From contig NZ_BEWM01000003.1 in the NCBI RefSeq assembly GCF_002723935.1, positions 372,001-436,000 on the forward strand: a stretch of 64,000 nt of DNA. The letters run 5' to 3'. The DNA comes from Gluconobacter cerinus. GTDB lineage: Bacteria > Pseudomonadota > Alphaproteobacteria > Acetobacterales > Acetobacteraceae. The translations under genes were made by a program, and so were the position numbers. Of the stretch, positions 1-64,000 are shown piece after piece. The notes under the pieces were generated by a model, which saw only the letters and a program-made list of their open reading frames with translations, was not told the origin of the DNA and did not search any database. Position 1 is the stretch's first letter; each line of letters opens with the position of its first letter.

Positions 1-1
1 C

Positions 2-955
2 GACGTCCGTCGGGCAGATCTGGAGATGCTGACAAGGCAGGTCCAGTTGACAACCTCGCGTTACAATCTCGGCGGACAGCCCTCCGAACAGGTCACGCGC
101 ACCGATGTCGAGCAGGCGGAGACGCGCCGACGGTCAGCAGAGGTTGCCGTTACACAGGCTCAGGCCACGCTTGCCGCATCCGTGGCCCAGTTTCGCGCAG
201 TTATTGGCGCAGATCCCAGTGAACTCACAATGCCAGATAGCCTGCCGGGCCTGCCTGCAACGCTCGATCAGGCGCTGAAAACTGCGCTTACACTTAATCC
301 ACAGCTCGCCCAGATGCAGGAAACAAAGAAAGCCACGTCTGCCGACATCGACACCGCCCGCTCACAGTGGGGGCCACAAATTCAGGTTCAGGGCACTTTC
401 GGAACGATCGGTCCCGCCTCACCGTTCCGGGGTGGACAGTATGGCGAACAGGTGACTGGCGTCGTGCAACTCGTCCAGCCCCTCTACAACGGAGATCTGT
501 ACAACTCCCAGATCCGGCAGGCTCGGAACATAGACGAACAGGCCCGGGAGAACATTGAACTCGCGCGGCGGACCGCGCTTCAGGACGTGGCAACCAACTG
601 GCATGCCGTTGAAAACGGATTACAGGCTATCAGTGCCGGAATTGCCGAAGTCAAATCCGGTGAAACGTCTCTCAAGGGATACCAGATCGAATATGGCTAC
701 GGTCTGCGGAGCACGACCGACGTCCTTTATGCCGATCAGAACCTGCGGTCAGCCCAGGTGGAACTCGCCAGCAGTCGTCATGATACCATCGTCGCAGAAG
801 CAACACTTCTTGCCGCGATGGGGCGGCTTCAGAGTGATGATCTCCTACCCGGAATGCCTCATTATGACGCTGCGGCAAAATTTCAGCATGCGCGGACACG
901 CGGCTGGGAACCTCTTCAGGCGCCAATCTCCGCTATCGACAAGGCTGGCTGGTAA
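2..955 (+). CDS. TolC-family outer-membrane efflux protein, C-terminal part
   Basis: The reading frame is open from base 2, upstream of the first ATG at 26, so the gene begins left of the window. The visible part has the long amphipathic heptad-rich helices of the outer-membrane efflux family (TolC/NodT type), with the typical pattern of a conserved LGG turn followed by a helix of the T-R-x-D-V-x-Q-A-E type near the start, and a second repeat in the C-terminal half. Such proteins form trimeric channels that join an inner-membrane pump and a periplasmic adaptor. The next gene on the same strand is a broken MacB-type permease, so this was probably the exit channel of a MacAB-like export operon. 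The family call is firm; the substrate is unknown. Confidence 0.85.
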   Translation, partial: DVRRADLEMLTRQVQLTTSRYNLGGQPSEQVTRTDVEQAETRRRSAEVAVTQAQATLAASVAQFRAVIGADPSELTMPDSLPGLPATLDQALKTALTLNPQLAQMQETKKATSADIDTARSQWGPQIQVQGTFGTIGPASPFRGGQYGEQVTGVVQLVQPLYNGDLYNSQIRQARNIDEQARENIELARRTALQDVATNWHAVENGLQAISAGIAEVKSGETSLKGYQIEYGYGLRSTTDVLYADQNLRSAQVELASSRHDTIVAEATLLAAMGRLQSDDLLPGMPHYDAAAKFQHARTRGWEPLQAPISAIDKAGW

Positions 956-972
956 GAAAGGAGAGCCTGATT

Positions 973-1779
973 ATGTTCGCCGATACTCCCAGAGCCACCT
1001 AGCGTACTCTTACCGGTCAGAAACGCTATACATTTCTCAATCTCGCGGGCCTCGCACTCGGCATTGCCGTGTTCCTTACGATGGCACTGATCGTGCGTTA
1101 CGAAAATAGCTACGACGCCAGCGTTCCTAATGTTTCCCACCTTTATGTTCTGAACGGAGTATTTCGACCTACGGGTCATGCGTCGTCCGAAAGCGATGAC
1201 GTCAGTTTTGTTCCTTTCCCATTCCTTAAGCAGGATTTTCCCGAAATTGGAGCAGCCATACGGATGCTGCAAGAACCGCTGGTTGTTCGGGCGGGGCTGA
1301 CTCTGTCACAGGAAAAAGTAACGCTGACGGACCCCGCTTTCTTTTCCGTCTTCAAATTTCCCCTCCTTGCCGGGGATAGCTCTACTGCGCTGGACGGTCC
1401 GGGGAAGGTCGTCATTTCGACGGATATGGCTCGTAAATATTTCGGGACCGAACAGGCTTTGGCAAAGCGCCTGCGGATCGATAATGGTCAGACGGAAGCG
1501 ATCGTAAGCGGCATTCTGGCGCAGCACGATGTCCACAGGCTGGTTTGTATCACTGGCATGGGGGCCGGCGACAGCCGAGGCCATGGCGGCTTCCTCTATG
1601 ATTGTCTGTTCCTGCCGCTGATGCTGCGAAAGGTCTATGAAGACAAGGATCGCCAAGAAGAGGCAATCCGGGCCAGCGCGCTCGACTGGACGATCGCGCG
1701 CGCCGATGTCGCCGATTTCGTCGTGCAGCAACTCATCGCGGATACCTGGCTGCGCAAAGCGCCGCTTATCACCTGGTAA
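973..1779 (+). pseudogene. Chimeric pseudogene: MacB/FtsX-like permease N-part joined to an NAD(P)H-binding (NmrA-type) C-part
   Basis: The ATG at 973 is followed in frame by a TAG at 1000, and the conserved first membrane segment only becomes readable in a shifted phase, so the 5' end carries indels. From about 1003 to 1518 the translation is a permease periplasmic (MacB_PCD-like) domain. At about 1519 it changes abruptly into a different family: residues reading LVCITGMGAGDSRGHGG and LRKVYEDKDRQE belong to NAD(P)-binding NmrA/SDR-like proteins. A second in-frame junction, between DWTI and ARADVADF (about 1696), deletes roughly the middle of that domain. The product would have neither a full transporter nor a full Rossmann fold. 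I read it as debris of two genes fused by deletion; the ORF downstream of 1069 (GTG) is still open to 1779. Confidence 0.7.
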
Positions 1780-1933
1780 GATCCGTGGCGGGTCACATCT
1801 CCCCCAGCAGCTTCGTTAAAGGAGCACGCTCAACGCTGCGGAATCCATTGATGTACCTAGCAGGGCATCTTTCTGGGTGTTTAGTCCCGGGGGTTGGTGG
1901 TGTGATATTTTCACGTGAGTGGAAGGAAGCCTT

Positions 1934-2065
1934 ATGGGACAGATACGTCATGGGAGCACCACGACTACGCACGCCGTGCGAGCAGCCACTACAGCGATCG
2001 CAGGCTTCGCTCTTGGCGCTGAGCGAGGAGTTCGGGATCAACCCGAAAACAGCGGCGAAAATCCA
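1934..2065 (+). pseudogene. Remnant of an IS481-type transposase N-terminus
   Basis: An ATG at 1934 begins MGQIRHGSTTTTHAV, the typical start of a family of IS481-like transposases. After a small indel near 1992 the helix-turn-helix part continues in another frame as SQASLLALSEEFGINPKTAAK. The homology then stops and no DDE catalytic region follows. This is a short decayed fragment only; the terminal inverted repeats were not found. It sits beside the chimeric pseudogene and suggests that insertion and deletion events shaped this stretch. Confidence 0.6.
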
Positions 2066-2483
2066 ACCCATTAAACCACTAGCGAGAAGCCACGCGTTGA
2101 TCTGCTGCATTTTGCAGATGCCACACGACTATAATGTTTTGACAAGAAAGAAATTCAATGTCCGGTTCGGGGAACTATTCCATCTGCCTGAACGACCGCC
2201 ACGAGGCGATTGTGTTGAAAAAGTCCCGCTGGAGTTTCCACTCAACATTTAGGTTCGATATCATAACGTATAGAGCGCTGTAATCATGAGGAATTCTCAT
2301 TCCCAATTGCATACAAAATCCTGAGCAGACACCTCAACCTGACTTTTTCAGCACAATCAGGCGATAACGGCCATTCCATCTGGTTTCCGTTGAGCTTGCA
2401 GCCAGCATTTTTTGGGAACGAGCGGACAGACTGCTTTCGTTCACTTCTATCCACAAGGCGCACATCGCCACAAATGAACCCGA
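2066..2483. other. Intergenic stretch with no recognisable gene
   Basis: Between the transposase remnant and the HxlR gene I see no convincing coding region, RNA or repeat. The open frame that runs through it to 2252 loses similarity after the transposase part. Confidence 0.5.
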
Positions 2484-2846
2484 TTAAGCTCGGCCATCGT
2501 AGGTAGATTGAGCAGCATTGATCATCTCCATGTTCTCAATTGTCCATCCGTATAACACTGAGAAAGGCCCCTCCAACGAGTGTCCCAGAGGGGTCAAGGC
2601 ATATTCGACGCCGAGTGGGGATCCGGGCAATACACGGCGGGTAATCATACCATTGCGTTCGAGCTTACGAAGAGTTTGGGTCAGTACGCGTTGGGTTATG
2701 CCGCCAAGCCGACGCTTTATTTCGTTAAACCGCTTTGGCTCTCTCAGTACGAACAGCGCCATCATCGACCATTTGTCGGCGATCTGATCAAGAATTTGTC
2801 GACTTGGGCAATCTACCCTGAAGTGGGGGTCAATCATATCATCCAT
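2484..2846 (-). CDS. HxlR-family transcriptional regulator
   Basis: A 120-residue winged-helix protein with the full HxlR signature: CPSRQILDQIADKWSMM near residue 13, then RFNEIKRRLGGITQRVLTQTL as the recognition region, and the wing PLGVEYALTPLGHSL. The cysteine at the start of the DNA-binding domain (residue 13) is the position used for electrophile or oxidant sensing in family members such as HypR and YodB; whether it is used here is inference. The gene is divergent from an enoyl-CoA hydratase-like gene and the short space between them holds two palindromes, so it probably controls both itself and that enzyme. Length is normal for the family. Confidence 0.9.
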   Translation of the reverse strand: MDDMIDPHFRVDCPSRQILDQIADKWSMMALFVLREPKRFNEIKRRLGGITQRVLTQTLRKLERNGMITRRVLPGSPLGVEYALTPLGHSLEGPFSVLYGWTIENMEMINAAQSTYDGRA

Positions 2847-2870
2847 CGGTATGCTCCTGCATCCCTAGTA

Positions 2871-2914
2871 TACGCAAAGTGCGTAATTGACACTAAGTAT
2901 CTTATGAATACTTA
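2871..2914. promoter_or_regulatory. Probable HxlR operator pair in the divergent promoter
   Basis: Two inverted repeats lie between the divergent genes: TACGCA-AAG-TGCGTA at 2871-2885 and TAAGTAT-CTTATGA-ATACTTA at 2894-2914. A consensus -35 box TTGACA (2887-2892) lies between them, so a bound repressor would cover the promoter of the rightward gene. A -10 near 2909-2915 would place the transcript start near 2920, which favours 2949 over 2919 as the start codon of the enzyme. Confidence 0.55.
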
Positions 2915-2948
2915 AAGAATGCCCTTTTCACGGAAATCGGAGTTCCGC

Positions 2949-3788
2949 ATGTCTGCTTTCTACAAAACAATTATTATCTCGGCCCAAGGCGGCATCGCCC
3001 GTGTCACGATCGACAATGACCCGGTCAATGTCCTCTCGCTCCAGATGATGGCTGAGTTGACATCCTTCCTTGAAAACGTAAAGGACGACGAAACAATCAA
3101 AGTCGTTATTTTCGACAGTGCCAATCCGGATTTTTTCATTGCACATGTCGATATGACAATTGCCGAAGATCCAAAGGCTTTTGAGACGCTAGCTGCCTTT
3201 GCTCTCCCGGGCCTCAACCCGTTCCAAACCCTCTCTGAGCGTGTTCGTCGTCTCCCACAAGTCACAATTGTTCAGCTTGAGGGAGTGGCCAGAGGGGGCG
3301 GCGCTGAGTTTGTTGCTGCAGCCGATATGAGCTTTGCCGCGATCGGTCGCGGGGCACTCGGTCAACCCGAAGCCCTGATGGGCATTGTTCCAGGTGGGGC
3401 CGGAACACAATATTTGCGGCACCGCGTAGGACGAAACAAAGCACTCGAGATCCTCCTTGGGGCCGATTTATTCGACGCGCAAACGGCTGAGCGGTATGGC
3501 TGGATTAACCGTGCCATACCAGCCGACACGATTGGCGCATTTGTGGATAATCTAGCGCAGAATATTGCCGCGCTACCCGATGGCGTTATTGCGGCAGCCA
3601 AGCGCGTCGTGCCAGCAGACGACTACGGCGCGGGCTTAGAAAGTGAAAATACGGCTTGGGCAAGCCTGTTCACACAGCCCCCAGCGGGACAACTGCTTCT
3701 TGGAGGCCTGAAGCGGGGAGCGCAAACGCCCGAAGTAGAACGTAAAATTGAAGTTATGCTCCGTGAACTGGCAACGGAACTCCAATAG
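2949..3788 (+). CDS. Enoyl-CoA hydratase/isomerase family protein
   Basis: A crotonase-fold protein. The N-terminus has the beta-strand pattern IARVTIDNDPVNVLS, followed by a helix and VVIFDSANPDFFIAHVD, the region that forms the CoA-binding part of the oxyanion hole. The second hallmark, EGVARGGGAEFVAAADMSFAA, gives the other oxyanion-hole glycines, and PEALMGIVPGGAGTQ precedes the C-terminal trimerisation helices. The usual catalytic glutamates are not both evident, so the exact reaction cannot be assigned. I use the ATG at 2949; an upstream ATG at 2919 adds ten unlikely residues and falls at the probable transcript start. Divergent from and probably controlled by the HxlR regulator. Confidence 0.85.
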   Translation: MSAFYKTIIISAQGGIARVTIDNDPVNVLSLQMMAELTSFLENVKDDETIKVVIFDSANPDFFIAHVDMTIAEDPKAFETLAAFALPGLNPFQTLSERVRRLPQVTIVQLEGVARGGGAEFVAAADMSFAAIGRGALGQPEALMGIVPGGAGTQYLRHRVGRNKALEILLGADLFDAQTAERYGWINRAIPADTIGAFVDNLAQNIAALPDGVIAAAKRVVPADDYGAGLESENTAWASLFTQPPAGQLLLGGLKRGAQTPEVERKIEVMLRELATELQ

Positions 3789-3991
3789 CACAAGACATAT
3801 CCTGCTGGCGGAGCGACAGGAACTTGTGCCGCCACTCTCTGCTTAATCTTGCACATGCAGGCATCTTTTGAAAGATCGAAAGCAGAGCCGCTGACAGTCG
3901 AAATAAAAGCGTTAGACGATGCGCGACAGTACGCTTTGGTGTGCCGACACATCACTGCCGGTTGCTGTCTGCGTGTCATGAAGGTGCATCC

Positions 3992-4146
3992 CTAGCCGGG
4001 TGTGCACTCAGTCATGAAACGAATGCCAAGCGCCATAAAGGTAATTCCCGTGCAGCGATTAATCCAACCTCGGCACCGCGAAATGATGCCGAAACCAACT
4101 CAAGGCTCAGCACCATCGTGACCAGAGAAAACCAGCCCAGGCACAT
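3992..4146 (-). pseudogene. Remnant of a LysE-family exporter C-terminus
   Basis: On the minus strand the short reading LGWFSLVTMVLSLE, then after a one-base frame change RGWINRCTGITFMALGIRF and a stop at 3992, matches the last two membrane segments of LysE/RhtB amino-acid exporters (the GWF..L motif and the W-I/L-N-R-x-x-G-x-x-F-x-x-L-G-x-R tail). No upstream part is present. It is a decayed fragment and cannot make a transporter. It lies in the 540-base stretch between the enoyl-CoA hydratase gene and the AraC-type gene, in which I find nothing else. Confidence 0.5.
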
Positions 4147-4332
4147 AAATTTTGAACATTCTTTCGCTCAACTCAAGCATCTGACGACGCCCGGTTTCGG
4201 AAAAGCACTTCACGGTTTCAAAGGTCTAAGGTGAGAGCGACTAAAGCCTGTGTGCTCCATTTCGGTTAAACCGACAGGGATTTTGTGCCAACCGCTTATC
4301 GCCTGGGAGGTACAGGCGGCCATTCCAGTCCT

Positions 4333-5226
4333 CTATCTGAGCGGCAGAAAGAGGTCTGCGATCGCTTCGTGCTCGGGCACCTCTGGAAAGAATGTGATGC
4401 GCTGGCAGTAGAGGGGGAAGTCGCGGGCTTCCTCCCCGCTTTGCGGAAGCCAGTCGCGGTAAAGATAGAGAGCCGCGTTTTCCAGATCGTCGGTATTACC
4501 TACGACCCGCAAGACGGCGCACCTCCCGCCTGGAATGGTGCTGGACATAATGCCCTCATTGCCTGCTTCGAAGACCCGTTCAGTCCCAACGCATAAATCC
4601 AGTCTGTAATCGCTCGGGCTTGTAGCCCGCGGGTCACAACGGAATATGTTGAACGTCTCGCTATTCCGCGGCACAAGCCCGACCGCTTTTCGCCATCTGA
4701 TAAACCGCTGAATAGTCGTCCCGATCGTGGCGGGAGGTCCACGATGCTCCATGATTGCCACCCGAATGGGTGACCCCTCTCTAATGGTCACATCACTTGT
4801 ATTGAAAATCTGTTGCATGCGCTTGTTCCTCGCATTGATGAGAGGCTCGAAGGCCTTAAGCCACGGCTCCCATTCAGGAGATTTTCGGAACGATGACGGC
4901 GACTGCCCGAACCGTTGCCGAAAAGTACGGGCAAAAGCATCCGGGGCGTCGTAACCGGCATCCATAGCGATCTGCGTGACACTCTGATCATCACGATAGG
5001 CCAGCCGAAACGAAGCGCGCTTCATTCGACTAAGTTGAATGTAACGATGAACTGACAGTCCGAAGATCGCCGTGAATTGCCGGTGGAAATGGAACTTCGA
5101 GAATGCTGCGACCTTACTTAATGCTTCCAGGTCCAGCTGATCGTCGAGATGACATTCGATATGATCGAGCACCCGCCTCATTCTGGCATGGTAGGTTTGG
5201 AGTGCTGGCGTCACTATGGGCTCCAT
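4333..5226 (-). CDS. AraC-family regulator with GyrI-like effector domain
   Basis: About 297 residues from the ATG at 5226 (an in-frame ATG at 5289 would add 21 residues not usual in the family). The order is the Rob/SoxS type: two helix-turn-helix motifs first (LEALSKVAAFSKFHFHRQF and VTQIAMDAGYDAPDAFAR with the FGQSPSSFR tail), then a C-terminal GyrI/SbmC-like domain from about residue 135, recognisable from its VRIAIMEHRGPPATIG-like opening and the closing PLYCQRITFFP block. The GyrI-like domain binds small hydrophobic or drug-like molecules in relatives. No obvious target gene is divergent from it, since the neighbour upstream is a toxin-antitoxin pair on the same strand. Confidence 0.85.
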   Translation of the reverse strand: MEPIVTPALQTYHARMRRVLDHIECHLDDQLDLEALSKVAAFSKFHFHRQFTAIFGLSVHRYIQLSRMKRASFRLAYRDDQSVTQIAMDAGYDAPDAFARTFRQRFGQSPSSFRKSPEWEPWLKAFEPLINARNKRMQQIFNTSDVTIREGSPIRVAIMEHRGPPATIGTTIQRFIRWRKAVGLVPRNSETFNIFRCDPRATSPSDYRLDLCVGTERVFEAGNEGIMSSTIPGGRCAVLRVVGNTDDLENAALYLYRDWLPQSGEEARDFPLYCQRITFFPEVPEHEAIADLFLPLR

Positions 5227-5391
5227 CGTGGCGACAGTATCTAGACATGTAGCTGCAAAGACCGCCCGACCGATCTTGCGGTTCGACATGAGACTACTCG
5301 ATACACTCTGGCATGAGAGCTTCTGGCGCTTGAAGTGTCGAAGTGGAGCATCCGAGATAAAGCGGTATTATTCTGACGGCAGTTTCTGCAT

Positions 5392-5775
5392 TCAGGAACA
5401 ACGCATTCGCTTGATGGGATAGTGATCCATTTGCCCGTCTTCCGAAAGAAATGTGGCGTGTTCAGCTTCCGCCTGCGCCATCAGGAGATGGTCAAACGGA
5501 TCACGATGATGCAGAGGCAAAGACATCAGGATCTGCAAGTGTTCGGGCTGTATTGGCAGCAGAGAGAAACCTTCCTCAGGAATGGCTGCCAGAATATCGT
5601 TCATATTCGCATCCAGCTTTCCGATACGGATTTTGATCGCAATCTCCCACAGTGACACGATACTCACCAGAAGATCGTGGGCCGGATCTGCAATGATTTC
5701 CCGTGCATGCTCACCCAGTCGGTCGGAGTCCGAAAGCCACCAGAGCAACGCATGCGTATCGAGTAAAACCTTCAC
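5392..5775 (-). CDS. PIN-domain toxin (VapC-like)
   Basis: A 127-residue PIN-domain ribonuclease. The acidic residues of the metal site are visible: D6 in LLDTHALLWW, E44 in SLWEIAIK, and D92/D95 in RDPFDHLLMAQA, with a further acidic residue in FLSEDG near 112. Proteins of this subgroup cleave RNA and arrest growth when free of their antitoxin. It overlaps the upstream antitoxin gene by four bases (ATGA type), the usual coupled arrangement. Length is normal. The system lies next to a recombinase and an McrBC locus, so it may stabilise the island. Confidence 0.88.
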   Translation of the reverse strand: MKVLLDTHALLWWLSDSDRLGEHAREIIADPAHDLLVSIVSLWEIAIKIRIGKLDANMNDILAAIPEEGFSLLPIQPEHLQILMSLPLHHRDPFDHLLMAQAEAEHATFLSEDGQMDHYPIKRMRCS

Positions 5776-6044
5776 AGGTCGCGTTCCATACTTTCAAGAA
5801 CGTCGAGAGGTGTCTGATCAAAATCTTCGCTCATTCTGATCCGCCCTCGTAATGCGCCGGGTTGACGACGGGGGCGATAGGAAGGAGCTGGCGGACGCAG
5901 TTCAGCAACGACCTGATCGTGAGACGTCACGAGGATCGTACGGCCCTGTCTAACCTGACGCAGATACGCTGTCAGGTTTCCCCGGAACTCCCGAACACCG
6001 ATTTTCTGTGGGATTGGCGCGTTATCTGAGAGATGCTCGCTCAT
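5772..6044 (-). CDS. Phd/YefM-type antitoxin
   Basis: A 90-residue antitoxin with the Phd core: IGVREFRGNLTAYLRQVRQG, a beta-strand of the TILVTSHDQVVAELRP type, then a charged flexible tail that would wrap the toxin. I choose the ATG at 6044 because it has a strong AAGGAGGAG ribosome site a few bases upstream; the ATG at 6068 lies in the operator-like region. It is translated just before the PIN toxin with a four-base overlap. Confidence 0.87.
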   Translation of the reverse strand: MSEHLSDNAPIPQKIGVREFRGNLTAYLRQVRQGRTILVTSHDQVVAELRPPAPSYRPRRQPGALRGRIRMSEDFDQTPLDVLESMERDL

Positions 6045-6055
6045 GGTCTCCTCCT

Positions 6056-6080
6056 TGTGTGTCATCATACCATGTACACA
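6056..6080. promoter_or_regulatory. Possible operator of the toxin-antitoxin operon
   Basis: An imperfect inverted repeat, TGTGT ... ACACA with a matching inner part around CATACCATG, lies directly upstream of the antitoxin start. Phd-type antitoxins autorepress by binding such sites. This is a sequence observation with the role inferred. Confidence 0.35.
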
Positions 6081-6118
6081 GAAGGAGGAGATAGAGAATT
6101 CCTGATGCCTATTCGATT

Positions 6119-6691
6119 TCAGAGGTCAGTGGCTTCCGACAGTGCCAGCGCGTCCTCGACATCAACCCCAAGGTACTGAACTGTACTATCCAGTTTTGAA
6201 TGGCCTAGCAGGATCTGCACGGCCCGGATGTTGCCGGTTCGTTTGTAAATCATGGCAACCTTGGTTCGGCGGAGCGAATGAGTTCCATATTCCCCGGGGA
6301 TCAGTCCTACCGCCTGAACCCATTGATCCAGAAGCCGGGCGTATTGCCTTGTGCTCAGGTGAGCTTTGGCGCTTTGGCGGCTAGGAAAAACATACTCATT
6401 CAAGCCACCACCTCGATGCTCCAGCCACGCCCGCACGCTTTCTCGCGTTGTTTGCGTAATCTCGAACTGCACAGGCCGCCGGGTTTTTTGGTGGACAACC
6501 ATAGCTCGGTGGCGCACCTGACCGCTGATCACGAGGTCTCCGATACAAAGGCTGACAAGGTCGCAGCCTCTGAGCTTGCTATCGAGAGCAAGATCAAACA
6601 GAGCCTTGTCTCTGATACGCTGTTCGCTCCCCAGCCAGAACCGAATAGCCCAGACGTGCTTTTCTTTGAGCGCCCTCTTGGCGCCAACCAT
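6119..6691 (-). CDS. Tyrosine recombinase, catalytic domain only
   Basis: A 190-residue protein carrying just the catalytic domain of the phage integrase family. The active-site residues are visible: R41 in SKLRGCDLVSL, H138-x-x-R141 in YGTHSLRRTKV, H164 in LLGHSKLDSTVQYL and the nucleophile Y173. The N-terminal core-binding domain and arm-binding domain are absent, as in a family of short recombinases found on alphaproteobacterial plasmids and islands. The start is preceded by an AGGA site, so the short form looks native rather than truncated. It may mobilise the neighbouring island or resolve multimers. Confidence 0.85.
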   Translation of the reverse strand: MVGAKRALKEKHVWAIRFWLGSEQRIRDKALFDLALDSKLRGCDLVSLCIGDLVISGQVRHRAMVVHQKTRRPVQFEITQTTRESVRAWLEHRGGGLNEYVFPSRQSAKAHLSTRQYARLLDQWVQAVGLIPGEYGTHSLRRTKVAMIYKRTGNIRAVQILLGHSKLDSTVQYLGVDVEDALALSEATDL

Positions 6692-7071
6692 TTTTCCTGT
6701 GTTTCAAGGCACGGACGCTTTTAACGTAGGCGATGGAAAACGAGTTTTCTTCTCCATGATATGTCCTCCTGATCAGCTGCACATGCAGCAATCAGAAGTT
6801 TGAACGAGGATATCGGCGGATAACGAGGACGTTGCAGACCGTCCGCTTTCCGGAAGCTTGAACGGCTCCGCTTATTACCGACATGAAGGCGTGAGCAGCA
6901 GGTCCGCTTACGCCCTCATATCGGACGTTGACGCTTGGACACGCGCTCCCGTACAGCGGACGTAGCTCACGGCTTACATAAAATTGCCTACCCCAATCCC
7001 GCCACAGTTTAGGCTATTGACAAGAAATTTCTCTCAGAAGAATGTTTCTTTTTATTGCGAAGGAGGATGTC
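6692..7071. other. Intergenic stretch with spaced GTCCGC/GCGGAC motifs
   Basis: No gene is visible. The stretch holds several copies of GTCCGC, TCCGC or GCGGAC spaced by roughly 20-60 bases (about 6838 to 6962), a small GAAAAC-GA-GTTTTC hairpin at 6735-6748 and, at its right end, a TTGACA box at 7017-7022 that is a probable -35 element for the next gene. Confidence 0.4.
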
Positions 7072-7554
7072 TTGTCAGCGACACTAAGTGACGAAGAAAT
7101 AAGCAATATCAAAGAAACGGCCGGGGCTGAAGTAAAGTCAATTCTTGATAAGTTAGAAAAAGATTACCCTGGCGTAACAGAGGGGCTGGCGACGGCGGTA
7201 GGTGCAGGTATTGGTGGTGCAGGCTCTCTAGCCGCTCTTTCCGCTTTAGGATACTCGGGTTTATCAGCTGCGGGTATTACCTCCGGACTAGCGACAGCAG
7301 GAGCGGTAGTAGGAGGCGGTATGGTGGCCGGAATAGGGGTTCTAGCCGCGCCGGTCGCTGTCTTGGGCGTGATTGGTTATGGGGTGGCAAAACGCTACAA
7401 GAGTGCAAAACTAGCAGCGGCTCTAGGGCAAGCAATTGGCCGACTTTACGACATACAAAGCCGCCTAATAGCCAATGCCGAGTTTTTTAAAGAGGAAATC
7501 GCAAGCATTAAGGCGGTTATTGATACCCTCAGCAGAAAAAAGGCCAGCGAGTAA
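7072..7554 (+). CDS. Unknown glycine-rich membrane protein, first gene of a two-gene module
   Basis: I do not recognise a named family. The best start is the TTG at 7072: a perfect AAGGAGG ribosome site sits five bases before it, whereas the ATG at 7042 has none. The 160-residue product has a charged helical N-terminus (residues 1-40), a long glycine- and alanine-rich hydrophobic core (about 45-115) with repeated small-xxx-small motifs such as GAGIGGAG and AGITSGLATAGAVVGGGMVAG, and a helical C-terminus. The core resembles in pattern the eukaryotic Ifi-6-16/ISG12 membrane proteins and other glycine-zipper helices, which insert into membranes; this is a pattern match, not a homology claim. The next gene starts one base after its stop codon, so the two are translationally coupled. 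Confidence 0.7.
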   Translation: MSATLSDEEISNIKETAGAEVKSILDKLEKDYPGVTEGLATAVGAGIGGAGSLAALSALGYSGLSAAGITSGLATAGAVVGGGMVAGIGVLAAPVAVLGVIGYGVAKRYKSAKLAAALGQAIGRLYDIQSRLIANAEFFKEEIASIKAVIDTLSRKKASE

Positions 7555-7555
7555 T

Positions 7556-8929
7556 ATGCCGTATCAACAAGAAATTAAGGGAATAAAATATCTTCAAAAT
7601 AGATCGAAAAATATAGAGCAATCTCATGATCAAATAAAATCATCCTTATCTGATCTTCGTAGTTTGCTAGAAAATATAGATATAGGCGAAAAAAATTTTG
7701 ACAATACGAAACACCATAATCCTCCTGATGCTTCCGATGAACCCGTTTTCGTCCCGTTGCAGACCACTCCTCTAGATCAAATTTTCGCTGAAGCCGAAGC
7801 CCAATATCCCGCCCCGTTGGGGCTGGAAGATATTCTCAGTATTCAGGATTTTGCTGAGGCGGAGAAGAGAGTTGATGCTCACGTAATGGAGTTCAATCGA
7901 CGTTATGGTCTAGATGGCTGGGACTATGCTATTGCTTCTAGCTGCGGTTTATTCGCAGCAATGCTAGATATATTTTTTGTCTCTGCACCACTCAAGCCTA
8001 CAGCGGACTTTAGTCGTCATGTTGATGGCCTGTTCAACCGTGGCGTGCAGGAAGCATTCAATAAGATAATACCGCCTGATATCAGCAAAAAATTAAGTAA
8101 AAAATTTCCTATCGGCGCCCCGGACACATCTATAATTACCGATCTTATTGGTGCACCTGATAAAGTATTAAATCCCACAAATCATCGCTTGAGATCGTTG
8201 GCTCACGATCCATTACTGGGACTATTTTTCGGCATATTCGACATGATAAATGGTACGTGTACTACTGTTGTTGATGGAAAAATACTCAGCATTCCGAGTT
8301 TGAAAGGAACGTCTGAAGGAAACTTATTTCAGCTAATAGGACGCATGTTAGGTCATCTACTGTCTGATGTTAATGCCCCCACAGCCAATGGTAATCGTGG
8401 GATGGGTCTGCCTGCTCCATTCATGGGTTTGTTACGAATGTTCGAAAAAGTTCCGGTAGGAGATTCGAATTTTGGCCGACAAATTGAGTGGATGTTTGCA
8501 AATGGATACGACTTCCGGCAATTTGCAGCTACCAGCGTACCAATGCTGATAATGGAAACATTGGTGAGGGTATTCTATACTATTAAACAGATGAAAATTC
8601 ACGGAGCATCATTTGGAGAAACCATCCTAGATACAATGCCGGCGAGAATTAATCCTCGTTTTCGAATTATGTTGGCAATCTCTTATGGTGCAAGCAGTGC
8701 AGTCAACGCTGGAAAAATATACGTCACGGGTAATATTTTAAACGCGAATTACGCTTCTTGGATGGGACTGACTTGGAATGGATTTCACGCTCTCAAGTGG
8801 TCATTATTACAGCGTCATTTGAATCTTTGGAGCGAAGTTGAGGCAAAAGAAATTTCCGAACTGGAAAATCTTGTCTCTAAAATTGATGGCTTGGGCGGCC
8901 GAGCCGGACAACTGCCGATTTCTCAGTGA
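7556..8929 (+). CDS. Unknown membrane-associated protein, second gene of the module
   Basis: A 457-residue protein starting at the ATG directly after the stop of the previous gene (TAATATG). Residues 1-90 are hydrophilic and helical. Residues 110 to 425 carry several hydrophobic segments. A conserved-looking histidine pattern, HRLRSLAHDPLLG followed about 70 residues later by GHLLSDVNAP and GMGLPAPF, is reminiscent of the HR..TH and G..HLL.D...G.PL..P motifs of YdjM-type membrane metal-dependent hydrolases; I infer a possible metal site but cannot prove it. The region has a lower GC than its flanks, a sign of transfer. It lies between a recombinase and an McrBC locus, which suggests a defence or conflict role shared with the glycine-rich partner. 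Confidence 0.7.
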   Translation: MPYQQEIKGIKYLQNRSKNIEQSHDQIKSSLSDLRSLLENIDIGEKNFDNTKHHNPPDASDEPVFVPLQTTPLDQIFAEAEAQYPAPLGLEDILSIQDFAEAEKRVDAHVMEFNRRYGLDGWDYAIASSCGLFAAMLDIFFVSAPLKPTADFSRHVDGLFNRGVQEAFNKIIPPDISKKLSKKFPIGAPDTSIITDLIGAPDKVLNPTNHRLRSLAHDPLLGLFFGIFDMINGTCTTVVDGKILSIPSLKGTSEGNLFQLIGRMLGHLLSDVNAPTANGNRGMGLPAPFMGLLRMFEKVPVGDSNFGRQIEWMFANGYDFRQFAATSVPMLIMETLVRVFYTIKQMKIHGASFGETILDTMPARINPRFRIMLAISYGASSAVNAGKIYVTGNILNANYASWMGLTWNGFHALKWSLLQRHLNLWSEVEAKEISELENLVSKIDGLGGRAGQLPISQ

Positions 8930-9328
8930 GAGAAACGGTCTCCTCGTTCGAACAGTTTTCTGAGCTTGATAAACTACTTTTTCGCCAGGCCACCAGTCTG
9001 ACGGCATTACGGTTGACCGTTTAGTTGCGGGTCAAATCCTGACCCAATGTCCTTGTCGGACCCGCCGGGATTGACGGGCAGTCCGTTCTGCATGTTTTTC
9101 GCCTCAAAGTAGACTGACCGCCTCCCCCCCCCCCTGATCTGCCTGTCCGCTCAATGATACAAGAGAAGATAGGCGGAATGCCCTCTTTACCGTCATCCCA
9201 AGCCTGTTAACGTCATCCTGCAAGCACAATTCGATGTAAATGGTGGCTCTGTGCAAATAGGGGGATGATAACGTTGGAAATCGATTCGCAGTCATGCGGC
9301 GAAGCTAAAGTTATCCGTCGGCAGTTGG
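8930..9328. other. Intergenic stretch with a poly-C tract
   Basis: No convincing gene. It contains an uninterrupted run of eleven C at 9124-9134 in a GC-rich context and one GTCCGC motif. The run could be slippery but does not lie in a gene or an obvious promoter. Confidence 0.4.
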
Positions 9329-9712
9329 ATGCCTAATAGTGCACGTGACATCGAAGCCTTCAGAGCATTCTGGGCACTAGATGCAGGAGCTTCTGCTGGG
9401 CCAGATACTTTGTTTACTTCGTGTGCGGAGGCCATCAGAATTCGACACGTGGAACGCTTTAAAGATCCAGATCTGTTTGCCAAATTGATCAGCAGGGTGG
9501 ATGTGGGTGGACTAGCGAGAAACCGTGAAGTTATGACCCGCAGTTTCCCCGAAGGACGTGGTGCGCTGACTATCTTGCATCGCTTTGATTTATTGTGGTT
9601 GTGCGAGTATTCTAAACAGCCATTCGCTAGCAAGCACCCGGGACGTGACAAGGGAAAACCGGTTAGCCCCGGAGTTCCCAACACAAGGAGATGTGTCCAT
9701 GCGCGAGGCTGA
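9329..9712 (+). CDS. Small unknown ORF overlapping the start of mcrB
   Basis: A 127-codon ORF whose end overlaps the mcrB start by 14 bases, with the mcrB ribosome site inside it. The composition is protein-like (charged and aromatic residues, LTILHRFDLLWLCEYSKQ near residue 85), but I recognise no family and see no ribosome site before the ATG at 9329. The frame is open back to a stop at 9269. It may be a small accessory gene of the Mcr locus or the remains of a larger gene. Confidence 0.4.
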   Translation: MPNSARDIEAFRAFWALDAGASAGPDTLFTSCAEAIRIRHVERFKDPDLFAKLISRVDVGGLARNREVMTRSFPEGRGALTILHRFDLLWLCEYSKQPFASKHPGRDKGKPVSPGVPNTRRCVHARG

Positions 9713-12332
9713 ATTCCGTGCCGGCTTAGAAAGGCGTCCTGGGCCTGGCGTGCCGTTGACCAAGGAGACCCCTAGTCTGACACGTGAGTCCGTGGAAACG
9801 GTCATGCGTGAATTTGATCAAAGCAGTGACGCGTTTATGCGCCAACACGGGTTTGCGGCGAATTTCGATTACGTCGTTTTCCGTCCGGGCGAACAGCAAC
9901 GTTATCCGGCCAAAGCGGTATTTTTAGTTGCCTATAGTTCAATTCCCGGGAACCCCAATCTGACTGTTAGAGACCAGCGCGATACGTTCCGGGACACTAA
10001 AGGCGGAGCAATTCATACCGAATTTCGTCGCTTGGGCTACGAGGTCGAAAACCGGCGATTTGGTAGCAAGGAAGTTCTCGCTGAGCGTATCCGCCAACAC
10101 TTGATCGCGCACTATATCGCCCCTGCTCGCCAGCGCGGCGACCACCTTGTCACAATCCGGGCGGGAGATGTTCACAAGGAACTTGACCTGACCAACCAGA
10201 TGCCCAACGTGTGTCAGACGATCGCAGGCAAGAAATTTCGTAACGCGGCGAACCTGGGTGAGCCTGAGATCCTTTCAGGCCCTGTCCGCGAGCGCGGCGG
10301 TAACATGGTTTACCGTTTCATTCTGCTCCCCAGTCAAGAACAGGGGGTATCGCCTGGTGACGAACAGATCCTTGCGCGGTTCGATGGTAATCCAGAATTT
10401 CGCGCCAGGCGCCCTGACTGGACCCGCGAACAGCGGGCTGCATTTTGCCGGATGGCGCAAGCCGTTCATGCGGTCGGGCTTGACTGGTACCAGACCGACA
10501 TTCCGCAGACCCGGTTCGGACGAAAATCGTCTCAGCTTAGACAGGCCGAGGGTACGCTCGGTGCATTACTGTGCAGAATGACGGAACCATTCCTGCAGTT
10601 CACGCACCAGAGTAATTCGCTTGGTCTGGCGGGGGATTACCCCCTTGATGAGAATGGCGCTGAACGATTTGAACGAATTATTGCCGATGCTGAGCCAGTC
10701 ATCCGAAGCTGGCAAGAAAATCGGCCGGAGCGTCAAGGTAAGTGGCCCGATGAATATAGCCAGCCTAACCAGGCAAGCTCCGGAAGCACAGACATGAGCA
10801 TGCCAACCAATCTGATACTTTACGGGCCGCCTGGCACCGGAAAAACCTATAACACGGCACTGGAAGCGGTGAAGCTGTGTGATGGCACCGCCAGCGATCC
10901 GGAAACCAAAGAAGGTCGCTCTGCTCTGATGGCGCGGTACAATGAACTGGTCGCCGACAAGAGGATTGCCTTTGTTACTTTTCACCAAAACTATGGCTAC
11001 GAAGACTTTGTTGAGGGTCTTCGCCCTGTACCCATTGGGAACAACGACGGGGAATCTGTTGGATTCCATCTGCAACCAGAGCCGGGCATTTTCCGACTGA
11101 TCGCAGAACGTGCAGAAACAGGGAGTCTTGTTGTAGGCAGCGAGCCTTTGAATGTCGTTGATCGAGCGGTTTACAAAATGTCGCTGGGAGAGGTCGCTGA
11201 TTCAGCTGATGATTTTGTTTTTACGGAATCTATCAAGAATAATTACTGCCTTTTCGGCTTTCGCGACATCGACTGGACCAACCCGCGTTTTTCGGATCGG
11301 GAAGAAATATTCTCAGAGGTGAAAAAGCAATTTCCCGATGAGGACGTCACCCCGAACAAGGGTATCGTGCAATCGCCCGATGTATTCCGCAATCAGCTGC
11401 AAATCGGCGATATTCTCATTATCTCCAAGGGCAATTATAGGTTCAGGGCCATTGGAATTGTCGAGGGCGAATACGAATATGCGCCTCGTCCCGATGGCCG
11501 GTACTGCCATCGTAGGAAAGTGCGATGGCTATGGCACAACAAGGACGGTCTGGAGGTCAGCGAATTGTACCCTCCAAAGTTTATCCAAAAAACGCTTTAC
11601 CGGCTTAAGGGCGCGGAACTCAACCGGGCCCTGATTGCACGACTGATTTCAGAAAGCGGTGGTCAGGGCACGGAAGGCGATCCGTTACCGCACGTTCTCA
11701 TTATCGACGAAATCAACCGTGCCAATGTGTCGAAGGTCTTTGGTGAACTCATCACGCTGCTGGAGCCTGACAAGCGGGCAGGTATGGAAAACGCGCTTTC
11801 GGTGTCTTTGCCCTATTCAAAACGGCAGTTTTCCGTTCCTGCCAACCTTCACATCATCGGAACAATGAACACGGCAGACCGCTCTATCGCACTTCTGGAT
11901 ACGGCATTGCGGCGGCGTTTCAATTTCCGGGAAATGGCTCCTGAGCCTAGTTTGCTGGCGGCCGCTAGTAAGCTGACAGGGATCAATCTTGCCCACGTTT
12001 TGGCCACCATAAATGATCGCATTGAATATTTGCTCGACCGGGAACATCGCATCGGGCATGCCTTCTTCATTGGTTGTGAAACTGCTGAGCAGGTTCATGA
12101 TACCATGCGCGACAAGGTCATCCCGTTATTGCAGGAGTATTTCTTCGAGGACTGGAGCCGCATTCAGGCGGTGCTTGGCGATGGCTTCATCGGCAGCCGA
12201 ATACTCAAATGCCCGGTTGGAGAAGGTGAGGATAAACCTAGCTGGTTCGTTCAGTCTGAGTTCAGTCTCGATGCTTATACTCGCAAACTTGGCCTTACCT
12301 CGACCGACCTTCTGCAGGAGGCAGAGGCATGA
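9699..12332 (+). CDS. mcrB: McrB-like AAA+ restriction subunit with inserted EVE-like domain
   Basis: The start is the ATG at 9699, with AAGGAG nine bases upstream; 877 residues. Residues 1-115 include a region (YVVFRPGEQQRYPAKAVFLVA) like the sulfur-/DNA-binding head of ScoMcrA-type enzymes. The motor has Walker A GPPGTGKT at about residue 376, Walker B LIIDEINRANVSKVFGE near 666, the McrB-type GTMNTADRSIALLD near 720 and arginines in LRRRF. Between Walker A and B, at about 495-630, lies an extra domain (VFTESIKNNYCLFGF ... GDILIISKGNYRFRAIGIVEGEYEY) with the look of an EVE/PUA-fold reader of modified bases. With McrC it should form a nucleotide-driven complex that cuts modified DNA. The 71-base gap before mcrC is longer than usual. 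Confidence 0.88.
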   Translation: MREAEFRAGLERRPGPGVPLTKETPSLTRESVETVMREFDQSSDAFMRQHGFAANFDYVVFRPGEQQRYPAKAVFLVAYSSIPGNPNLTVRDQRDTFRDTKGGAIHTEFRRLGYEVENRRFGSKEVLAERIRQHLIAHYIAPARQRGDHLVTIRAGDVHKELDLTNQMPNVCQTIAGKKFRNAANLGEPEILSGPVRERGGNMVYRFILLPSQEQGVSPGDEQILARFDGNPEFRARRPDWTREQRAAFCRMAQAVHAVGLDWYQTDIPQTRFGRKSSQLRQAEGTLGALLCRMTEPFLQFTHQSNSLGLAGDYPLDENGAERFERIIADAEPVIRSWQENRPERQGKWPDEYSQPNQASSGSTDMSMPTNLILYGPPGTGKTYNTALEAVKLCDGTASDPETKEGRSALMARYNELVADKRIAFVTFHQNYGYEDFVEGLRPVPIGNNDGESVGFHLQPEPGIFRLIAERAETGSLVVGSEPLNVVDRAVYKMSLGEVADSADDFVFTESIKNNYCLFGFRDIDWTNPRFSDREEIFSEVKKQFPDEDVTPNKGIVQSPDVFRNQLQIGDILIISKGNYRFRAIGIVEGEYEYAPRPDGRYCHRRKVRWLWHNKDGLEVSELYPPKFIQKTLYRLKGAELNRALIARLISESGGQGTEGDPLPHVLIIDEINRANVSKVFGELITLLEPDKRAGMENALSVSLPYSKRQFSVPANLHIIGTMNTADRSIALLDTALRRRFNFREMAPEPSLLAAASKLTGINLAHVLATINDRIEYLLDREHRIGHAFFIGCETAEQVHDTMRDKVIPLLQEYFFEDWSRIQAVLGDGFIGSRILKCPVGEGEDKPSWFVQSEFSLDAYTRKLGLTSTDLLQEAEA

Positions 12333-12402
12333 ATGTCCATATGCTTATTTTTCACAAAGGGCTGACCAATCTTACTGATCGGGTTATCGCTCGTTTCCAT
12401 TC

Positions 12403-13701
12403 ATGACGCATCTGACTATCCATGAATGGGGACGGACGAGCGTTTATAATGGCACCGGCTCCGCGCCGAAGGAGTCCTTCACCCGCAGCCAAGCCAATAC
12501 TCTGCTGCGGGCTGCGCGATCACATGCGCTGGCCAACCAATTCGGGAGCAATATTCTTGTCGATCGTTACAGCGAAATAAGAGCCCAGCAGGTTGTCGGC
12601 GTTATTGCCGCCCCGGGATGCAGTCTTGAAATTCTGCCTAAAATCGATGCCGCATCAGATGAGAGCGATGAAACACTCCGCACCCGGCTTGTTACTATGC
12701 TCGATGTGGCGCTCGGGCTCAAAATCGGAGACGGACAGGCTCTAGCCATGGCGCGCCAGAAGGAAACCTTTCTCGACATCCTGATTCGATTGTTTGCTGA
12801 TCGCTTTTTGGCCGAGGCGCGTCGTGGCCTGCCCCGCGGTTATGTCGCACAAGAGGAAGATCTCGCAACGCTGCGCGGGCGGCTTGATGTCATTCGCCAG
12901 TTCACTCACCATGCAGTGCGTCCCGACCGCTTAGCGTGCCAGTTTGATATTCTGATACCAGATACGCCTCTTCTGCGTGTGATGAAAGCTTGCGTTGTGA
13001 CGCTGCGCCGCTACGCTCGCGTATTGGAAACGCAGAGACGACTTGATGAGCTGCGTTTTCTTCTTATGGATGTCGGGGATGTTCCAATTAATGCTTTGCC
13101 TTGGAGCCAAGTGCGCATCGACCGGACGAGCCGCCGTTGGGAAACACTCTACGTATTGGCAAAGCTGTTCCTGAAACGCGAATGGCAAGGGACCAACCAC
13201 GACGCCAAGGCTGGTCAGGGAATCACTCTGTTATTCGCCATGAACGATCTGTTCGAAGCCTATATTGCCACCTTGTCTCGCAAGGCACTGCAAGGTAGCG
13301 AGCTGACGGTTCATTTACAGGGTGGATTGCTCTATTGCCTAATGGAAGAAAGCGAGAATGGCCGGGCACGTTTCCAAACGTCACCTGACATCCTCATCAA
13401 GCACCATGGACAGACCCAGATCGTGATAGATACCAAATGGAAGCTCATTGGTCGAAATCCCGAAGATAAGAAACGCGGCGTTTCGCAATCCGACGTCTAT
13501 CAGATGATGGCGTATGCCCGCCTCTATCAGTGCCGCGATCTGCTCTTGCTATATCCCCATCATGTCGGTCTTGGCTCCGATGCTTTGAATGCTAGTTATG
13601 CCATTATGGCGGGAGATGAGCGTTTGCGGATCGCAAGCGTCGATCTTTTGCACGGATCGGCTGCAGTTGCACAGCGACTAAGAGAGCTCATTTCTCGATG
13701 A
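12403..13701 (+). CDS. mcrC: McrC-like nuclease subunit
   Basis: A 432-residue McrC homologue. The N-terminal half is the McrB-binding region with the typical VVGVIAAPGCSLEILPKI segment; the C-terminal part is the PD-(D/E)xK nuclease: the acidic residue in TSPDILIK (about residue 328) and the D-x-K in QIVIDTKWK (about 341-343), followed by DVYQMMAYA. It follows mcrB on the same strand. No in-frame start lies upstream because of a stop at 12376, so ATG 12403 is the start even though no strong ribosome site precedes it. It cuts DNA when the McrB ring stimulates it. Confidence 0.9.
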   Translation: MTHLTIHEWGRTSVYNGTGSAPKESFTRSQANTLLRAARSHALANQFGSNILVDRYSEIRAQQVVGVIAAPGCSLEILPKIDAASDESDETLRTRLVTMLDVALGLKIGDGQALAMARQKETFLDILIRLFADRFLAEARRGLPRGYVAQEEDLATLRGRLDVIRQFTHHAVRPDRLACQFDILIPDTPLLRVMKACVVTLRRYARVLETQRRLDELRFLLMDVGDVPINALPWSQVRIDRTSRRWETLYVLAKLFLKREWQGTNHDAKAGQGITLLFAMNDLFEAYIATLSRKALQGSELTVHLQGGLLYCLMEESENGRARFQTSPDILIKHHGQTQIVIDTKWKLIGRNPEDKKRGVSQSDVYQMMAYARLYQCRDLLLLYPHHVGLGSDALNASYAIMAGDERLRIASVDLLHGSAAVAQRLRELISR

Positions 13702-13959
13702 TGAATTACATTAGTAAGCAACAGCTAGACGAATGTTTTGATGATCTTGCCATGGTTTGGTTACGGCAGCTTCGTTGGGAAGTGTAGGTTGCCCGAAAGT
13801 ATCAAGGATTATTGAGGCGATCAAAGCGACGTGAAAGTTTTTGCGCTGGACATATATGTACATGTCCGGTTTCTTGATTGCCTTACAAAAAGTGGTCGTT
13901 CCGTTTCCCCCGCTTGGCAGACGCTGGACGTTTTTCTGCTGCAAGGATTGAACCATTCC

Positions 13960-14601
13960 TTAGCGCTTTAAACCCGTTCCAATAACCTCATCAGACCCGC
14001 TTGAATCCGCATTCAAGGCTTTCGAAAGAAAACAGGCAACGTCTTTAGTGCTTCCTGGGGCTGCCATCTCCAGAAGTACAGCACCCTCGACGATGCTTAA
14101 AATCGCAGCAGCCCGACCGGTCTCAGTGTGGCCTGGCGATGGCGCTAGCTTGCTGTCTATCCAATCGGTCCATGATTTCACAGCGCCCGGTCCAATGCGA
14201 TCATATGGCGTTTCGCCACGTGCGCTTCGAGCTATAACCTCCGTCCATAGCTTCATGAAGGGAGCTATTTCAGGGTCATGGACCATTGCAAGAACGCGCA
14301 TGAGAAATTGTCCCGGTGACGAGCGAGCACCATCATTAATCCGCAAAAGTAGAGCGGACAACCTTGTGCTGACTTGTTCAAGGACATCAACAATAAGCTG
14401 GTCTTTTGTTCCGAAATAATAGATCAGCATACGATCGCTTGTGCCAATCTTCGCGGCCATACCTCTGAGACCAAGCGTAGCAATTCCCTCTTCAAGTGCC
14501 AGGTCCGCAAGAATACTTGTAAACTGGACTTTGCGGGACCGCACCTCATCGCTTGATTTTGATGGTGGTGCAGACGGCGAGGGAAATTTCAGCGTTTTCA
14601 T
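13960..14601 (-). CDS. TetR/AcrR-family regulator
   Basis: A 213-residue TetR-type regulator. The DNA-binding domain is residues 22-70 (ILADLALEEGIATLGLRGMAAKIGTSDRMLIYYFGTKDQL), with the family-typical Y-Y-F-x-x-K-D turn. The remainder is an alpha-helical ligand domain without a recognisable subgroup. A pair of half-sites TGTAGCAC (14610-14617) and GTGCTACA (14645-14652) lies just upstream of its start and may be its operator. The region upstream once carried a membrane protein, now only debris, so the original target may be lost. Confidence 0.85.
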   Translation of the reverse strand: MKTLKFPSPSAPPSKSSDEVRSRKVQFTSILADLALEEGIATLGLRGMAAKIGTSDRMLIYYFGTKDQLIVDVLEQVSTRLSALLLRINDGARSSPGQFLMRVLAMVHDPEIAPFMKLWTEVIARSARGETPYDRIGPGAVKSWTDWIDSKLAPSPGHTETGRAAAILSIVEGAVLLEMAAPGSTKDVACFLSKALNADSSGSDEVIGTGLKR

Positions 14602-15004
14602 CCGAATTATGTAGCACTCGCTTCATAAGGAAGATACGTAGTGGGTGCTACATATGAGAGAACTTGATATGTTGCGCCCAAAGCAATTTGCAATTTGTGC
14701 TCTCCTGGCTGCTTTCTTCTGGGGATACGGCCTTGGCGCCTGGATCGCGCTTGCAATGGCGAGCCGTTCAATACGAGCCAAGCAATCAACGCCAGTACCG
14801 TGAGCAATGCAAACGCTCCGCCCCACGACGATAGAGGAGCAAGGCCCACCAACGTCTGGTTTTTTTCTTCTCGCGCGATACCAGACGTTCTACCTTCTCC
14901 CTCAGAGCTGTATGCAAGCTGGAAGCACGTACCGTGCTCAGAAATCTGAAATTGAGTGCGAATATTTACGGCCGTGTCTCACGGAGCAGTCTTGTTGATA
15001 ACGG
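14602..15004. other. Intergenic stretch with probable transporter debris
   Basis: On the minus strand, around 14770-14870, a short frame reads VGLAPLSSWGGAFALLTVLALIAWLV, which looks like the final membrane helix of a major-facilitator-type transporter, without the rest of the gene. It is next to a TetR gene, as efflux pumps often are. The half-sites TGTAGCAC/GTGCTACA at 14610-14652 lie in the same stretch. Low certainty. Confidence 0.3.
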
Positions 15005-15235
15005 TTACAATGAAAAAACATAGAAAAATATTATCATTGGTATGTAGAGAAATATAAGAAATCTATTTCCAATAAGTGCAAACAAAAACGGAGATGTCGT
15101 AAGCGTCAAAATGGAAATCGCGAGAAAATACCTGCCTTTCTTTGTCTGGTCCTGAGCGATGCCGCAGCCATTTTTGCGACGAGAAAACCAATATTTATTT
15201 TCGCTGAAAGCAGTGGTGGCGTCATTGTTTGACAT
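15005..15235 (-). CDS. Small membrane protein, function unknown
   Basis: A 76-residue protein starting at the ATG at 15235, preceded by AGAGGAGACG as a clear ribosome site. The first 35 residues are polar and basic (FSRRKNGCG, QTKKG); the rest is two hydrophobic segments ending in FYVFSL. I recognise no family. It lies directly downstream of the SdpI-like gene on the same strand, 58 bases away, and may be co-transcribed with it. Confidence 0.55.
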   Translation of the reverse strand: MSNNDATTAFSENKYWFSRRKNGCGIAQDQTKKGRYFLAISILTLTTSPFLFALIGNRFLIFLYIPMIIFFYVFSL

Positions 15236-15293
15236 TTTCTCGTCTCCTCTAAAGCTATTTAGCGGGGTGGTATTTCTCTGACATGTTAGCGCC

Positions 15294-15956
15294 TTATCCT
15301 GGTCTTTGTTCTTTCTTCCAAAGAAGCCATGACAGTCCCCAAGAGAAGGCTGCAAGCAAGAGGACAACGGTCAGATAAGTATGGTGTGTTTTGTGGGTAC
15401 CGAACATCCCAAACCCGACTGCGACCAGAACAGCACCAGCAAGAATGAAAACCGGCCCTGATGCCCGATGTGTCCGGTCCCAGACCCGGACGCTGGCTTT
15501 CGTCCAAGGTGTCCGGATACCGACAAGCGTATTGGGTCTGAGTTTCCCAAGGCCATTGCCGACAACAATCAGGAATCCACCCATCATGATGTCAGTGAGG
15601 GAACCCATGGCAATTTTGATGCCCAGAGCCTGCTCCATGGATGCGATGGCCAGGATACCGAGCATGGCCGTCAAGGTGATCCATACGGCATCATAGACGG
15701 ACACAGAGGCCTGAAAACCTTCGCCGGAGCCCCTGAGGGATGGAAGGCCATACATCAAGGTCCATAATCCGAGCTGAAGTCCGATCCAGATGATCACTCC
15801 CTTCAAGGGAGAGACAAAGTGATCCGGAACCCATTCCCGGGAGAAATGAACAGGCACCATAGCATTTGGCGGAGCCATCCACAGGATACCCAGGCTGATT
15901 GCCAGCGTTGTCAGGATGACTGCGAAGGAGACGAAGGGGCCGTATCTGTCCTGCAT
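15294..15956 (-). CDS. SdpI-family membrane protein
   Basis: About 220 residues from the ATG at 15956, which has GAGAGGAAA upstream. It has an N-terminal DUF1648-like part (two helices around VPVHFSREW), further membrane segments, and the C-terminal SdpI signature GKLRPNTLVGIRTPWTKASVRVWDRTHR followed by two more helices. In Bacillus, SdpI is both immunity protein and signal receptor for the SdpC toxin and sequesters SdpR at the membrane. Here the gene overlaps the end of an ArsR-type regulator by about 46 bases, the same pairing as sdpRI. No SdpC-like toxin is visible nearby. Confidence 0.87.
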   Translation of the reverse strand: MQDRYGPFVSFAVILTTLAISLGILWMAPPNAMVPVHFSREWVPDHFVSPLKGVIIWIGLQLGLWTLMYGLPSLRGSGEGFQASVSVYDAVWITLTAMLGILAIASMEQALGIKIAMGSLTDIMMGGFLIVVGNGLGKLRPNTLVGIRTPWTKASVRVWDRTHRASGPVFILAGAVLVAVGFGMFGTHKTHHTYLTVVLLLAAFSWGLSWLLWKKEQRPG

Positions 15957-16228
15957 AAGTCTGTTTCCTCTCCCAGCCGCATGGAAGACGCCAGACGAAG
16001 CCATGCGTCTTCCAGCACTGAAAGCTTCAGGTGATAGATCAGGGTGGTGCCGACGCGCTCACGATGCACAAGATTGGCCGCAAGGAGTACGGTCAAGTGA
16101 CCGGACAGGGTCGGCTTTGCGAGCGTGAAATGCTCCGAGATTTCGCCCGCTGTCATTTCCCGGTCACGCAGCATCTCCAGGATGGCGCGACGCGTTGGAT
16201 CGGCAAGGGCTTTGAAGACATCACTCAT
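15911..16228 (-). CDS. ArsR-family repressor, SdpR-like
   Basis: A 105-residue winged-helix protein starting MSDVFKALADPTRRAILEML, the standard opening of this group, with the recognition helix in KPTLSGHLTVLLAANLV. It lacks the CxC metal sites of classical ArsR proteins, as SdpR does. No ribosome site precedes the ATG; instead a perfect inverted repeat ends two bases upstream, so the transcript may be leaderless or nearly so. Co-transcribed with the overlapping SdpI-like gene, and probably autoregulated. Confidence 0.87.
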   Translation of the reverse strand: MSDVFKALADPTRRAILEMLRDREMTAGEISEHFTLAKPTLSGHLTVLLAANLVHRERVGTTLIYHLKLSVLEDAWLRLASSMRLGEETDLCRTDTAPSSPSQSS

Positions 16229-16230
16229 AA

Positions 16231-16254
16231 TTCGTTATTTAGCGAAATAACGAA
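16231..16254. promoter_or_regulatory. Perfect palindromic operator of the SdpR/SdpI operon
   Basis: TTCGTTATTT-AGCG-AAATAACGAA is a perfect 10-base inverted repeat with a 4-base spacer, ending two bases before the start codon of the ArsR-type gene. Position and symmetry fit an ArsR-type autorepressor site. Confidence 0.65.
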
Positions 16255-16557
16255 TAAAAGGCGACTAAATTTTTCGTCTCTTAAGGTTCGAAGTCCGCTT
16301 TCGTTTATTAAGAGCTAAAAGCAGACGTTCCGTTCACCCTCCTAAACAGTCTGTCTGCTCAACGAATGGCAGCGGACAGGCTGTAGTCGCCTCAAGCCAG
16401 ACGTTCAATCGATCTATTTGTCTTCGACAAAGCGGACATAAGCGTTGTCCGAATGATACTTGACGGCATGCTCGATATTTCGGTGCAGAGCAAAACGTCA
16501 GCTCCTTAAGCTGATGTAAGACGGGACGGCTATCCGTTTATTTTTCAGGATATTCCT
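16255..16557. other. Intergenic stretch with spaced GCGGAC/GTCTGC-like motifs
   Basis: No gene seen. It holds several related motifs (CAGACGTT, CTGTCTGCTC, GCGGACAGG, CAGACGTTC, GCGGACATAAGCG) between about 16321 and 16445, similar in kind to those at 6.84-6.96 kb and 20.6-20.7 kb. Confidence 0.35.
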
Positions 16558-17166
16558 ATGTCACTTCCTGACATGCTCATCATTTCTCCCTCCGTCCTCT
16601 ATTTCGGTACGCCTGTGGCACTCGTTTGCACAGCAGACAGCCACGCTAACGCGAATATTTCGCCCGTTTCCTCACTCTGGGCTTTGGGACAGACCATTGT
16701 GCTAGGGCTGGGTACAACCGGATGCGCGCTCGCCAATCTTCGTGAAAGAGAAGAGTGTACAATCAATCTTCCATCGGCTGATCTGTGGACTAAAGTCGAA
16801 GCGATTGCTCGAACGACGGGAAGTTCGCCCGTTCCCCCGGAGAAGACTGCAATGGGGTATGTCCACCATCCGGACAAGTTCGCCCTGGGAGGCTTTACAC
16901 CCGTGCCTTCCGAGACGGTCAGGGCTCCACGCGTCGCCGAATGTCCTCTGCAACTGGAGTGCCGCCTTTCGGCGCTTCATGGTGATGAGTCCCGAGGATT
17001 TGTCCTCGTCGACCTGACGGTAAAGCGCGTTCATGCTCATCGCGATATCGTCGTCGGCGGGACGCATCATATCGACACAAGCCGCTGGCATCCCCTCTTC
17101 TTTATTTTTCGAGAATACTTCGGCGATGCGCGCCCCTTAGGTCGAAATTTTCGTGCAGGCCGCTGA
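16558..17166 (+). CDS. Flavin reductase-like / FMN-binding split-barrel protein
   Basis: A 202-residue member of the flavin reductase-like family. The N-terminal block YFGTPVALVCTADSHANANISPVSSLWALG is the flavin-binding motif (x-S-P-x-S in the loop that contacts the phosphate), followed by RECTINLPSADLW, and H-H-P-D-K-F with ECPLQLECRL in the second half. These proteins bind FMN and either reduce flavins or act as redox sensors or reductases. No partner oxygenase is adjacent. Stands alone on the plus strand. Confidence 0.8.
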   Translation: MSLPDMLIISPSVLYFGTPVALVCTADSHANANISPVSSLWALGQTIVLGLGTTGCALANLREREECTINLPSADLWTKVEAIARTTGSSPVPPEKTAMGYVHHPDKFALGGFTPVPSETVRAPRVAECPLQLECRLSALHGDESRGFVLVDLTVKRVHAHRDIVVGGTHHIDTSRWHPLFFIFREYFGDARPLGRNFRAGR

Positions 17167-17175
17167 AAGCGTTTC

Positions 17176-17562
17176 TCAGGAACACGCCCAGAGATCGGCC
17201 ACCCGTTGTGCTGCTTCAGGCCTGTCCGTAACCAGAACAAGCCGGTGGTCATGATCGCTATAAAGCGTTTCGATATTGACGCCTGCGTCAGCCATGCGCC
17301 CGGTCAGAATACCAAGCTGCCCCGGCACGGCCTGTTTGAGAGGCAGAAGAACAACCTCCCGGACACGCCCGACCGTTATTCCTGCGTTGCCCAGAGCCTT
17401 GCTGGCTGCTGCCCCGTCTTCAAACAGGAAGTGCGCCACGCCTCTGCCTTCGGTCACTCACGCACCTCCCCCTTCAACGCTGATCCCTGCCTGGCCGAGG
17501 GCAGTCCCCATCCGCCCCAAAGAACCAGGACAGTCTTCAAGAAGAATTTCCACATCAAACAT
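17176..17562 (-). pseudogene. ACT-domain protein interrupted by an in-frame TGA
   Basis: Reading from the ATG at 17562, MFDVEILLEDCPGSLGRMG begins a small two-ACT-domain protein. After GISVEGGGA a TGA occurs at 17458-17460, where relatives usually have a residue such as Trp or Val, and the same frame then continues without interruption to 17176, including the second ACT domain (LLPLKQAVPGQLGILTGRMADAGVNIETLY). A single TGG-to-TGA change would explain this. A GTG directly after the stop could restart translation of the second half. ACT domains bind amino acids and regulate enzymes. The start overlaps the preceding monooxygenase gene. Confidence 0.65.
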
Positions 17563-17920
17563 GATCATTCTCCACGGCTGCATGGACTACCCTGCTATCA
17601 GACGGTGCTTCCTCCCGGTCGCTCAGCCCATAATTCCGGACAACCTGCGCAACCTGCAAACGATAATCCGAAAATACGCCGCCCCGCCCTGCCGCCTGTG
17701 CCATGCGATGCGCTGACAGACTTCTCCAAGCTGCAACGGCGTTTTCGTCCTGGAAAAACGATAATGACAGCAGCTTGTCCGGGTCAGTCAGACTCTGGAA
17801 GCGCTCGACTGAAACAAACCCCTCGACGGTCTCAAGTTCGGCCTTCAGATGCGCAGCTAACGACGCATACTGCTTTTTTCCTTGCCGCGTGGGCCATGCT
17901 TCGAACAGAACAGCGATCAT
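17555..17920 (-). CDS. Antibiotic biosynthesis monooxygenase (ABM) domain protein
   Basis: A 121-residue protein with the ABM ferredoxin-like fold: IAVLFEAWPTRQGKKQYASLAAHL at the start, then VEGFVSVERFQSLTDPDKLLSLSFFQDENAVAAW. Family members oxidise small aromatic or quinone substrates without cofactor, or degrade haem; the substrate here cannot be told. It is divergent from an ArsR-type regulator 43 bases away and its end overlaps the ACT-domain gene, so the two formed an operon. Confidence 0.82.
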   Translation of the reverse strand: MIAVLFEAWPTRQGKKQYASLAAHLKAELETVEGFVSVERFQSLTDPDKLLSLSFFQDENAVAAWRSLSAHRMAQAAGRGGVFSDYRLQVAQVVRNYGLSDREEAPSDSRVVHAAVENDHV

Positions 17921-17963
17921 ACTGGGTCTTCCGGTTGTTTCGGGATGATCTTAGGAGCTTGCG

Positions 17964-18674
17964 ATGTTCGGATGTTTCGGTGCAGATCAAAGCATGAAAG
18001 ACGGTCCGGACATCGCGCGAATTGCGGCTCTGATTGGCGATCCTGCACGCAGTAACATTCTGACAGCCCTCATGTCTGGCAAAGCCCTGACCGCGACCGA
18101 ACTGGCCTCTGAAGCAGGCATTTCAGCGCCGACAGTCTCAGGTCACGTCCGGAAGTTGATGGATGGTGGTCTGATTGTTGGATGCAACCAGGGACGACAT
18201 CGTTATTTCCAGCTGGCCGGTTCCAATGTTGCGAACCTGCTGGAAGTCATCATGGGATTTGCAGCGTCTCAGGGGCATTTGAGAACGCGCCCCGGACCCA
18301 GAGATCCCGCCCTACGAGCCGCGCGCATCTGCTACAGGCATCTGGCAGGTAAAGCGGGCGTGCGGATGTACGAAAGCCTTCTGGCTCGGGCGTTTTTGGT
18401 TCTCGATGAAGACGCGTTAAGCCTCACCCCGCAGGGAGAGAGTTTTCTTCTTTCACTGGGAGTGGACCTGACAGCTTTATCGAAGAAGCAGCCCCCGCAT
18501 TGTCGGAACTGTCTGGACTGGAGTGAACGGCGGTATCACCTTGGAGGTCCATTAAGCAGAAGTCTTATGGACTTCATTTTTCAAGAGGGGTGGGCAACCC
18601 AGCTTCCCCATAGCCGAACGATCCAGTTTACTCAGACGGGACAGAAGGCATTCGAAAGGATGTTTCCCCTTTAA
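17964..18674 (+). CDS. ArsR-type winged-helix regulator with long C-terminal domain
   Basis: A 236-residue regulator; the ATG at 17994 (MKDGPDIARIAALIGDPAR) is an equally likely start. The DNA-binding domain is residues 18-90 with LTATELASEAGISAPTVSGHVRKLMDGGLI. The C-terminal part has a cysteine pair in PPHCRNCLDWSERRYHLGG, followed by a second region ending in TQTGQKAFERMF, the layout of YjdF/CmtR-like one-component ArsR proteins that respond to organic compounds. Divergent from the ABM gene and probably its regulator. Confidence 0.83.
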   Translation: MFGCFGADQSMKDGPDIARIAALIGDPARSNILTALMSGKALTATELASEAGISAPTVSGHVRKLMDGGLIVGCNQGRHRYFQLAGSNVANLLEVIMGFAASQGHLRTRPGPRDPALRAARICYRHLAGKAGVRMYESLLARAFLVLDEDALSLTPQGESFLLSLGVDLTALSKKQPPHCRNCLDWSERRYHLGGPLSRSLMDFIFQEGWATQLPHSRTIQFTQTGQKAFERMFPL

Positions 18675-18682
18675 AGCACGGT

Positions 18683-18698
18683 GAAAAACTAGTTTTTC
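18683..18698. terminator. Palindrome between convergent genes, possible bidirectional terminator
   Basis: GAAAAACTAGTTTTTC is a perfect 16-base palindrome located between the ends of two converging genes. The A/T arms could serve as a weak bidirectional terminator. GC content of the stem is low, so this is uncertain. Confidence 0.35.
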
Positions 18699-18727
18699 CC
18701 TCAACTGAGACATTCGGCCCCGTAATA

Positions 18728-19582
18728 TTACCCGTCTGTTGATCGGGTTAATTCCTCCCAGTCCATGATTTCTTTTTCGAGCTGAACGAGACGTTCACGA
18801 ACCAAACGCAGAGCATCGCTACCCAAGAGGAGTTGCGGTGGAGGCATGTCCGACGCAACGAGCTGAAGGACGGCGGCGGCGAGTTTCGTCGGATCACCCA
18901 ACTGCTTACCGTCCTTCTCGTGGCGAGCGGCCCGGATCGGATCGAACAGAGCATTATAGTCTGTAATTGAGCGCTCGGTCCTGACCATTGAACGCCCGGC
19001 CCAGTCCGTGCGGAATGATCCAGGGCATAGCGCGGTGACATGAACCCCAAAAGGCGCCATTTCCGCGCGCATGACCTCCGAAATGCCCTGCAAAGCGAAT
19101 TTGCTACCACAGTAAGACGCCAGGCCCGGCATCGTGATCAGACCACCCATCGACGTCACGTTCACAATGAACCCGCGACGGCGCTCGCGAAAACGCGGCA
19201 GGAAGGCCTTGGCAATCGCAACAGTTCCGAAGACATTGACGTCGAACTGGCGGCGCATTTCTTCGAGAGGAGATTCCTCCAGAACCCCTTCATGCCCATA
19301 ACCGGCATTGTTGATGAGTACGTCGACTGGACCATGGTCTTCTTCTGCCTGTGCGACGATGGCGGGGATACGGTCGAACTCGATGACGTTACACAGGACC
19401 GCTCGAACATCCGGCAGTCGCTCCAGTAAGGACACTCTTGCGGCTTGCGACCGGACCGTACCAATCACCCGATGACCGGCCTCAAGGGCAGCCTGGGCAA
19501 TGGCTAACCCAAATCCCGAGTTGGCACCCGTGATAAAGAAGGTTTTTTGTAGCATGGCTCTGCTCGACTGGATTTCGTTCAT
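18728..19582 (-). CDS. Short-chain dehydrogenase/reductase (SDR)
   Basis: A 284-residue classical SDR. The nucleotide-binding motif is TGANSGFG, then NNAGYGHEG, an active-site serine in VTSMGG, and the catalytic YCGSKFAL. PG-S-F-R-TDWAG follows. It starts at 19582 or at an internal ATG at 19555 (MLQKTFFITG). The subgroup (KR-like oxidoreductases with an R in the second strand, GTVRSQAAR) prefers NADP. It is divergent from an AraC-type regulator that is the likely controller. Confidence 0.9.
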   Translation of the reverse strand: MNEIQSSRAMLQKTFFITGANSGFGLAIAQAALEAGHRVIGTVRSQAARVSLLERLPDVRAVLCNVIEFDRIPAIVAQAEEDHGPVDVLINNAGYGHEGVLEESPLEEMRRQFDVNVFGTVAIAKAFLPRFRERRRGFIVNVTSMGGLITMPGLASYCGSKFALQGISEVMRAEMAPFGVHVTALCPGSFRTDWAGRSMVRTERSITDYNALFDPIRAARHEKDGKQLGDPTKLAAAVLQLVASDMPPPQLLLGSDALRLVRERLVQLEKEIMDWEELTRSTDG

Positions 19583-19592
19583 GCCTTGACCA

Positions 19593-19607
19593 ATAATAGC
19601 GTATTAT
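19593..19607. promoter_or_regulatory. Short palindrome in the SDR/AraC divergent promoter
   Basis: ATAATA-GCG-TATTAT, a perfect 6-base inverted repeat, lies between the divergent SDR and AraC-type genes, 11 bases before the SDR start. It could be a regulator site or two overlapping -10 elements. Confidence 0.4.
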
Positions 19608-19650
19608 CCAGCGTGCTCCTGCGGTTTCTCTAATATCCTTGCCCGATCCT

Positions 19651-20562
19651 ATGAATTATCAATCAGATACCTCTTCGCTCCTCGCACTGGCTGCGGAACT
19701 CGCACCGCGATCTGGCTACAACGCCACGTCTTTGCCGAGTGTCCGTATCCTGCGTTCCGAGACCATCCTTGAAGATGTGCCGGTTCTTTATCGGCCTGGG
19801 GCGGTTTTCGTCCTGCAGGGATTCAAGCAGGGTTTCCTCAATGGCGAGATCTACCGATATGATACCGAGCATTATCTTGCTGTTTCGGTCCCTGTGCCTT
19901 TCCGGATGGCTTCGCAGGCCAGCCCTGCTCAGCCTCTGCTCGCCATTTACTTCGATTTTGACCTGCATCTTGCTGCTGAAATAGCGACGACACTGAAGGG
20001 ACAAGGCGGTCATGACGAAAGAATGCAGGCACGAAGTCTGATTTCAAGTCGAATGGCACCCGCCATGACGGATGTACTCCAACGCCTGCTCCATGCTCTC
20101 CACCACCCACAGGAACTCGCTATTCTCGGCCCGGGGCTATTGCGTGAATTGCATTACCGCATCCTGGTCGGGCCACAGGGCGGATCGCTGATGGCAGCGT
20201 TGCGTCGTAATGACACAACAGACAGGATCGTGCAGAGCCTCGCGCTGATCCGCGAACGCTACAAGGAAGGCCTATCGGTTCCGGAACTCGCTGTAACAGC
20301 CGGCATGAGCGTTCCGTCATATCACGTCGGCTTTAAGTCCCTTACCGGAAACACCCCGATCCAATATCTCAAAGCGCTGCGGCTGCACGAAGCAAGGCTG
20401 ATGATCGCACGACGTCAGGGAACACTTGCAACGATCGCCTCAGAAGTCGGCTATGCCAGCCCTGCCCAGTTCAGCCGGGACTTCAAACGCCATTTTCATC
20501 GCACCCCAAGCGAGGAGGCCAAATGGATGCGAGAACATCTGGGAGAGCCGATACAGGCTTGA
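19651..20562 (+). CDS. AraC-family regulator with AraC_N cupin-like domain
   Basis: About 303 residues from the ATG at 19651 (a TTG at 19639 is the alternative). The N-terminal domain, to about residue 160, is the AraC_N type (VYRPGAVFVLQGFKQGFL, then a conserved YLAVSVPVPF), and the C-terminal DNA-binding domain has two helix-turn-helix motifs: LSVPELAVTAGMSVPSYHVGFK and TIASEVGYASPAQFSRDFKRHF. This architecture is common in regulators lying beside an SDR or aldo-keto reductase gene, as here. Confidence 0.87.
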   Translation: MNYQSDTSSLLALAAELAPRSGYNATSLPSVRILRSETILEDVPVLYRPGAVFVLQGFKQGFLNGEIYRYDTEHYLAVSVPVPFRMASQASPAQPLLAIYFDFDLHLAAEIATTLKGQGGHDERMQARSLISSRMAPAMTDVLQRLLHALHHPQELAILGPGLLRELHYRILVGPQGGSLMAALRRNDTTDRIVQSLALIRERYKEGLSVPELAVTAGMSVPSYHVGFKSLTGNTPIQYLKALRLHEARLMIARRQGTLATIASEVGYASPAQFSRDFKRHFHRTPSEEAKWMREHLGEPIQA

Positions 20563-20729
20563 CGCGCAAATCCCGCGTTGAGGTGGGCTGGTTATTTGCC
20601 AGCGCTTAGCAGACAGACGGTAACTCCTCCTTCGAGACACTGACCTTATTGATGCGCCAACCGAAAAGCGGACACTTCTCATCCCGAGTTGAATTAAACC
20701 GCACCCTGCGGGGAATTGTTCGACACTTC

Positions 20730-22115
20730 TTATGTGAGCATCATTTCTAGGGAACGAAAAACTCTTTCATCCTCGCATTGCGTGACATTGAACCGCATGA
20801 AGGAAGATGCAGACTGGCTCACACTGAAGACGTTGCCCGGAGCATGAATGATTTTATCAGCCATGCTTCTGAGCGCGATGTCCGTTGAATCCTGTCCATC
20901 CGGAAATCTGCACCACAAATAGAAGCCTGCTTTCGGGACTGTCCACGGCGATATCCCTAGCGTCTCCAGTTTGCGAATAACCGTCTTTCTGGATTTTTCT
21001 AGCCGCCGCTTGATCTCCAGCATGTGCTTTCGATAGCTGCCCCCTTCCAGCACATCCGCGATCACTTCTGTGATTACAGGACTGGGGCCACCAAAACTGG
21101 TCGCGACCTGCAGGTCAATCAAACCTTCAATCAGATCTTTCCGGGCCGCGATGTAACCACATCGTACCGACGCAGACAGGGTCTTTGAAAAACTTCCGAT
21201 CCGGATGACATGCTCCAACCCCTCCATGACCGCCAGGCGGGGTGATGGCGCAATCTCAAAATCTGCAAAGATATCGTCTTCAACAATCAGAACACCTGAT
21301 GCGGCTGCTGTACTCAGAAGACGAAAGGCTGTCTGCGGAGAGAGAGTGGCTCCGGTGGGATTGTGGAGAGCAGAGTTGGTGATGTAGAGGCGCGGCTTCT
21401 CCTGCAGAACGATCCGCTCGAAAGCTTCGGTATCCGGACCGGTCGCGGTGTATGGCACTCCGACGATCCGGATTTCATGCGCCTTGAGCAAAGCCTGGAA
21501 ATTGAAGTAACACGGGTCGTCCACCAGAACCGTATCACCCCGACGCACCAGCAGGCGACAGATCAGATCGACCGCCTGCGTGCCTGAACCCGTCAGCAGA
21601 ACCTGATCGGGGCTGATATCAAGCCCCTCTTCGGAAAACTGGGAGGTCAGGAGACGGCGCAGGCGCAGTGCGCCTGTGGTGCTGCCATAGTCCGACAGGA
21701 TGTTCCCTTTCCCTCGCGCCACGGTTCTGAATGCCTTGCGCAATGCTTCATTAGGCATCCAGTCCGTTGGAAGCCAGCCGCATCCTGGCTTCAGGACAGT
21801 TGGATCTGAGTCCAGAGACTGACGCGACACCCAGAACGGATCAACGGCCCGCGCTGCCGGGGTGTTGGCACCCACCAACGATAATGGCGGAAGCGCGCGT
21901 CCCTTGACATAAAACCCCGAGCCCTGACGTGATGCGATGACCCCCTCGGCTACCAGACGGTCGTAAGCCTGAACGATCGTAGACGGTGAAGCCTGCATGA
22001 TTTTGGCAAACTGCCGGATCGATGGCAGGCGATCGCCAGACACAAGAGCACGTGTCGCGATGCGCTGCCTGATCGCCTCCATGATGGCGGATGTGCGCGT
22101 CTGTTGATCTTCCAC
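20730..22115 (-). CDS. MocR/PdxR-type regulator (GntR HTH fused to aminotransferase fold)
   Basis: The product has an N-terminal GntR winged helix (IMEAIRQRIATRALVSGDRLPSIRQFAKIMQASPSTIVQAYDRL) followed by a fold-type I aminotransferase domain, with the PLP lysine in GSFSKTLSASVRCGY. The frame is open to a TTG at 22151, but a GTG at 22115 has an AGG six bases upstream and leaves a palindrome in promoter position, so I prefer it. MocR proteins use PLP or PLP-amino-acid adducts to control nearby transport and metabolic genes. Here an EamA exporter, an aminotransferase and a DapA-like lyase follow in the opposite direction. Confidence 0.9.
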   Translation of the reverse strand: MEDQQTRTSAIMEAIRQRIATRALVSGDRLPSIRQFAKIMQASPSTIVQAYDRLVAEGVIASRQGSGFYVKGRALPPLSLVGANTPAARAVDPFWVSRQSLDSDPTVLKPGCGWLPTDWMPNEALRKAFRTVARGKGNILSDYGSTTGALRLRRLLTSQFSEEGLDISPDQVLLTGSGTQAVDLICRLLVRRGDTVLVDDPCYFNFQALLKAHEIRIVGVPYTATGPDTEAFERIVLQEKPRLYITNSALHNPTGATLSPQTAFRLLSTAAASGVLIVEDDIFADFEIAPSPRLAVMEGLEHVIRIGSFSKTLSASVRCGYIAARKDLIEGLIDLQVATSFGGPSPVITEVIADVLEGGSYRKHMLEIKRRLEKSRKTVIRKLETLGISPWTVPKAGFYLWCRFPDGQDSTDIALRSMADKIIHAPGNVFSVSQSASSFMRFNVTQCEDERVFRSLEMMLT

Positions 22116-22151
22116 TACCGACCTCAGGAATTGTATGTGTCTTGTTACCAA

Positions 22152-22171
22152 TACAGTTTTTCATAACTGTA
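22152..22171. promoter_or_regulatory. Palindrome in the MocR/exporter divergent promoter
   Basis: TACAGTT-TTTCAT-AACTGTA is a perfect 7-base inverted repeat between the divergent genes, with a partly repeated ACTGTACTGAAGTGT next to it. It is a good candidate MocR binding site. Confidence 0.5.
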
Positions 22172-22253
22172 CTGAAGTGTAGCTCCCCCTGACAATTCCA
22201 TCCTCATAAATTCAAGCGCATTCAATTCATCACGATATCAAGGATTTTCGTTT

Positions 22254-23114
22254 GTGAAACGGACGACAGAAGGATGGGGTAGCGGGTTGCTAGGCGTTAT
22301 CATTTTCAGTGGCTCTCTGCCCGCGACACGTGTTGCGGTCGCTGATTTTTCGCCCATTTTCCTGACCAGCGCCCGCGCCGTCATAGCAGCCCTTCTGGGA
22401 AGCCTCTTTCTGTTGGCACTGCGTCAGCCCCGCCCGGTAAAGCAAGACACTGTTCCTCTTGTCTTCGTCGCTATCGGCTGTGTCGTCGGCTTCCCATTGC
22501 TAACGGCACTCGCACTCCAACACATTACGTCAGCCCACTCCCTTGTGTTCATCGGCCTGTTGCCGCTGGCCACGGCCATTTTTGGTGTGCTGCGGGGAGG
22601 TGAACACCCCAAACCTGCCTTCTGGCTGTTTTCCACGATCGGCGCGGCTGCTGTGGCGGGGTTTGCTCTCTACGGCAGTCAGGCGGGGAATGTCACAGGC
22701 GATCTGCTGATGGTTGCGGCCATTCTCGTCTGTGGTCTGGGTTACGCGGAAGGAGCCACCCTCTCCCGTCGTCTCGGGGGATGGCAGGTCATTTCATGGT
22801 CCCTGCTGCTGCCCCTGCCACTCATGGCGATTATCGCCCTCGCTTACCTGCCGACCAGTTGGGGAAACATCCATCTCTCCTCATGGATCGGTCTTGGCTA
22901 CGTTTCGGTCTTCAGCATGCTGATCGGTTTCATCTTCTGGTATCGCGGCCTGGCTCTGGGCGGCATCGCTGGCGTCGGGCAGCTGCAGTTGCTGCAACCC
23001 TTCTTTGGTCTGCTGCTTGCGGCACTTTTCCTGCATGAACCGGTTGCCTGGACCATGGTTGTCTCGACACTCATCGTCGTTCTGTGCGTGGCCGGTGCGA
23101 AACGTTTTTCATGA
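22254..23114 (+). CDS. EamA/DMT-family exporter
   Basis: A 286-residue membrane protein with ten hydrophobic segments in two EamA repeats (GSGLLGVIIFSGSLPATRVAVADFSPIFLTSARA at the start; LIGFIFWYRGLALGGIAGVGQLQLLQPFFGLLLAA in the second). The start is a GTG with AAGGA nine bases upstream. Drug/metabolite transporters of this kind export amino acids or their analogues; co-occurrence with a MocR regulator suggests the same here. First gene of the operon that continues with the aminotransferase. Confidence 0.88.
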   Translation: MKRTTEGWGSGLLGVIIFSGSLPATRVAVADFSPIFLTSARAVIAALLGSLFLLALRQPRPVKQDTVPLVFVAIGCVVGFPLLTALALQHITSAHSLVFIGLLPLATAIFGVLRGGEHPKPAFWLFSTIGAAAVAGFALYGSQAGNVTGDLLMVAAILVCGLGYAEGATLSRRLGGWQVISWSLLLPLPLMAIIALAYLPTSWGNIHLSSWIGLGYVSVFSMLIGFIFWYRGLALGGIAGVGQLQLLQPFFGLLLAALFLHEPVAWTMVVSTLIVVLCVAGAKRFS

Positions 23115-23156
23115 TCCACAAAGACTAACAATTCTGACTTCTCAACCGAGGCAATC

Positions 23157-24366
23157 ATGTCCGACGACTTCTACCGGCTGAAACTGCTACCACCCTATGT
23201 GATTGCTGAAACCAATGCGATGCGGGCCGCAGCACGCTCGGCCGGTGAAGATGTCATTGACCTCGGTATGGGCAATCCCGACCTGCCACCGCCCGAGCAC
23301 GTCATTGAAAAGCTCGTTGAGGTCGCACGTCGACCCGAGGCGCATGGGTATTCCCAGTCCAGAGGAATTCCAGGGCTGAGACGGGCACAGGCCAACTATT
23401 ACGGCCGCCGCTTTGGCGTGGAGGTTGATCCCGAAACAGAGGTGGTCGTCACGATGGGGTCGAAGGAGGGCCTCGCCAGCCTCGCCGCCGCCGTGATCGC
23501 CCCCGGCGATGTCGTGCTGGCCCCGGACCCGTCCTACCCCATTCATACGTTCGGGTTTGTCATGGCCGGGGCAGCCATCCGTGCCGTGCCGACGACGCCT
23601 GACGAGCATTATTTCGAGGCGCTGGAACAGGCGATGAAAGCACCCGGTCCCCGCCCAAAGCTGCTGGTCATGAACTATCCGTCCAATCCGACGGCAGAGA
23701 GCGTCGAACTGCCGTTTTATGAGCGGGCCGTGGCTTTTGCGAAGGAACATGGCCTGTGGATCGTCAGCGATCTGGCCTATTCCGAACTGTATTATGACGG
23801 AAAGCCGACCCCCTCGATCCTTCAGGTCAAAGGCGGCAAGGATGTTGCGGTCGAGTTCACGTCCCTGAGCAAGACCTACAGCATGGCCGGCTGGCGCATT
23901 GGCTTTGCCGTGGGTAACAGGACGCTGGTTTCAGCCATGAGCCGGGTCAAATCCTACCTGGACTATGGCGCGTTCACACCCATTCAGGCGGCGGCCTGTG
24001 CTGCGCTCAATGGTCCTCAGGACATCGTGGAGCGTAACCGGCGGCTCTACCATCGTCGGCGGGACGTGTTGGTCGAAAGCTTTGCCCGGGCCGGATGGGA
24101 CATTCCCCCTCCTAATGCTTCCATGTTTGCCTGGGCACCTTTGCCTCCGGCTCTTGCACATATGGGAAGTCCGGACTTTTCAAAAACAGCTTCTGACCCA
24201 CGCCAAGGTGGCGGTTGCTGCAGGTGTCGGATATGGCGCAAATGGTGAAGGCTATGTCCGGATTGCTCTGGTGGAAAACGAACAGCGCATCCGCCAGGCA
24301 GCCCGCAACATCAAACGCTATCTGAAATCGATGGGCGTCAATGTTCCATCCGGTAATGAGGTCTAA
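23157..24366 (+). pseudogene. Class I/II aminotransferase (AlaC-like), frameshifted near the end
   Basis: The frame from ATG 23157 encodes a fold-type I aminotransferase: IDLGMGNPDLPPPEHV, YSQSRGIPGLRRAQANYY, the ND-like MNYPSNPTAE, and the PLP lysine in SLSKTYSMAGWRIGF. It is closest in pattern to AlaC alanine transaminases. At the AAAAA run 24182-24186 the frame shifts: in frame the protein ends at 24248 with an unrelated tail, while the conserved C-terminus ([39 protein letters not shown]) continues one frame over and ends at 24366. One A fewer restores a full-length enzyme. This is either a real mutation or a homopolymer sequencing error. The stop at 24364 is one base from the next start. 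Confidence 0.85.
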
Positions 24367-24367
24367 C

Positions 24368-25261
24368 ATGTCGATCTTTCACGGCCTTTCGGCTTTCCCC
24401 ATTACGCCAGCCAACGAACATGGCGTGGTGGATACGGAGGGTGTCATGCGCTTAACGGCGCATCTGTCTGCCAACGGGGTGGATTCCATCGGCCTTTTGG
24501 GCAGTACCGGAACCTATGCCTATCTGAGCCGTACCGAGCGCTGCCGCGCCATCCGGGCAGCCTTCAAAACAGTCGCGGGTAAAACGCCGCTAATCGTAGG
24601 GATCGGCACGCTGCGCACCGACGATGCCCAGAACCTTGCACGCGATGCTGCGGCCGAAGGTGCCGACGGGCTGCTGATGGCTCCTGTGTCCTACACGCCC
24701 CTGACGCAGGAAGAAGCCTATCAGCATTACAAAGCGGTCGCCGAAGTTACGTCTCTGCCGCTCTGCATCTACAACAATCCCAGTACAACCCATTTCAGTT
24801 TCAGTCGTGATTTGCTTGAACGGCTGGCGGACTTACCCAACATCGCCGCCGTAAAAATGCCCGCTCCGGCAGAAGGCGCGGTTTTACAGGAACTGGCCGC
24901 ACTACGGTCCAGCCCGGTTGGAAAACTCGCTATAGGCTACAGTGGAGACTGGATTGCGGCCGAAGCCCTGCTCGCCGGAAGTGATGGCTGGTTCAGTGTG
25001 CTGGGCGGTTTCCTGCCAAAGCTAGCCAAGGCGATGGTGACAGCCGCACATGAGAGCGACGCCCGTGCCGTGAACCAGTATCAGCAGGTACTGGAGCCGA
25101 TGTGGGCACTTTTTCGGGAATTTGGAAGTCTGCGTGTTGCTTATGCTGCAATCAATCTTCTCGAACTGTCTTCCGCGCAGCCTCCGCGTCCAATTTTGCC
25201 TTTAACATCGCAAGACCGGAGGCGTGTAGAGGATGCCCTGAAAGCATGCACCGCACTTTAG
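24368..25261 (+). CDS. DapA/NAL-family lyase (dihydrodipicolinate synthase-like)
   Basis: About 297 residues from the ATG at 24368, which has GAGG six bases upstream. TIM-barrel class I aldolase: LSAFPITPANEHGVVDTEGVMRL, GLLGSTGTYAYLS with the threonine pair region, the tyrosine in LCIYNNPST, and the Schiff-base lysine in NIAAVKMPAPA. Members include DapA, N-acetylneuraminate lyase and keto-deoxy-sugar aldolases; the R or S residue that separates these is not diagnostic enough to decide. Last gene of the MocR-controlled operon with exporter and aminotransferase, so it probably acts on a 2-keto acid or an amino-acid derivative. Confidence 0.87.
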   Translation: MSIFHGLSAFPITPANEHGVVDTEGVMRLTAHLSANGVDSIGLLGSTGTYAYLSRTERCRAIRAAFKTVAGKTPLIVGIGTLRTDDAQNLARDAAAEGADGLLMAPVSYTPLTQEEAYQHYKAVAEVTSLPLCIYNNPSTTHFSFSRDLLERLADLPNIAAVKMPAPAEGAVLQELAALRSSPVGKLAIGYSGDWIAAEALLAGSDGWFSVLGGFLPKLAKAMVTAAHESDARAVNQYQQVLEPMWALFREFGSLRVAYAAINLLELSSAQPPRPILPLTSQDRRRVEDALKACTAL

Positions 25262-25461
25262 GATAAATAGCGATGTCTGCTTTGCGACTGGTACAGTCTA
25301 AGAGCAAAAATTCCGCTTTCCCTCCATAGCGACCGGAATGCTTGCATTGTTTATCCGTAGAAAAAGAGGTTCGAAGCAAATCCATCTGATGAAAGCTTCG
25401 ATTGCCGCGCACCTGGGATTAATTCTGACTTTGGATTTTAGAAATTAGCTCCAAGCCTGTA

Positions 25462-26457
25462 TCAGGATTTCTGCATAGGGGACGTGGTCGCTAGATCGTG
25501 CGCATAAAAGCGACACCGGTAACGGGCTGGAGAAAGTCCGGTTGCAGTCCGGAAATGCTGACGAAAATTGGTTGTTGTGCCAAAGCCTGCGTTATGTGCG
25601 ATCTCATCAACAGAGAGAGTCGTCTCCTCCAGAAGATCGCGAGCATAAGCAATGCGTTGCCGCTTGATCCACTCACTTGGCGGCAGCCCGGTTGCTTCAC
25701 AAATATGGCGATGAAGCGTTCGGCCGCTGACATGAGCGATCTCGGCCATACGCTCAAGAGTCCACTTTTCGCCAATCCTTTTCTGCACCGTCTCAAGGAG
25801 TTCCGAAAGCCGTGCGCCTGACGGAGGAGGAACAGAGCGTTCGATGAACTGCGACTGGCCGCCGTCTCTGTGTGCTGCGACGACCAGTCTGCGCGCTACG
25901 CTGTTTGCAGCTTTCGCTCCAAAATCTTTCCTGACAATATGCAGACACAGGTCGAGACCCGCAGCACTTCCTGCAGACGTCAGAATGTCTCCTTCATCCA
26001 CATAAAGCGCATCTCCTTCAACCACGATGTCAGGATATCGGGATGCTAGTATTGAAGCATAATGCCAATGCGTCGTCGCACGTTTGCCTGCGAGCAGACC
26101 GGCTTGCGCCAGCACGAATGCTGCACCGCAAATCGAGACGATTCTGGTTCCTGCCGCATGTGCCCGACGGAGCGCGCCGAGCAATAAAGGAGGTGCCACA
26201 GTATCTGGCCCCCGCCAGCCGGGAATGATGATCGTGTCAGCGCGATCGAGAAGCTCTAGTCCGCCGACTGCTTCCAGTCGCAGACCGCCTGCTGCACGGA
26301 GTGGCTCCGGTTCAGCGGCGGCCGTAAGGCAGCGATACCAGCCCGGCCCCATTTCAGGGCGTGAAAGGCCGAATACCTCGAAGGCGCAACCGAATTCAAA
26401 GGTGCAGAGCTGGTCATATGCAACGATGACGACGAGAGGACTGGGACCGTTTGGCAT
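25462..26457 (-). CDS. GlxA/FtrA-type regulator (DJ-1/PfpI-like domain plus AraC HTH)
   Basis: About 331 residues from the ATG at 26457 (AAGGA just upstream). Residues 1-175 form a DJ-1/PfpI-like domain (VVIVAYDQLCTFEFGCAFEVFGL, then IVSICGAAFVLAQAGLLAGKRATTHW with the nucleophile-position cysteine in SICGA). Residues 215-331 form the AraC DNA-binding domain (LERMAEIAHVSGRTLHRHI and VDEIAHNAGFGTTTNFRQHF). These proteins are transcription activators, and the cysteine is not usually catalytic. Divergent from a GST gene, which may be its target. Confidence 0.9.
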   Translation of the reverse strand: MPNGPSPLVVIVAYDQLCTFEFGCAFEVFGLSRPEMGPGWYRCLTAAAEPEPLRAAGGLRLEAVGGLELLDRADTIIIPGWRGPDTVAPPLLLGALRRAHAAGTRIVSICGAAFVLAQAGLLAGKRATTHWHYASILASRYPDIVVEGDALYVDEGDILTSAGSAAGLDLCLHIVRKDFGAKAANSVARRLVVAAHRDGGQSQFIERSVPPPSGARLSELLETVQKRIGEKWTLERMAEIAHVSGRTLHRHICEATGLPPSEWIKRQRIAYARDLLEETTLSVDEIAHNAGFGTTTNFRQHFRTATGLSPARYRCRFYAHDLATTSPMQKS

Positions 26458-26575
26458 GATCCTTATGTTAATTGCCAATCCGGCCACTTACAACACGGTC
26501 GTCTGCTCGTTAGCGTCGTCGTAAACGGGATCACGGATCCCACAGGTAAATCATCTCGAACCCAGGATTGATCCC

Positions 26576-27190
26576 ATGAAGCTGATCGGTATGCTCGACT
26601 CTCCTTATGTGCGCCGTGTCGCCATCTCCTTTCACCTTCAGGGCATAAGCGTCGACCACCAGCCCCTATCCGTATTCTCGGCGTTTGACACCTTCGCCAC
26701 GGTCAATCCGGTCGTGAAGGCACCCACACTGGTCACAGATGATGGAACCGGGCTGATGGACTCCGGACTGATCCTTGAACTGGGTGAGCGACTGGCACCA
26801 CCGCACCTCAAGCTGATGCCCTGTGATCTGGCGACTTACATACGGTCGCAGCGGATCATCGGCCTTGCACTCGCAGCCTGCGAGAAGACAGTACAGATCG
26901 TTTACGAGAGCAAGCTTCGTCCTCCCGAAAAGCAGTACCAACCTTGGGTTGATCGCGTTCATGCCCAGTTGATAGCTGCGTATCGGCTCCTTGAAGCGGA
27001 AGTTAGTCAGACCAGCGCCTGGTTGTTTGACGAGCGGCCGCTTCAGGCGGACGTCAGTAGTGCCGTCGCTTTCCGTTTTTCTCGCCATATGCTGCCACAG
27101 ATCATCGAAGCCCAAACCTATCCAGCCCTTGATGCTCTTTCCGCCCGTGCGGAAGCAACAGAGAGCTTTTCCGCGTTTCCTTTCGCGTGA
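26576..27190 (+). CDS. Glutathione S-transferase family protein
   Basis: A 204-residue GST: N-terminal thioredoxin-like domain with the active-site segment LIGMLDSPYVRRVAISFHL, a strand pair with VKAPTLVTDDG (cis-Pro) and LMDSGLILELG (the glutathione-binding D/E-S), then an all-alpha domain from about residue 85. Followed 16 bases later by the start of a second, truncated GST. Confidence 0.9.
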   Translation: MKLIGMLDSPYVRRVAISFHLQGISVDHQPLSVFSAFDTFATVNPVVKAPTLVTDDGTGLMDSGLILELGERLAPPHLKLMPCDLATYIRSQRIIGLALAACEKTVQIVYESKLRPPEKQYQPWVDRVHAQLIAAYRLLEAEVSQTSAWLFDERPLQADVSSAVAFRFSRHMLPQIIEAQTYPALDALSARAEATESFSAFPFA

Positions 27191-27206
27191 CACATTGAGC
27201 GGATAT

Positions 27207-27515
27207 ATGAGCGACTTAATCGACCTCTATTACTGGCCGACACCCAATGGCTGGAAAATCACCATCATGTTGGAGGAGCTTGCGGCTCCTTACAGAGTGA
27301 ATCTCGTTGACCTCGTTAAGGGTGAGCAATTCGAGCCTGCATTTTTAAAGCTCTCTCCAAATAACCGCATTCCGGCACTGATTGACCCACGGGGACCGAA
27401 CGAAGAGCCAATTTCGGTTGATGACCTCCCTCCCCTGAAACACGACGCCTTCACGCCCCAGATGCAAGGTTGCCCGCCATGTCCGATACCTTTCTGTCCT
27501 CAGGTCAGTCTTTAA
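27207..27515 (+). pseudogene. Truncated GST (YfcG-like) N-terminal fragment
   Basis: The first 71 codons match the thioredoxin-like domain of YfcG/Ure2-type GSTs (IDLYYWPTPNGWKITIMLEEL, NRIPALIDP). At about 27420 the similarity stops in the strand before the conserved glutathione-binding serine, and the frame runs through unrelated sequence to 27515. The C-terminal helical domain is missing, so this is a broken gene. The junction is immediately followed by an adhesin fragment. Confidence 0.7.
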
Positions 27516-27808
27516 ACACTGTCACGATCGGTGATGGTGACAGTGTCTATGTGGGTTCCGGGGCCAGCACCTCGGATCTTCAACTGGCGCCTGGTGGCAA
27601 CGAATATGTCATGGCAGGCGGCCAGGCCCTTGGGACCGTTGTCAGCGCAGGCGGCTTTCTTTTTGCAGCAGGCGGCACCGACGCGGCATCAGCCATCGTC
27701 TCCGGAGGCACAATCGACGCGGGCGCCGAGGCGATACTTCATGCGTCGTCGTTGCGAGCCGTTGAGCTGTACGAAAATGAACAAGCCCCCGTATCATCAT
27801 GTTTGTAA
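27479..27808 (+). pseudogene. Fragment of an AIDA-type repeat adhesin
   Basis: The first 88 codons contain the glycine- and serine-rich repeats typical of AIDA autotransporter passengers: a strand of the T-V-x-x-G-D motif, then repeated V-x-x-G-x-x-x-G-x-x-V-x-x-G-G units such as LGTVVSAGGFLFAAGG and AIVSGGTIDAGAEA. Only about four units remain before the match is lost and a stop follows. No secretion or beta-barrel part exists here. It appears to have replaced the end of the neighbouring GST gene by deletion or recombination. Confidence 0.6.
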
Positions 27809-27982
27809 GGTTTTTCTGCTGGCTTAAGGCCACGCAAGCTGAATATCCGTCAGCATTCGATACCCCAATATATACCCCGACGCTGCATGAGCTTAAGGAC
27901 TATTACAGAGCGAATAAAACGGCAGGAAACTACCAGCTCTACGACACTAAAAGCGCTATGAATTGTTATGGGATATATAGAA

Positions 27983-28074
27983 TGGCGGAGGGGATGGGAT
28001 TCGAACCCACGATACGACTTACATCGTATAACGGATTAGCAATCCGCCGCCTTCAGCCTCTCGGCCACCCCTCC
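27983..28074 (-). tRNA. tRNA-Ser (anticodon GCT)
   Basis: A class II tRNA on the minus strand. Acceptor stem GGAGGGG pairs with CCCCTCC, discriminator G and an encoded CCA at 27983-27985. The anticodon loop is within GCGGATTGCTAATCCG, giving anticodon GCT (codons AGC/AGU). A long variable arm and the TTCGAAT loop are present. It lies 92 bases downstream of gatB. Confidence 0.95.
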
Positions 28075-28111
28075 GCGTGGAAAGCAGTTTTTATACTGCG
28101 TTCGTGAAGGC

Positions 28112-28163
28112 GTTCTTAAGGGGGAACGGCCTCGCCGTCAAACCCCTTAAGAACAATTTTTTT
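28112..28163. terminator. Strong hairpin after gatB
   Basis: GTTCTTAAGGGG (28112-28123) and CCCCTTAAGAAC (28143-28154) form a perfect 12-base stem, followed on the plus strand by a run of T (28157-28163). The T run makes it a terminator for plus-strand transcription; as a hairpin it could also end or stabilise the gatCAB transcript arriving from the other side, and it separates gatB from the tRNA. Confidence 0.6.
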
Positions 28164-28166
28164 ATC

Positions 28167-29624
28167 TCATTCGGAAAGAAGCTTTTTCAAGGTTTCATTC
28201 ACCAGAGCCGGGTTCCCTTTACCCTTCATGGCCTTCATCGTCTGGCCAACAAAGAAGCCGAAAAGCTTGTCCTTGCCGGATTTGAATTCAGCAACCTTAT
28301 CCGCATTTGCTGCCAGGATATCGCGGATGGAGCTTTCGATGGCTCCTGTGTCCGTTACCTGACGAAGACCTTTCCGCTCAACAATAGCAGAAGCCGATTC
28401 GCCGGTTTCTACCATGTCTTCAAGGACTTCCTTCGCAATCTTGCCGTTGATGGTCGAATCCGAGATCAGGCTTAACAGCTCACGCAGTCCTTCTGCACTG
28501 ACCGGACTGTCTTCAATCGAGCGGCCGGTGCGGTTCAGGGCAGCAAAGAAGTCTCCGAGCATCCAGTTGGTGGCAAGGCGCGCATCGGCACCCTTTGCAA
28601 CGGTCTCGTAGAAGTCAGCAACAGCTTGCTCTGCGGTCAGGACACTCGCTTCATAGCGACTGACACCGTATTCGCGCTCCAGGCGGTCCCGCTTGGCTTC
28701 TGGCAGTTCGGGAAGAGCAGCTTCTAGTTCGTCAACCCAGGACTGCTCGATGATGAGCGGAAGAAGATCCGGGTCCGGGAAGTAGCGATAATCGTGCGCG
28801 TCTTCCTTGGACCGAAGCGAACGTGTTTCGCTGCGGACATGATCGAACAGGCGCGTTTCCTGATCGACTTCGCCGCCAGCTTCCCAGATCTCGATCTGGC
28901 GCTGTGCTTCCACTTCGATTGACTGCATGACGTAGCGGATCGAGTTGACGTTCTTGATCTCGCAGCGGGTCCGATACCCCTCCTCGCCCGGCTTGCGCAC
29001 AGACACGTTGACGTCAGCGCGCATGGAACCTTCTTCCATGTTGCCATCGCAGGTATCGATATAACGCAGGATCTGACGGAGCTTCCGCAGGTAGGCTCCG
29101 GCTTCTTCCGGTGAGCGGATGTCTGGCTCACTGACGATTTCCATGAGGGCGACGCCTGCACGGTTCAGGTCAATGAAGGAACGCGTTGGGTCCTGATCAT
29201 GGATGGACTTGCCTGCATCCTGTTCCAGATGAAGTCGCGTCACGCCGATTTCACGTGTGCTTCCATCCGCAAGATCAACCAGCACCTTGCCCTCACCCAC
29301 AATGGGATGAGCAAACTGGCTGATCTGATAGCCAGTGGGGAGATCGGCATAGAAGTAGTTCTTGCGATCAAAGCGGCTGAAAAGATTGATCTGCGCGTTC
29401 AGACCGAGGCCGGTACGTACTGCCTGCGCAACGCATTCCTGGTTCAGAACCGGGAGCATACCCGGGAAACCCGCGTCAATCAGGCTGACATGCGTATTTG
29501 GCTCGCCGCCGTAAGAGGCGGAGGCGCCAGAAAACAACTTTGCTTGGCTGATGACCTGGGCATGAACTTCCAGCCCGACGACAATTTCCCATTCGCCGGT
29601 ATTGCCGGTGATACGATAGCTCAT
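28167..29624 (-). CDS. gatB: Asp-tRNA(Asn)/Glu-tRNA(Gln) amidotransferase subunit B
   Basis: A 485-residue GatB. The kinase-like core starts [23 protein letters not shown], contains the invariant [17 protein letters not shown] and [18 protein letters not shown], and the [10 protein letters not shown] block; the C-terminal YqeY-like tail domain that binds tRNA ends KLLSE. GatCAB transamidates misacylated Glu-tRNA(Gln) or Asp-tRNA(Asn). The start overlaps the gatA stop by four bases (ATGA). Confidence 0.97.
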
Positions 29625-31108
29625 GCCGACACTCCTGCATGGATGGCGGGTCTGTGGGTGAAGGACGCAGCCTGTTCGATGACGTGTCCTGCTGCGATCA
29701 GTGTTTCTTCGTCAAAGAATTTGCCAATGAGCTGAAGGCCGAGCGGAACACCCTGTGCGTCCAGACCGGCTGGAACAGAGAGCGCAGGAACGCCTGCCAT
29801 GCTGGCTGGAACAGTGAAGATGTCATTCAGGTACATCTGCACCGGATCTGTCGGCTTTTCGTCTTGGGCGAATGCACTGGACGGCGCCGTTGGCGTCAGA
29901 AGAAAATCCACCTTCTCGAAGGCATTCAGGAAGTCCCGCTGGATCAGCGTACGGACCTTCTGCGCGCGCAGGTAATAGGCATCGTAATAACCCGACGACA
30001 GAACATGCGTGCCGATCAGGATACGGCGCTTCACTTCTTCACCAAAACCCGCGGCACGGGTGGCTTCGTACAGTGCATCAAGGGAATCCCCCTTCACACG
30101 TTCGCCGAAACGCACACCGTCATAGCGGGCAAGGTTTGAAGATGCTTCTGCGAGAGCTGCGATATAGTAAGTTGGAAGGCCGTACTTCGTGTGCGGAAGA
30201 GAAACTTCCACAACTTCAGCGCCAGCGGCCTTCAGCCAGTTGATACCCTGCTGCCAGAGGGCCTCGATTTCGGCTGGCATGCCCGGGGCATGATATTCCT
30301 TGGGAATACCAACGCGCAGGCCTTTGACGCCTCGCGTCAGCGCTGCTTCGTAATTCGGAACAGGCGTGTTGACGCTTGTGGAATCCCGCTCGTCAAACCC
30401 AGCCATGGATTCCAGCAGGATTGCGCAATCCTGAAGGTTGCGAGCCATCGGGCCAGCCTGATCCAGCGAGCTTGCGAAAGCGATCGTGCCGAAACGGGAG
30501 CAGCGGCCGTAGGTCGGCTTGATGCCAGCAATGCCGGTGAAGGCGGCCGGCTGGCGAATGGAGCCACCCGTATCTGTACCGGTAGCGCCCAGCACCAGAC
30601 CTGCGGCTACGGCAGCGGCAGAGCCACCAGAAGAACCGCCCGGAACCAGCTTGGCGTCAGAGCCATTGCGCTTCCAGGGGTTTTCTACCGGGCCAAAGGC
30701 TGAGTTCAGATTGGCGGACCCCATAGCGAATTCATCGAGGTTCAGCTTGCCAAGGAACACGGCGCCGTCACGCAGAAGATTGGACGTCACCGTGCTTTCG
30801 TAAGGCGGGACGAAATTTCCGAGAATCTTGCTGGCGGCTGTCGTGCGGACACCGTTCGTGCAGAACAGATCCTTGATACCGAGCGGAATGCCGGTCAGTG
30901 CGCCGCCCTCACCTTTCGCCAGAATGTCGTCTGCAGCCTTCGCTGCTACGCGAGCCTGATCGGGCGTACGGGTGATGAAACTGTTGAGGCGACCATCCAG
31001 ACGCTCGATGGCATCCAGGTGGGCGTTCGTCAGTTCAACCGCGGAAATCTTGCGAGCCTTGAGGGCATCCCGGGCGGAAGCCAGCGTAAAATCGTGCATG
31101 CCGGACAT
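29621..31108 (-). CDS. gatA: Asp-tRNA(Asn)/Glu-tRNA(Gln) amidotransferase subunit A
   Basis: A 495-residue amidase-signature enzyme. The Ser-cisSer-Lys triad is visible: Lys in [10 protein letters not shown], the serines in [15 protein letters not shown] and [14 protein letters not shown]. It releases ammonia from glutamine for transfer to GatB. Its start overlaps the gatC stop by one base (TAATG), and its stop overlaps the gatB start. Confidence 0.97.
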
Positions 31109-31395
31109 TATTCGACCACCTTCGGAACCGTGTAGAACGGACCTTCACGGTCCGGAGCGTTTGACAGCACGTCATCGCGGCGATTGCCGTCCGTGACGCG
31201 GTCTTCCCGCAGGCGTGGCGTGGCGAGGCCTGTGCCAATCATGGGAGGGACATCTGTGACGTCCACTTCGTTAAGCTGTTCCACCCAATCGATGATGGAA
31301 CCCATGTCCTTCCCGAGAGAGTCTACCTCCCCCGGTTCGAGACCAATTCTCGCCAATCTGGCGATGCGCGTGACCGTTTTCGCGTCGAGCGACAT
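31108..31395 (-). CDS. gatC: Asp-tRNA(Asn)/Glu-tRNA(Gln) amidotransferase subunit C
   Basis: A 95-residue GatC with the typical helical start [39 protein letters not shown] and the extended C-terminus. The ATG at 31395 has AGGA seven bases upstream; an ATG two codons earlier is less favourable. GatC stabilises the GatA-GatB pair. First gene of the gatCAB operon, divergent from ruvX. Confidence 0.95.
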
Positions 31396-31462
31396 GAACA
31401 TTCCTGAAAAAGAGGAAATTATGGTAGCTTTTCAGCCGTCAGACAGATCATAACGCCGGGTT

Positions 31463-31948
31463 ATGTCCCTGTTCAATCCACAAGACCTCCGTAATGTTCT
31501 TCAAACTGATCAGCGTATCCTTGGGCTGGACCCTGGATCGAAGACGATCGGCGTCGCCCTGACAGACGTTTCTCTCATGCTCGCCTCGCCATTTATGGGG
31601 TTAAAACGGCGGAAATTGGGGGAAAATGCCAAGGAATTGGCAGAGATCACGAAGCGCCAGAACGTTGGGGCGCTGGTGGTCGGCTTGCCCCTGTCATTGG
31701 ATGGATCTTTTGGCCCCGCAGCACGCGCAGCGTCGGACTGGACAACAGCTCTTTCCGAGCGGTTGGGTATTCCTGCGTGTCTGTGGGATGAGCGGCTATC
31801 ATCCAGTGCGGTCAACCGCTTCCTTATTCAGGACGCTGATATGACGCGTGGGCGACGCGCTGAAGTCGTCGATAAAATGGCGGCCGCCTATATGCTGCAA
31901 GGCTGGCTGGATGCGACGAAGGGCAAATCTGAAAAGACATTTTTGTGA
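31463..31948 (+). CDS. ruvX: Holliday junction resolvase-like protein RuvX/YqgF
   Basis: A 161-residue RNase H-fold protein of the YqgF family: ILGLDPGSKTIGVALTD with the first catalytic aspartate, VVGLPLSLDGSFGPAA, CLWDERLSS, and the final acidic residue in EVVDKMAAAYMLQGWLD. In E. coli it acts in pre-16S rRNA 5' end processing. Divergent from gatC with 67 bases between them. Confidence 0.94.
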   Translation: MSLFNPQDLRNVLQTDQRILGLDPGSKTIGVALTDVSLMLASPFMGLKRRKLGENAKELAEITKRQNVGALVVGLPLSLDGSFGPAARAASDWTTALSERLGIPACLWDERLSSSAVNRFLIQDADMTRGRRAEVVDKMAAAYMLQGWLDATKGKSEKTFL

Positions 31949-31957
31949 AAAATGTCT
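31935..31957 (-). terminator. Hairpin across the ruvX stop codon
   Basis: AGACATTTTT-GTG-AAAAATGTCT is a perfect 10-base inverted repeat overlapping the ruvX stop codon. On the minus strand it is followed by TTTTC, so it may terminate the small convergent gene at 31972-32127; for the plus strand there is no T run beyond the stem. Confidence 0.4.
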
Positions 31958-31971
31958 CTGGTTGGTCCGAG

Positions 31972-32127
31972 TTATATGAAATTTAGGCCAACCAGAAGCA
32001 CCAGAATGGCAATCCCAACAAAAATGCAAACCGGAAGCATAATGGTGGAGAGCAGAGATTCTCCCTCCTCCGTCGCTTCAAGAGCAATTTCGTCTTCGGT
32101 ATCATCAATGTTTCTTTGGTCGGTCAT
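31972..32127 (-). CDS. Short membrane protein (51 residues), function unknown
   Basis: A short gene converging on ruvX: MTDQRNIDDTEDEIALEATE begins an acidic N-terminal half (residues 1-24), followed by one clear membrane helix (TIMLPVCIFVGIAILVLLVG) and a stop at 31972. The split acidic/hydrophobic layout and the adjacent hairpin make a real small protein likely. No ribosome site is obvious. No family recognised. Confidence 0.55.
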   Translation of the reverse strand: MTDQRNIDDTEDEIALEATEEGESLLSTIMLPVCIFVGIAILVLLVGLNFI

Positions 32128-32261
32128 ACTCAAACAGTACGATATTGCCTCGTCCGAGGCGAGAAAATTATTTTATTGTTTGGGTAGGGGTTTATTTTCA
32201 TAATTATTAAAAATAAATCTTCATATATAAGAAAATAATAGAAATAGCATAATAATTTTTC

Positions 32262-32483
32262 TTATAGGTAAATATTTTTTATCTTAATTATTTCTGCGGA
32301 AATATTTATCGTTGGAATTATATTTTGTGATGATTCTTTCCATGAAAAATTGACTTGTACTTGGCGTTTTTCTTGGAAAATCATCAGATCTGAATGTCGC
32401 GTACAGACTTCGAGCATTGCCGCATGACGGGAAATGCTTATCCGCTCATTCAGAGCATCTTTTCTCAATGAAGGGTCAGACAT
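32262..32483 (-). CDS. Possible small protein, AT-rich, function unknown
   Basis: A 73-codon frame starting MSDPSLRKDALNERISISRHAAM, with AAGGAAGG upstream of the ATG at 32483. The second half is AT-rich and weakly protein-like. The good ribosome site is the main support. The rest of the 32128-32588 stretch is AT-rich and holds nothing else that I recognise. Confidence 0.4.
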   Translation of the reverse strand: MSDPSLRKDALNERISISRHAAMLEVCTRHSDLMIFQEKRQVQVNFSWKESSQNIIPTINISAEIIKIKNIYL

Positions 32484-32588
32484 GAATTTGGTCCTTCCTT
32501 AATTTGGACCAAAATTATCCTATTTTTCGGGCTGTGGCAATTAATACTGTTTTCAAATAAGCTTTTCTCCTCACAGGAGGGCCCTAAA

Positions 32589-32831
32589 ATGGCTGATGAA
32601 GAAATTGCTGGCTACCTAATTCGCCGTGAACTCGAAAACGGAGACGACGAATTCTGGAACCCCACAGAAAAGTGGGTTTCTGATCCGGGCGACTCAGAGC
32701 TCTATGAAGATGAGGACGAAGCAAACGCTGTCGCCGATCTGCTGAGCGAGAATGACTCATTGGTGATCACCGTTGAAGAAGTGTATTTCGACGACGGCGA
32801 AGAAGAAGATGAAGCCACCGACGGAGAATAA
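32589..32831 (+). CDS. Small acidic protein, function unknown
   Basis: An 80-residue, strongly acidic protein (starts MADEEIAGYLIRRELENGDDEFW; ends in a run of E/D). A perfect CAGGAGG ribosome site lies nine bases before the ATG, and an intrinsic terminator follows, so it is a complete single-gene transcription unit and probably well expressed. I recognise no family; the composition fits a small nucleic-acid-mimic or chaperone-like protein, which is only a guess. Confidence 0.7.
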   Translation: MADEEIAGYLIRRELENGDDEFWNPTEKWVSDPGDSELYEDEDEANAVADLLSENDSLVITVEEVYFDDGEEEDEATDGE

Positions 32832-32854
32832 GCATCTCTCCTGAAGGAGACTGC

Positions 32855-32891
32855 GGCCGCGCGGCTTTTTGTAGCGCGGCCCTTTTCTTTG
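32855..32891 (+). terminator. Intrinsic terminator after the acidic-protein gene
   Basis: GGCCGCGC (32855-32862) and GCGCGGCC (32874-32881) form a perfect 8-base stem with an 11-base loop, followed by CTTTTCTTT. Classic rho-independent terminator on the plus strand, 24 bases after the stop codon. Confidence 0.8.
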
Positions 32892-32973
32892 TTTTGTACG
32901 GCCGCTCTTAGAGCCGTCATTCGACATCTCTTGCTAACGCGCGTTAGTGCCTTACAAACCTGAGGGTTACGTC

Positions 32974-33159
32974 ATGCAGCGGAACGATAACGACGAAGAC
33001 GGTATCGGATCAGAAATCCACGAACTGATGAGTGAACTGCAAAGCGATGCGGAGCGCCTGAACATCGCAGCTGATAAATCTTCAACTCCTGATGATATCA
33101 AGCATATGATTGCTGCACTTGCTGATAAAATTGATGGACTTGCTTCCCTGGTCCGATAA
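32974..33159 (+). CDS. Small hypothetical protein
   Basis: A 61-residue protein starting at the ATG at 32974 (MQRNDNDEDGIGSEIHEL), with GAGGG upstream; a longer form from 32947 is possible. It is one long amphipathic helix pair (LMSELQSDAERLNIAAD, DDIKHMIAALADKIDGLASLV) and probably soluble. No family recognised. It follows the terminator of the acidic gene and is a separate unit. Confidence 0.55.
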   Translation: MQRNDNDEDGIGSEIHELMSELQSDAERLNIAADKSSTPDDIKHMIAALADKIDGLASLVR

Positions 33160-33231
33160 GTCCTCGCAGAAACCTTATCTTCTGTGAGTAAAGATTTGTT
33201 TTTATGTTTTCGAGTATTTTTACCTACAAAT

Positions 33232-33540
33232 TTAAAATAGACCTCTAATCATCATATAGTCTCCAGCGACTGCAATAAATATAAGTAGAAGAATGGCTGG
33301 TATGCAGAGGGTTAAAAATAGAAAACCGAAAATGACAGGTTTTTTCGGTCTGTTCGGATCTGGGTAAGGGCCGCCCAGAAGATTCATAATATATTTATAG
33401 ATTATCCAGAGACCAAAATTCGCGGCCCAAATCACAGATAAAACGAAAATCATAAAGTAAAATTTCTTTTGGCTGTTTCGACGGGAGAAAGAGGAATGCG
33501 CTGTTTCACAGTATTTATGAGATGCTTCCACGTGAACCAA
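33232..33540 (-). CDS. Small membrane protein with two hydrophobic segments
   Basis: Up to 102 residues; two clear membrane segments (FYFMIFVLSVIWAANFGLWIIYKYI and VIFGFLFLTLCIPAILLLIFIAV) joined by a loop with GGPYPDPNRPKKP. AT-rich compared with the neighbours. The exact start is uncertain. Function unknown. Confidence 0.5.
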   Translation of the reverse strand: MVHVEASHKYCETAHSSFSRRNSQKKFYFMIFVLSVIWAANFGLWIIYKYIMNLLGGPYPDPNRPKKPVIFGFLFLTLCIPAILLLIFIAVAGDYMMIRGLF

Positions 33541-33630
33541 TAGACAAAATATTTTTTCTGGTAAGGCTAATAAGCCTCATTTCCTCACGGCCTCGTGATA
33601 CTTCTCCCCCTCTCTCCCAGCATATTACAA

Positions 33631-33656
33631 TCCAAAAAATCCTAGGATTTTGGACT
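33631..33656. promoter_or_regulatory. Palindrome upstream of the Rrf2-type gene, probable operator
   Basis: AAAATCCTAGGATTTT (33636-33651) is a perfect 16-base palindrome, extended by TCC/GGA on each side with a small mismatch. It lies about 50 bases before the Rrf2-type start and is a likely autoregulatory site. Confidence 0.5.
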
Positions 33657-33701
33657 TAAGAAAATCTTGCGAATCAAAACGCGGATAGATATGGTCTGCG
33701 T

Positions 33702-34244
33702 ATGTCATTTTACGGCGCTAGCACTGAATACGTCCTGCACAGCCTCCTGTGGCTTGTCGACAATCCTGAGCCTGTCAGCAGTCTCGATCTGGCGGAGCTT
33801 CAAAATATTCCGGCAGCATTTGTTGCGAAGCTTTTGCCCAAGCTGGAAAAGGCTGGTCTCCTCAATGCTGCTGAAGGGTTGAAGGGTGGCTACACGTTGG
33901 CAAAACCTGCCGACGAGATCACTGTTTTGGCCATTGTTGACGCAGTGGATGGTGAAAAGCGCCTCTTTAATTGTCAGGAAATCCGCGGACGCTGCGCCCT
34001 CTTTGACGAGAACCCACCTGGATGGGCGACGCAGGGGGTATGCGGAATTCATGCAGTTATGCTGCGAGCTGAAAAGGCGATGCGTCGGGAGTTAGCCCAA
34101 ACATCCCTCGCCGATTTGGCCAAATCAGTTCGGGACAAGGCGCCCTCGCCTTTTCTTGGAGAGGCACAGACCTGGCTTGATGAGCGTGTTCAGACCCGCA
34201 GGACGAACAAGGTCCGGCAGAGGCGTCGTTCGGACAGTGCTTGA
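33702..34244 (+). CDS. Rrf2-family transcriptional regulator
   Basis: A 180-residue Rrf2 protein: winged helix with SSLDLAELQNIPAAFVAKLLPKLEKAGLL and the wing GLKGGYTLAKPADEITVLAIVDAVDG, then three cysteines in CQEIRGRC and further on GVCGIH, spaced C-x5-C-x16-C. In IscR and NsrR such cysteines hold an Fe-S cluster; here the pattern is compatible with a cluster or a thiol switch. It leads an operon with a cupin protein and an NAD(P)-binding epimerase-like protein and has a palindrome upstream. Confidence 0.9.
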   Translation: MSFYGASTEYVLHSLLWLVDNPEPVSSLDLAELQNIPAAFVAKLLPKLEKAGLLNAAEGLKGGYTLAKPADEITVLAIVDAVDGEKRLFNCQEIRGRCALFDENPPGWATQGVCGIHAVMLRAEKAMRRELAQTSLADLAKSVRDKAPSPFLGEAQTWLDERVQTRRTNKVRQRRRSDSA

Positions 34245-34275
34245 GCGGTTTCAGCTAACAAAAAGGAAATATCCC

Positions 34276-34665
34276 GTGCGTAAATTTACTGTCCTGGCAG
34301 TTTTAACTGCTGGCTTCTGGGCCTCTTCCCTTCACGCAGCGACAACAGTCACGCCTTTGATGAGCCATGAACTGCCAGGCCTTTCAGGAAAGGAAGGGGC
34401 CATGGTTACAGTGGACTACGGGCCAGGAGATTCCGACCCGATCCACAGGCATAACGCAGCTGTCTTCGTTTATGTTCTCAAGGGCAGCGTCATCATGCAG
34501 GTTAAGGGTGGGCAGCCAGTCACTTTGAAAGAGGGGCAAACCTTTTTTGAAGGCCCTAATGACGTGCATGTTGTAGGGCGGAATGCCAGTCAGACCGAAC
34601 CGGCTAAATTCATTGCGTTTTTCGTCAAGGACAAAGCCGCCCCGTTCGTCTTTCCTGCACACTGA
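34276..34665 (+). CDS. Secreted cupin-domain protein
   Basis: About 129 residues from the GTG at 34276 with AAGGAAA upstream. Signal peptide VLAVLTAGFWASSLHA followed by AT. Then a single cupin: GPGDSDPIHRHNAAVFVYVLKGSV with the metal-binding H-x-H, and the second motif GQTFFEGPNDVHVVGRNAS. The periplasmic cupin probably acts as a small metal-dependent enzyme or binder. Second gene of the Rrf2 operon. Confidence 0.85.
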   Translation: MRKFTVLAVLTAGFWASSLHAATTVTPLMSHELPGLSGKEGAMVTVDYGPGDSDPIHRHNAAVFVYVLKGSVIMQVKGGQPVTLKEGQTFFEGPNDVHVVGRNASQTEPAKFIAFFVKDKAAPFVFPAH

Positions 34666-34682
34666 GCTACGGGATATTCGCT

Positions 34683-35597
34683 ATGAAAATTTTTGTCGCC
34701 GGTGCGAGCGGAGCGCTGGGGCGCTGTCTGATTGCGCGCCTCAAAGAGGCTGGACATGACGTCTGGGGGATGGCTCATCGGGCGGAAAGCCTGACAGCTA
34801 TCGAGATGTTGGGAGCTCATGCGGTCAAAGCTGATGCTCTCAATAGGGAGGCACTGTTTGCAATAATCGAGAAGCTCCGCCCTGACGTCGTGATTGATGA
34901 ACTTACGTCTCTCCCGGCAAGTCCTTTTGATCTTCCAAAGCATCTCCCGATCGATCGAAAACTCCGTCTCGAAGGTGGTGGCAATCTTTTCGATGCGGCG
35001 CAAACATATGGCGTAAAGCGCTACATACAGCAGTCTTGCGGCTTTTATCTGGACGCTGGTCATGACCTGGCGACAGAAGCATCTTTTCTGAGAATTAGCG
35101 CGCCGGGGAATATCGGGGAAAGCGCTCGGATGTATGCAGCTCTGGAAGCGCGCGTCACTAGCGCTCCCACAATGGAGGGTGTCACGCTGCGATACGGCTT
35201 TTTCTACGGCCCAGGGACGTGGTACTGGCCGGATGGTGCATTTAGCGCGCATCTTGCTCGTGGTGAGGTCTCACTGATTGGTGCGGGCGCCAGCACATTC
35301 TCTTTTGTTCATGTAGATGATGCGGCACAGGCAACTGTATCAGCACTTACAGCCAAGCCTGGCGTTTACAATATCGTTGATAGTCAGCCTCTTCAGTTCG
35401 AGAATTGGCTGAAGGCGTATGCGCGATGGGTCGGGGCACCGGTGCCGCCGTGCATGACTGAAAAGGACGCTGTTCTGCTGATGGGCGAAGAAAGCGTCTA
35501 TTACCAGAATAGCCTGACAGGCGCGTGCAATCGTAAGGCTATGGCTGCGCTCGGGTTTAGTCCACGAAAAGCCCCGTGGCTCAGTACTGTAGGCTAG
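34683..35597 (+). CDS. NAD(P)-dependent epimerase/dehydratase-like protein
   Basis: A 304-residue extended SDR: FVAGASGALGRCLIARL is the dinucleotide-binding glycine motif, followed by DVVIDELTSLP, YIQQSCGFYLD, a possible tyrosine in RMYAALEA, and FFYGPGTWYWPDGAF. The substrate is unknown. Third gene of the Rrf2-cupin operon; such genes are often induced by redox stress. Confidence 0.87.
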   Translation: MKIFVAGASGALGRCLIARLKEAGHDVWGMAHRAESLTAIEMLGAHAVKADALNREALFAIIEKLRPDVVIDELTSLPASPFDLPKHLPIDRKLRLEGGGNLFDAAQTYGVKRYIQQSCGFYLDAGHDLATEASFLRISAPGNIGESARMYAALEARVTSAPTMEGVTLRYGFFYGPGTWYWPDGAFSAHLARGEVSLIGAGASTFSFVHVDDAAQATVSALTAKPGVYNIVDSQPLQFENWLKAYARWVGAPVPPCMTEKDAVLLMGEESVYYQNSLTGACNRKAMAALGFSPRKAPWLSTVG

Positions 35598-35737
35598 AGC
35601 TGCCGCCGCATATTTGGATATGAGGGTACGGTATTTATCTGCGCCCGTTTGGGAAGAAAATGGGCCAGCCAATAGAACGATGCAGGCCATTCGCTCAAGT
35701 GGCGCAAACAACATCAAATATTTTCAAGGAGTTCGAA

Positions 35738-35790
35738 TGGTGGGCGCGACAGGGATTGAACCTGTGACCCCTGCCGTGTGAAGGCAGTGC
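35738..35790 (-). tRNA. 3' fragment of tRNA-Val(CAC), probable attachment site
   Basis: On the minus strand this matches the 3' part of a tRNA-Val: encoded CCA (35738-35740), acceptor GCGCCCA, T-arm GGTTCAATCC, and anticodon stem-loop CTGCCTTCACACGGCAG with anticodon CAC. The 5' part (acceptor 5' strand and D-arm) is missing; beyond about 35790 the sequence becomes unrelated and AT-rich. The fragment cannot be a working tRNA. Its position between host genes and prophage, with the 3' end on the host side, fits the attachment site of an integrated phage or island. Confidence 0.85.
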
Positions 35791-35990
35791 TACTCTTCGG
35801 TAAATAACTAGTTTGATTATACTTTTTTAGATGAAAGCCAAACACTTGCATGATTTTTGCAATTTAAGACTTCGATTCTAGAGCGCAGATGAACGTCGAG
35901 CATTTGTTGGGTTATGTTGACAAAAGGCTTGTCGGTTTGAGGCAAGATCTGATTCACTATTTTCCTCAGTGAAGGCAGCGCAGCAGCGCT

Positions 35991-36215
35991 ATGGACCGAG
36001 TAGATCTGATGGATCGGGAATGGGCGATAATGATAATTGGTTCGCTTCTGCCGCCTGAACGCGGATGTTTGGTCCGACTAGACGGGGACAATCGCAGGTT
36101 TCTCAATGGCATACTGTATGTTCTGCACACTGGTTGTCCGTGGCGGGACATGCAAGAACGCTACGGCAAGTGAAACTCCGTCTATGTCAGGTTTCGCCGT
36201 TGGATATGCATGCGC
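35991..36215 (+). pseudogene. Remnant of an IS5-family transposase N-terminus
   Basis: The frame from ATG 35991 reads DREWAIMIIGSLLPPERG ... RRFLNGILYVLHTGCPWRDM, the typical N-terminal domain of IS5/IS1031-type transposases. A TGA at 36171-36173 replaces the usual Trp codon before NSVYVRFRRW, after which the match is soon lost. No catalytic domain is present. Confidence 0.7.
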
Positions 36216-36254
36216 AGATTATAAAAATATACGATATAGATCGGGGTTATCATT

Positions 36255-36494
36255 TTGTTTTTTAATTGTCTTTGGAATATAATAAGAGAATTCCCTTATT
36301 CCATTAGGGATGATTCAATATTATTAATAATAATATTATCTATAGTTTTTGTGTCTTATATTTCTTTCAATTTTATGAATGTATTGACTGATGGTTTTTT
36401 AAAGAATTCTGTCGTTATTTTTTTCATCATTATTCTTTACGTTATTTTATTTTATCTTGTTTACTGCATGGTTATATTCCTTGCGCCATATTAG
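36255..36494 (+). CDS. Possible small AT-rich membrane protein
   Basis: A 79-codon frame with a TTG start and no clear ribosome site. Two strongly hydrophobic segments (LLIIILSIVFVSYISF and VVIFFIIILYVILFYLV) separated by NVLTDGFLKNS. The region is far more AT-rich than the rest of the window. It could be a real cargo gene of the prophage or an accident of composition. Confidence 0.35.
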   Translation: MFFNCLWNIIREFPYSIRDDSILLIIILSIVFVSYISFNFMNVLTDGFLKNSVVIFFIIILYVILFYLVYCMVIFLAPY

Positions 36495-36749
36495 GTTTTT
36501 CTTTCGGCTTGGTCGCCCGAATCTGAGTGTCAGTGAGTATTTTGCTATATCCGGTCTCTATCTCAATTTTGCCCGACCGATACCCGGCTCACGACGAGAC
36601 AGGACGGAACAGAACAAGAATACTTGAGACAAAAGAATGGCGCAAAACGCTTGGAGAACCAAGTCTTTGAGACAAGATTAGATTGTATGAGAAGGAGACC
36701 TGGTGGACGAGAGTTTCTTTCATAAAATCCTATTAAGTTACTGATAGAT

Positions 36750-37007
36750 TTATATTGTTTTCATATAGTTGATATTATCGTACCCGTGTTTATACCCGGG
36801 CTTTATCGGCATTTTCTCTAAGCAGCGTTCGTAAGCACACTTCCAGATGGAAGGCGATATTATGCAGTCACCGTCGCCCGAAGCATTGAAACACCCAAGA
36901 AAAATAGCCCCCTTATAACAATAATTTAGCCAAGAAACCAAAAATGGAATAACGATAAAATAACGATAAAATAATATCATATTGGAATCAGTACTGACTT
37001 GCGTCAC
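36750..37007 (-). CDS. Possible small AT-rich protein
   Basis: An 85-codon frame: a hydrophobic segment (YRYFIVIPFLVSWLNYCY) followed by a cysteine-bearing polar part (CFNASGDGDCIISPSIWKCAYERCLEKM). Four or five cysteines in the second half suggest an exported or membrane-anchored domain, but there is no other support. No family recognised. Confidence 0.35.
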   Translation of the reverse strand: MTQVSTDSNMILFYRYFIVIPFLVSWLNYCYKGAIFLGCFNASGDGDCIISPSIWKCAYERCLEKMPIKPGYKHGYDNINYMKTI

Positions 37008-37060
37008 TCAAAGAATCATCCGATGGTTATGCAAATGTTGAAGTCTCAAGGCCGCATTGA

Positions 37061-37261
37061 ATGAACGTCGATATTGAATACGTAAAACAAGCACTCAAAT
37101 GCCCGAATCACCACATCTCTTACGAAATAGACGACGACGGCACCTTTCTTATAAAAAATGCCTCTCATTTACCCGGCTTCAACTCACAGTCATTGGTTGA
37201 TCTCGTCTTGAAAGGCTGGCTCTATAGCTACGAACATGATTCTCTTCTCAAGAGAGTTTAA
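37061..37261 (+). CDS. Small hypothetical protein preceding the FkbH-like gene
   Basis: A 66-residue acidic protein (MNVDIEYVKQALKCPNHHISYEIDDDG...). It ends 19 bases before the FkbH-like gene on the same strand, so the two are probably co-transcribed. It lacks the D-S-L motif of an acyl carrier protein, the partner that FkbH enzymes usually need. No family recognised. Confidence 0.5.
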   Translation: MNVDIEYVKQALKCPNHHISYEIDDDGTFLIKNASHLPGFNSQSLVDLVLKGWLYSYEHDSLLKRV

Positions 37262-37280
37262 TGCGTTAAGGGCATAAACC

Positions 37281-39101
37281 ATGACTGAACCTGTCCGGCT
37301 TGTTATTTGGGATCTAGATGAGACATTCTGGCCCGGCACTTTGACAGAGGGCGGTATCAACGAAGCCGAACATTTAGGGCATGTTGTAAGGGCATTAGCT
37401 GAGCGAGGAATCATTAGTTCCATCTGCTCAAAAAACGATTTTGAAGAGACAAAGTCAGTTCTGGAACGTCTAGGTGTATGGGACCTATTCGTTTTCCCAA
37501 GTATATCATGGGAGCCTAAGGGCCCTCGCGTTGCCCATATCGTCGAACAAGCCAAGCTGCGTGCGCCAACAATTATGTTCATCGACGATAATCCGATGAA
37601 CTTAGCTGAAGTTTCAGGCGCGGTACCAGGGATACAGGTATCCGACGAAAAGCTTGCTCCATTCTTACTCGATAATCCTCTTTTCGTCGGTAAAGCCGAT
37701 CCTGAGATGAAGCGATTGCATGATTATAAGCTTCTTGAAGTTAAGTCGGAGGCAAAGGCGAGTGCCGGTGATACCTGGCAATTCTTGCGCGAAAGCCGCA
37801 TCACTGTTGAAATCTGCTATGACTTGGAGGCTAACCGCGATCGCGCGATTGAACTGATTAATAGAACAAACCAGTTAAATTTTACAAAAAAACGCCTTTC
37901 TGAAAACATTGACGAGGCGAGGAACCAATTTGACGAAATTGTTAATTCAGGAATTTTCCATCACTCAGGCTTAGTTCGCGTTCGTGATAAATACGGTGAT
38001 TATGGATTTGTTGGTTTCTTCCATCAAACAAAACATAGTCAAGAAAACATTCTACACCACTTTTGTTTTTCTTGCCGTACACTAGGGATGTATGTCGAGA
38101 CTTGGCTTTACAGGCAACTTGAGTGCCCAAGTATAGAAGTCGTTGGAGACGTTCTCACTAATCTGTTTGACGAAACAAATCCAGTAGACTGGATCTCTTA
38201 TTATCGCGAAGAAGTCGAGGAAGGCGCCGAAGTGCACGATTATCCGAAGCTTCCTATCCAAATCTGCGGCGGCTGCGATATGGACTCCGTCCAGCATTAT
38301 CTAGCGCCAGCCACAGACGATTTCAGATTATTCACTAACACTGTACGACAGCAAACCGAGATTCGACGCGACCATTCCAGCATGATCCGCCGTTCGATCG
38401 AAGGATCGACTGAAGAAGAATGGAAGATTTTGAGTGAGATCGGCTTTATTGATGCAGATTTTGATACAAAGCTTAAAGACATAAAAAGTGGATTTCTAAT
38501 TTTTAGCTTCTGGGCAGATATATACTATTCAGATTATGAAATTGTCGGGTGCAAGGGACACACAACCTTTGCGATGAACCCGTTCAATTATCAAAACTTA
38601 GATAATGAGTATGAAGGAATTCTGAGGCATCAAGGGCGTTCAAAGGGCGAAATTGAGCAATTCAGAGCCGCAAAAGCAAATCTAAAATATTCTGGGAAAA
38701 TGAACGAAGGTACTTTTAAGGATAATCTGAATTATATTTTCAGCAATATCTCTACAGACGTAGATATTATTCTAATAAATTCAACAACAAAATTCCACGA
38801 AACAAACCCTGAATGGGGATTGATGGACCGACATTTGAAATTAAATAAGTACCAACGAGAGATTAGCAACAACTATGATAATGTCTCAGTAGTGGAAATG
38901 GATGACTTCATCCTTTCTTCCAGTGACATCGTAAGCTCCACTCACTTTACACGCTCAACGTACCAGCGGCTTGGTACCGCCTTGAAGAAGCGAGCCGTGA
39001 CGGGGATGCAAGACCGTGATAAAAATATTGAATATCTGAAGCGACGTATTTCTGAATTGCAGGCGGAGAACGATCGACTCAAATCTGGCGCAGTAGTTTG
39101 A
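37281..39101 (+). CDS. FkbH-like HAD-IIIC protein with C-terminal SGNH-like domain
   Basis: A 606-residue protein. Residues 1-150 are a HAD phosphatase-like domain with the catalytic DLDET motif (LVIWDLDETFWPGTL) and MFIDDNPMN as the acidic motif. Residues 170-330 match the FkbH acyl-transfer region (RTNQLNFTKKR, VRDKYGDYGFVGFF, FCFSCRTLGMYVET). Residues 335-575 are an SGNH-like domain with SSTHFTRSTYQRLG at the His block. A coiled coil closes the protein (DKNIEYLKRRISELQAENDRLK). FkbH enzymes load C3 units derived from glycerate onto carriers, and related fused proteins occur in polysaccharide clusters. It lies between the tRNA fragment and the phage lysis genes, on the opposite strand from all phage genes, so it is probably lysogen cargo. 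Confidence 0.82.
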   Translation: MTEPVRLVIWDLDETFWPGTLTEGGINEAEHLGHVVRALAERGIISSICSKNDFEETKSVLERLGVWDLFVFPSISWEPKGPRVAHIVEQAKLRAPTIMFIDDNPMNLAEVSGAVPGIQVSDEKLAPFLLDNPLFVGKADPEMKRLHDYKLLEVKSEAKASAGDTWQFLRESRITVEICYDLEANRDRAIELINRTNQLNFTKKRLSENIDEARNQFDEIVNSGIFHHSGLVRVRDKYGDYGFVGFFHQTKHSQENILHHFCFSCRTLGMYVETWLYRQLECPSIEVVGDVLTNLFDETNPVDWISYYREEVEEGAEVHDYPKLPIQICGGCDMDSVQHYLAPATDDFRLFTNTVRQQTEIRRDHSSMIRRSIEGSTEEEWKILSEIGFIDADFDTKLKDIKSGFLIFSFWADIYYSDYEIVGCKGHTTFAMNPFNYQNLDNEYEGILRHQGRSKGEIEQFRAAKANLKYSGKMNEGTFKDNLNYIFSNISTDVDIILINSTTKFHETNPEWGLMDRHLKLNKYQREISNNYDNVSVVEMDDFILSSSDIVSSTHFTRSTYQRLGTALKKRAVTGMQDRDKNIEYLKRRISELQAENDRLKSGAVV

Positions 39102-39151
39102 GATAGCAATGTAAACCTGCGACACCATTTTCGTGCCGCAGGTTTACGCCT

Positions 39152-39352
39152 TTACGCGCCACACGCTTTCCTGACCTGTTCCATCTGGCGGGCCGCTTCG
39201 ATAAGATTTGGGCAATTCTGCCGTTGCGCCCGGATCTCGGCCGCCATCCCCTTCTGGAAATCGGCCGTCCAAGGATGCAAGGCAGGACAAACCACCTTCA
39301 GTCGTGGCTGCGCACATCCGGCCAGTACCAAGCACAATAAAACAGCCCGCAT
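39152..39352 (-). CDS. Rz1-like outer-membrane spanin (lipoprotein)
   Basis: A 66-residue lipoprotein: signal peptide and lipobox MRAVLLCLVLAGCAQ, with acylation at Cys13, then a short polar body. Its start overlaps the Rz-like gene by one base (ATGA region at 39352), the normal o-spanin/i-spanin arrangement. It bridges the envelope at the last step of lysis. Confidence 0.75.
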   Translation of the reverse strand: MRAVLLCLVLAGCAQPRLKVVCPALHPWTADFQKGMAAEIRAQRQNCPNLIEAARQMEQVRKACGA

Positions 39353-39582
39353 TATCCTCTCCCCTTGTCGAGAGCATTCAAAAACTCATCCACAGTCTGC
39401 GGAGCCTCAGCGCCGCGCTGCTCCATTTCCTGTTGTTGCGCTACCTGGGATTGAGCGTCTTTGACGTCCTGTTCGGCCGTATCGGCTTTCTGCGATTTAC
39501 CCCCGGCTTTATAGAGCCCGAGGGCCGACGCCACGCCCACAAGGAGCATGGCGCCAAGAATCGCCAGATTGGCGGTGCTCAC
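39352..39582 (-). CDS. Rz-like inner-membrane spanin
   Basis: A 76-residue protein with one N-terminal membrane helix (LAILGAMLLVGVASALGLYKAG) and a coiled-coil-prone periplasmic part (KADTAEQDVKDAQSQVAQQQEMEQ). Followed directly by the Rz1-like lipoprotein. With it, forms the spanin pair. Confidence 0.75.
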   Translation of the reverse strand: MSTANLAILGAMLLVGVASALGLYKAGGKSQKADTAEQDVKDAQSQVAQQQEMEQRGAEAPQTVDEFLNALDKGRG

Positions 39583-39848
39583 TGGCTAGGCGCTTCCATC
39601 GCTGGCTGAACGGCCGGGCCGGCAGCGATGACACGCTCCAGTTCCGTGGCACCTTCCAGCGTTTTAGTCAGAGCAGCATCGAACGCCGTGATATCGACAT
39701 GCTCGGCCAGCTTCGACATAGAGGCCGCCAGAACACCCTGGAGCACGAGACCGCCGACGCTGATGCCCTGCTGGACCGAGGGTGTATCAGCCTTGCCCAG
39801 AGACTGGTTCACAAGACCTTCAAGGGCGGTAACACTACTAAAAGCCAT
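39579..39848 (-). CDS. Small phage protein, lysis region
   Basis: About 89 residues from the ATG at 39848. A small alanine-rich, helical protein (QGISVGGLVLQGVLAASMSKLAEHVDITAFDAAL) without signal peptide. It overlaps the Rz-like start by four bases and is preceded by a terminator. I do not recognise a family; it may be a phage accessory or lysis-associated protein. Confidence 0.6.
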   Translation of the reverse strand: MAFSSVTALEGLVNQSLGKADTPSVQQGISVGGLVLQGVLAASMSKLAEHVDITAFDAALTKTLEGATELERVIAAGPAVQPAMEAPSQ

Positions 39849-39862
39849 TGGTGTTTCTTCCA

Positions 39863-39888
39863 TAAAAAAAGCCGCCTCGATGGGCGGC
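39863..39888 (-). terminator. Intrinsic terminator in the phage lysis region
   Basis: On the minus strand GCCGCC-CATCGA-GGCGGC followed by a run of seven T. It lies after the gene ending at 39981 and before the gene starting at 39848. Confidence 0.85.
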
Positions 39889-39980
39889 ATTGCATCCGAC
39901 GGTCTGACAGCGGGAGTGCTGCCTCCTTCGGAGATCTGAGGAATGAGGATAATCGAGCCGGGACCGGCTGAAGGGCTCAG

Positions 39981-40304
39981 TCAGGCATCAGGCTTCTTCC
40001 TGGTCAGAACATCGACACCCGCATTGGTGAGGATGTCTTTGGCGCTGTTCTTGTCCTCATAGGGCACCATCAGCCCGGTCCGGCCGCACTGAATACGATT
40101 GGCGGCTTTGCCAAAATTGGCTGCGCCATAGTTGATCGCCACGTACCAGGCCTTTTTCAGCCCATAGCGTGGCGTACCAGGCTTCGGCGGAAGCAAGCCG
40201 ACTGCAATCAGATTGCACAGACCTGACAACGCCAGAAGGCCGAGAGCCACCCACAGAAGATATGCGGGAGGGACGACCAACAGCAGCAGGGAAACAGGGT
40301 CCAC
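39981..40304 (-). CDS. Small membrane protein, possible holin
   Basis: A 107-residue protein from a GTG start at 40304. Two hydrophobic segments at the N-terminus (VSLLLLVVPPAYLLWVALGLLALSGLCNLIAVGLL) and a hydrophilic C-terminal half (GLKKAWYVAINYGAANFGKAANRIQCG). Position among lysis genes and two membrane spans suggest a holin or a holin antagonist, but no family signature is visible. It is flanked by terminators on both sides. Confidence 0.55.
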   Translation of the reverse strand: MDPVSLLLLVVPPAYLLWVALGLLALSGLCNLIAVGLLPPKPGTPRYGLKKAWYVAINYGAANFGKAANRIQCGRTGLMVPYEDKNSAKDILTNAGVDVLTRKKPDA

Positions 40305-40322
40305 AGTTCAGTCTCCAGACAT

Positions 40323-40347
40323 AAAAAAACCGCCTCAAGGGCGGTTT
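40323..40347 (-). terminator. Intrinsic terminator after the tailspike-like gene
   Basis: On the minus strand AAACCGCC-CTTGA-GGCGGTTT followed by T. Perfect 8-base stem, located 30 bases after the stop at 40378. Confidence 0.88.
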
Positions 40348-40377
40348 GCAATACGATGACGGGCATGTCGGCCCCAT

Positions 40378-42291
40378 TCAGTACGTGAGCGGAGCACCAT
40401 TCGCGAACCAGTGCTTCTGCATGGTGCAATAGGCTATCACGCCAGTTCCAGCCCCCGCAGCTTCACCTATATTCCGACCGTCCGTGACGAAAACCGACGA
40501 TGCGGGAACGCAGGAGCCGTCCGGACGTAACATTGTGGAGGAGGTGTACTTGGCCAGCGAAAGCCCGCCGGACGATACAGCCAAATTCCCTTCAGTATCA
40601 TTGACGAGATAGACCACCTGATTTGCACCAGCAGGATCATTTGCACCGAATGAAATGTAACTGGTACCAAACATATTTATGACACCAGGAGTCGTTGTAT
40701 CATTTCCCGAAGAATCAACCGTATGACGCATGTGAATGTTTTGCTCTGAGCTTGAAATTTCTTTTGATACAGTTATTTCGTCCAGATTTTGATTGCCAAA
40801 TCCAACACTCAACGTCTGATTGTTCCCGAGGCCAGACCACAGGTTATCACTCCCAAAAATCGGACCACCGGTCTCATTTTTATATCCACCAGAAGCCCAA
40901 CATTTGTTATCTGAAATCAACATATTGTCTGTGACACCAGTTTTCGGGGACAGGTCAAAACAGGGTATGCTTGAACTTGGGGAAAGGCCGGTTATATTAT
41001 TGCCAGTCGCGACGACGTCCCCGCCGAGTACGACTGGCGATGTCGTCTGTCCTCTCCCATACGAGTCAATCGTGTTACCAATGACCGTGCCACCAAATTG
41101 ACCGAGCGCGTGGATTGCTGACCAGTTGGAAACGGCTCCGATTGATGGAGTGTCGAAGTTTGTGTTGATGATGTGGAACAGGCCAAGGTTATCCGCACTA
41201 ATGCCGCCAAGATACCCTTCGAGATAGCTGTTTCGCACCTCTAAGGCTTCACTATAGTTCTGCGGGTTGCCGTTTCCGGATCCGATGGCCTGAACGCCCC
41301 ATCCGCGAGCTTCCAGCGTTGAAAAATTATCCAGACGTGCGCCCTGGACTGCGTTCCCTATATAGGCGCCTGTACCATATATCACTGTCGTACCGGTTAT
41401 TGTGTTATTTGCACTAAACTTGGATTGGGCCGCTGTCCAACCCGACTGCCATGTACCTTCGATATAAATACCGTATGACTTGGCGCCAGAGTCTATGGAA
41501 CTATCAGCGTCGATATGCACATTGTTGATGCGCTGCTGAGACGTGTTGAGTAGGGCTATCCCAATATGGAACCCTGAAATACTGACGTTATCGATAATAC
41601 CACGGAATTTTCCACCGTTGATGTTGATGGCCGTTCCAAGAAAATTATTGGCGGCTTTCATGATCGTCATATTCCGCATATCGAAACGGACACGCCCAAA
41701 ATCCGTGTCAGACGGATTCTCGCCTACCAGCGTAAAGACGTCGCTATCTGCGGTATCGATAAACACTGTACTGTTTCCGATGAGGGTAAATGCCGCAGCA
41801 GAGGGCGGGACGACGATCGGTGCGGAAATCAGGCACTGGCCCCCATGAAAATTGATCGGAGATCCTAGTCGTGCTGCGACATTCACGGCCATCTGGATCG
41901 CGGCAGTGTCATCCGTTCCAGAAACAGCATGCGTTGTCGTATTCAGAGACGCATCACATTTAATTCCAAAGTCGTGACTGTTGACGATATCGGAAAAATG
42001 CTCGGCATTCGTCCGGGCCAGTGGCGCACCGTCAGCCTTAATGACAGAACCAGTCACGTCCAGTCCTGGCGCTGTACCTCCCTGGATTTCCGGATTTTGC
42101 ATCTGCCCGTTGAGCGCATCCACTTTCCTGCCAATACTGGCCGCAACGTCAGGAGAGTGGACAATATCCGCCGGATTTCCGGTCTGAGTATAGGATCGCC
42201 AGTTCGGCACAAAATTGACGGGATCGGCCACTGCCTTCCCCATGCAAAGCAGCCATAAGGCAGAGACGAAAATTGTATCGGCGCGTTTCAT
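40378..42291 (-). CDS. Secreted beta-helix (tailspike-like) protein with signal peptide
   Basis: A 637-residue protein. It starts with an apparent signal peptide (MKRADTIFVSALWLLCMGKAVA, then DPVNFVPNW), unusual for a virion protein. Residues 110-450 have the pattern of a right-handed parallel beta-helix of the pectate-lyase/Pectate_lyase_3 type: FGIKCDASLNTTTHAVSGTDDTAAIQMAVN, then many short repeats with N-x-I/V/F-x-G-x-x-I spacing. The C-terminus is a separate domain rich in aromatic residues. It could depolymerise a surface polysaccharide. It lies in the lysis block under its own terminator, and the signal peptide argues for export from the lysogen rather than incorporation in the tail. 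Confidence 0.7.
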   Translation of the reverse strand: MKRADTIFVSALWLLCMGKAVADPVNFVPNWRSYTQTGNPADIVHSPDVAASIGRKVDALNGQMQNPEIQGGTAPGLDVTGSVIKADGAPLARTNAEHFSDIVNSHDFGIKCDASLNTTTHAVSGTDDTAAIQMAVNVAARLGSPINFHGGQCLISAPIVVPPSAAAFTLIGNSTVFIDTADSDVFTLVGENPSDTDFGRVRFDMRNMTIMKAANNFLGTAININGGKFRGIIDNVSISGFHIGIALLNTSQQRINNVHIDADSSIDSGAKSYGIYIEGTWQSGWTAAQSKFSANNTITGTTVIYGTGAYIGNAVQGARLDNFSTLEARGWGVQAIGSGNGNPQNYSEALEVRNSYLEGYLGGISADNLGLFHIINTNFDTPSIGAVSNWSAIHALGQFGGTVIGNTIDSYGRGQTTSPVVLGGDVVATGNNITGLSPSSSIPCFDLSPKTGVTDNMLISDNKCWASGGYKNETGGPIFGSDNLWSGLGNNQTLSVGFGNQNLDEITVSKEISSSEQNIHMRHTVDSSGNDTTTPGVINMFGTSYISFGANDPAGANQVVYLVNDTEGNLAVSSGGLSLAKYTSSTMLRPDGSCVPASSVFVTDGRNIGEAAGAGTGVIAYCTMQKHWFANGAPLTY

Positions 42292-42305
42292 GTCTCAGAC
42301 TCTCC

Positions 42306-42812
42306 TCATGCCGCAATTGCTGCTTTGAAATGCAGGATATTGGCCCGTTCGTCGGCCTTGCCCCCTGCTGTATTATACACACGCTTGTGAAACGCGCTCA
42401 TGCCCACCGGGTCGTTCCAGGCCGGAAGCGGCCCGCGATCACGCCAGCATTTAATGCGAGCCATGGCAAAGGCATAGGCATCATTGTTGATCATCAGATC
42501 TGCCTCCGGGGTCAGGTTACCGATGAACCCACGGATCACGTGCGCGACCTGCACTTGCTGCGAGAAATTTAGCCAGTTGGCCCAACAGTCGTCGTGCGTC
42601 GCGGGCTCCATCTGAGGTAGCCCGCGTGCTGGACCATATCCAGAGTTTGTCAGCTGCCTTTTGTAGCGCAGCTGGCTTTCTGCCATTGCAATCCCAAGCA
42701 TGAGATTGATGGCGGCCAGACTTGCAAACTGGCTTCCCATGGCTGTCAGGGTGGGAATGACGGTGAAGTTTTTCACCTGTCCGGGATCTAGGCCGTAGCG
42801 GTTATCCATCAC
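42306..42812 (-). CDS. Phage lytic enzyme (transglycosylase-like)
   Basis: A 168-residue protein with a lysozyme-like/lytic transglycosylase pattern: LMLGIAMAESQLRYKRQLTNSGYGPARGLPQME, containing the catalytic glutamate in AESQ and the following G-x-x-Q motif. No membrane segment except the weak N-terminal stretch. The start overlaps the holin-like gene by four bases. Acts as the endolysin of the prophage. Confidence 0.7.
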   Translation of the reverse strand: MMDNRYGLDPGQVKNFTVIPTLTAMGSQFASLAAINLMLGIAMAESQLRYKRQLTNSGYGPARGLPQMEPATHDDCWANWLNFSQQVQVAHVIRGFIGNLTPEADLMINNDAYAFAMARIKCWRDRGPLPAWNDPVGMSAFHKRVYNTAGGKADERANILHFKAAIAA

Positions 42813-43090
42813 AGGTGCCCCAACATGTGGATGAGCGAGTAGATTCCAACCGCCACCCCACCACCAACACCTGAGCCCCCAGCAATAAACATAGCCCGCC
42901 TATTTCCGGCATCTGCAATTTGATTGGAAAGCCGCGTGAAACCATCAGTTACTGCCGTTTCTAAGCGTGTGACCCGATCAAATAGGGACTGAACCGTTTC
43001 CTGTCCGTGCTCCTGTTGTGTCTCCAAGCGCACAACACGCTCCAGAAGCTCTTTGATGTCGCCTTGGGTAGCGCAGTCGTCATCGGCCAT
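42809..43090 (-). CDS. Holin-like protein (XhlA type)
   Basis: A 93-residue protein: an N-terminal coiled coil (DIKELLERVVRLETQQEHGQETVQSLFDRVTRLETAV) and one C-terminal membrane helix (AMFIAGGSGVGGGVAVGIYSLIHML). This is the layout of XhlA/haemolysin-type phage holins. Directly upstream of and overlapping the lytic enzyme gene. Confidence 0.68.
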   Translation of the reverse strand: MADDDCATQGDIKELLERVVRLETQQEHGQETVQSLFDRVTRLETAVTDGFTRLSNQIADAGNRRAMFIAGGSGVGGGVAVGIYSLIHMLGHL

Positions 43091-43106
43091 CCGGCCCTCC
43101 AGATAT

Positions 43107-43130
43107 AAAAAAACCGCCTCAAAGGGCGGT
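43107..43130 (-). terminator. Intrinsic terminator after the LamG-like tail protein gene
   Basis: On the minus strand ACCGCC-CTTTGA-GGCGGT followed by seven T. Nearly the same stem as the terminator at 40323-40347. Confidence 0.88.
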
Positions 43131-43155
43131 CGTCTCAGTCAAAATATTCCGGGGA

Positions 43156-43929
43156 TCAGACGGTGATCGTCTCTGAAGCCAGATCAGCGCGGATCAGCGC
43201 AGCCATGGCATCGAGCTCTGCATCCGTCAGAGTAGTGTTCCAGAGGAATGCACGTTTGATTTCGATCGGCTGAGTTTCCCCGAACATCGGAAGATAATCA
43301 GCCCCCAGCATGATCGTCGGTGTCTCGGCAGTCTTGGAGTAAAGCGCTCCCGCCCAGTTCTGAACCTGTTCTGTTCCGGCTGTCAGCGCCTGAATAGTCG
43401 CTGCAATGCCAGTACCGCCGGACGAACTGATGCGAGCCGCGTAAAGGCCCCAAGCCCGCGCCTGGGCAGCCGTGAGGGCAGCGCCGCCATACTGCGTTGA
43501 GAGTGTGCCGTTCACGTCATTGCAGAGATAAAGCGAAGCCAGCCCTGAGCCGATGCCAAACGTCAGGCCATTCCATCCACTCAGGCTGGTGGAATTGTAG
43601 AAGTTCGCTCCCATGACGCCGATATTGCCGTTCCCGCCAACAGGCGCGTTTGGCAGTCGCGCGACAAACATCAAGGTCATATCAGCGCTTTGAGCAACAG
43701 GCGTCTGAATGGCCACAGGTGTCGGCAGACTGCGCCCCAGGGTCACCTGTCCCGCAGATGCGGCTGGAACCGACAGGAATGGAGCAGCAGAAGCGCCGCT
43801 TTCTGCCAGGTTCTCCAGCGCGGAGGAGAACCGGCTGGCATAGGCAGGCTGCTGGCTGGTCGGGAAAATGACGCCAAGCTTACCGCTGGCTGTCTGACCC
43901 GCAATGGTATGCGTCTGAACTTTGCTCAT
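43156..43929 (-). CDS. Phage LamG-like tail-associated protein
   Basis: About 257 residues from the ATG at 43929 (four-base overlap with the previous gene). After a short N-terminus, the body looks like a concanavalin/LamG-type beta-sandwich: MTLMFVARLPNAPVGGNGNIGVMG, WNGLTFGIGSGLASLYLCND, then PIEIKRAFLWNTTLTDAELDAMAALI as the closing block. Probably a carbohydrate-binding subunit of the tail fibre, and the last gene of the fibre operon before a terminator. Confidence 0.65.
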   Translation of the reverse strand: MSKVQTHTIAGQTASGKLGVIFPTSQQPAYASRFSSALENLAESGASAAPFLSVPAASAGQVTLGRSLPTPVAIQTPVAQSADMTLMFVARLPNAPVGGNGNIGVMGANFYNSTSLSGWNGLTFGIGSGLASLYLCNDVNGTLSTQYGGAALTAAQARAWGLYAARISSSGGTGIAATIQALTAGTEQVQNWAGALYSKTAETPTIMLGADYLPMFGETQPIEIKRAFLWNTTLTDAELDAMAALIRADLASETITV

Positions 43930-46454
43930 GCGTCGATATCCTGTGCGATGAATGCATTTACGGACGCCCCGGCAACCGACGCCAGCGTGCGACAAGTGGG
44001 CGGGAACGGATGGATGCTGTCTGGGTGCCAGAGCAGAGGATCATAATTCCCGGCCGCATTAACCGCGAGCGGAAGCCCGTTCAGGAACGGCGTCAGAAGC
44101 GTGATGTTCGGATGCTGGCCAGCCGGGAAATACTGCCAGAACCAGTCCATATCGCCTGTCTTGGCCTCGGAGATGACCCAGACGTGCTTGACGCCAGCCG
44201 CCAGAACAGCGGAGGCAATGGCCTGGACGTTCTGAAGCGTTGCGGCCTTGTCTTTGCCATGGCTGAAATCGTTGATCCCGAGCCAGATGGTCGCAAGGTC
44301 GTAGCCGCCTTTTCCAAGTTCCGTAATGAGACCCGGCTGCGTGTTGGGAATGAAGTCCGTCGTCTGCGACCCGGAAACAGCAAGGTTGAACACCTCCAGC
44401 GGCTGATCCAGATAGTCCCCGATCATCCCGGGCCAGTTCTGGCAGTCCGTATTGATGTAGCCAGCCGTGCGGCTGTCCCCAATGCAGAACAGGCGCGGCT
44501 TGACCTGCGGCGTGTAATTCCAGCGCAGCGTTGCCGATCGGTTCGCGCGCTGAATGTCGGTGGTCGTGGCGGCACGTTTGGCAAGAACCACACCGGTTAG
44601 AACGCCGTTGCAGGCATTTCCCAGCCCTGAAGAGCCAAGCGTAAAGCCTGCCATCGTGCCAAGCGCGGAAGCCGCGACCGTGACTGCGTTCGATGTCTCG
44701 CCAATCCACGTTGAAACCGACGTGCCACCGGCCGCACTGATGCCTACCATGGACGGATTGCACGGCTGATACTGGCTACCCTGAACGTAGGACGTGCCAT
44801 CATAGACGCCGAGCTTGCCGTCTTCGTTGATGCCGCTGATTGTCGAGACGGACCCGACCGTCAGAAGCTGAATGCGCTCATCTGATGCAGCGTTCGTGCC
44901 AGCCCACCGGCCAAACGCCAGAGCCGTGAACGTGCCGGACGCAAGAGATACCGCGGTATTCTTCAAAGACCGGGCAGCCGAAGCGCCAGACGTATCGAAG
45001 GAGATGGCCGGAAAGCCGTTGACTGTGACCACACCGATTTTCGGGGCCGATCCGTAGGAGCCCGTCAGGTTATGACCGGCACCGGACTGGTCGTACAGCG
45101 TCGTGACTTCAGCTGTTGTGCCGTCATCGCGCTCGATCAGTGCTCGGGAAAGAATGCCAGCGTCATGCTTGCCGCCCGCGACAATCGGCACCGTCGTGAC
45201 AACCGACGCACCCGCGACAGTCGTCGTGACATCGAAGGCAGGTCCCGTGAAACCGGCAACAACCGCATCCACGCCCCAGGCACCGACAAGGTCAGTTCCG
45301 AACACATCGCCCGGGCAAGCCGGTGCAACGTCAGGCGTCAGATCCCAGACTGCACCGCCAGCGCCGTTTCGGAGGCAGGTGTAGAGCTGCTTTCCCGCCT
45401 GCCAGATATCGTTCGGGGCGTAGCCGACGACACTATCATCGAGATAGCCAGGCGCACGTTTGGCGACATCTTTACTGATAAGCCCGCGTGTCGCATTGGC
45501 AAGACCAGGAAACGTGAGGGTCGAACGGTTATCAACGACACGCCCAGCCTGATCCAGCGTCACAACGCCAGAGCCAGACAGGGCGGACGTTGCGATTTCG
45601 GATGGTCCGATCAGAGCGGATGCACCGGGAAACTGCGGAGAGCCGTCCGCAAGAATACCGGCAATGATTCCTCCCAGGGCGTCGAGCCACGCAACCGACC
45701 AACGGGACGAGCCAGGCGTGCGGATCAGGCTGTCACCGATCGCCACGGACTGAAGCGCCGTCAGGGTCTGCGCAACCGCCGCCCATCCTGCGCGGGCAAA
45801 GTATTGCCACTTGCCACCCGTGAACCATGCCGCATCGTTTACGGCCCATGACGCATTTCCATCCAGCGCCGTACTGCCTGCAACCGATACGACATAGAGG
45901 TCACCCTCAGCGCCGGTTCCGTTCGCGAGTGCAGGGCTGTTCGTGGACGCGTTCCAGTATCCTCGATAATTCAGGGGGGCTTGGCCATTGATAGCTGCGG
46001 TCAGGAGTACCTTGGCCGCATTGGCGTCAGCCGTAACACCTGCCACGGCATTCTGAGCTGATGCAGAAACGCCTTCGATCTGCGCCTGCGCCTGCTGTGT
46101 GCCCGTGAGAATAGTCGCCGCGTCCGAAGCCGATTGCGCAGCACTTTGCGAATTCACACCGGATGCAGCGCTGGCAGCAATGGCCTTATTGGCCCCCGTC
46201 TGCGCAAGTTCCGCAGAGGCCGCAGACTGGGCTGTATATTGCCCCAGAGCCGTGCCCGAGAGGGCTGTGTTCAGGTCCTCGGTATGCACAACGCTGTCAG
46301 GTAAGCCTGCCGCCACCAGATCCGCCACCGCTCCATTAAGGACGGCACCGCCAAAAAGACCCGTGACCTTGTCCGTTGGCAGGATGGTTTTTGCCACCCC
46401 CAACGCCGAAAGCGACTGCCCGCCAGAGGCGCCAGTCGTTGTCGATCCGCTCAT
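43926..46454 (-). CDS. Tail fibre with LamG-like and SGNH/GDSL hydrolase domains
   Basis: An 842-residue protein. Residues 1-130 are an alanine-rich fibre-like region (SAASAELAQTGANKAIAAS). The middle (about 390-560) is a LamG/arabinofuranosidase-B-like sandwich (TTLYDQSGAGHNLTGSYG, FTALAFGRW). Residues 645-842 form an SGNH hydrolase: GDS in CIGDSRTAG near residue 657, the block III-type LGIND, and the catalytic Asp-x-x-His in WHPDSIHPF. SGNH domains on tail fibres remove acetyl or other esters from surface polysaccharides and so may strip the receptor as the phage attaches. Confidence 0.85.
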   Translation of the reverse strand: MSGSTTTGASGGQSLSALGVAKTILPTDKVTGLFGGAVLNGAVADLVAAGLPDSVVHTEDLNTALSGTALGQYTAQSAASAELAQTGANKAIAASAASGVNSQSAAQSASDAATILTGTQQAQAQIEGVSASAQNAVAGVTADANAAKVLLTAAINGQAPLNYRGYWNASTNSPALANGTGAEGDLYVVSVAGSTALDGNASWAVNDAAWFTGGKWQYFARAGWAAVAQTLTALQSVAIGDSLIRTPGSSRWSVAWLDALGGIIAGILADGSPQFPGASALIGPSEIATSALSGSGVVTLDQAGRVVDNRSTLTFPGLANATRGLISKDVAKRAPGYLDDSVVGYAPNDIWQAGKQLYTCLRNGAGGAVWDLTPDVAPACPGDVFGTDLVGAWGVDAVVAGFTGPAFDVTTTVAGASVVTTVPIVAGGKHDAGILSRALIERDDGTTAEVTTLYDQSGAGHNLTGSYGSAPKIGVVTVNGFPAISFDTSGASAARSLKNTAVSLASGTFTALAFGRWAGTNAASDERIQLLTVGSVSTISGINEDGKLGVYDGTSYVQGSQYQPCNPSMVGISAAGGTSVSTWIGETSNAVTVAASALGTMAGFTLGSSGLGNACNGVLTGVVLAKRAATTTDIQRANRSATLRWNYTPQVKPRLFCIGDSRTAGYINTDCQNWPGMIGDYLDQPLEVFNLAVSGSQTTDFIPNTQPGLITELGKGGYDLATIWLGINDFSHGKDKAATLQNVQAIASAVLAAGVKHVWVISEAKTGDMDWFWQYFPAGQHPNITLLTPFLNGLPLAVNAAGNYDPLLWHPDSIHPFPPTCRTLASVAGASVNAFIAQDIDA

Positions 46455-46469
46455 ATGATTTCCAGTGGA

Positions 46470-46931
46470 TTATTGGGAGAGCAAAGCGCTTCCCGCGTCG
46501 GTTGTCAGAGGCGTGCCATCGGGCAGCGTGAGAATATTCGGTGCGATTGCCTGAGGCTTCCCCGAGAGCAAAGCAGGGACCGGCAAAACAGTTATGTTAG
46601 CCGTGACAGAGACCGTTCTGCCGGTGCTGGTCAGGGCCGTAACCTCAACAGTCTGCGCCCCGGCAGTCACCCATGTGATCCAGGCTGTCGCAATTCCGGC
46701 AGTGAATGTCGGCTTTCCAGACCAGCCGAGTGTGCCCCCGGACACGGAAAATGCGACATCAGCCAATGTCTCCCCACAGCACAGAACCGCAGAGAAATCG
46801 ACACTGTAATCGGCTGAGCCGTTCAAAGCGGCATTCGGCCATGATAGAAAGAGCGGCGCGTTGATTCCCCGAACCTGAAAGGACGGAGGCACATCCGCGC
46901 GCACGACGCGCTGACAGGGTGGCCACGTCAT
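46470..46931 (-). CDS. Phage protein with Ig-like fold, function unknown
   Basis: A 153-residue protein rich in Thr, Ala and Val with an Ig-like or bacterial Big-type pattern (SVDFSAVLCCGETLADVAFSVSGG, then WITWVTAGAQTVEVTALTSTGRTVSVTANITVL). Probably a structural or decorating protein of the fibre assembly. Overlaps the preceding small gene by four bases. Confidence 0.6.
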   Translation of the reverse strand: MTWPPCQRVVRADVPPSFQVRGINAPLFLSWPNAALNGSADYSVDFSAVLCCGETLADVAFSVSGGTLGWSGKPTFTAGIATAWITWVTAGAQTVEVTALTSTGRTVSVTANITVLPVPALLSGKPQAIAPNILTLPDGTPLTTDAGSALLSQ

Positions 46932-47113
46932 GATGCACTCGCAGTGTAGGTGCTGCCGATCGGATACTTCCGGTCAGGATCTGCAACAGCAGCTTGCCCG
47001 GATGATACCGTCGGCGTCATGGTGTTCTCGCAAACGATATTGTTGATTATGTAGCCTGCGGGGTAAGCGCTGGTGGCTGCCGTTAAATAAACGGCATAAA
47101 CCTCAGTATTCAT
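46928..47113 (-). CDS. Small phage protein, function unknown
   Basis: A 61-residue polar protein (MNTEVYAVYLTAATSAYPAGYIINNI...). It overlaps both neighbours by a few bases, so it is part of the fibre operon. No family recognised; possibly a fibre chaperone or small baseplate-linked protein. Confidence 0.6.
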   Translation of the reverse strand: MNTEVYAVYLTAATSAYPAGYIINNIVCENTMTPTVSSGQAAVADPDRKYPIGSTYTASAS

Positions 47114-47966
47114 AAATCACCTCGCCTCCGACCCCTGCTCCCCCGTTCCCAACCCCGGTTCCGCCCGATCCGCCGCCGCCAGACTGCCCCGAGATGCCAA
47201 CTGTATTCTGGCCGGTAACCTGCACGAAGGACTTCCCAAAAGACGCAGCCCCCACGCCTCCCCAGCCCTGACTGACACCCGCATAGATGCCATAGCCCCC
47301 GCCGGCGCCATTTTCCGAGGTGGAGCCCATCACATTCGTGATTTTCGAGGCGCCTCCAACCCCACCTGCCCCGACACCGCCTTGCGTTGCATTGGCCCCG
47401 CCAGAGCCTCCGGTAACCCGACAAACTTCGACCCCCGAGACGTAAACGATTGTGTCGCCGCCCGACGTGCCGGATGTACCATTGTTGATGCCAGCCGAGC
47501 CGCCAGCGCCGACGACCCACGACACAATGCCTCCAGGCTGAACAGAGAGGATGACTTCACACCACGCTCCAGCCCCACCACCACCACCCGCCGATACCGC
47601 GCTATCTGAATTGCCCCCTCCTGCGCCCCCCCCACCTCCGCCTGCGCGAATACGCATCTTGATTCTGTAGATGCCAGAAGGAACGACGAAATTTCCAGCT
47701 GCCTGAGTTTGTACAAGAACAGTTGGTATGCCAAATAGCATTTGAGCGGCAGTTAAGACCTGATTTGTCCGGCTTTTGTCCTGATCTTGTCCGGATTTTT
47801 CAAGAAATGCCATTAGCTCTTCTTGAATACTATTGCACCAATCGTCAGTAACTATCGTGGCGGATGAGCCTGTCGCCGGATTTCCCGATGTAAAATATCC
47901 GGGAGAGCCAATTTTATCCATTGTCGGCATTGATGCTACTGCCGTGTCATTATCAATCCTATGCAT
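47103..47966 (-). CDS. Tail fibre protein with glycine-rich C-terminal domain
   Basis: A 287-residue protein. The N-terminal 60 residues match the Mu-like/P2-like fibre start (MHRIDNDTAVASMPTMD, GYFTSGNPATGSSATIVTDDWCNSIQEELMAFLEKSG). From about residue 105 it becomes extremely glycine-rich with sheets of GGGGGAG and GGVGAGG repeats, and the last residues are hydrophobic (GEVIYEY). Glycine-rich sandwich domains of this kind are receptor-binding tips in T-even-type adhesins and vary rapidly. Confidence 0.8.
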   Translation of the reverse strand: MHRIDNDTAVASMPTMDKIGSPGYFTSGNPATGSSATIVTDDWCNSIQEELMAFLEKSGQDQDKSRTNQVLTAAQMLFGIPTVLVQTQAAGNFVVPSGIYRIKMRIRAGGGGGGAGGGNSDSAVSAGGGGGAGAWCEVILSVQPGGIVSWVVGAGGSAGINNGTSGTSGGDTIVYVSGVEVCRVTGGSGGANATQGGVGAGGVGGASKITNVMGSTSENGAGGGYGIYAGVSQGWGGVGAASFGKSFVQVTGQNTVGISGQSGGGGSGGTGVGNGGAGVGGEVIYEY

Positions 47967-47977
47967 GTAACTTACTC

Positions 47978-48613
47978 CTAAATGATGTCTAGTCCAAAAT
48001 CAGAGAGTAGGTTTTCCCCGTTTTGCGCGAAAAGAACGATGGTATGCGCCGGTAAACGGCTTCGTATTTCACATTGCAAAACTGCATTCCCCCACGCTTG
48101 CAGGGGCTGATCAACTGCGCTTTCACCAACTCTGAAATAAACAGGAGAATATCCGGGAAAAGAGACTGTCCAAGCATATGCCCAGTCTCGCCCATTCAAT
48201 GGATCGCCCACCCTTAGCTTTCCCACGCAAGCGGGCGTATGCTCTAATATCGTGATCTTAAAGCCCAGAATTTCTGCAAATGCAGTAAAATATTCCACAG
48301 ACGAACCACCACTATCGGTCAGCCTTGCAAGGACTTGATCACGACGCTGTTCCAGCGTCGGAGAGGTGCCAGCGCATGGATCTGGCAGGCCAGTCGAATT
48401 TTCCCATTCCTGAAGCAACTCCACCGTGGAAGCCGGAAAAGCGTCGGTGAGGAGATTTGTTGCGCGCTGCGAATTGCGCGCAAAAGTTTGCCCCCAAATA
48501 CCCGCCAGCAATGAGGGTAAGTCGCCCTGATCACGAGACCAGATTGCGCCTCGAGGCAGCAATCTCAGAATTGCCTGACGAAAATCATCCGCCAGAAAAG
48601 ACGGCAGGCTCAT
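47978..48613 (-). CDS. Mu gp48/YmfQ-like tail protein (DUF2313)
   Basis: A 211-residue protein with the DUF2313/YmfQ pattern: LRLLPRGAIWSRDQGDLPSLLAGIW near the start, then RRDQVLARLTDSGGSS and a C-terminal CGKLRVGD-like region with CEIRSRLPAHT. In Mu this gene product links baseplate and fibre. Adjacent to the gp47 homologue on one side and the fibre gene on the other, in Mu order. Confidence 0.85.
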   Translation of the reverse strand: MSLPSFLADDFRQAILRLLPRGAIWSRDQGDLPSLLAGIWGQTFARNSQRATNLLTDAFPASTVELLQEWENSTGLPDPCAGTSPTLEQRRDQVLARLTDSGGSSVEYFTAFAEILGFKITILEHTPACVGKLRVGDPLNGRDWAYAWTVSFPGYSPVYFRVGESAVDQPLQAWGNAVLQCEIRSRLPAHTIVLFAQNGENLLSDFGLDII

Positions 48614-48616
48614 AAA

Positions 48617-49732
48617 TCAGGACCCAAAGGTCACGTTGCCCAAGGTTGGCATGTAGCCGACCCCTGTCGCAACGATGGCAGAAGAAGGAGAGACCACACC
48701 GAACTGACTGAGCCCCAGAGCTCCCAACGCCTCACTCCAGGCATTCGGGTAAATTGTTCCGCCAGGCTCAGAAAGGCGAACAAACATATCCGCCAGAGCC
48801 GCCTTAATAGCGCTCTGATTGGCTGTCGTGTTGTTATCTCCCAGGTCGCCTACATCAAAGTCGATAGGCTGAGCTACCGGAGAAACGACAACAACAAGGG
48901 CCGTAACTGGCCTCTGGCCATAAATGGCATTGGCAACAACCAGCTGATCGCCCGTTGCGGGCAGATACCGCTTCTCTTGAGTGGCCCCGCCGTCAGCCCC
49001 CTGCGGAAATCCACCCTGAGACGCACGGACACTGTCGAGCATAATGTAGACGACGACAGAGCCAGCCCCTGCCCCTAACGGATTAACCCATGCCCGGGTA
49101 ACTCCTGAGACCGCCGTCGCCCATCGAATATAATCAGCGCTACTTCCGTTTTCGCCACCTTCCTCGAAAGCAGTAAGAACACGTGTACGGAGCTCTGAAT
49201 CCGTCTCCTGATCAGAACCCCCAGAAAACGCTGTCGTCACGATACCGGATGTCTGAACACCAGCCACGGGGCTCGAGAGAACCACACTGGTACCAGCAGC
49301 AAGATTAGTCGCCGCTCCGGTGGCGACCGCAGCGCACTGGATGGTTGTGGTCCCTCCGGAGGTGACACTGTCTGCCGTTGCAATGAGTGCAATATTGCCC
49401 GACGCCTGAAACTCGGTTCCCGAGGGAATGATCCCGTCAGATGAGACAGAAAAACTGAGCGCTCCCGACCCGGATGTGGCGGCCTTTCTGACTACCCCTT
49501 TCAGGGCGCCCCACGCCTCCAGATATTCTCCGGTCGCAGTCCATGGAACAGCCTGCTTGGAGATCCAGTCCAGAAAACCGTAATGCAGGTGCGAAAGCCC
49601 CGCCAGAACCATAGCCAGGACATAAAGCACGGAAAAACGGAGTAATCGCGTAACTCCGGGTATGCCCCCATTCTGAACGTCCTGCAGAGCCTGCTGTTTG
49701 AGCTCCGTGAGCGTTGGACGCGCATAAGGCAT
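48617..49732 (-). CDS. Baseplate protein J/gp47-like
   Basis: A 371-residue Mu gp47/P2 J-type baseplate protein: YARPTLTELKQQALQDVQNG start, then a region with GEYLEAWGALKGVVR, repeated ASGSGALSFSV-type beta strands, and SELRTRVLTAFEEGGENGSSADY. Forms the wedge of the contractile-tail baseplate. Starts one base before the gp46-like stop region. Confidence 0.9.
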   Translation of the reverse strand: MPYARPTLTELKQQALQDVQNGGIPGVTRLLRFSVLYVLAMVLAGLSHLHYGFLDWISKQAVPWTATGEYLEAWGALKGVVRKAATSGSGALSFSVSSDGIIPSGTEFQASGNIALIATADSVTSGGTTTIQCAAVATGAATNLAAGTSVVLSSPVAGVQTSGIVTTAFSGGSDQETDSELRTRVLTAFEEGGENGSSADYIRWATAVSGVTRAWVNPLGAGAGSVVVYIMLDSVRASQGGFPQGADGGATQEKRYLPATGDQLVVANAIYGQRPVTALVVVVSPVAQPIDFDVGDLGDNNTTANQSAIKAALADMFVRLSEPGGTIYPNAWSEALGALGLSQFGVVSPSSAIVATGVGYMPTLGNVTFGS

Positions 49733-50230
49733 TTAGAGACCCTCCCAGGTCCACGAAAAGAGAAATGTCTGAGGTTGCGCAGCAGTTGGCTCCCACAGGG
49801 AGACCGAGAACTCAGCCGTGGAGACGTTCATCACTGACCAGGCCGTCGCGACATCGATGCTGCTGACGACCCCGTCATCAATCAGCCACTGCAGGGCCTC
49901 ACGGATGATCTGTTCGAGCTCAAGTAGGATTGCCTTCTCACCAACCTTGATTGCTCTTCTGAGCTGCCAGATGCGCGATCCGATAGGGACATCAGCACCA
50001 GCATCACCCCACCACCCTCGCCTGTCCTGCCGACCGCTATTGGCTGCATTGCCAGGTGGAGTGATGCCGACCTGTCGATCACTGGCCGACGGCTGTTCCG
50101 GTGCCGTGCGGTCCGTAAACAGACTGATCATAACAGCGGACCGAAGAGGATTATCGAGGGCCAGATCACCGGACACGATGGCCCATTCGCCCCGAGCCTC
50201 GAGAACGTTCCAGTTAATCGCGATGTCCAT
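49733..50230 (-). CDS. Phage GP46-family baseplate protein
   Basis: A 165-residue protein of the Mu gp46 family (gpW-like baseplate subunit): DLALDNPLRSAVMISLFTDRTA, GWWGDAGADVPIGSRIWQL and ILLELEQIIREALQWLIDDG. Baseplate wedge component. Lies between gp45 and gp47 homologues. Confidence 0.87.
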   Translation of the reverse strand: MDIAINWNVLEARGEWAIVSGDLALDNPLRSAVMISLFTDRTAPEQPSASDRQVGITPPGNAANSGRQDRRGWWGDAGADVPIGSRIWQLRRAIKVGEKAILLELEQIIREALQWLIDDGVVSSIDVATAWSVMNVSTAEFSVSLWEPTAAQPQTFLFSWTWEGL

Positions 50231-50238
50231 TTCAGTCC

Positions 50239-50754
50239 TTATCCGGAAACCGGCTTGCCTGACGTTCCCTGCCCTGACTGCACTTCTGAAGTGAGATGGT
50301 TCTGCAAGGAAACCTCATCGGCTACGATGTCACCCGTAGCTATCATCGGGCCATCCAGCTGGAGCTCTGCGGTGATCTTCAGCACACCGGAAGCCGGAAC
50401 AATTTCTATGTCTCCGTTTTCCGCCAGCAGGATCTTCGATCCCGTTCGTGGATGGTACACACAGACTTCACCGGGCTTGAGATCTGTTATTCGCCCACGC
50501 TGATCACCGGTCGCAACAGCAACACCACGCGTTCGATCACCAGCCATGAAGACCGTCAGAACATCACTTCCTGGAACAGGACGGCTATGGAAACCGTAGT
50601 GCTGGAGCAAAGGGACATCTGATCTGACTTCACCACCAGGCAACGTGACCTGAAGCGTTGGCGTATTCGCAGTTTCGTCGGTGTCCGAGCTCTGCCTCCC
50701 CAACCCAAGAGCCATGGCGACACGACGCGCCAGGCGCGTGAAAGGATCTGCCAT
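50239..50754 (-). CDS. Mu gp45-like baseplate spike protein
   Basis: A 171-residue protein with the gpV/gp45 pattern: an N-terminal OB-like part (LPGGEVRSDVPLLQHYGFHSRPVPGSDVLTV) and a repetitive C-terminal beta-helix (GSKILLAENGDIEIVPASGVLKITAEL). Forms the membrane-piercing spike at the tail tip. Confidence 0.87.
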   Translation of the reverse strand: MADPFTRLARRVAMALGLGRQSSDTDETANTPTLQVTLPGGEVRSDVPLLQHYGFHSRPVPGSDVLTVFMAGDRTRGVAVATGDQRGRITDLKPGEVCVYHPRTGSKILLAENGDIEIVPASGVLKITAELQLDGPMIATGDIVADEVSLQNHLTSEVQSGQGTSGKPVSG

Positions 50755-50760
50755 CAGACA

Positions 50761-51897
50761 CTAGCCTTTGAGAGCAACATTCAGCTCATTATTGAGAAGC
50801 GGATTGAGAACAGGCTGCGGCTGATAGGCGCTTGGCGGAGCCAGTGTTACATCTGCGCGCGTGCCAGACCGGGAGCGGCGGAAGACAATTTCGCCGATCA
50901 GATAGTCCGTCGAGACCCCGGCCGGGTCTGTGAATGAAGCAATCTTGTTCGGAAGCCAGAGATTTCCCTCTTTATCCCGCCAACTATCGCAGGTGAGCAT
51001 AACAGTGTTAGCCCGGCCATATCGGCGATTTACTTCCCACTGCACCCGCTGCTGAGCGACTTTCTGGTCCGTATCGCCAAGTTCAACAGGTATCAGCAGA
51101 GGGCGAGTACGGTTGATCGCAGCATCCTGAGCCTTGGCACCTGAAGAAATTGCCTCCATTTCGGTGACATAATTGCTTTCCGTGGGCTCCGTGAAAAGCA
51201 TCACCGTACTGGCCAGGATCGCCGTGACCGTTGAATAGCGCCCGAGATTTGATCTTACCCGGGTCCAGTCCTCTACGTTTTCGCCAACAACGAAGCCTGA
51301 GGACATCCGACCGGTGCCGACACCAGAAAGAGCAATGCTCCCGTCAGGCTGGTCATAGAACAGGACACAGGCGAGACGGCAGACCCGCTCGATGATTTCA
51401 TAAGCCGTTTCGGTGAGGATCGCACTGAACTGCTGGACATCAATGTTTCCAGCCCCATTGATCGAAGCGACCTGAATGCCAGCGAAAGCAGAAACCTTCC
51501 GCGCGATCGCCAGCGCGTTGGTACTATTCATCTGATAGGTTGAAAACTCAGCTGAACAGTCTGTCAGATCGATACTCTTTGCCGTGATCTGCACGCGAAG
51601 CCCGTGACTGGACGGACCTTCACTTTCCACAACAGACAGGACATATCCGGTCAGAAGAAGATCAGACCCAATATAGAGCTGGGCTTCATCGCCAGGATTG
51701 ATCGTGACGTTCGCGCCAGTAGCCGGCTGATAACTGGTCAGAGCCAGATCAGCCGTCCAGGGCATCAGTTCAAGACCAATCCTGATCTCTTCCTCTTCCC
51801 ATCCGGTGATGATCTGGCCGCCTATAACGATGAGACTTTTCTCAGCCGCCGCTCCTTCATAGCCAAGGATCGACTTGATCTGCGACAAGATGCTCAT
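50761..51897 (-). CDS. Mu gp44/P2 gpD-like baseplate hub protein
   Basis: A 378-residue hub protein: GGQIITGWEEEEIRIGLELMPW, PGDEAQLYIGSDLLLTGYV, DCSAEFSTYQMNSTNALAIARKVSAFAGIQV and a VCRLACVLFYDQPDG-type strand set. The start overlaps the end of the gp43-like gene by four bases. Confidence 0.87.
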   Translation of the reverse strand: MSILSQIKSILGYEGAAAEKSLIVIGGQIITGWEEEEIRIGLELMPWTADLALTSYQPATGANVTINPGDEAQLYIGSDLLLTGYVLSVVESEGPSSHGLRVQITAKSIDLTDCSAEFSTYQMNSTNALAIARKVSAFAGIQVASINGAGNIDVQQFSAILTETAYEIIERVCRLACVLFYDQPDGSIALSGVGTGRMSSGFVVGENVEDWTRVRSNLGRYSTVTAILASTVMLFTEPTESNYVTEMEAISSGAKAQDAAINRTRPLLIPVELGDTDQKVAQQRVQWEVNRRYGRANTVMLTCDSWRDKEGNLWLPNKIASFTDPAGVSTDYLIGEIVFRRSRSGTRADVTLAPPSAYQPQPVLNPLLNNELNVALKG

Positions 51898-53192
51898 GCT
51901 GAAAGAGCCTCAAATTGAAGGGGCATGAAAGCCGGGTGGACAGGGTCAGCGCGCGTAATCAATTCGTCGGATCGACCGGCATCCGCATAGAGCTGCTGGC
52001 CAAGAACAAGCGCCGGAAGTGATGCATTGCGAACGATGGTGACGATGTCCGGCAGACGCGCCGCTCTTTGCTGCAGGTCTTCGCAGATCTGGACCCTAAG
52101 CTCTCGCAAGGCTTGCCATGCGCTGTCATCCCCTTCGTCACCAGAGACCGTCTCTTCAGCTTCAAACAAGGATGTAATGGCGGAAATCATGTCCTGCGCC
52201 TGATCAGAAGACGCTGGCTCCCATTCAGAACAGGCGTTGCCGATCGATGCCAGACCTGCGCGCCGACAGAGGGCAGCAGTCTCAGTCTGAGCAGTTGCCA
52301 ATGCTGCGCCGATAGGCGCTGTCGAAGCGATCACACTGGCTGAATAGGACGCGAGCGGCCAAAGAACTGCGATCTGAATTGCCGGGTCCGCAATGGATGA
52401 CCGAAGCGTTTCCGTTAACGCATTGACCGCGCTGGCCAGCGCATCTTGATCGTCCACCCCGGCCATTGCCGAAACATCAGCTTCCAGAGCGTCACGCCCT
52501 GCAGTCACAGCAGCCAAAACGGACGTTATCGTGGCAGTGCCGTCCGTTTCGATGCCGCCAGTGCCGATATACCGGCCATAATTCCCGCTCAGAACCGACG
52601 CGCCGCCAGCGATAACCTGCGGTGACCGGCAGACGGACGTGATGGTTCCGGCCCAGTCTGATGCAACAGCCCTTGCGGCTGCCCCTACCGATCCGCCGAC
52701 TGCCCAACTGGTACTGACACGCTTGGAATAGCTGGAACTTGAAGCCGACTGTAGCGCCAGAGACGCGACGGCAACGGCCGCATGCAAAGCCGTCACAATC
52801 AGGCTCGAGAGCAGGTCTTTCTGCTCGACAAACTCAAATTCCAGATCGATGACGTTTCTGTATCCGGCCCTCTCCTGCCATTCGTATCGCGTCACGGCGG
52901 CCTTTATGAGACCGACCGACGGATGCATGAGCAGCCCGGGACCGGCCTGTTCAGCCGCGATGATGAGCAGATCTCGCTGCGTATAGCAGAAAGCCCCTAC
53001 CAGCACGCCAACGATACGATAGCGACGCGCGCGTTGCCCCATATCCTCAACCGAGATGCCATCACGGCCTGGATAGTCGTGCTCAGCCTGCTTTCGACCG
53101 TTTGACCCGCCGTTGGCAACTACAGCGAACGGAACCCCCCTGAACGAACACTGAAGATATTCAGAGGCCGTTCTGGCGAGAGTTCCGCTCAT
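51894..53192 (-). CDS. Mu gp43-like DNA circularisation/tail protein
   Basis: A 432-residue protein whose N-terminus (QCSFRGVPFAVVANGGSNGRKQAEHDYPGRDGISVEDMGQRARRYRIVGVLVG) is the DNA-circulation N-domain of the Mu gp43 family. The remainder is alanine-rich and helical. In Mu it is part of the tail between tape measure and baseplate. Confidence 0.85.
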   Translation of the reverse strand: MSGTLARTASEYLQCSFRGVPFAVVANGGSNGRKQAEHDYPGRDGISVEDMGQRARRYRIVGVLVGAFCYTQRDLLIIAAEQAGPGLLMHPSVGLIKAAVTRYEWQERAGYRNVIDLEFEFVEQKDLLSSLIVTALHAAVAVASLALQSASSSSYSKRVSTSWAVGGSVGAAARAVASDWAGTITSVCRSPQVIAGGASVLSGNYGRYIGTGGIETDGTATITSVLAAVTAGRDALEADVSAMAGVDDQDALASAVNALTETLRSSIADPAIQIAVLWPLASYSASVIASTAPIGAALATAQTETAALCRRAGLASIGNACSEWEPASSDQAQDMISAITSLFEAEETVSGDEGDDSAWQALRELRVQICEDLQQRAARLPDIVTIVRNASLPALVLGQQLYADAGRSDELITRADPVHPAFMPLQFEALSA

Positions 53193-53193
53193 G

Positions 53194-55125
53194 TTAATTT
53201 CCTACGGCTGAATTGAGAGGGTCCATGGCCCTGTGCTGACGAACCGTCTGCACCTGAAGGCCCGGGCTTGTGCTTTTGACCTGAACACTGGAGCCAGGAG
53301 GCGCATTCTTGTGGTCGATTTCGACCCTGAGACCGGCCATTGTCTTGTCTGGCGCCTGAGAAGCTGATGGCGGAGGTGGAAGGACTGCTGGCCCCGGAGA
53401 AAGCTCATCAAACTTTCGTCCCCACTTTTCAGCAATATCACCCCGGATTGAGGCTTCATTGTCGCGATCCCGCGGGCTTTCGTAGAGCCGGGAGACGATA
53501 GCCGCTGCCTCCCGATCAGATCGAGCACCTCGGAGTGCCTTGCCCGCACCCGTGTAGCTGCCCTTCGTCAGTTCCCACTGAACAAAAGCCAGCTGCTCAT
53601 CATCAGTGGATTGATGGATATCGTGGCCATACAGACGCTTGAACTGATCCTGCCTAGGCTGGTGCCATTGAGCGAGACCGTACGCCTCATATTGGCCTGT
53701 CTTCTTATTAAAGTCCCCGGGTCGGTTCGAAACAAATGCGCTCTCTTTGTCGAGGTTAGCGACGATCCCCGAGGCCTGTTGAGGTGACCAGCCTTGACTA
53801 CGAAAATATTGCCAAGCCTTCTGCGCAGGCTCAGCGTCCCAACCAAGGAACCTCCGGACGCCCGTTGCAAACCGATTTTCTGGACCCTCCTTCGGGTCTT
53901 TAATCGATTTCCAAGTTTCGTATCCGATTACTGCCGCAGTCGCAGCGGCTGAGATTGCCGCAAACCCTGCAGCCACTGGACCTAAGGAGGCAGCCAATAG
54001 ACCCAGTCCAACCAGAACCGGTGCGGCATAAATCGCAGCTATAGCCCCAAGAGCTATTTCTCCCGCTGTTTTCCAACCGCCCAGACCATGAACGACATTC
54101 AGCGCTTCGTTGTAGACGCCCTTAATGCCGCTTTGGATCTTGTCCCAACCACCATTTTTGAGCCAGCCGACAAATTGATGCACATATCCAGTGATATCTT
54201 GAGATATCCATTCCCGGTTTGCCGCGATCCACTCAGCCATCTGTTCGATAACAGGCCTAATTGCAGGCTCTACAGATTGAGCAAGTGAATACCCGAAACC
54301 CTCAACCGCCTCATTTAGCTGCGTCAGTGCATGCTGCAGTCGGGCTGCTGCTTCGACCCCCTGCTGATTCAGTAATCCGTATCGCTCAGCTTCACGAATG
54401 TTGGCTTGATATTGAGCCTCTGTCTGCTGAAGGATCGGCATCAGCCCCTGAGCAGCGCCGCCAAAGATCTTTGTAGCCGCAATAACGCGTGCGGCCGGGT
54501 CCCGGATCTGCCTCAAACGCTTTGTGATGCGCTCGAAGATCTGATCCGGGCTGGCGTTTTTCAGCTCTTCCAGGCTGATCCCGAGAGCCTTGAACTGAGT
54601 CGCAGCCTCCGGAGCATAGCCATGAAGAGCTTCCCACTTCGTCTGGGACAGGTTCTGAAGAGCCTCCCCCATAGCCTCGCCTGAGCCACCGGCAAGCCGT
54701 GCAGCATTCTGCATAGCCATCAGGCGACTTGGGGCCATCCCCATATTGCGGGCCGCCGTCCTGATATTCGTTCCGGCTTGGGCCCAGGCACTCGCCAGCT
54801 TGTAAATACCTGCGAGGGATGCCGCGCCAGTAATCGTCCCGAGTACGGGAACAATCTGAGAAAGCCTCCGGAACATACCCAACCCGGCACGGGTAACCCC
54901 CATAACGCCGCTGCGCAGTCGGGTCAGGCCCGTCACATTGGAGAACCGCCCGAAGGCTGCCATGGTTCTCCGGACAGGCGCCTGAATAGCCGCAATGCGT
55001 GCATTGATCCGCTCAAGTGTCTGCGATGCACGATCAACAGCGGAGATCGTTACCTTAACGCCCTGATTGGCCACGCTTGGCGTCCTTTTTTCGCTGTTCG
55101 GAGATCCGGGACGCTTCCCCGGCAT
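53194..55125 (-). CDS. Tail tape-measure protein with phage tail lysozyme domain
   Basis: A 643-residue tape-measure protein. The N-terminus begins with QGVKVTISAVDRASQTLERINARIAAIQAPVR, and the helical body runs to about 340, followed by hydrophobic segments (IYAAPVLVGLGLLAASLGPVAAGFAAI). Residues 425-560 are a tail-lysozyme domain: WQYFRSQGWSPQQASGIVANLDKESAF, GLAQWHQPRQDQF, including a catalytic-type glutamate. It digests peptidoglycan during entry. The start lies inside the end of the frameshifted chaperone product, the usual chaperone-tape-measure overlap. Confidence 0.85.
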   Translation of the reverse strand: MPGKRPGSPNSEKRTPSVANQGVKVTISAVDRASQTLERINARIAAIQAPVRRTMAAFGRFSNVTGLTRLRSGVMGVTRAGLGMFRRLSQIVPVLGTITGAASLAGIYKLASAWAQAGTNIRTAARNMGMAPSRLMAMQNAARLAGGSGEAMGEALQNLSQTKWEALHGYAPEAATQFKALGISLEELKNASPDQIFERITKRLRQIRDPAARVIAATKIFGGAAQGLMPILQQTEAQYQANIREAERYGLLNQQGVEAAARLQHALTQLNEAVEGFGYSLAQSVEPAIRPVIEQMAEWIAANREWISQDITGYVHQFVGWLKNGGWDKIQSGIKGVYNEALNVVHGLGGWKTAGEIALGAIAAIYAAPVLVGLGLLAASLGPVAAGFAAISAAATAAVIGYETWKSIKDPKEGPENRFATGVRRFLGWDAEPAQKAWQYFRSQGWSPQQASGIVANLDKESAFVSNRPGDFNKKTGQYEAYGLAQWHQPRQDQFKRLYGHDIHQSTDDEQLAFVQWELTKGSYTGAGKALRGARSDREAAAIVSRLYESPRDRDNEASIRGDIAEKWGRKFDELSPGPAVLPPPPSASQAPDKTMAGLRVEIDHKNAPPGSSVQVKSTSPGLQVQTVRQHRAMDPLNSAVGN

Positions 55126-55869
55126 AGTACCAGAGGTCAGCCCCGTTCAGACTCTCCAGCTCAGTCCGCGTCCATCCGGTGAAAAACTGGCCAAGCTCTA
55201 CCGGGAGAGTTTCCCAGTTTGCTGGCCAGCGATAAAAAAACCCGTCAGATAATCAGCGGCTTCAACGAATTTGCTCATAGGCAAACGCAGCAAAGCGGCA
55301 CGGTTCCAACCGCTGACGTCTTCGATCAGCTGCATCTGAGCTTTCAGTCCGTCCTGAACCGATCCGCCGCCCTCAACAGCTTTGAAACGCCTGTGTTCGG
55401 TCACCTGAGGTTCACGAAGGCGCATATCACTGTATTCGCGCCCACCACCTGAAATGGGAACCTTGAAAAGGATCGTCTTTTCCGGCCGGAGATCCAGGTC
55501 GGAGATCTGAAAATCTTCGGGCCGACGCACATCATCCTCGAATGCCATGACATACGACACAGCTTCATCCAGGGCACGGGTCGGAAATTGCTTTACGACT
55601 TTCTCCGGAATGTTAGCCGAGAGAGCCACAAGCTTGATCTGACTGTCGTAGATCGTGGCCAGAGTTGGCCGCTTTCCAATCACCTGAGAAGCGGACATGG
55701 CATGATACAGCGTCGGCTCAGTGAGGTTGATTCGATCATATTCTTTATCGCCCTCAGTAATCGGGTGATCCAGAACAATCAGACCATCCTCACGGGCGCC
55801 CTGATCCTCATCTACGGAAGAACCAACAATTTCAAGCAGTTCTGCATCCGGGATTTCGCGTCCATTCAT
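55055..55869 (-). CDS. Tail assembly chaperone, long form made by -1 frameshift
   Basis: Same start as the gene ending at 55198, but a -1 shift at the GGGTTTTTTT site (55234-55243) reads past that stop into a second frame ending at 55055. The extension reads RWPANWETLPVELGQFFTG and then WYYAGEASRISEQRKKDAK, a short helical domain of the kind made by G-T or E+E' frameshifting in lambda and P2. The extension overlaps the tape-measure start (55125). The slippage itself is inferred; the slippery heptamer is exact and in frame. Confidence 0.75.
55198..55869 (-). CDS. Tail assembly chaperone, short form (Mu gp41-like)
   Basis: A 223-residue protein between tube and tape-measure genes. An unusual length for a short chaperone: the first half (ILDHPITEGDKEYDRINLTEPTLYHAMSA and related repeat at residues 125-150) contains two copies of a beta-strand motif with D-R-I-N-L-x-E-P and D-M-R-L-R-E-P, as in Mu-like tail assembly proteins (DUF1320-neighbour family), and a helical C-terminus that leads into the frameshift site. 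Acts to load the tape measure during tail assembly. Confidence 0.8.
   Translation of the reverse strand: MNGREIPDAELLEIVGSSVDEDQGAREDGLIVLDHPITEGDKEYDRINLTEPTLYHAMSASQVIGKRPTLATIYDSQIKLVALSANIPEKVVKQFPTRALDEAVSYVMAFEDDVRRPEDFQISDLDLRPEKTILFKVPISGGGREYSDMRLREPQVTEHRRFKAVEGGGSVQDGLKAQMQLIEDVSGWNRAALLRLPMSKFVEAADYLTGFFIAGQQTGKLSR
55234..55243 (-). promoter_or_regulatory. Programmed -1 frameshift slippery site
   Basis: On the minus strand the frame reads ACG GGT TTT TTT ATC. The seven bases G GGT TTT fit the X-XXY-YYZ slippery rule exactly, and the -1 frame stays open for 60 codons to 55055. Confidence 0.78.
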
Positions 55870-56249
55870 GACACTACATCCACATATACACTGTCACTTT
55901 CGATGTGGATCTCGAACGTACCCTCTTGGGTATTGAGCGAGATCGTCTCGACCTGCCAGCCGTTGTCCACTGTAATGACCTTGCCGTTTGCGAGCTGGCC
56001 AATGACAGTCAGACCACTTGCTCCCTGATACTGGAAACAGTCGACGTCCCGACGGTCACGCAGAGTGGCCTGGATAAATCCCTGCCCAGGCATGGTCGCA
56101 AAACCCTCGACCGCAGACTGGCCCTTGAGCGTTTCGTTGACGTTGCCTGATGCCTGGAACTGTAGTTCGCCCACGACATTCCACACCTCACCATTGATGG
56201 TGAGGGTTGCGGCACCCGCGAGAGGGCCGCGATAAACAGAACCGGACAT
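55866..56249 (-). CDS. Phage tail tube protein (Mu gp40-like)
   Basis: A 127-residue tube protein: VYRGPLAGAATLTINGEVWNVVGELQFQASGNVNETLKG and VEGFATMPGQGFIQATLRD, the pattern of Mu gpM-type tubes. Forms the inner tube of the contractile tail. Start overlaps nothing; the end overlaps the chaperone start by four bases. Confidence 0.88.
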   Translation of the reverse strand: MSGSVYRGPLAGAATLTINGEVWNVVGELQFQASGNVNETLKGQSAVEGFATMPGQGFIQATLRDRRDVDCFQYQGASGLTVIGQLANGKVITVDNGWQVETISLNTQEGTFEIHIESDSVYVDVVS

Positions 56250-56258
56250 GCTGGCCCC

Positions 56259-57737
56259 TTACGATTTGGTAAACTGGACGTTGCCAGCAATGACGCGAAG
56301 CTGATTGGCGAAGTCATAGGGCAGCAGCAGCTTGACCAGGCCGTTCCCGGCATTTTCCGCAACAAGGTTTTGCGCAAAATTATCCGGGTTCTGTACCCAG
56401 AACTGTGTTGCCTGAAAGCGATAACGGGACGCCGCAGCTTTCCCGATCAGGGCAGCTGTTGTCGCCTGCGCACCAGCAGGGATTTTCGTGTTGTCAGCCA
56501 CGAGAATGCACCGGCCATAGTGACTGGCCAGATATATCCGCATGTCCTGCATGCAGATTTCAGCCGTCAGCAAAGTCTCGATATCGAGATAGCTGTTGTC
56601 GGCCACACCCGACGCATTGGTCTGATATGTCGTGACCAGACGCTCAATGTAGACCGTCCCGCTATCATCAACTGTAAACGTTGCCAGACCGTCATACAGA
56701 AGGCTGTTCCGCTCATCCCGAATGAACCGGCCAGCATCAGTAGGCGGCATGACCGTCAAGGACAGCCCCGTCACCGGCAACGCAGGATTTGTGCGCATGC
56801 TGATGGCAACCTGCGCACCGATCTGAGCTGCCCAGATGAGTGGCGAGGACGGGCTGTCAGAGATCGGCATAACCGTCTCATGCGGATCATTCAGGGTCTG
56901 GCCGAATGCCGTGGCCTGTCCGTACGTGCCGCGATAGGCCGTGATAGCATGCCCATAGAGCTGAGCAGTCGGTGCCCAACGACCAGACGTTCCATCGAGC
57001 CAGTTTTTGAATGCCGTCAGAGATCCGCTATCGGTGTATGGATGCAGGATCAGATCGTAGACACGCTCACCTTGTGAGGAGAGGACCGTTGCGAGGTTGG
57101 TCGGGTTTGTCGTGCCACCCTGCATGGAAGACGCAACAACACTCAGACCCGCAGGAATGGCTTGGCCGCCTCCTGTTCCCAGAAGGGAAACACCGAGGAG
57201 GATATCATTCCCGGACTGGCCTTTATTGAGCGCCGTGAATGTGACAACTCCCGCCGCAGCTTTCGCGCTTACTGGCAACCCGGAAACATTCAGTGCGGCC
57301 GCGACAGCGTTGGCCGCCACAGTCGTCGCAGTATCGCCAGAGGCCACCCCGACACTGACCAACTGATCACCAACGTACAGAGACAGCGTCCCGGCAGAAG
57401 TAGCCGTGCCCGAGATCGTGAACGTCCCGGCTGCAGACTGCCCCGATTCCTCATCAGCAAGCGGGAGCACCCAGAGCTCGCCTTGCGTATCGATTTTGCG
57501 ATACGCCTCGACCATGGCCGCGCACTGGGACGAGGCTCCATACTTGGCGACAGCGTCTGAATATCCACCAGATATAGTTGCAACGCCCGCAATGCCGATC
57601 CCAGCAACCATCTGAGCAACAATCAGGACACGCCGCGCAACACTTGCGGTATTGGCCTTTGAGTTGTCGAGATTGAAATAAAAGCCGGGGACGCGGTTGC
57701 TATCCGAATATCCCGGAACCGTCACAGTGCCGCTCAT
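56259..57737 (-). CDS. Phage tail sheath protein
   Basis: A 492-residue sheath protein of the Mu gpL type: a conserved start (VPGYSDSNRVPGFYFNLDNSKANTA), the VAGIGIAGVATISGGYSDAVAKYG segment, and the C-terminal KLLLPYDFANQLRVIAGNVQFTKS. Contracts to drive the tube into the cell. Confidence 0.92.
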   Translation of the reverse strand: MSGTVTVPGYSDSNRVPGFYFNLDNSKANTASVARRVLIVAQMVAGIGIAGVATISGGYSDAVAKYGASSQCAAMVEAYRKIDTQGELWVLPLADEESGQSAAGTFTISGTATSAGTLSLYVGDQLVSVGVASGDTATTVAANAVAAALNVSGLPVSAKAAAGVVTFTALNKGQSGNDILLGVSLLGTGGGQAIPAGLSVVASSMQGGTTNPTNLATVLSSQGERVYDLILHPYTDSGSLTAFKNWLDGTSGRWAPTAQLYGHAITAYRGTYGQATAFGQTLNDPHETVMPISDSPSSPLIWAAQIGAQVAISMRTNPALPVTGLSLTVMPPTDAGRFIRDERNSLLYDGLATFTVDDSGTVYIERLVTTYQTNASGVADNSYLDIETLLTAEICMQDMRIYLASHYGRCILVADNTKIPAGAQATTAALIGKAAASRYRFQATQFWVQNPDNFAQNLVAENAGNGLVKLLLPYDFANQLRVIAGNVQFTKS

Positions 57738-57955
57738 TCTGCGTGCCCCTCATTGTTTTCTGGAATTGGCTGCGCCACCGCATCAGCCTCAGGGAGGACT
57801 TCCACCTTTTGAGCTGGAGTAGCGTCCTCGACGTCACCACGGACCTTGGCCCGCAGCCAAAAGGCCGTATCCGGCACAGTTTCACCGTCTGCAGAGAGCA
57901 GACGCATGGTATCGGGACGGCGCACGGCCCTCCCCCCAACCGGTTTCACAAACAT
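57734..57955 (-). CDS. DUF2635 small phage protein (Mu gp38-like)
   Basis: A 73-residue protein starting MFVKPVGGRAVRRPDTMRLLSADGETVPDTAFWLRAKVRGDV, the DUF2635 signature. It overlaps the sheath start by four bases, as in Mu-like phages. Function unknown, probably tail assembly. Confidence 0.85.
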   Translation of the reverse strand: MFVKPVGGRAVRRPDTMRLLSADGETVPDTAFWLRAKVRGDVEDATPAQKVEVLPEADAVAQPIPENNEGHAE

Positions 57956-57960
57956 GGATT

Positions 57961-58482
57961 TCAGTCCGTTGGAAAATCCACCCGCATCCCCGCAAAAGCC
58001 GGGTTGTCTGGCGAGAACAACGTGGCATCTATTTCAGCCAGCGGCGTTCCCGGTGGGGGATAGGTTTCAATATATTCGAGGCCGAGGATCATCCTCAACT
58101 CGCCGATATGTTCGCTCTGGTCACTGCTCACGACGATCGAGGTCGAGAGTTCAGTCACCTGCGTTATGGCCGCCTGCAGATCAGCATCTGTCATCAGGGC
58201 CAGTTCGATCTGTTCCGCAAAGCCTTCAAGCGCAAGCTCAACATCGAATGGCGTTCCCGCCTGGAGCTTTCCACGAATTGCTAATGTCGCAACGCGCGTG
58301 AATTGAGGCTGAAAGCGGCCAGCGCTTTCCCCGCGATCATCAGGAACCTGCAAATAAATGACAGGCAGAAGATCTGCTCTTATTGGAAGAGAACGTGCAG
58401 TCAGCACGTTCTCGCCAGCGATGGTATTTGCTGCCTTAAGAGCTTCGGCAGCCAAATCCCTCAGGATACTTCGGTAGAGCAT
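57961..58482 (-). CDS. Tail completion/terminator protein (Mu gp37-like)
   Basis: About 173 residues from the ATG at 58482 (58500 is also possible). Pattern LYRSILRDLAAEALKAANTI, LPVIYLQVPDD, FTRVATLAIRGKLQAG and GELRMILGLEYIETYPP, as in minor tail U/gp37-like terminators. Its start overlaps the end of the preceding head-tail gene. Confidence 0.75.
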   Translation of the reverse strand: MLYRSILRDLAAEALKAANTIAGENVLTARSLPIRADLLPVIYLQVPDDRGESAGRFQPQFTRVATLAIRGKLQAGTPFDVELALEGFAEQIELALMTDADLQAAITQVTELSTSIVVSSDQSEHIGELRMILGLEYIETYPPPGTPLAEIDATLFSPDNPAFAGMRVDFPTD

Positions 58483-58831
58483 CGCTTTCCCTCGCAGCAT
58501 CGTTGAGAATAAGGAGGAGACCGCCGCGCCCGTCTGGCTGCGTTTCGTGTATCCGGAATGTACGGCCTCGCACCTTGATTAAGTCGGACTGCTCAGGCTC
58601 GCATCCGTAAATCGCATACTGCGATTGCTGAACGCCGAGGACGGGCTTAGCGGAAGTGATATGCGATCCAATAATCCCATCCTCGGCCCCGATGAGATCA
58701 ACGGGCAGATAGGCCTCATCATAGATCCCGGAAATATCATTCCAGACCCCAAGGCGCCCAGATTGCCACTGCGCAGGCTCAGCAAAGGCCTCCATACAAG
58801 GTGAAAGCGCCAGTTTATCAAAGTCGATCAT
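58436..58831 (-). CDS. Head-tail joining/connector protein
   Basis: A 131-residue protein in the place of the lambda FII or ATP-binding sugar-transporter-like head-tail connector: CMEAFAEPAQWQSGRLGVWNDISGIYDEAYLPVDLIGAEDG and SQYAIYGCEPEQSDLIKVRGRTFRIHETQPD. Links head and tail. Confidence 0.7.
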   Translation of the reverse strand: MIDFDKLALSPCMEAFAEPAQWQSGRLGVWNDISGIYDEAYLPVDLIGAEDGIIGSHITSAKPVLGVQQSQYAIYGCEPEQSDLIKVRGRTFRIHETQPDGRGGLLLILNDAARESDALPKYPEGFGCRSS

Positions 58832-58855
58832 GGCTGAGATTTCACCCGCTTGGGA

Positions 58856-59167
58856 TTATGTCTTTTCCTGGTCTAACAGGTCCGGACTTTTTTCCGCATC
58901 TGAAGCAGGGGGATCTGTTTCGTCCGATCCGTCGGTATCCCCCTCTCCAGAAGAGTCGCCCTCCTGCGTCTTCGGATGATCCAGATCTTCATGATCCTCG
59001 CCAACGTCATCACTCTCGGATGCATACCGGCAATGTCCGGCGGCAACCATTTGAGCTGCCTCCGTGGGGGAGAGAGGCAGGTCTTTGCCCGCCCCTACGC
59101 GGCGACCATTGTGCCGGAAATGTCTTCCCGGCAGCACTGTGACCCAATGGGGTTTTTCCGTTGTCAT
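58856..59167 (-). CDS. Small acidic phage protein in the head-tail region
   Basis: About 103 residues from the ATG at 59167. The first part HWVTVLPGRHFRHNGRRVGAGKDLPLSPTEAAQMVAAGHC resembles connector proteins of the Mu gp36 region; the last 50 residues are nearly all acidic (GEDHEDLDHPKT..., DTDGSDETD). Function unknown; lies between capsid and connector. Confidence 0.65.
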   Translation of the reverse strand: MTTEKPHWVTVLPGRHFRHNGRRVGAGKDLPLSPTEAAQMVAAGHCRYASESDDVGEDHEDLDHPKTQEGDSSGEGDTDGSDETDPPASDAEKSPDLLDQEKT

Positions 59168-59169
59168 AC

Positions 59170-60249
59170 TCAGTCCGCCGCGGATGTGACAGTTGCAGCA
59201 AGGCACGCATTAACCCGGCTCGGGATAACAAGGGGCGCTGACTGCATCATGAGAAAACGCTGCGCAGGATCTTCCTGCATCCATGACTTTGGAGCGTACG
59301 CAGTCGCCACATAGCCGAGTGCAGGGTCTTTGATGGCACCATAAGCACGGCTACCGTTCAGCTGATCAGAAACGGCAAGCACAGTTCCGTCCGGGATCAT
59401 GGGCCGTTCGACATTAGAGTCATCAACGTACCAGTCGTTATACAGCCAGACACGATACGTGCCCCAGTATCCCATCAGCACGGCGCCAGGCGCTGCCACA
59501 GGACCCTGCATGAGGCGTGTGTCCTCATTTGCGCGGATGGCAGAGTTCAGAATGGCATTCTTAACCTCATCATCCTTGATCAGAGCGTTGTAAGGAGAAT
59601 TCGTGAAGATAAGGTCAGTGATCTGTGCACCGCTGGCCTTGAGCATCTGCACCGACCACTCACGAACACTGTTCGTCGGGTTTGCGATGGTGCCTGCCGC
59701 GTCCCACAGTCCAGTTCCGGTCTCTACAATGGTCAGGCCCGGGTCACGCTGGAAATCGATGGTCGAGGTTGGGAAGCCGTCTCCCGAAACAGTCAGCTTG
59801 CCCGTCACCAGAGCCTGCGCCGCCATCCATTCCTGACGACGCTTGAGCATGTCTACCTGATCAGCAAGCTCGAAAACCAGGTTGGCCTCCATTCGCTCAC
59901 CGGCAGACAGCGGAGCGCCACCATTGATCAGCTCACCACCCGCGATGCGCTCACCGAGCATACGGCGAACAGGACGCATCAGGTCCGGAGCGCGCTTGTC
60001 CTTGATGTACGGCGGCTCAAAGACGTTCGTCTGAATGCGACGCGCTTCGACCAGTCGTCCTTCAACAAGCGGACTGACGAACGGCGACATACGACGCTTG
60101 CCGACATCGACGTCAATCGACACATACTGCGTGTCGCTTTCCACAATATTCGGGAAGAAACCGTCCAGCAGAAAGGTCTGGGCAACCTTGAGGTTGGCGA
60201 CGACCTGAATGAGGACGTTTGTATCAAAGATGGAGATCGTTGGATTCAC
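59170..60249 (-). CDS. Major capsid protein, lambda gpE type
   Basis: A 359-residue capsid protein of the HK97-fold gpE family, from a GTG start at 60249: MNPTISIFDTNVLIQVVANLKVAQTFLLDGFFPN, RRMSPFVSPLVEGRLVEARRIQTNVFEPPYIKDKR, and LFLMMQSAPLVIPSRVNACLAATV-type end. No protease cleavage site is evident. Confidence 0.9.
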   Translation of the reverse strand: MNPTISIFDTNVLIQVVANLKVAQTFLLDGFFPNIVESDTQYVSIDVDVGKRRMSPFVSPLVEGRLVEARRIQTNVFEPPYIKDKRAPDLMRPVRRMLGERIAGGELINGGAPLSAGERMEANLVFELADQVDMLKRRQEWMAAQALVTGKLTVSGDGFPTSTIDFQRDPGLTIVETGTGLWDAAGTIANPTNSVREWSVQMLKASGAQITDLIFTNSPYNALIKDDEVKNAILNSAIRANEDTRLMQGPVAAPGAVLMGYWGTYRVWLYNDWYVDDSNVERPMIPDGTVLAVSDQLNGSRAYGAIKDPALGYVATAYAPKSWMQEDPAQRFLMMQSAPLVIPSRVNACLAATVTSAAD

Positions 60250-60260
60250 AACGCTGTTCC

Positions 60261-60683
60261 TCAGGTCGGGTCAGCCGCGCTTACGGCCGATTTCAGGTAA
60301 ATATTGTTTGGACGGAAAGCTGCCTTCAGGGTTGCTGCCGTCCAGCCAGTTCCCATCGTGACGGCGTTCTCATTGAACTCGCCCGTCAGATAGACGCCCG
60401 CCCCAACCACGTCAGCACTCGTGGTGTCATAGGTATCCGCCAGGATCGCCACCGGCGTCTGACTGCCATCCGTGGCCGCCGAAAGAGATGGGATATACTT
60501 GCCAGTAGCTGTTACGAGCCCGATTGCGGTTCCACGAGCCACGATGCCATTCCCGCTTGCGAGCGTGACATTGTCAGTGACCCGGGGATAGACGCCAGCG
60601 ATCAGCTGGTCGGGCTGATAGGTGGCGTCGAACATGGCAGGCGTCTGAGGATAGATGCCGTTCACGGAGTTTGTGTCGCTCAT
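60261..60683 (-). CDS. Head decoration protein, lambda gpD-like
   Basis: A 140-residue protein with the HDPD pattern: QLIAGVYPRVTDNVTLASGNGIVARGTAIGLVT, PVAILADTYDTTSADVVGAGVYLTGEFNENAV and LKAAFRPNNIYLKSAV. Stabilises the capsid after expansion. Lies beside the capsid gene in lambda order. Confidence 0.87.
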   Translation of the reverse strand: MSDTNSVNGIYPQTPAMFDATYQPDQLIAGVYPRVTDNVTLASGNGIVARGTAIGLVTATGKYIPSLSAATDGSQTPVAILADTYDTTSADVVGAGVYLTGEFNENAVTMGTGWTAATLKAAFRPNNIYLKSAVSAADPT

Positions 60684-60688
60684 GATAT

Positions 60689-61360
60689 TTACTTCCTGAA
60701 GGAACGGGCGCGCTGGACCATACGGGCCGCGACAGCACCGGGTGACAACGGGTCAGGACGCCCCTGCCGCTCTTCTTGAGCAGGAACCGGCGCACGGCGC
60801 GAGCGCGACATCCTTTGATCGAGGGTGCCGATCGAAGAGGCGTGGCTCTCGTCATCGAATTCTGCATCGACAGCTGCAGCGCGTGCGGGAGCCCCACTGC
60901 CAGAGGCCATCGAACCGTTCAGGATGCTGATGGCCTTGCGGCGCGGAAGATTTGTCGTAAAGGCCAACTGCGCTGCCAGTGCTGGATTTGCCGCTGCTCC
61001 AGGGGCAGAGAAAATAGCTGCTCCACGACCACGCTCACGAGCACGAGCAGACGCCTTTTCGTCGTCGTCCTCGTCTTCTGCGTCGGTCTCGTCGTCGCCC
61101 TCGTCTTCGGCGACATCATCCTGGCCATCCGCATCGTCGTTATCGTCATCTTCTGCGCGTTGAGACTTTTTGGCCTTTTTCGCTTTCTTGGCCTTCTCAG
61201 CGCGACGAGCTTTGCGGTTTTTGGGCTTTTCTTCCTCACCCTCGCCTTCACCGCCGCCATTTTCTTCTGAATTGGCGTTTTGATCGTTGGTGTTTTCATC
61301 ATCTTCCGAGGCCCGAACAGGCGCGCGGAAAAGGTGGGCAAACCGGGAAGGCTTGGCCAT
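60689..61360 (-). CDS. Scaffold-like highly charged phage protein
   Basis: About 223 residues from the ATG at 61360 with GGGAG upstream; the ATG at 61378 abuts the terminator stem. Residues 20-110 are a low-complexity stretch of E, D and K with KAKKAKKAKK. From about 130 it reads GAAANPALAAQLAFTTNLPRRKAISILNGS, a pattern typical of the C-terminal scaffold part of lambda-like protease/scaffold genes, here encoded separately. Probable scaffold for capsid assembly. Confidence 0.7.
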   Translation of the reverse strand: MAKPSRFAHLFRAPVRASEDDENTNDQNANSEENGGGEGEGEEEKPKNRKARRAEKAKKAKKAKKSQRAEDDDNDDADGQDDVAEDEGDDETDAEDEDDDEKASARARERGRGAAIFSAPGAAANPALAAQLAFTTNLPRRKAISILNGSMASGSGAPARAAAVDAEFDDESHASSIGTLDQRMSRSRRAPVPAQEERQGRPDPLSPGAVAARMVQRARSFRK

Positions 61361-61379
61361 AGACTGTCTCCCAGACATG

Positions 61380-61399
61380 AAAAAGGCCCCAGAGGGGCC
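61380..61399 (-). terminator. Intrinsic terminator between protease and scaffold genes
   Basis: On the minus strand GGCCCC-TCT-GGGGCC followed by TTTTTC. A perfect stem within the head operon, right after the S49 gene. Confidence 0.8.
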
Positions 61400-61411
61400 G
61401 GTTTTTGAAGT

Positions 61412-62209
61412 TCAGAGCTTGAGAAAGGCGGCTATGGCCTCTTCCGGCGTGGCAATTTGGTCTGCCAGGCCGATCTCCACCCCATGCCGCCCTAAAAAGG
61501 TTCCGGCCTGGGTATTCCTGACGACATCCGCTGACATGCCGCGGTTTCGCGCGACTGTCTGGACGAAGAAATCGCCCATTTCGTCGATGTCAGCCTGAGC
61601 TCGCTCCCGAGCAGGGTCCGACATGGGCGTGGTCGGATAACCGTCCGTCTTGCGGACGCCATACTGAAACGTCGTGACCTTGATACCGGCCTTATCCAGC
61701 GCATCCGTGATATCGACATGCATGCCGACGCACCCGATTGACCCCGTTCCGCCCATTTGCGGAACCGTGATGAAATCAGCTGCTGAAGCGATGGCATAAG
61801 CTGCCGAATAGGCTGCATCGTTCAGGATCGCCCAGATCGGCTTGTCGCCGCGAGCCTGGTAAATCATCTCGGCGGTGTCGAAGCACTCGCTTACCGTTCC
61901 ACCAGGCGAATTGACCATCAGGGCAATTCTGCTGACAGACGCGTCATCAAGGGCTGCGCTCAGGGCTTTGCGGACGTCCTGATAGTAAGTCGCCCCCGAC
62001 CAGCTCCACCCCCGTCCCGGCAAGAGTACGCCTGATACAGGGATCAGAGCGACGCCCTGGACAACCTCATAGGATGCGGCGTCAGCCTCCCGCTCTCCAA
62101 AGAAGGCCTCAGCCCCTGCGCCTGATTCGAATGACCTCTTCAGTAACGCTGATCGCGCACTGGAGAGCATCAGTGGTCGGTTCAGGAAGAGAGATGCAGC
62201 ATGTGTCAT
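61412..62209 (-). CDS. S49-family prohead protease (lambda gpC-like)
   Basis: A 265-residue S49 peptidase of the ClpP/SppA fold. Ser135 in AAYSAAYAIASAAD is the predicted nucleophile and Lys187 in YGVRKTDG the general base; the oxyanion loop is IALMVNSPGGTVSEC. It processes head proteins. The separate scaffold follows it; the start overlaps the portal stop. Confidence 0.9.
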   Translation of the reverse strand: MTHAASLFLNRPLMLSSARSALLKRSFESGAGAEAFFGEREADAASYEVVQGVALIPVSGVLLPGRGWSWSGATYYQDVRKALSAALDDASVSRIALMVNSPGGTVSECFDTAEMIYQARGDKPIWAILNDAAYSAAYAIASAADFITVPQMGGTGSIGCVGMHVDITDALDKAGIKVTTFQYGVRKTDGYPTTPMSDPARERAQADIDEMGDFFVQTVARNRGMSADVVRNTQAGTFLGRHGVEIGLADQIATPEEAIAAFLKL

Positions 62210-63894
62210 TTCGCGTCCTCCTCCTTTGGTTGGGCAGCATCTTCCGCCGCTACACCGCTAAGAGCCCACTCCGGCGGTGTAAGCCCCAGCTCTCTAAAGC
62301 GATTGACCTCGACAGCACGCTGATCGACTTTTTCTTCCCAATCTGCACCGCTGTTTTCGGCAATTTCGTCTTCCAGCGTCGTGAGACCTGCATCGATCCC
62401 CATGATCGAGCCTTTCCGCTCAGCCACAGGATCAATCCACCCTCGACCTGGACCAAGCCAGTTGCATCGCGAAAGCGGCGTCCTCAGCCGTGGGAAATAC
62501 TTGGACAGGAAACCGCGAGGCGCCCCCATCGGCAGTGGGAGATCGTCGTACAGCGCAACACATTCCTCCAGCCATGCCGCCCGCATAGGAGACGCATATC
62601 CTTGAGCGAAATTTTTACGCCTGCGATCTAGTGTCTTGTATGCCTCAAGCATTGCGGCGCGAGCCGAGGAATAGTTCACGTCCGACCAGTTGTTACTCAC
62701 CTGCATGGATGAGACCCCAGCTCCGGATGCAACGTTTCGAAGAACAGCGCTCTCGAAAGCGGCAAAGTTAGAATTGGGGCGAGCGGCATCAACTGTGTTG
62801 ATCTTTTCTCCAGGCGCGAGCATTGGCATCCGGACCCCTCCCAGCATGACACGATTTTCCTCATGGAAGGCTGATCGGACATCCTGATAGGCCATCACAC
62901 CGTCCCCTCCGCCAGCGCCGAGAGCGTCTGCGACCATTTCCTGATCGTACGGGGATTCAACGTATGCGCCGAAAATGGAGTTGACGATTGCTGCATCCAG
63001 CTCCGTGCCATCATACTTGATAAGCATTTTGAGGCGCTGAACTACCGGAGCAAGGATTCCAGCACCACCGCGATGCTGACCCGCCCTTTCTGACTGGAAG
63101 TGATGGACCATATTGGCGCGCCCCCAATCGGTCTCTCGCTCGATGTAGTCCCACTCCTGCGTCTCGGCCGCAGAGAACCAGTCTCCCTGGTGAGCACGGC
63201 GGATATGATACCCAAGAGGCGCGCCCCATTGGTCAATCTGCACACCACCCCGGCAATATTTCAGATCCCAGTTGTTTTGCGGGACCGACAGCCTATCGGG
63301 ATCAATCAGGTTGAAGCAGGTGGCATATTCCGCTTTCCCCTCTCCCAGACGCTCTGGAAGCCAACAGACCTGCGCGAGGCTGTCACCATCGATGAGATCA
63401 TGACGCATGGCAGTCCAGCACATCTGCGTGAATGTTAGACGCCGGCCAACATCGCAATACCGGCCGTCATCATCAGCAAAAGTCCGCCAATGGCTATCAA
63501 TCGCCCTTCCCCATTCATCTGCCCAAACGGCGTCGAAGGAGAGGCCTGTCTTAACACGGAGCGCGCGGTAGTCCGGCTTGCTGATTGCGCGGAAAGAGCC
63601 GCCAATAGCGTTGTCCAGGACGCGAGTAATCGTCCCTGAGGCCCAGCCATCGTTTCGGACCAGGTCCCGGATACGGGAGACAATCCGATCACGATAAACG
63701 TTGAGCTCGACGTCCGGAGACCACAGAAGCGGGTTCCATGCTTCCATGTGTGGGCCGGTGATATCGGCAGCATCGTAAGGTGTCTGTCCCCATCCTCCAG
63801 CCAAGCCCATCGCGCGGCGACGACGAGGCAACGCAGGCGTCCGAGGCATTCCTTTTCCGTCAGGCCCCAGGATGACTGCGCTACGTTCTGTCAT
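62206..63894 (-). CDS. Phage portal protein, lambda gpB type
   Basis: A 562-residue lambda-family portal: DAADITGPHMEAWNPLLWSPDVELNVYRDRIVSRIRDLVRNDGWASGTI, then LTFTQMCWTAMRHDLIDGDSLAQVCWL and FNLIDPDRLSVPQNN. A dodecameric DNA gate. Overlaps the next upstream gene by four bases. Confidence 0.93.
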   Translation of the reverse strand: MTERSAVILGPDGKGMPRTPALPRRRRAMGLAGGWGQTPYDAADITGPHMEAWNPLLWSPDVELNVYRDRIVSRIRDLVRNDGWASGTITRVLDNAIGGSFRAISKPDYRALRVKTGLSFDAVWADEWGRAIDSHWRTFADDDGRYCDVGRRLTFTQMCWTAMRHDLIDGDSLAQVCWLPERLGEGKAEYATCFNLIDPDRLSVPQNNWDLKYCRGGVQIDQWGAPLGYHIRRAHQGDWFSAAETQEWDYIERETDWGRANMVHHFQSERAGQHRGGAGILAPVVQRLKMLIKYDGTELDAAIVNSIFGAYVESPYDQEMVADALGAGGGDGVMAYQDVRSAFHEENRVMLGGVRMPMLAPGEKINTVDAARPNSNFAAFESAVLRNVASGAGVSSMQVSNNWSDVNYSSARAAMLEAYKTLDRRRKNFAQGYASPMRAAWLEECVALYDDLPLPMGAPRGFLSKYFPRLRTPLSRCNWLGPGRGWIDPVAERKGSIMGIDAGLTTLEDEIAENSGADWEEKVDQRAVEVNRFRELGLTPPEWALSGVAAEDAAQPKEEDAK

Positions 63895-64000
63895 CGAAAT
63901 ACGAACCTCATTGGACGGCGTCGGGAAATCCCGAGCTGTTTCTGGAGAAGCTGAATGTATTGGGTCAGATCAGTCTTATTGGCGGCGGTGTACGTTACGG
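63891..64000 (-). CDS. Head-tail joining protein W-like, partial
   Basis: The C-terminal end of a gpW-like protein: VTYTAANKTDLTQYIQLLQKQLG, then an arginine-rich end RRRPMRF and the stop at 63891. The N-terminus lies right of the window. Overlaps the portal start by four bases (ATGA). Confidence 0.7.
   Translation of the reverse strand, partial: VTYTAANKTDLTQYIQLLQKQLGISRRRPMRFVFR

Follow-up and report, generated by a model that had tools for sequence, protein, structure and literature searches.

A probable compact relative of the Bunzi anti-phage genes in Gluconobacter cerinus

The analysed stretch of Gluconobacter cerinus DNA (64,000 nucleotides of contig NZ_BEWM01000003.1; hereafter the window) carries two adjacent genes on its forward strand, here called A and B. 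Gene A (7072..7554, +) runs uninterrupted from a TTG start at 7072 to a TAA stop at 7552-7554 and encodes a glycine-rich, hydrophobic, hairpin-like protein of 160 aa that is a short relative of BnzA. The initial annotation had described a perfect ribosome-binding site ahead of it, and an AAGGAGG motif (7060..7066, +) indeed precedes the TTG at a spacing of 5 bases. An in-frame ATG at 7042 would offer an alternative start (170 aa); most of the aligned homologues of A begin close to the TTG position. Gene B (7556..8929, +) extends without interruption from ATG 7556 to TGA 8927-8929 and encodes a BnzB relative of 457 aa, predicted to be mostly helical, with hydrophobic segments and invariant His, Asp and Glu residues. 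At the TAATATG junction (7552..7558, +) a single base separates the stop of A from the start of B, and with both reading frames intact the proposed coupling of the two genes holds. Three hydrophobic segments rich in Gly/Ala (38-56, 64-82 and 84-102) are present in protein A, and B contains HR...H and GHLLSD...GMGLPAP stretches besides several hydrophobic segments, so that the pair looks membrane-associated, as had been suggested. GC content is 0.511 in A, 0.420 in B and 0.443 over the pair, compared with 0.541 for the window; values equally low or lower occurred in 64 of 1243 sliding windows as long as the pair. The low GC noted earlier for the pair is a property of B and not of A, which lies only slightly below the window. 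Promoter and terminator patterns occurred at or under their shuffled mean, and an Rfam search over positions 5000-14000 gave no match.

The pair lies between a recombinase and McrBC, as initially described. Upstream, a tyrosine recombinase frame of 190 aa (6119..6691, -) has a stop codon upstream in frame; within the longer frame (6119-6760, -) this stop falls near the N-terminus and is absent from five relatives (L076-L080), showing that intact copies exist. Next to it lie genes for a PIN-domain toxin (Pfam PIN, E 8e-17) and a Phd/YefM-like antitoxin (PhdYeFM, E 1.3e-5, under Pfam's cut-off), together spanning 5392..6068 (-). Downstream are restriction genes (9585..13701, +) encoding McrB-like (9585-12332) and McrC-like (12403-13701) proteins. 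The PIN/Phd/recombinase module recurs over ~1.5 kb at 89-92% identity in the same five relatives, all of which are without B. On the side where the window has A, L078 carries a reverse transcriptase matching that of retron Ec67 (E 1.3e-74; 34-1383) beside the recombinase/PIN module, while in L079 the opposite side of the module is occupied by the M subunit of a type I restriction system. McrBC is found at ~96% in one relative, G399, which also is without B. The pair's site thus looks like a spot of defence-gene turnover. Two intergenic stretches flanking the pair, at about 6840-6929 and 9106-9176, have dispersed copies in other genomes of the genus and may mark the edges of a cassette. An 18-nt inverted repeat (6798-6815/8936-8953) might have marked the end of an element, a reading that we discarded because in 4 of 5 relatives the shared DNA continues past it, to 6892-6914.

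Comparison of the two proteins with PADLOC profiles, each run singly, connected both of them to Bunzi, a published two-gene anti-phage system attributed to Millman et al. 2022. B matched BnzB with E 1e-57, residues 14-423 aligning to positions 41-485 of the 504-position profile, and four B relatives scanned in the same way gave E 6.5e-53, 1.7e-57, 1.8e-51 and 1.5e-77. The match of A to BnzA was confined to the middle of the profile (E 1.2e-5; 310-378 of 544, about an eighth of its length), which counts against a Bunzi-like assignment, and three A relatives gave E 1.6e-6, 6.1e-9 and 4.5e-8. In the reverse direction, a profile built from 94 A proteins was searched against 4972 ORFs from a set of 97 sequences that includes copies of the region lying in the window. 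It recovered A proteins and only two others, the long BnzA proteins of loci L025 and L091 (E 9e-11 and 5e-10), both of which adjoin a BnzB; when the matching region of these BnzAs was shuffled, 0 of 1000 versions matched. Pfam and NCBIfam assigned no family to A or B up to E 1, which does not support the earlier suggestion that A is Ifi-6-16-like, and PHROGs returned weak matches only (best E 0.084). These comparisons identify A and B very probably as a Bunzi-like pair, and the view that no system of this form had been described no longer stands, whereas the proposed tie to anti-phage systems gains a named family.

As in Bunzi, the two genes are same-strand neighbours with A first, B is homologous to BnzB over most of its length, and A shares homology with the hydrophobic middle of BnzA. 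They differ in that A has 160 aa, compared with 562 aa for the BnzA of L091 and at least 488 aa for that of L025 (where the stretch ends), and lacks both the long N-terminal part and the C-terminal extension of these proteins. Judged from the alignments, A appears to be a BnzA reduced to its hydrophobic core. Window B is ~25% identical to the BnzB of L025 and falls in another branch. Because the pair has no BnzA of full length, complete with the N-terminal (TerB-like) region, and because B sits well apart from classical BnzB in the tree, we assign the pair to a compact, deep branch that is Bunzi-like and not to canonical Bunzi. TerB is listed for Bunzi in a review table (PMC10952713); Pfam did not call it in the two long BnzAs of L025 and L091. 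A also matched the C-terminal stretch of PADLOC LeoBC weakly (E 0.0041; 2.1e-4 for the A of L003). The Leo proteins (LeoA, LeoB and LeoBC in PADLOC) are dynamin-like, whereas window A is too short to hold a GTPase domain, and in each case the BnzA match was the better one. Common hydrophobic, helical composition may lie behind the Leo match.

The initial annotation had asked for co-occurrence of the two genes elsewhere as a check. Scanning genome contigs, we found A directly upstream of B, on the same strand, in 19 of 23 related loci (L002-L024). Elsewhere, the contig begins within the B reading frame in L020 and 170 bases ahead of B in L024, and IS3-sized ORFs precede B in L006, where A was not found. 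In L005, two ORFs of IS3-element size separate A and B (gap of 1463), and an annotated IS3 transposase lies between the two genes on plasmid L087. The measured spacing otherwise lay between an overlap of at most 17 bases and a gap of 27 bases, with the further exception of L014 (-146), in which the longest B ORF begins inside A and the true start is uncertain. In L021, B is broken into two ORFs. By their record titles, the loci stem from Alphaproteobacteria, Enterobacteriaceae, Aeromonas, Pseudomonas, Thalassospira, Synergistaceae, Clostridia and others. Because the two genes stay together among homologues, in the same order and still coupled, the pairing goes beyond chance.

A midpoint-rooted FastTree phylogeny of 60 proteins, built without an outgroup, placed 36 B proteins in a window-side clade (support 1.0), including that of L024, whose partner is out of view, and 23 BnzB proteins in a classical clade (support 0.90). 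The protein of L092 fell outside both clades, closer to the classical side. Partners on the window side were checked for the loci only, among which L089 has no recognised A, and on the classical side for L025 and L091 only, both with a long BnzA. L089 comes from a Streptococcus suis prophage record, in which the distant B (4684-6257) is followed by an ESAT-6-like gene and a large hypothetical gene; the A profile recognised no A there. A distant B without a recognisable A counts against the pair as a Bunzi-like unit and implies that A is possibly dispensable in places.

Within the genus, B is present in 1 of 26 genomes, the window's own. At the level of the phylum, 4 genomes out of 398 had a BnzB-family match, which was weak in two cases (E 2.7e-4 and 5.9e-4). 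B relatives are found on plasmids, in 493 of 72,556 PLSDB records, with 463 covering at least 80% of B and 437 of the 493 typed as conjugative; the commonest hosts were Enterobacter, Salmonella, Klebsiella, Escherichia and Citrobacter. Near-identical copies of the L088 pair occur in 16 of 5426 E. coli genomes, and 15 of these 16 places were plasmid-borne. Among 50,697 phage records, 3 had a distant B relative, one of them (L093) with an A-like gene close by. Two of three enterobacterial plasmids examined carry IncHI replicons. Plasmid copies in L088 and L090 comprise the same two genes as the window, with B ~56.6% identical and annotated as membrane or hypothetical protein. They differ in the presence of HipBA after the pair, also found downstream of B in L087, which is absent beside the window's pair, as is the protease gene ahead of the pair in L088. 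This gene, for a trypsin-like serine protease (Pfam Trypsin, E 4.4e-6 in L088), lies directly upstream of A on two IncHI plasmids (L088, 6628-7284; L087, 5289-5945), and might be a third component in the L087/L088 lineage. Because the plasmid relatives examined or listed carry only hypothetical or membrane-protein annotation, the Bunzi label is a useful one.

A PLSDB search with a classical BnzB as query returned 486 records with organism counts near those for window B, and the enterobacterial rows among those listed were weak matches, at ~29%. In a Salmonella survey based on PADLOC and DefenseFinder, Bunzi is described as often plasmid-borne, half of these cases being IncHI1 (PMC11305592), and a pangenome paper reports Bunzi as enriched in Citrobacter freundii (PMC13379101). 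Both sets of published Bunzi calls presumably include the compact pair.

Adjacency to defence genes in other genomes had likewise been proposed as a check. Across 19 of the 24 loci L002-L025 (ORFs of 90-1300 aa, PADLOC E 1e-15; L005, L006, L008 and L010 left out as near-duplicates by eye and L025 for its shortness; L007 and L009 are alike but were both used), PADLOC families showed no enrichment near the pair, with 27 among 119 near proteins and 47 among 126 far proteins. These counts refer to families and not to proteins, and UvrD-like GajB models inflate the far list. Among the 20 of the 119 near proteins that were scanned individually, matches were confined to five loci: an RtcR-like match in L003, two types of candidate defence gene, PDC-S64-like and IetS-like, immediately following the pair in L011 (Thalassospira; 11427-14706), a PDC-S08 match in L012 that is a 5'-nucleotidase by Pfam, and weak mad8 matches in L016 and L022, the latter being Rho by Pfam. 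From the family and the context of the pair, an anti-phage function is nonetheless likely.

The predicted structure of B is of high confidence (pLDDT 91.8) and mostly helical, its N-terminal helix spanning 4-40 and its long C-terminal helix 399-451, besides a single short pair of strands; searched against the PDB, it gave no significant match. Family-averaged hydrophobicity peaked at 124-142, 220-238 and 324-342, and more weakly at 283-301 and 372-390. An alignment of 97 B sequences, classical BnzBs included and with identities down to 23%, contained 22 invariant columns by our script (21 in the aligner's own list). Nine of the 22 are His, Asp or Glu (D120, D123, D138, H210, H217, H267, D271, D319 and E334), compared with 60 of the 457 residues of B (hypergeometric p 8e-4, a value that ignores relatedness). 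Such a pattern would fit an active or gating site, perhaps one that bears a metal. The model of A is of low confidence (pLDDT 60.8) and shows the three Gly/Ala-rich hydrophobic segments followed by a long helix.

The reading we favour, with somewhat better than even confidence, is that A and B represent a compact and horizontally mobile form within a Bunzi-like defence family, B supplying the BnzB-type core and A a BnzA that consists of the hairpin only, and that the two act as an infection-triggered membrane complex. In the passages of open-access papers that mention Bunzi, its mechanism is stated to be unknown or is absent, and the mechanistic part of our reading is tentative. A and B would form one complex at the inner membrane, in which A may serve as an oligomerising glycine-zipper hairpin. 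B would be helical and associated with the membrane, and its invariant polar residues would make up an active or gating site that possibly holds a metal. Phage infection would trigger the complex, which would then depolarise or damage the membrane or hydrolyse a membrane substrate, so that the phage is halted and the cell sacrificed.

Alternatively, B, together with A, could be a ligand- or stress-gated channel without catalysis that opens upon infection and depolarises the cell. The helix-dominated model of B with its hydrophobic segments and the suitability of a glycine-rich A for helix packing are consistent with such a pore, which we regard as unlikely. A more far-reaching version of the favoured reading, rather unlikely in our estimate, would see the pair as the minimal working core of Bunzi, with B as a metalloenzyme of the membrane whose fold has no solved relative and which infection triggers through the glycine-zipper hairpin alone, the TerB-type N-terminal part of BnzA not being required. 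The pair itself would then do the sensing, and regulation would be a later addition made by the larger BnzA. The 160-aa A dispenses with most of BnzA and the wider alignment exposes the residues of B that never change, making the compact pair a small and convenient handle on the Bunzi mechanism.

A block of phage entry, in which A and B in the inner membrane stop DNA injection (superinfection exclusion) and leave the cell unharmed, the invariant residues being structural or gating, would agree with the hydrophobic segments of both proteins and with relatives on conjugative plasmids and in the three phage records, where exclusion pays. We consider it improbable, since nine invariant His, Asp and Glu residues over distant branches exceed what such a role needs and plasmid records contain BnzB relatives far more often than phage records do. 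Equally improbable is a role outside defence, such as a plasmid- or island-stabilising or stress membrane module of the toxin-antitoxin kind, for which the likeness to Bunzi would reflect ancestry and not role. The HipBA genes adjoining the enterobacterial plasmid copies, the PIN/Phd genes near the window pair and the missing enrichment of PADLOC families all agree with it, but B has BnzB-level homology to a published anti-phage system.

Least probable is that B is a remote YdjM/DUF457 (PF04307) metal hydrolase cleaving a phosphate ester at the membrane, the link drawn by the initial annotation: 34 YdjM proteins, likewise membrane proteins, share with B similar-looking HR...H and GxxxHxxxD-like stretches, but Pfam gives B no match up to E 1 and similarity at the profile level was not found. 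For this comparison, 34 of 46 loci with PF04307 (L029-L074) yielded a protein passing the motif filter, and the alignment of these proteins was set against the profile of 97 B sequences in hhalign. Scores of 1.11 and 0.85 stayed below those of reversed (2.90 and 2.63) and shuffled-column controls (20 versions each, maxima 4.74 and 10.37), and the motifs did not align. Twenty-two classical BnzBs compared with YdjM scored 1.02 and 3.06 (run without shuffled controls), and sub-regions compared without realignment or shuffles scored at most 15.3, with probabilities of at most 0.52% and the motifs again unaligned. An apparent literature link between DUF457 and a defence pore proved spurious, the text having matched DUF4579 instead. 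Elsewhere in the window, a low-GC stretch at 37281-39101 encodes a 606-aa protein with a weak HAD-hydrolase match (E 0.022).
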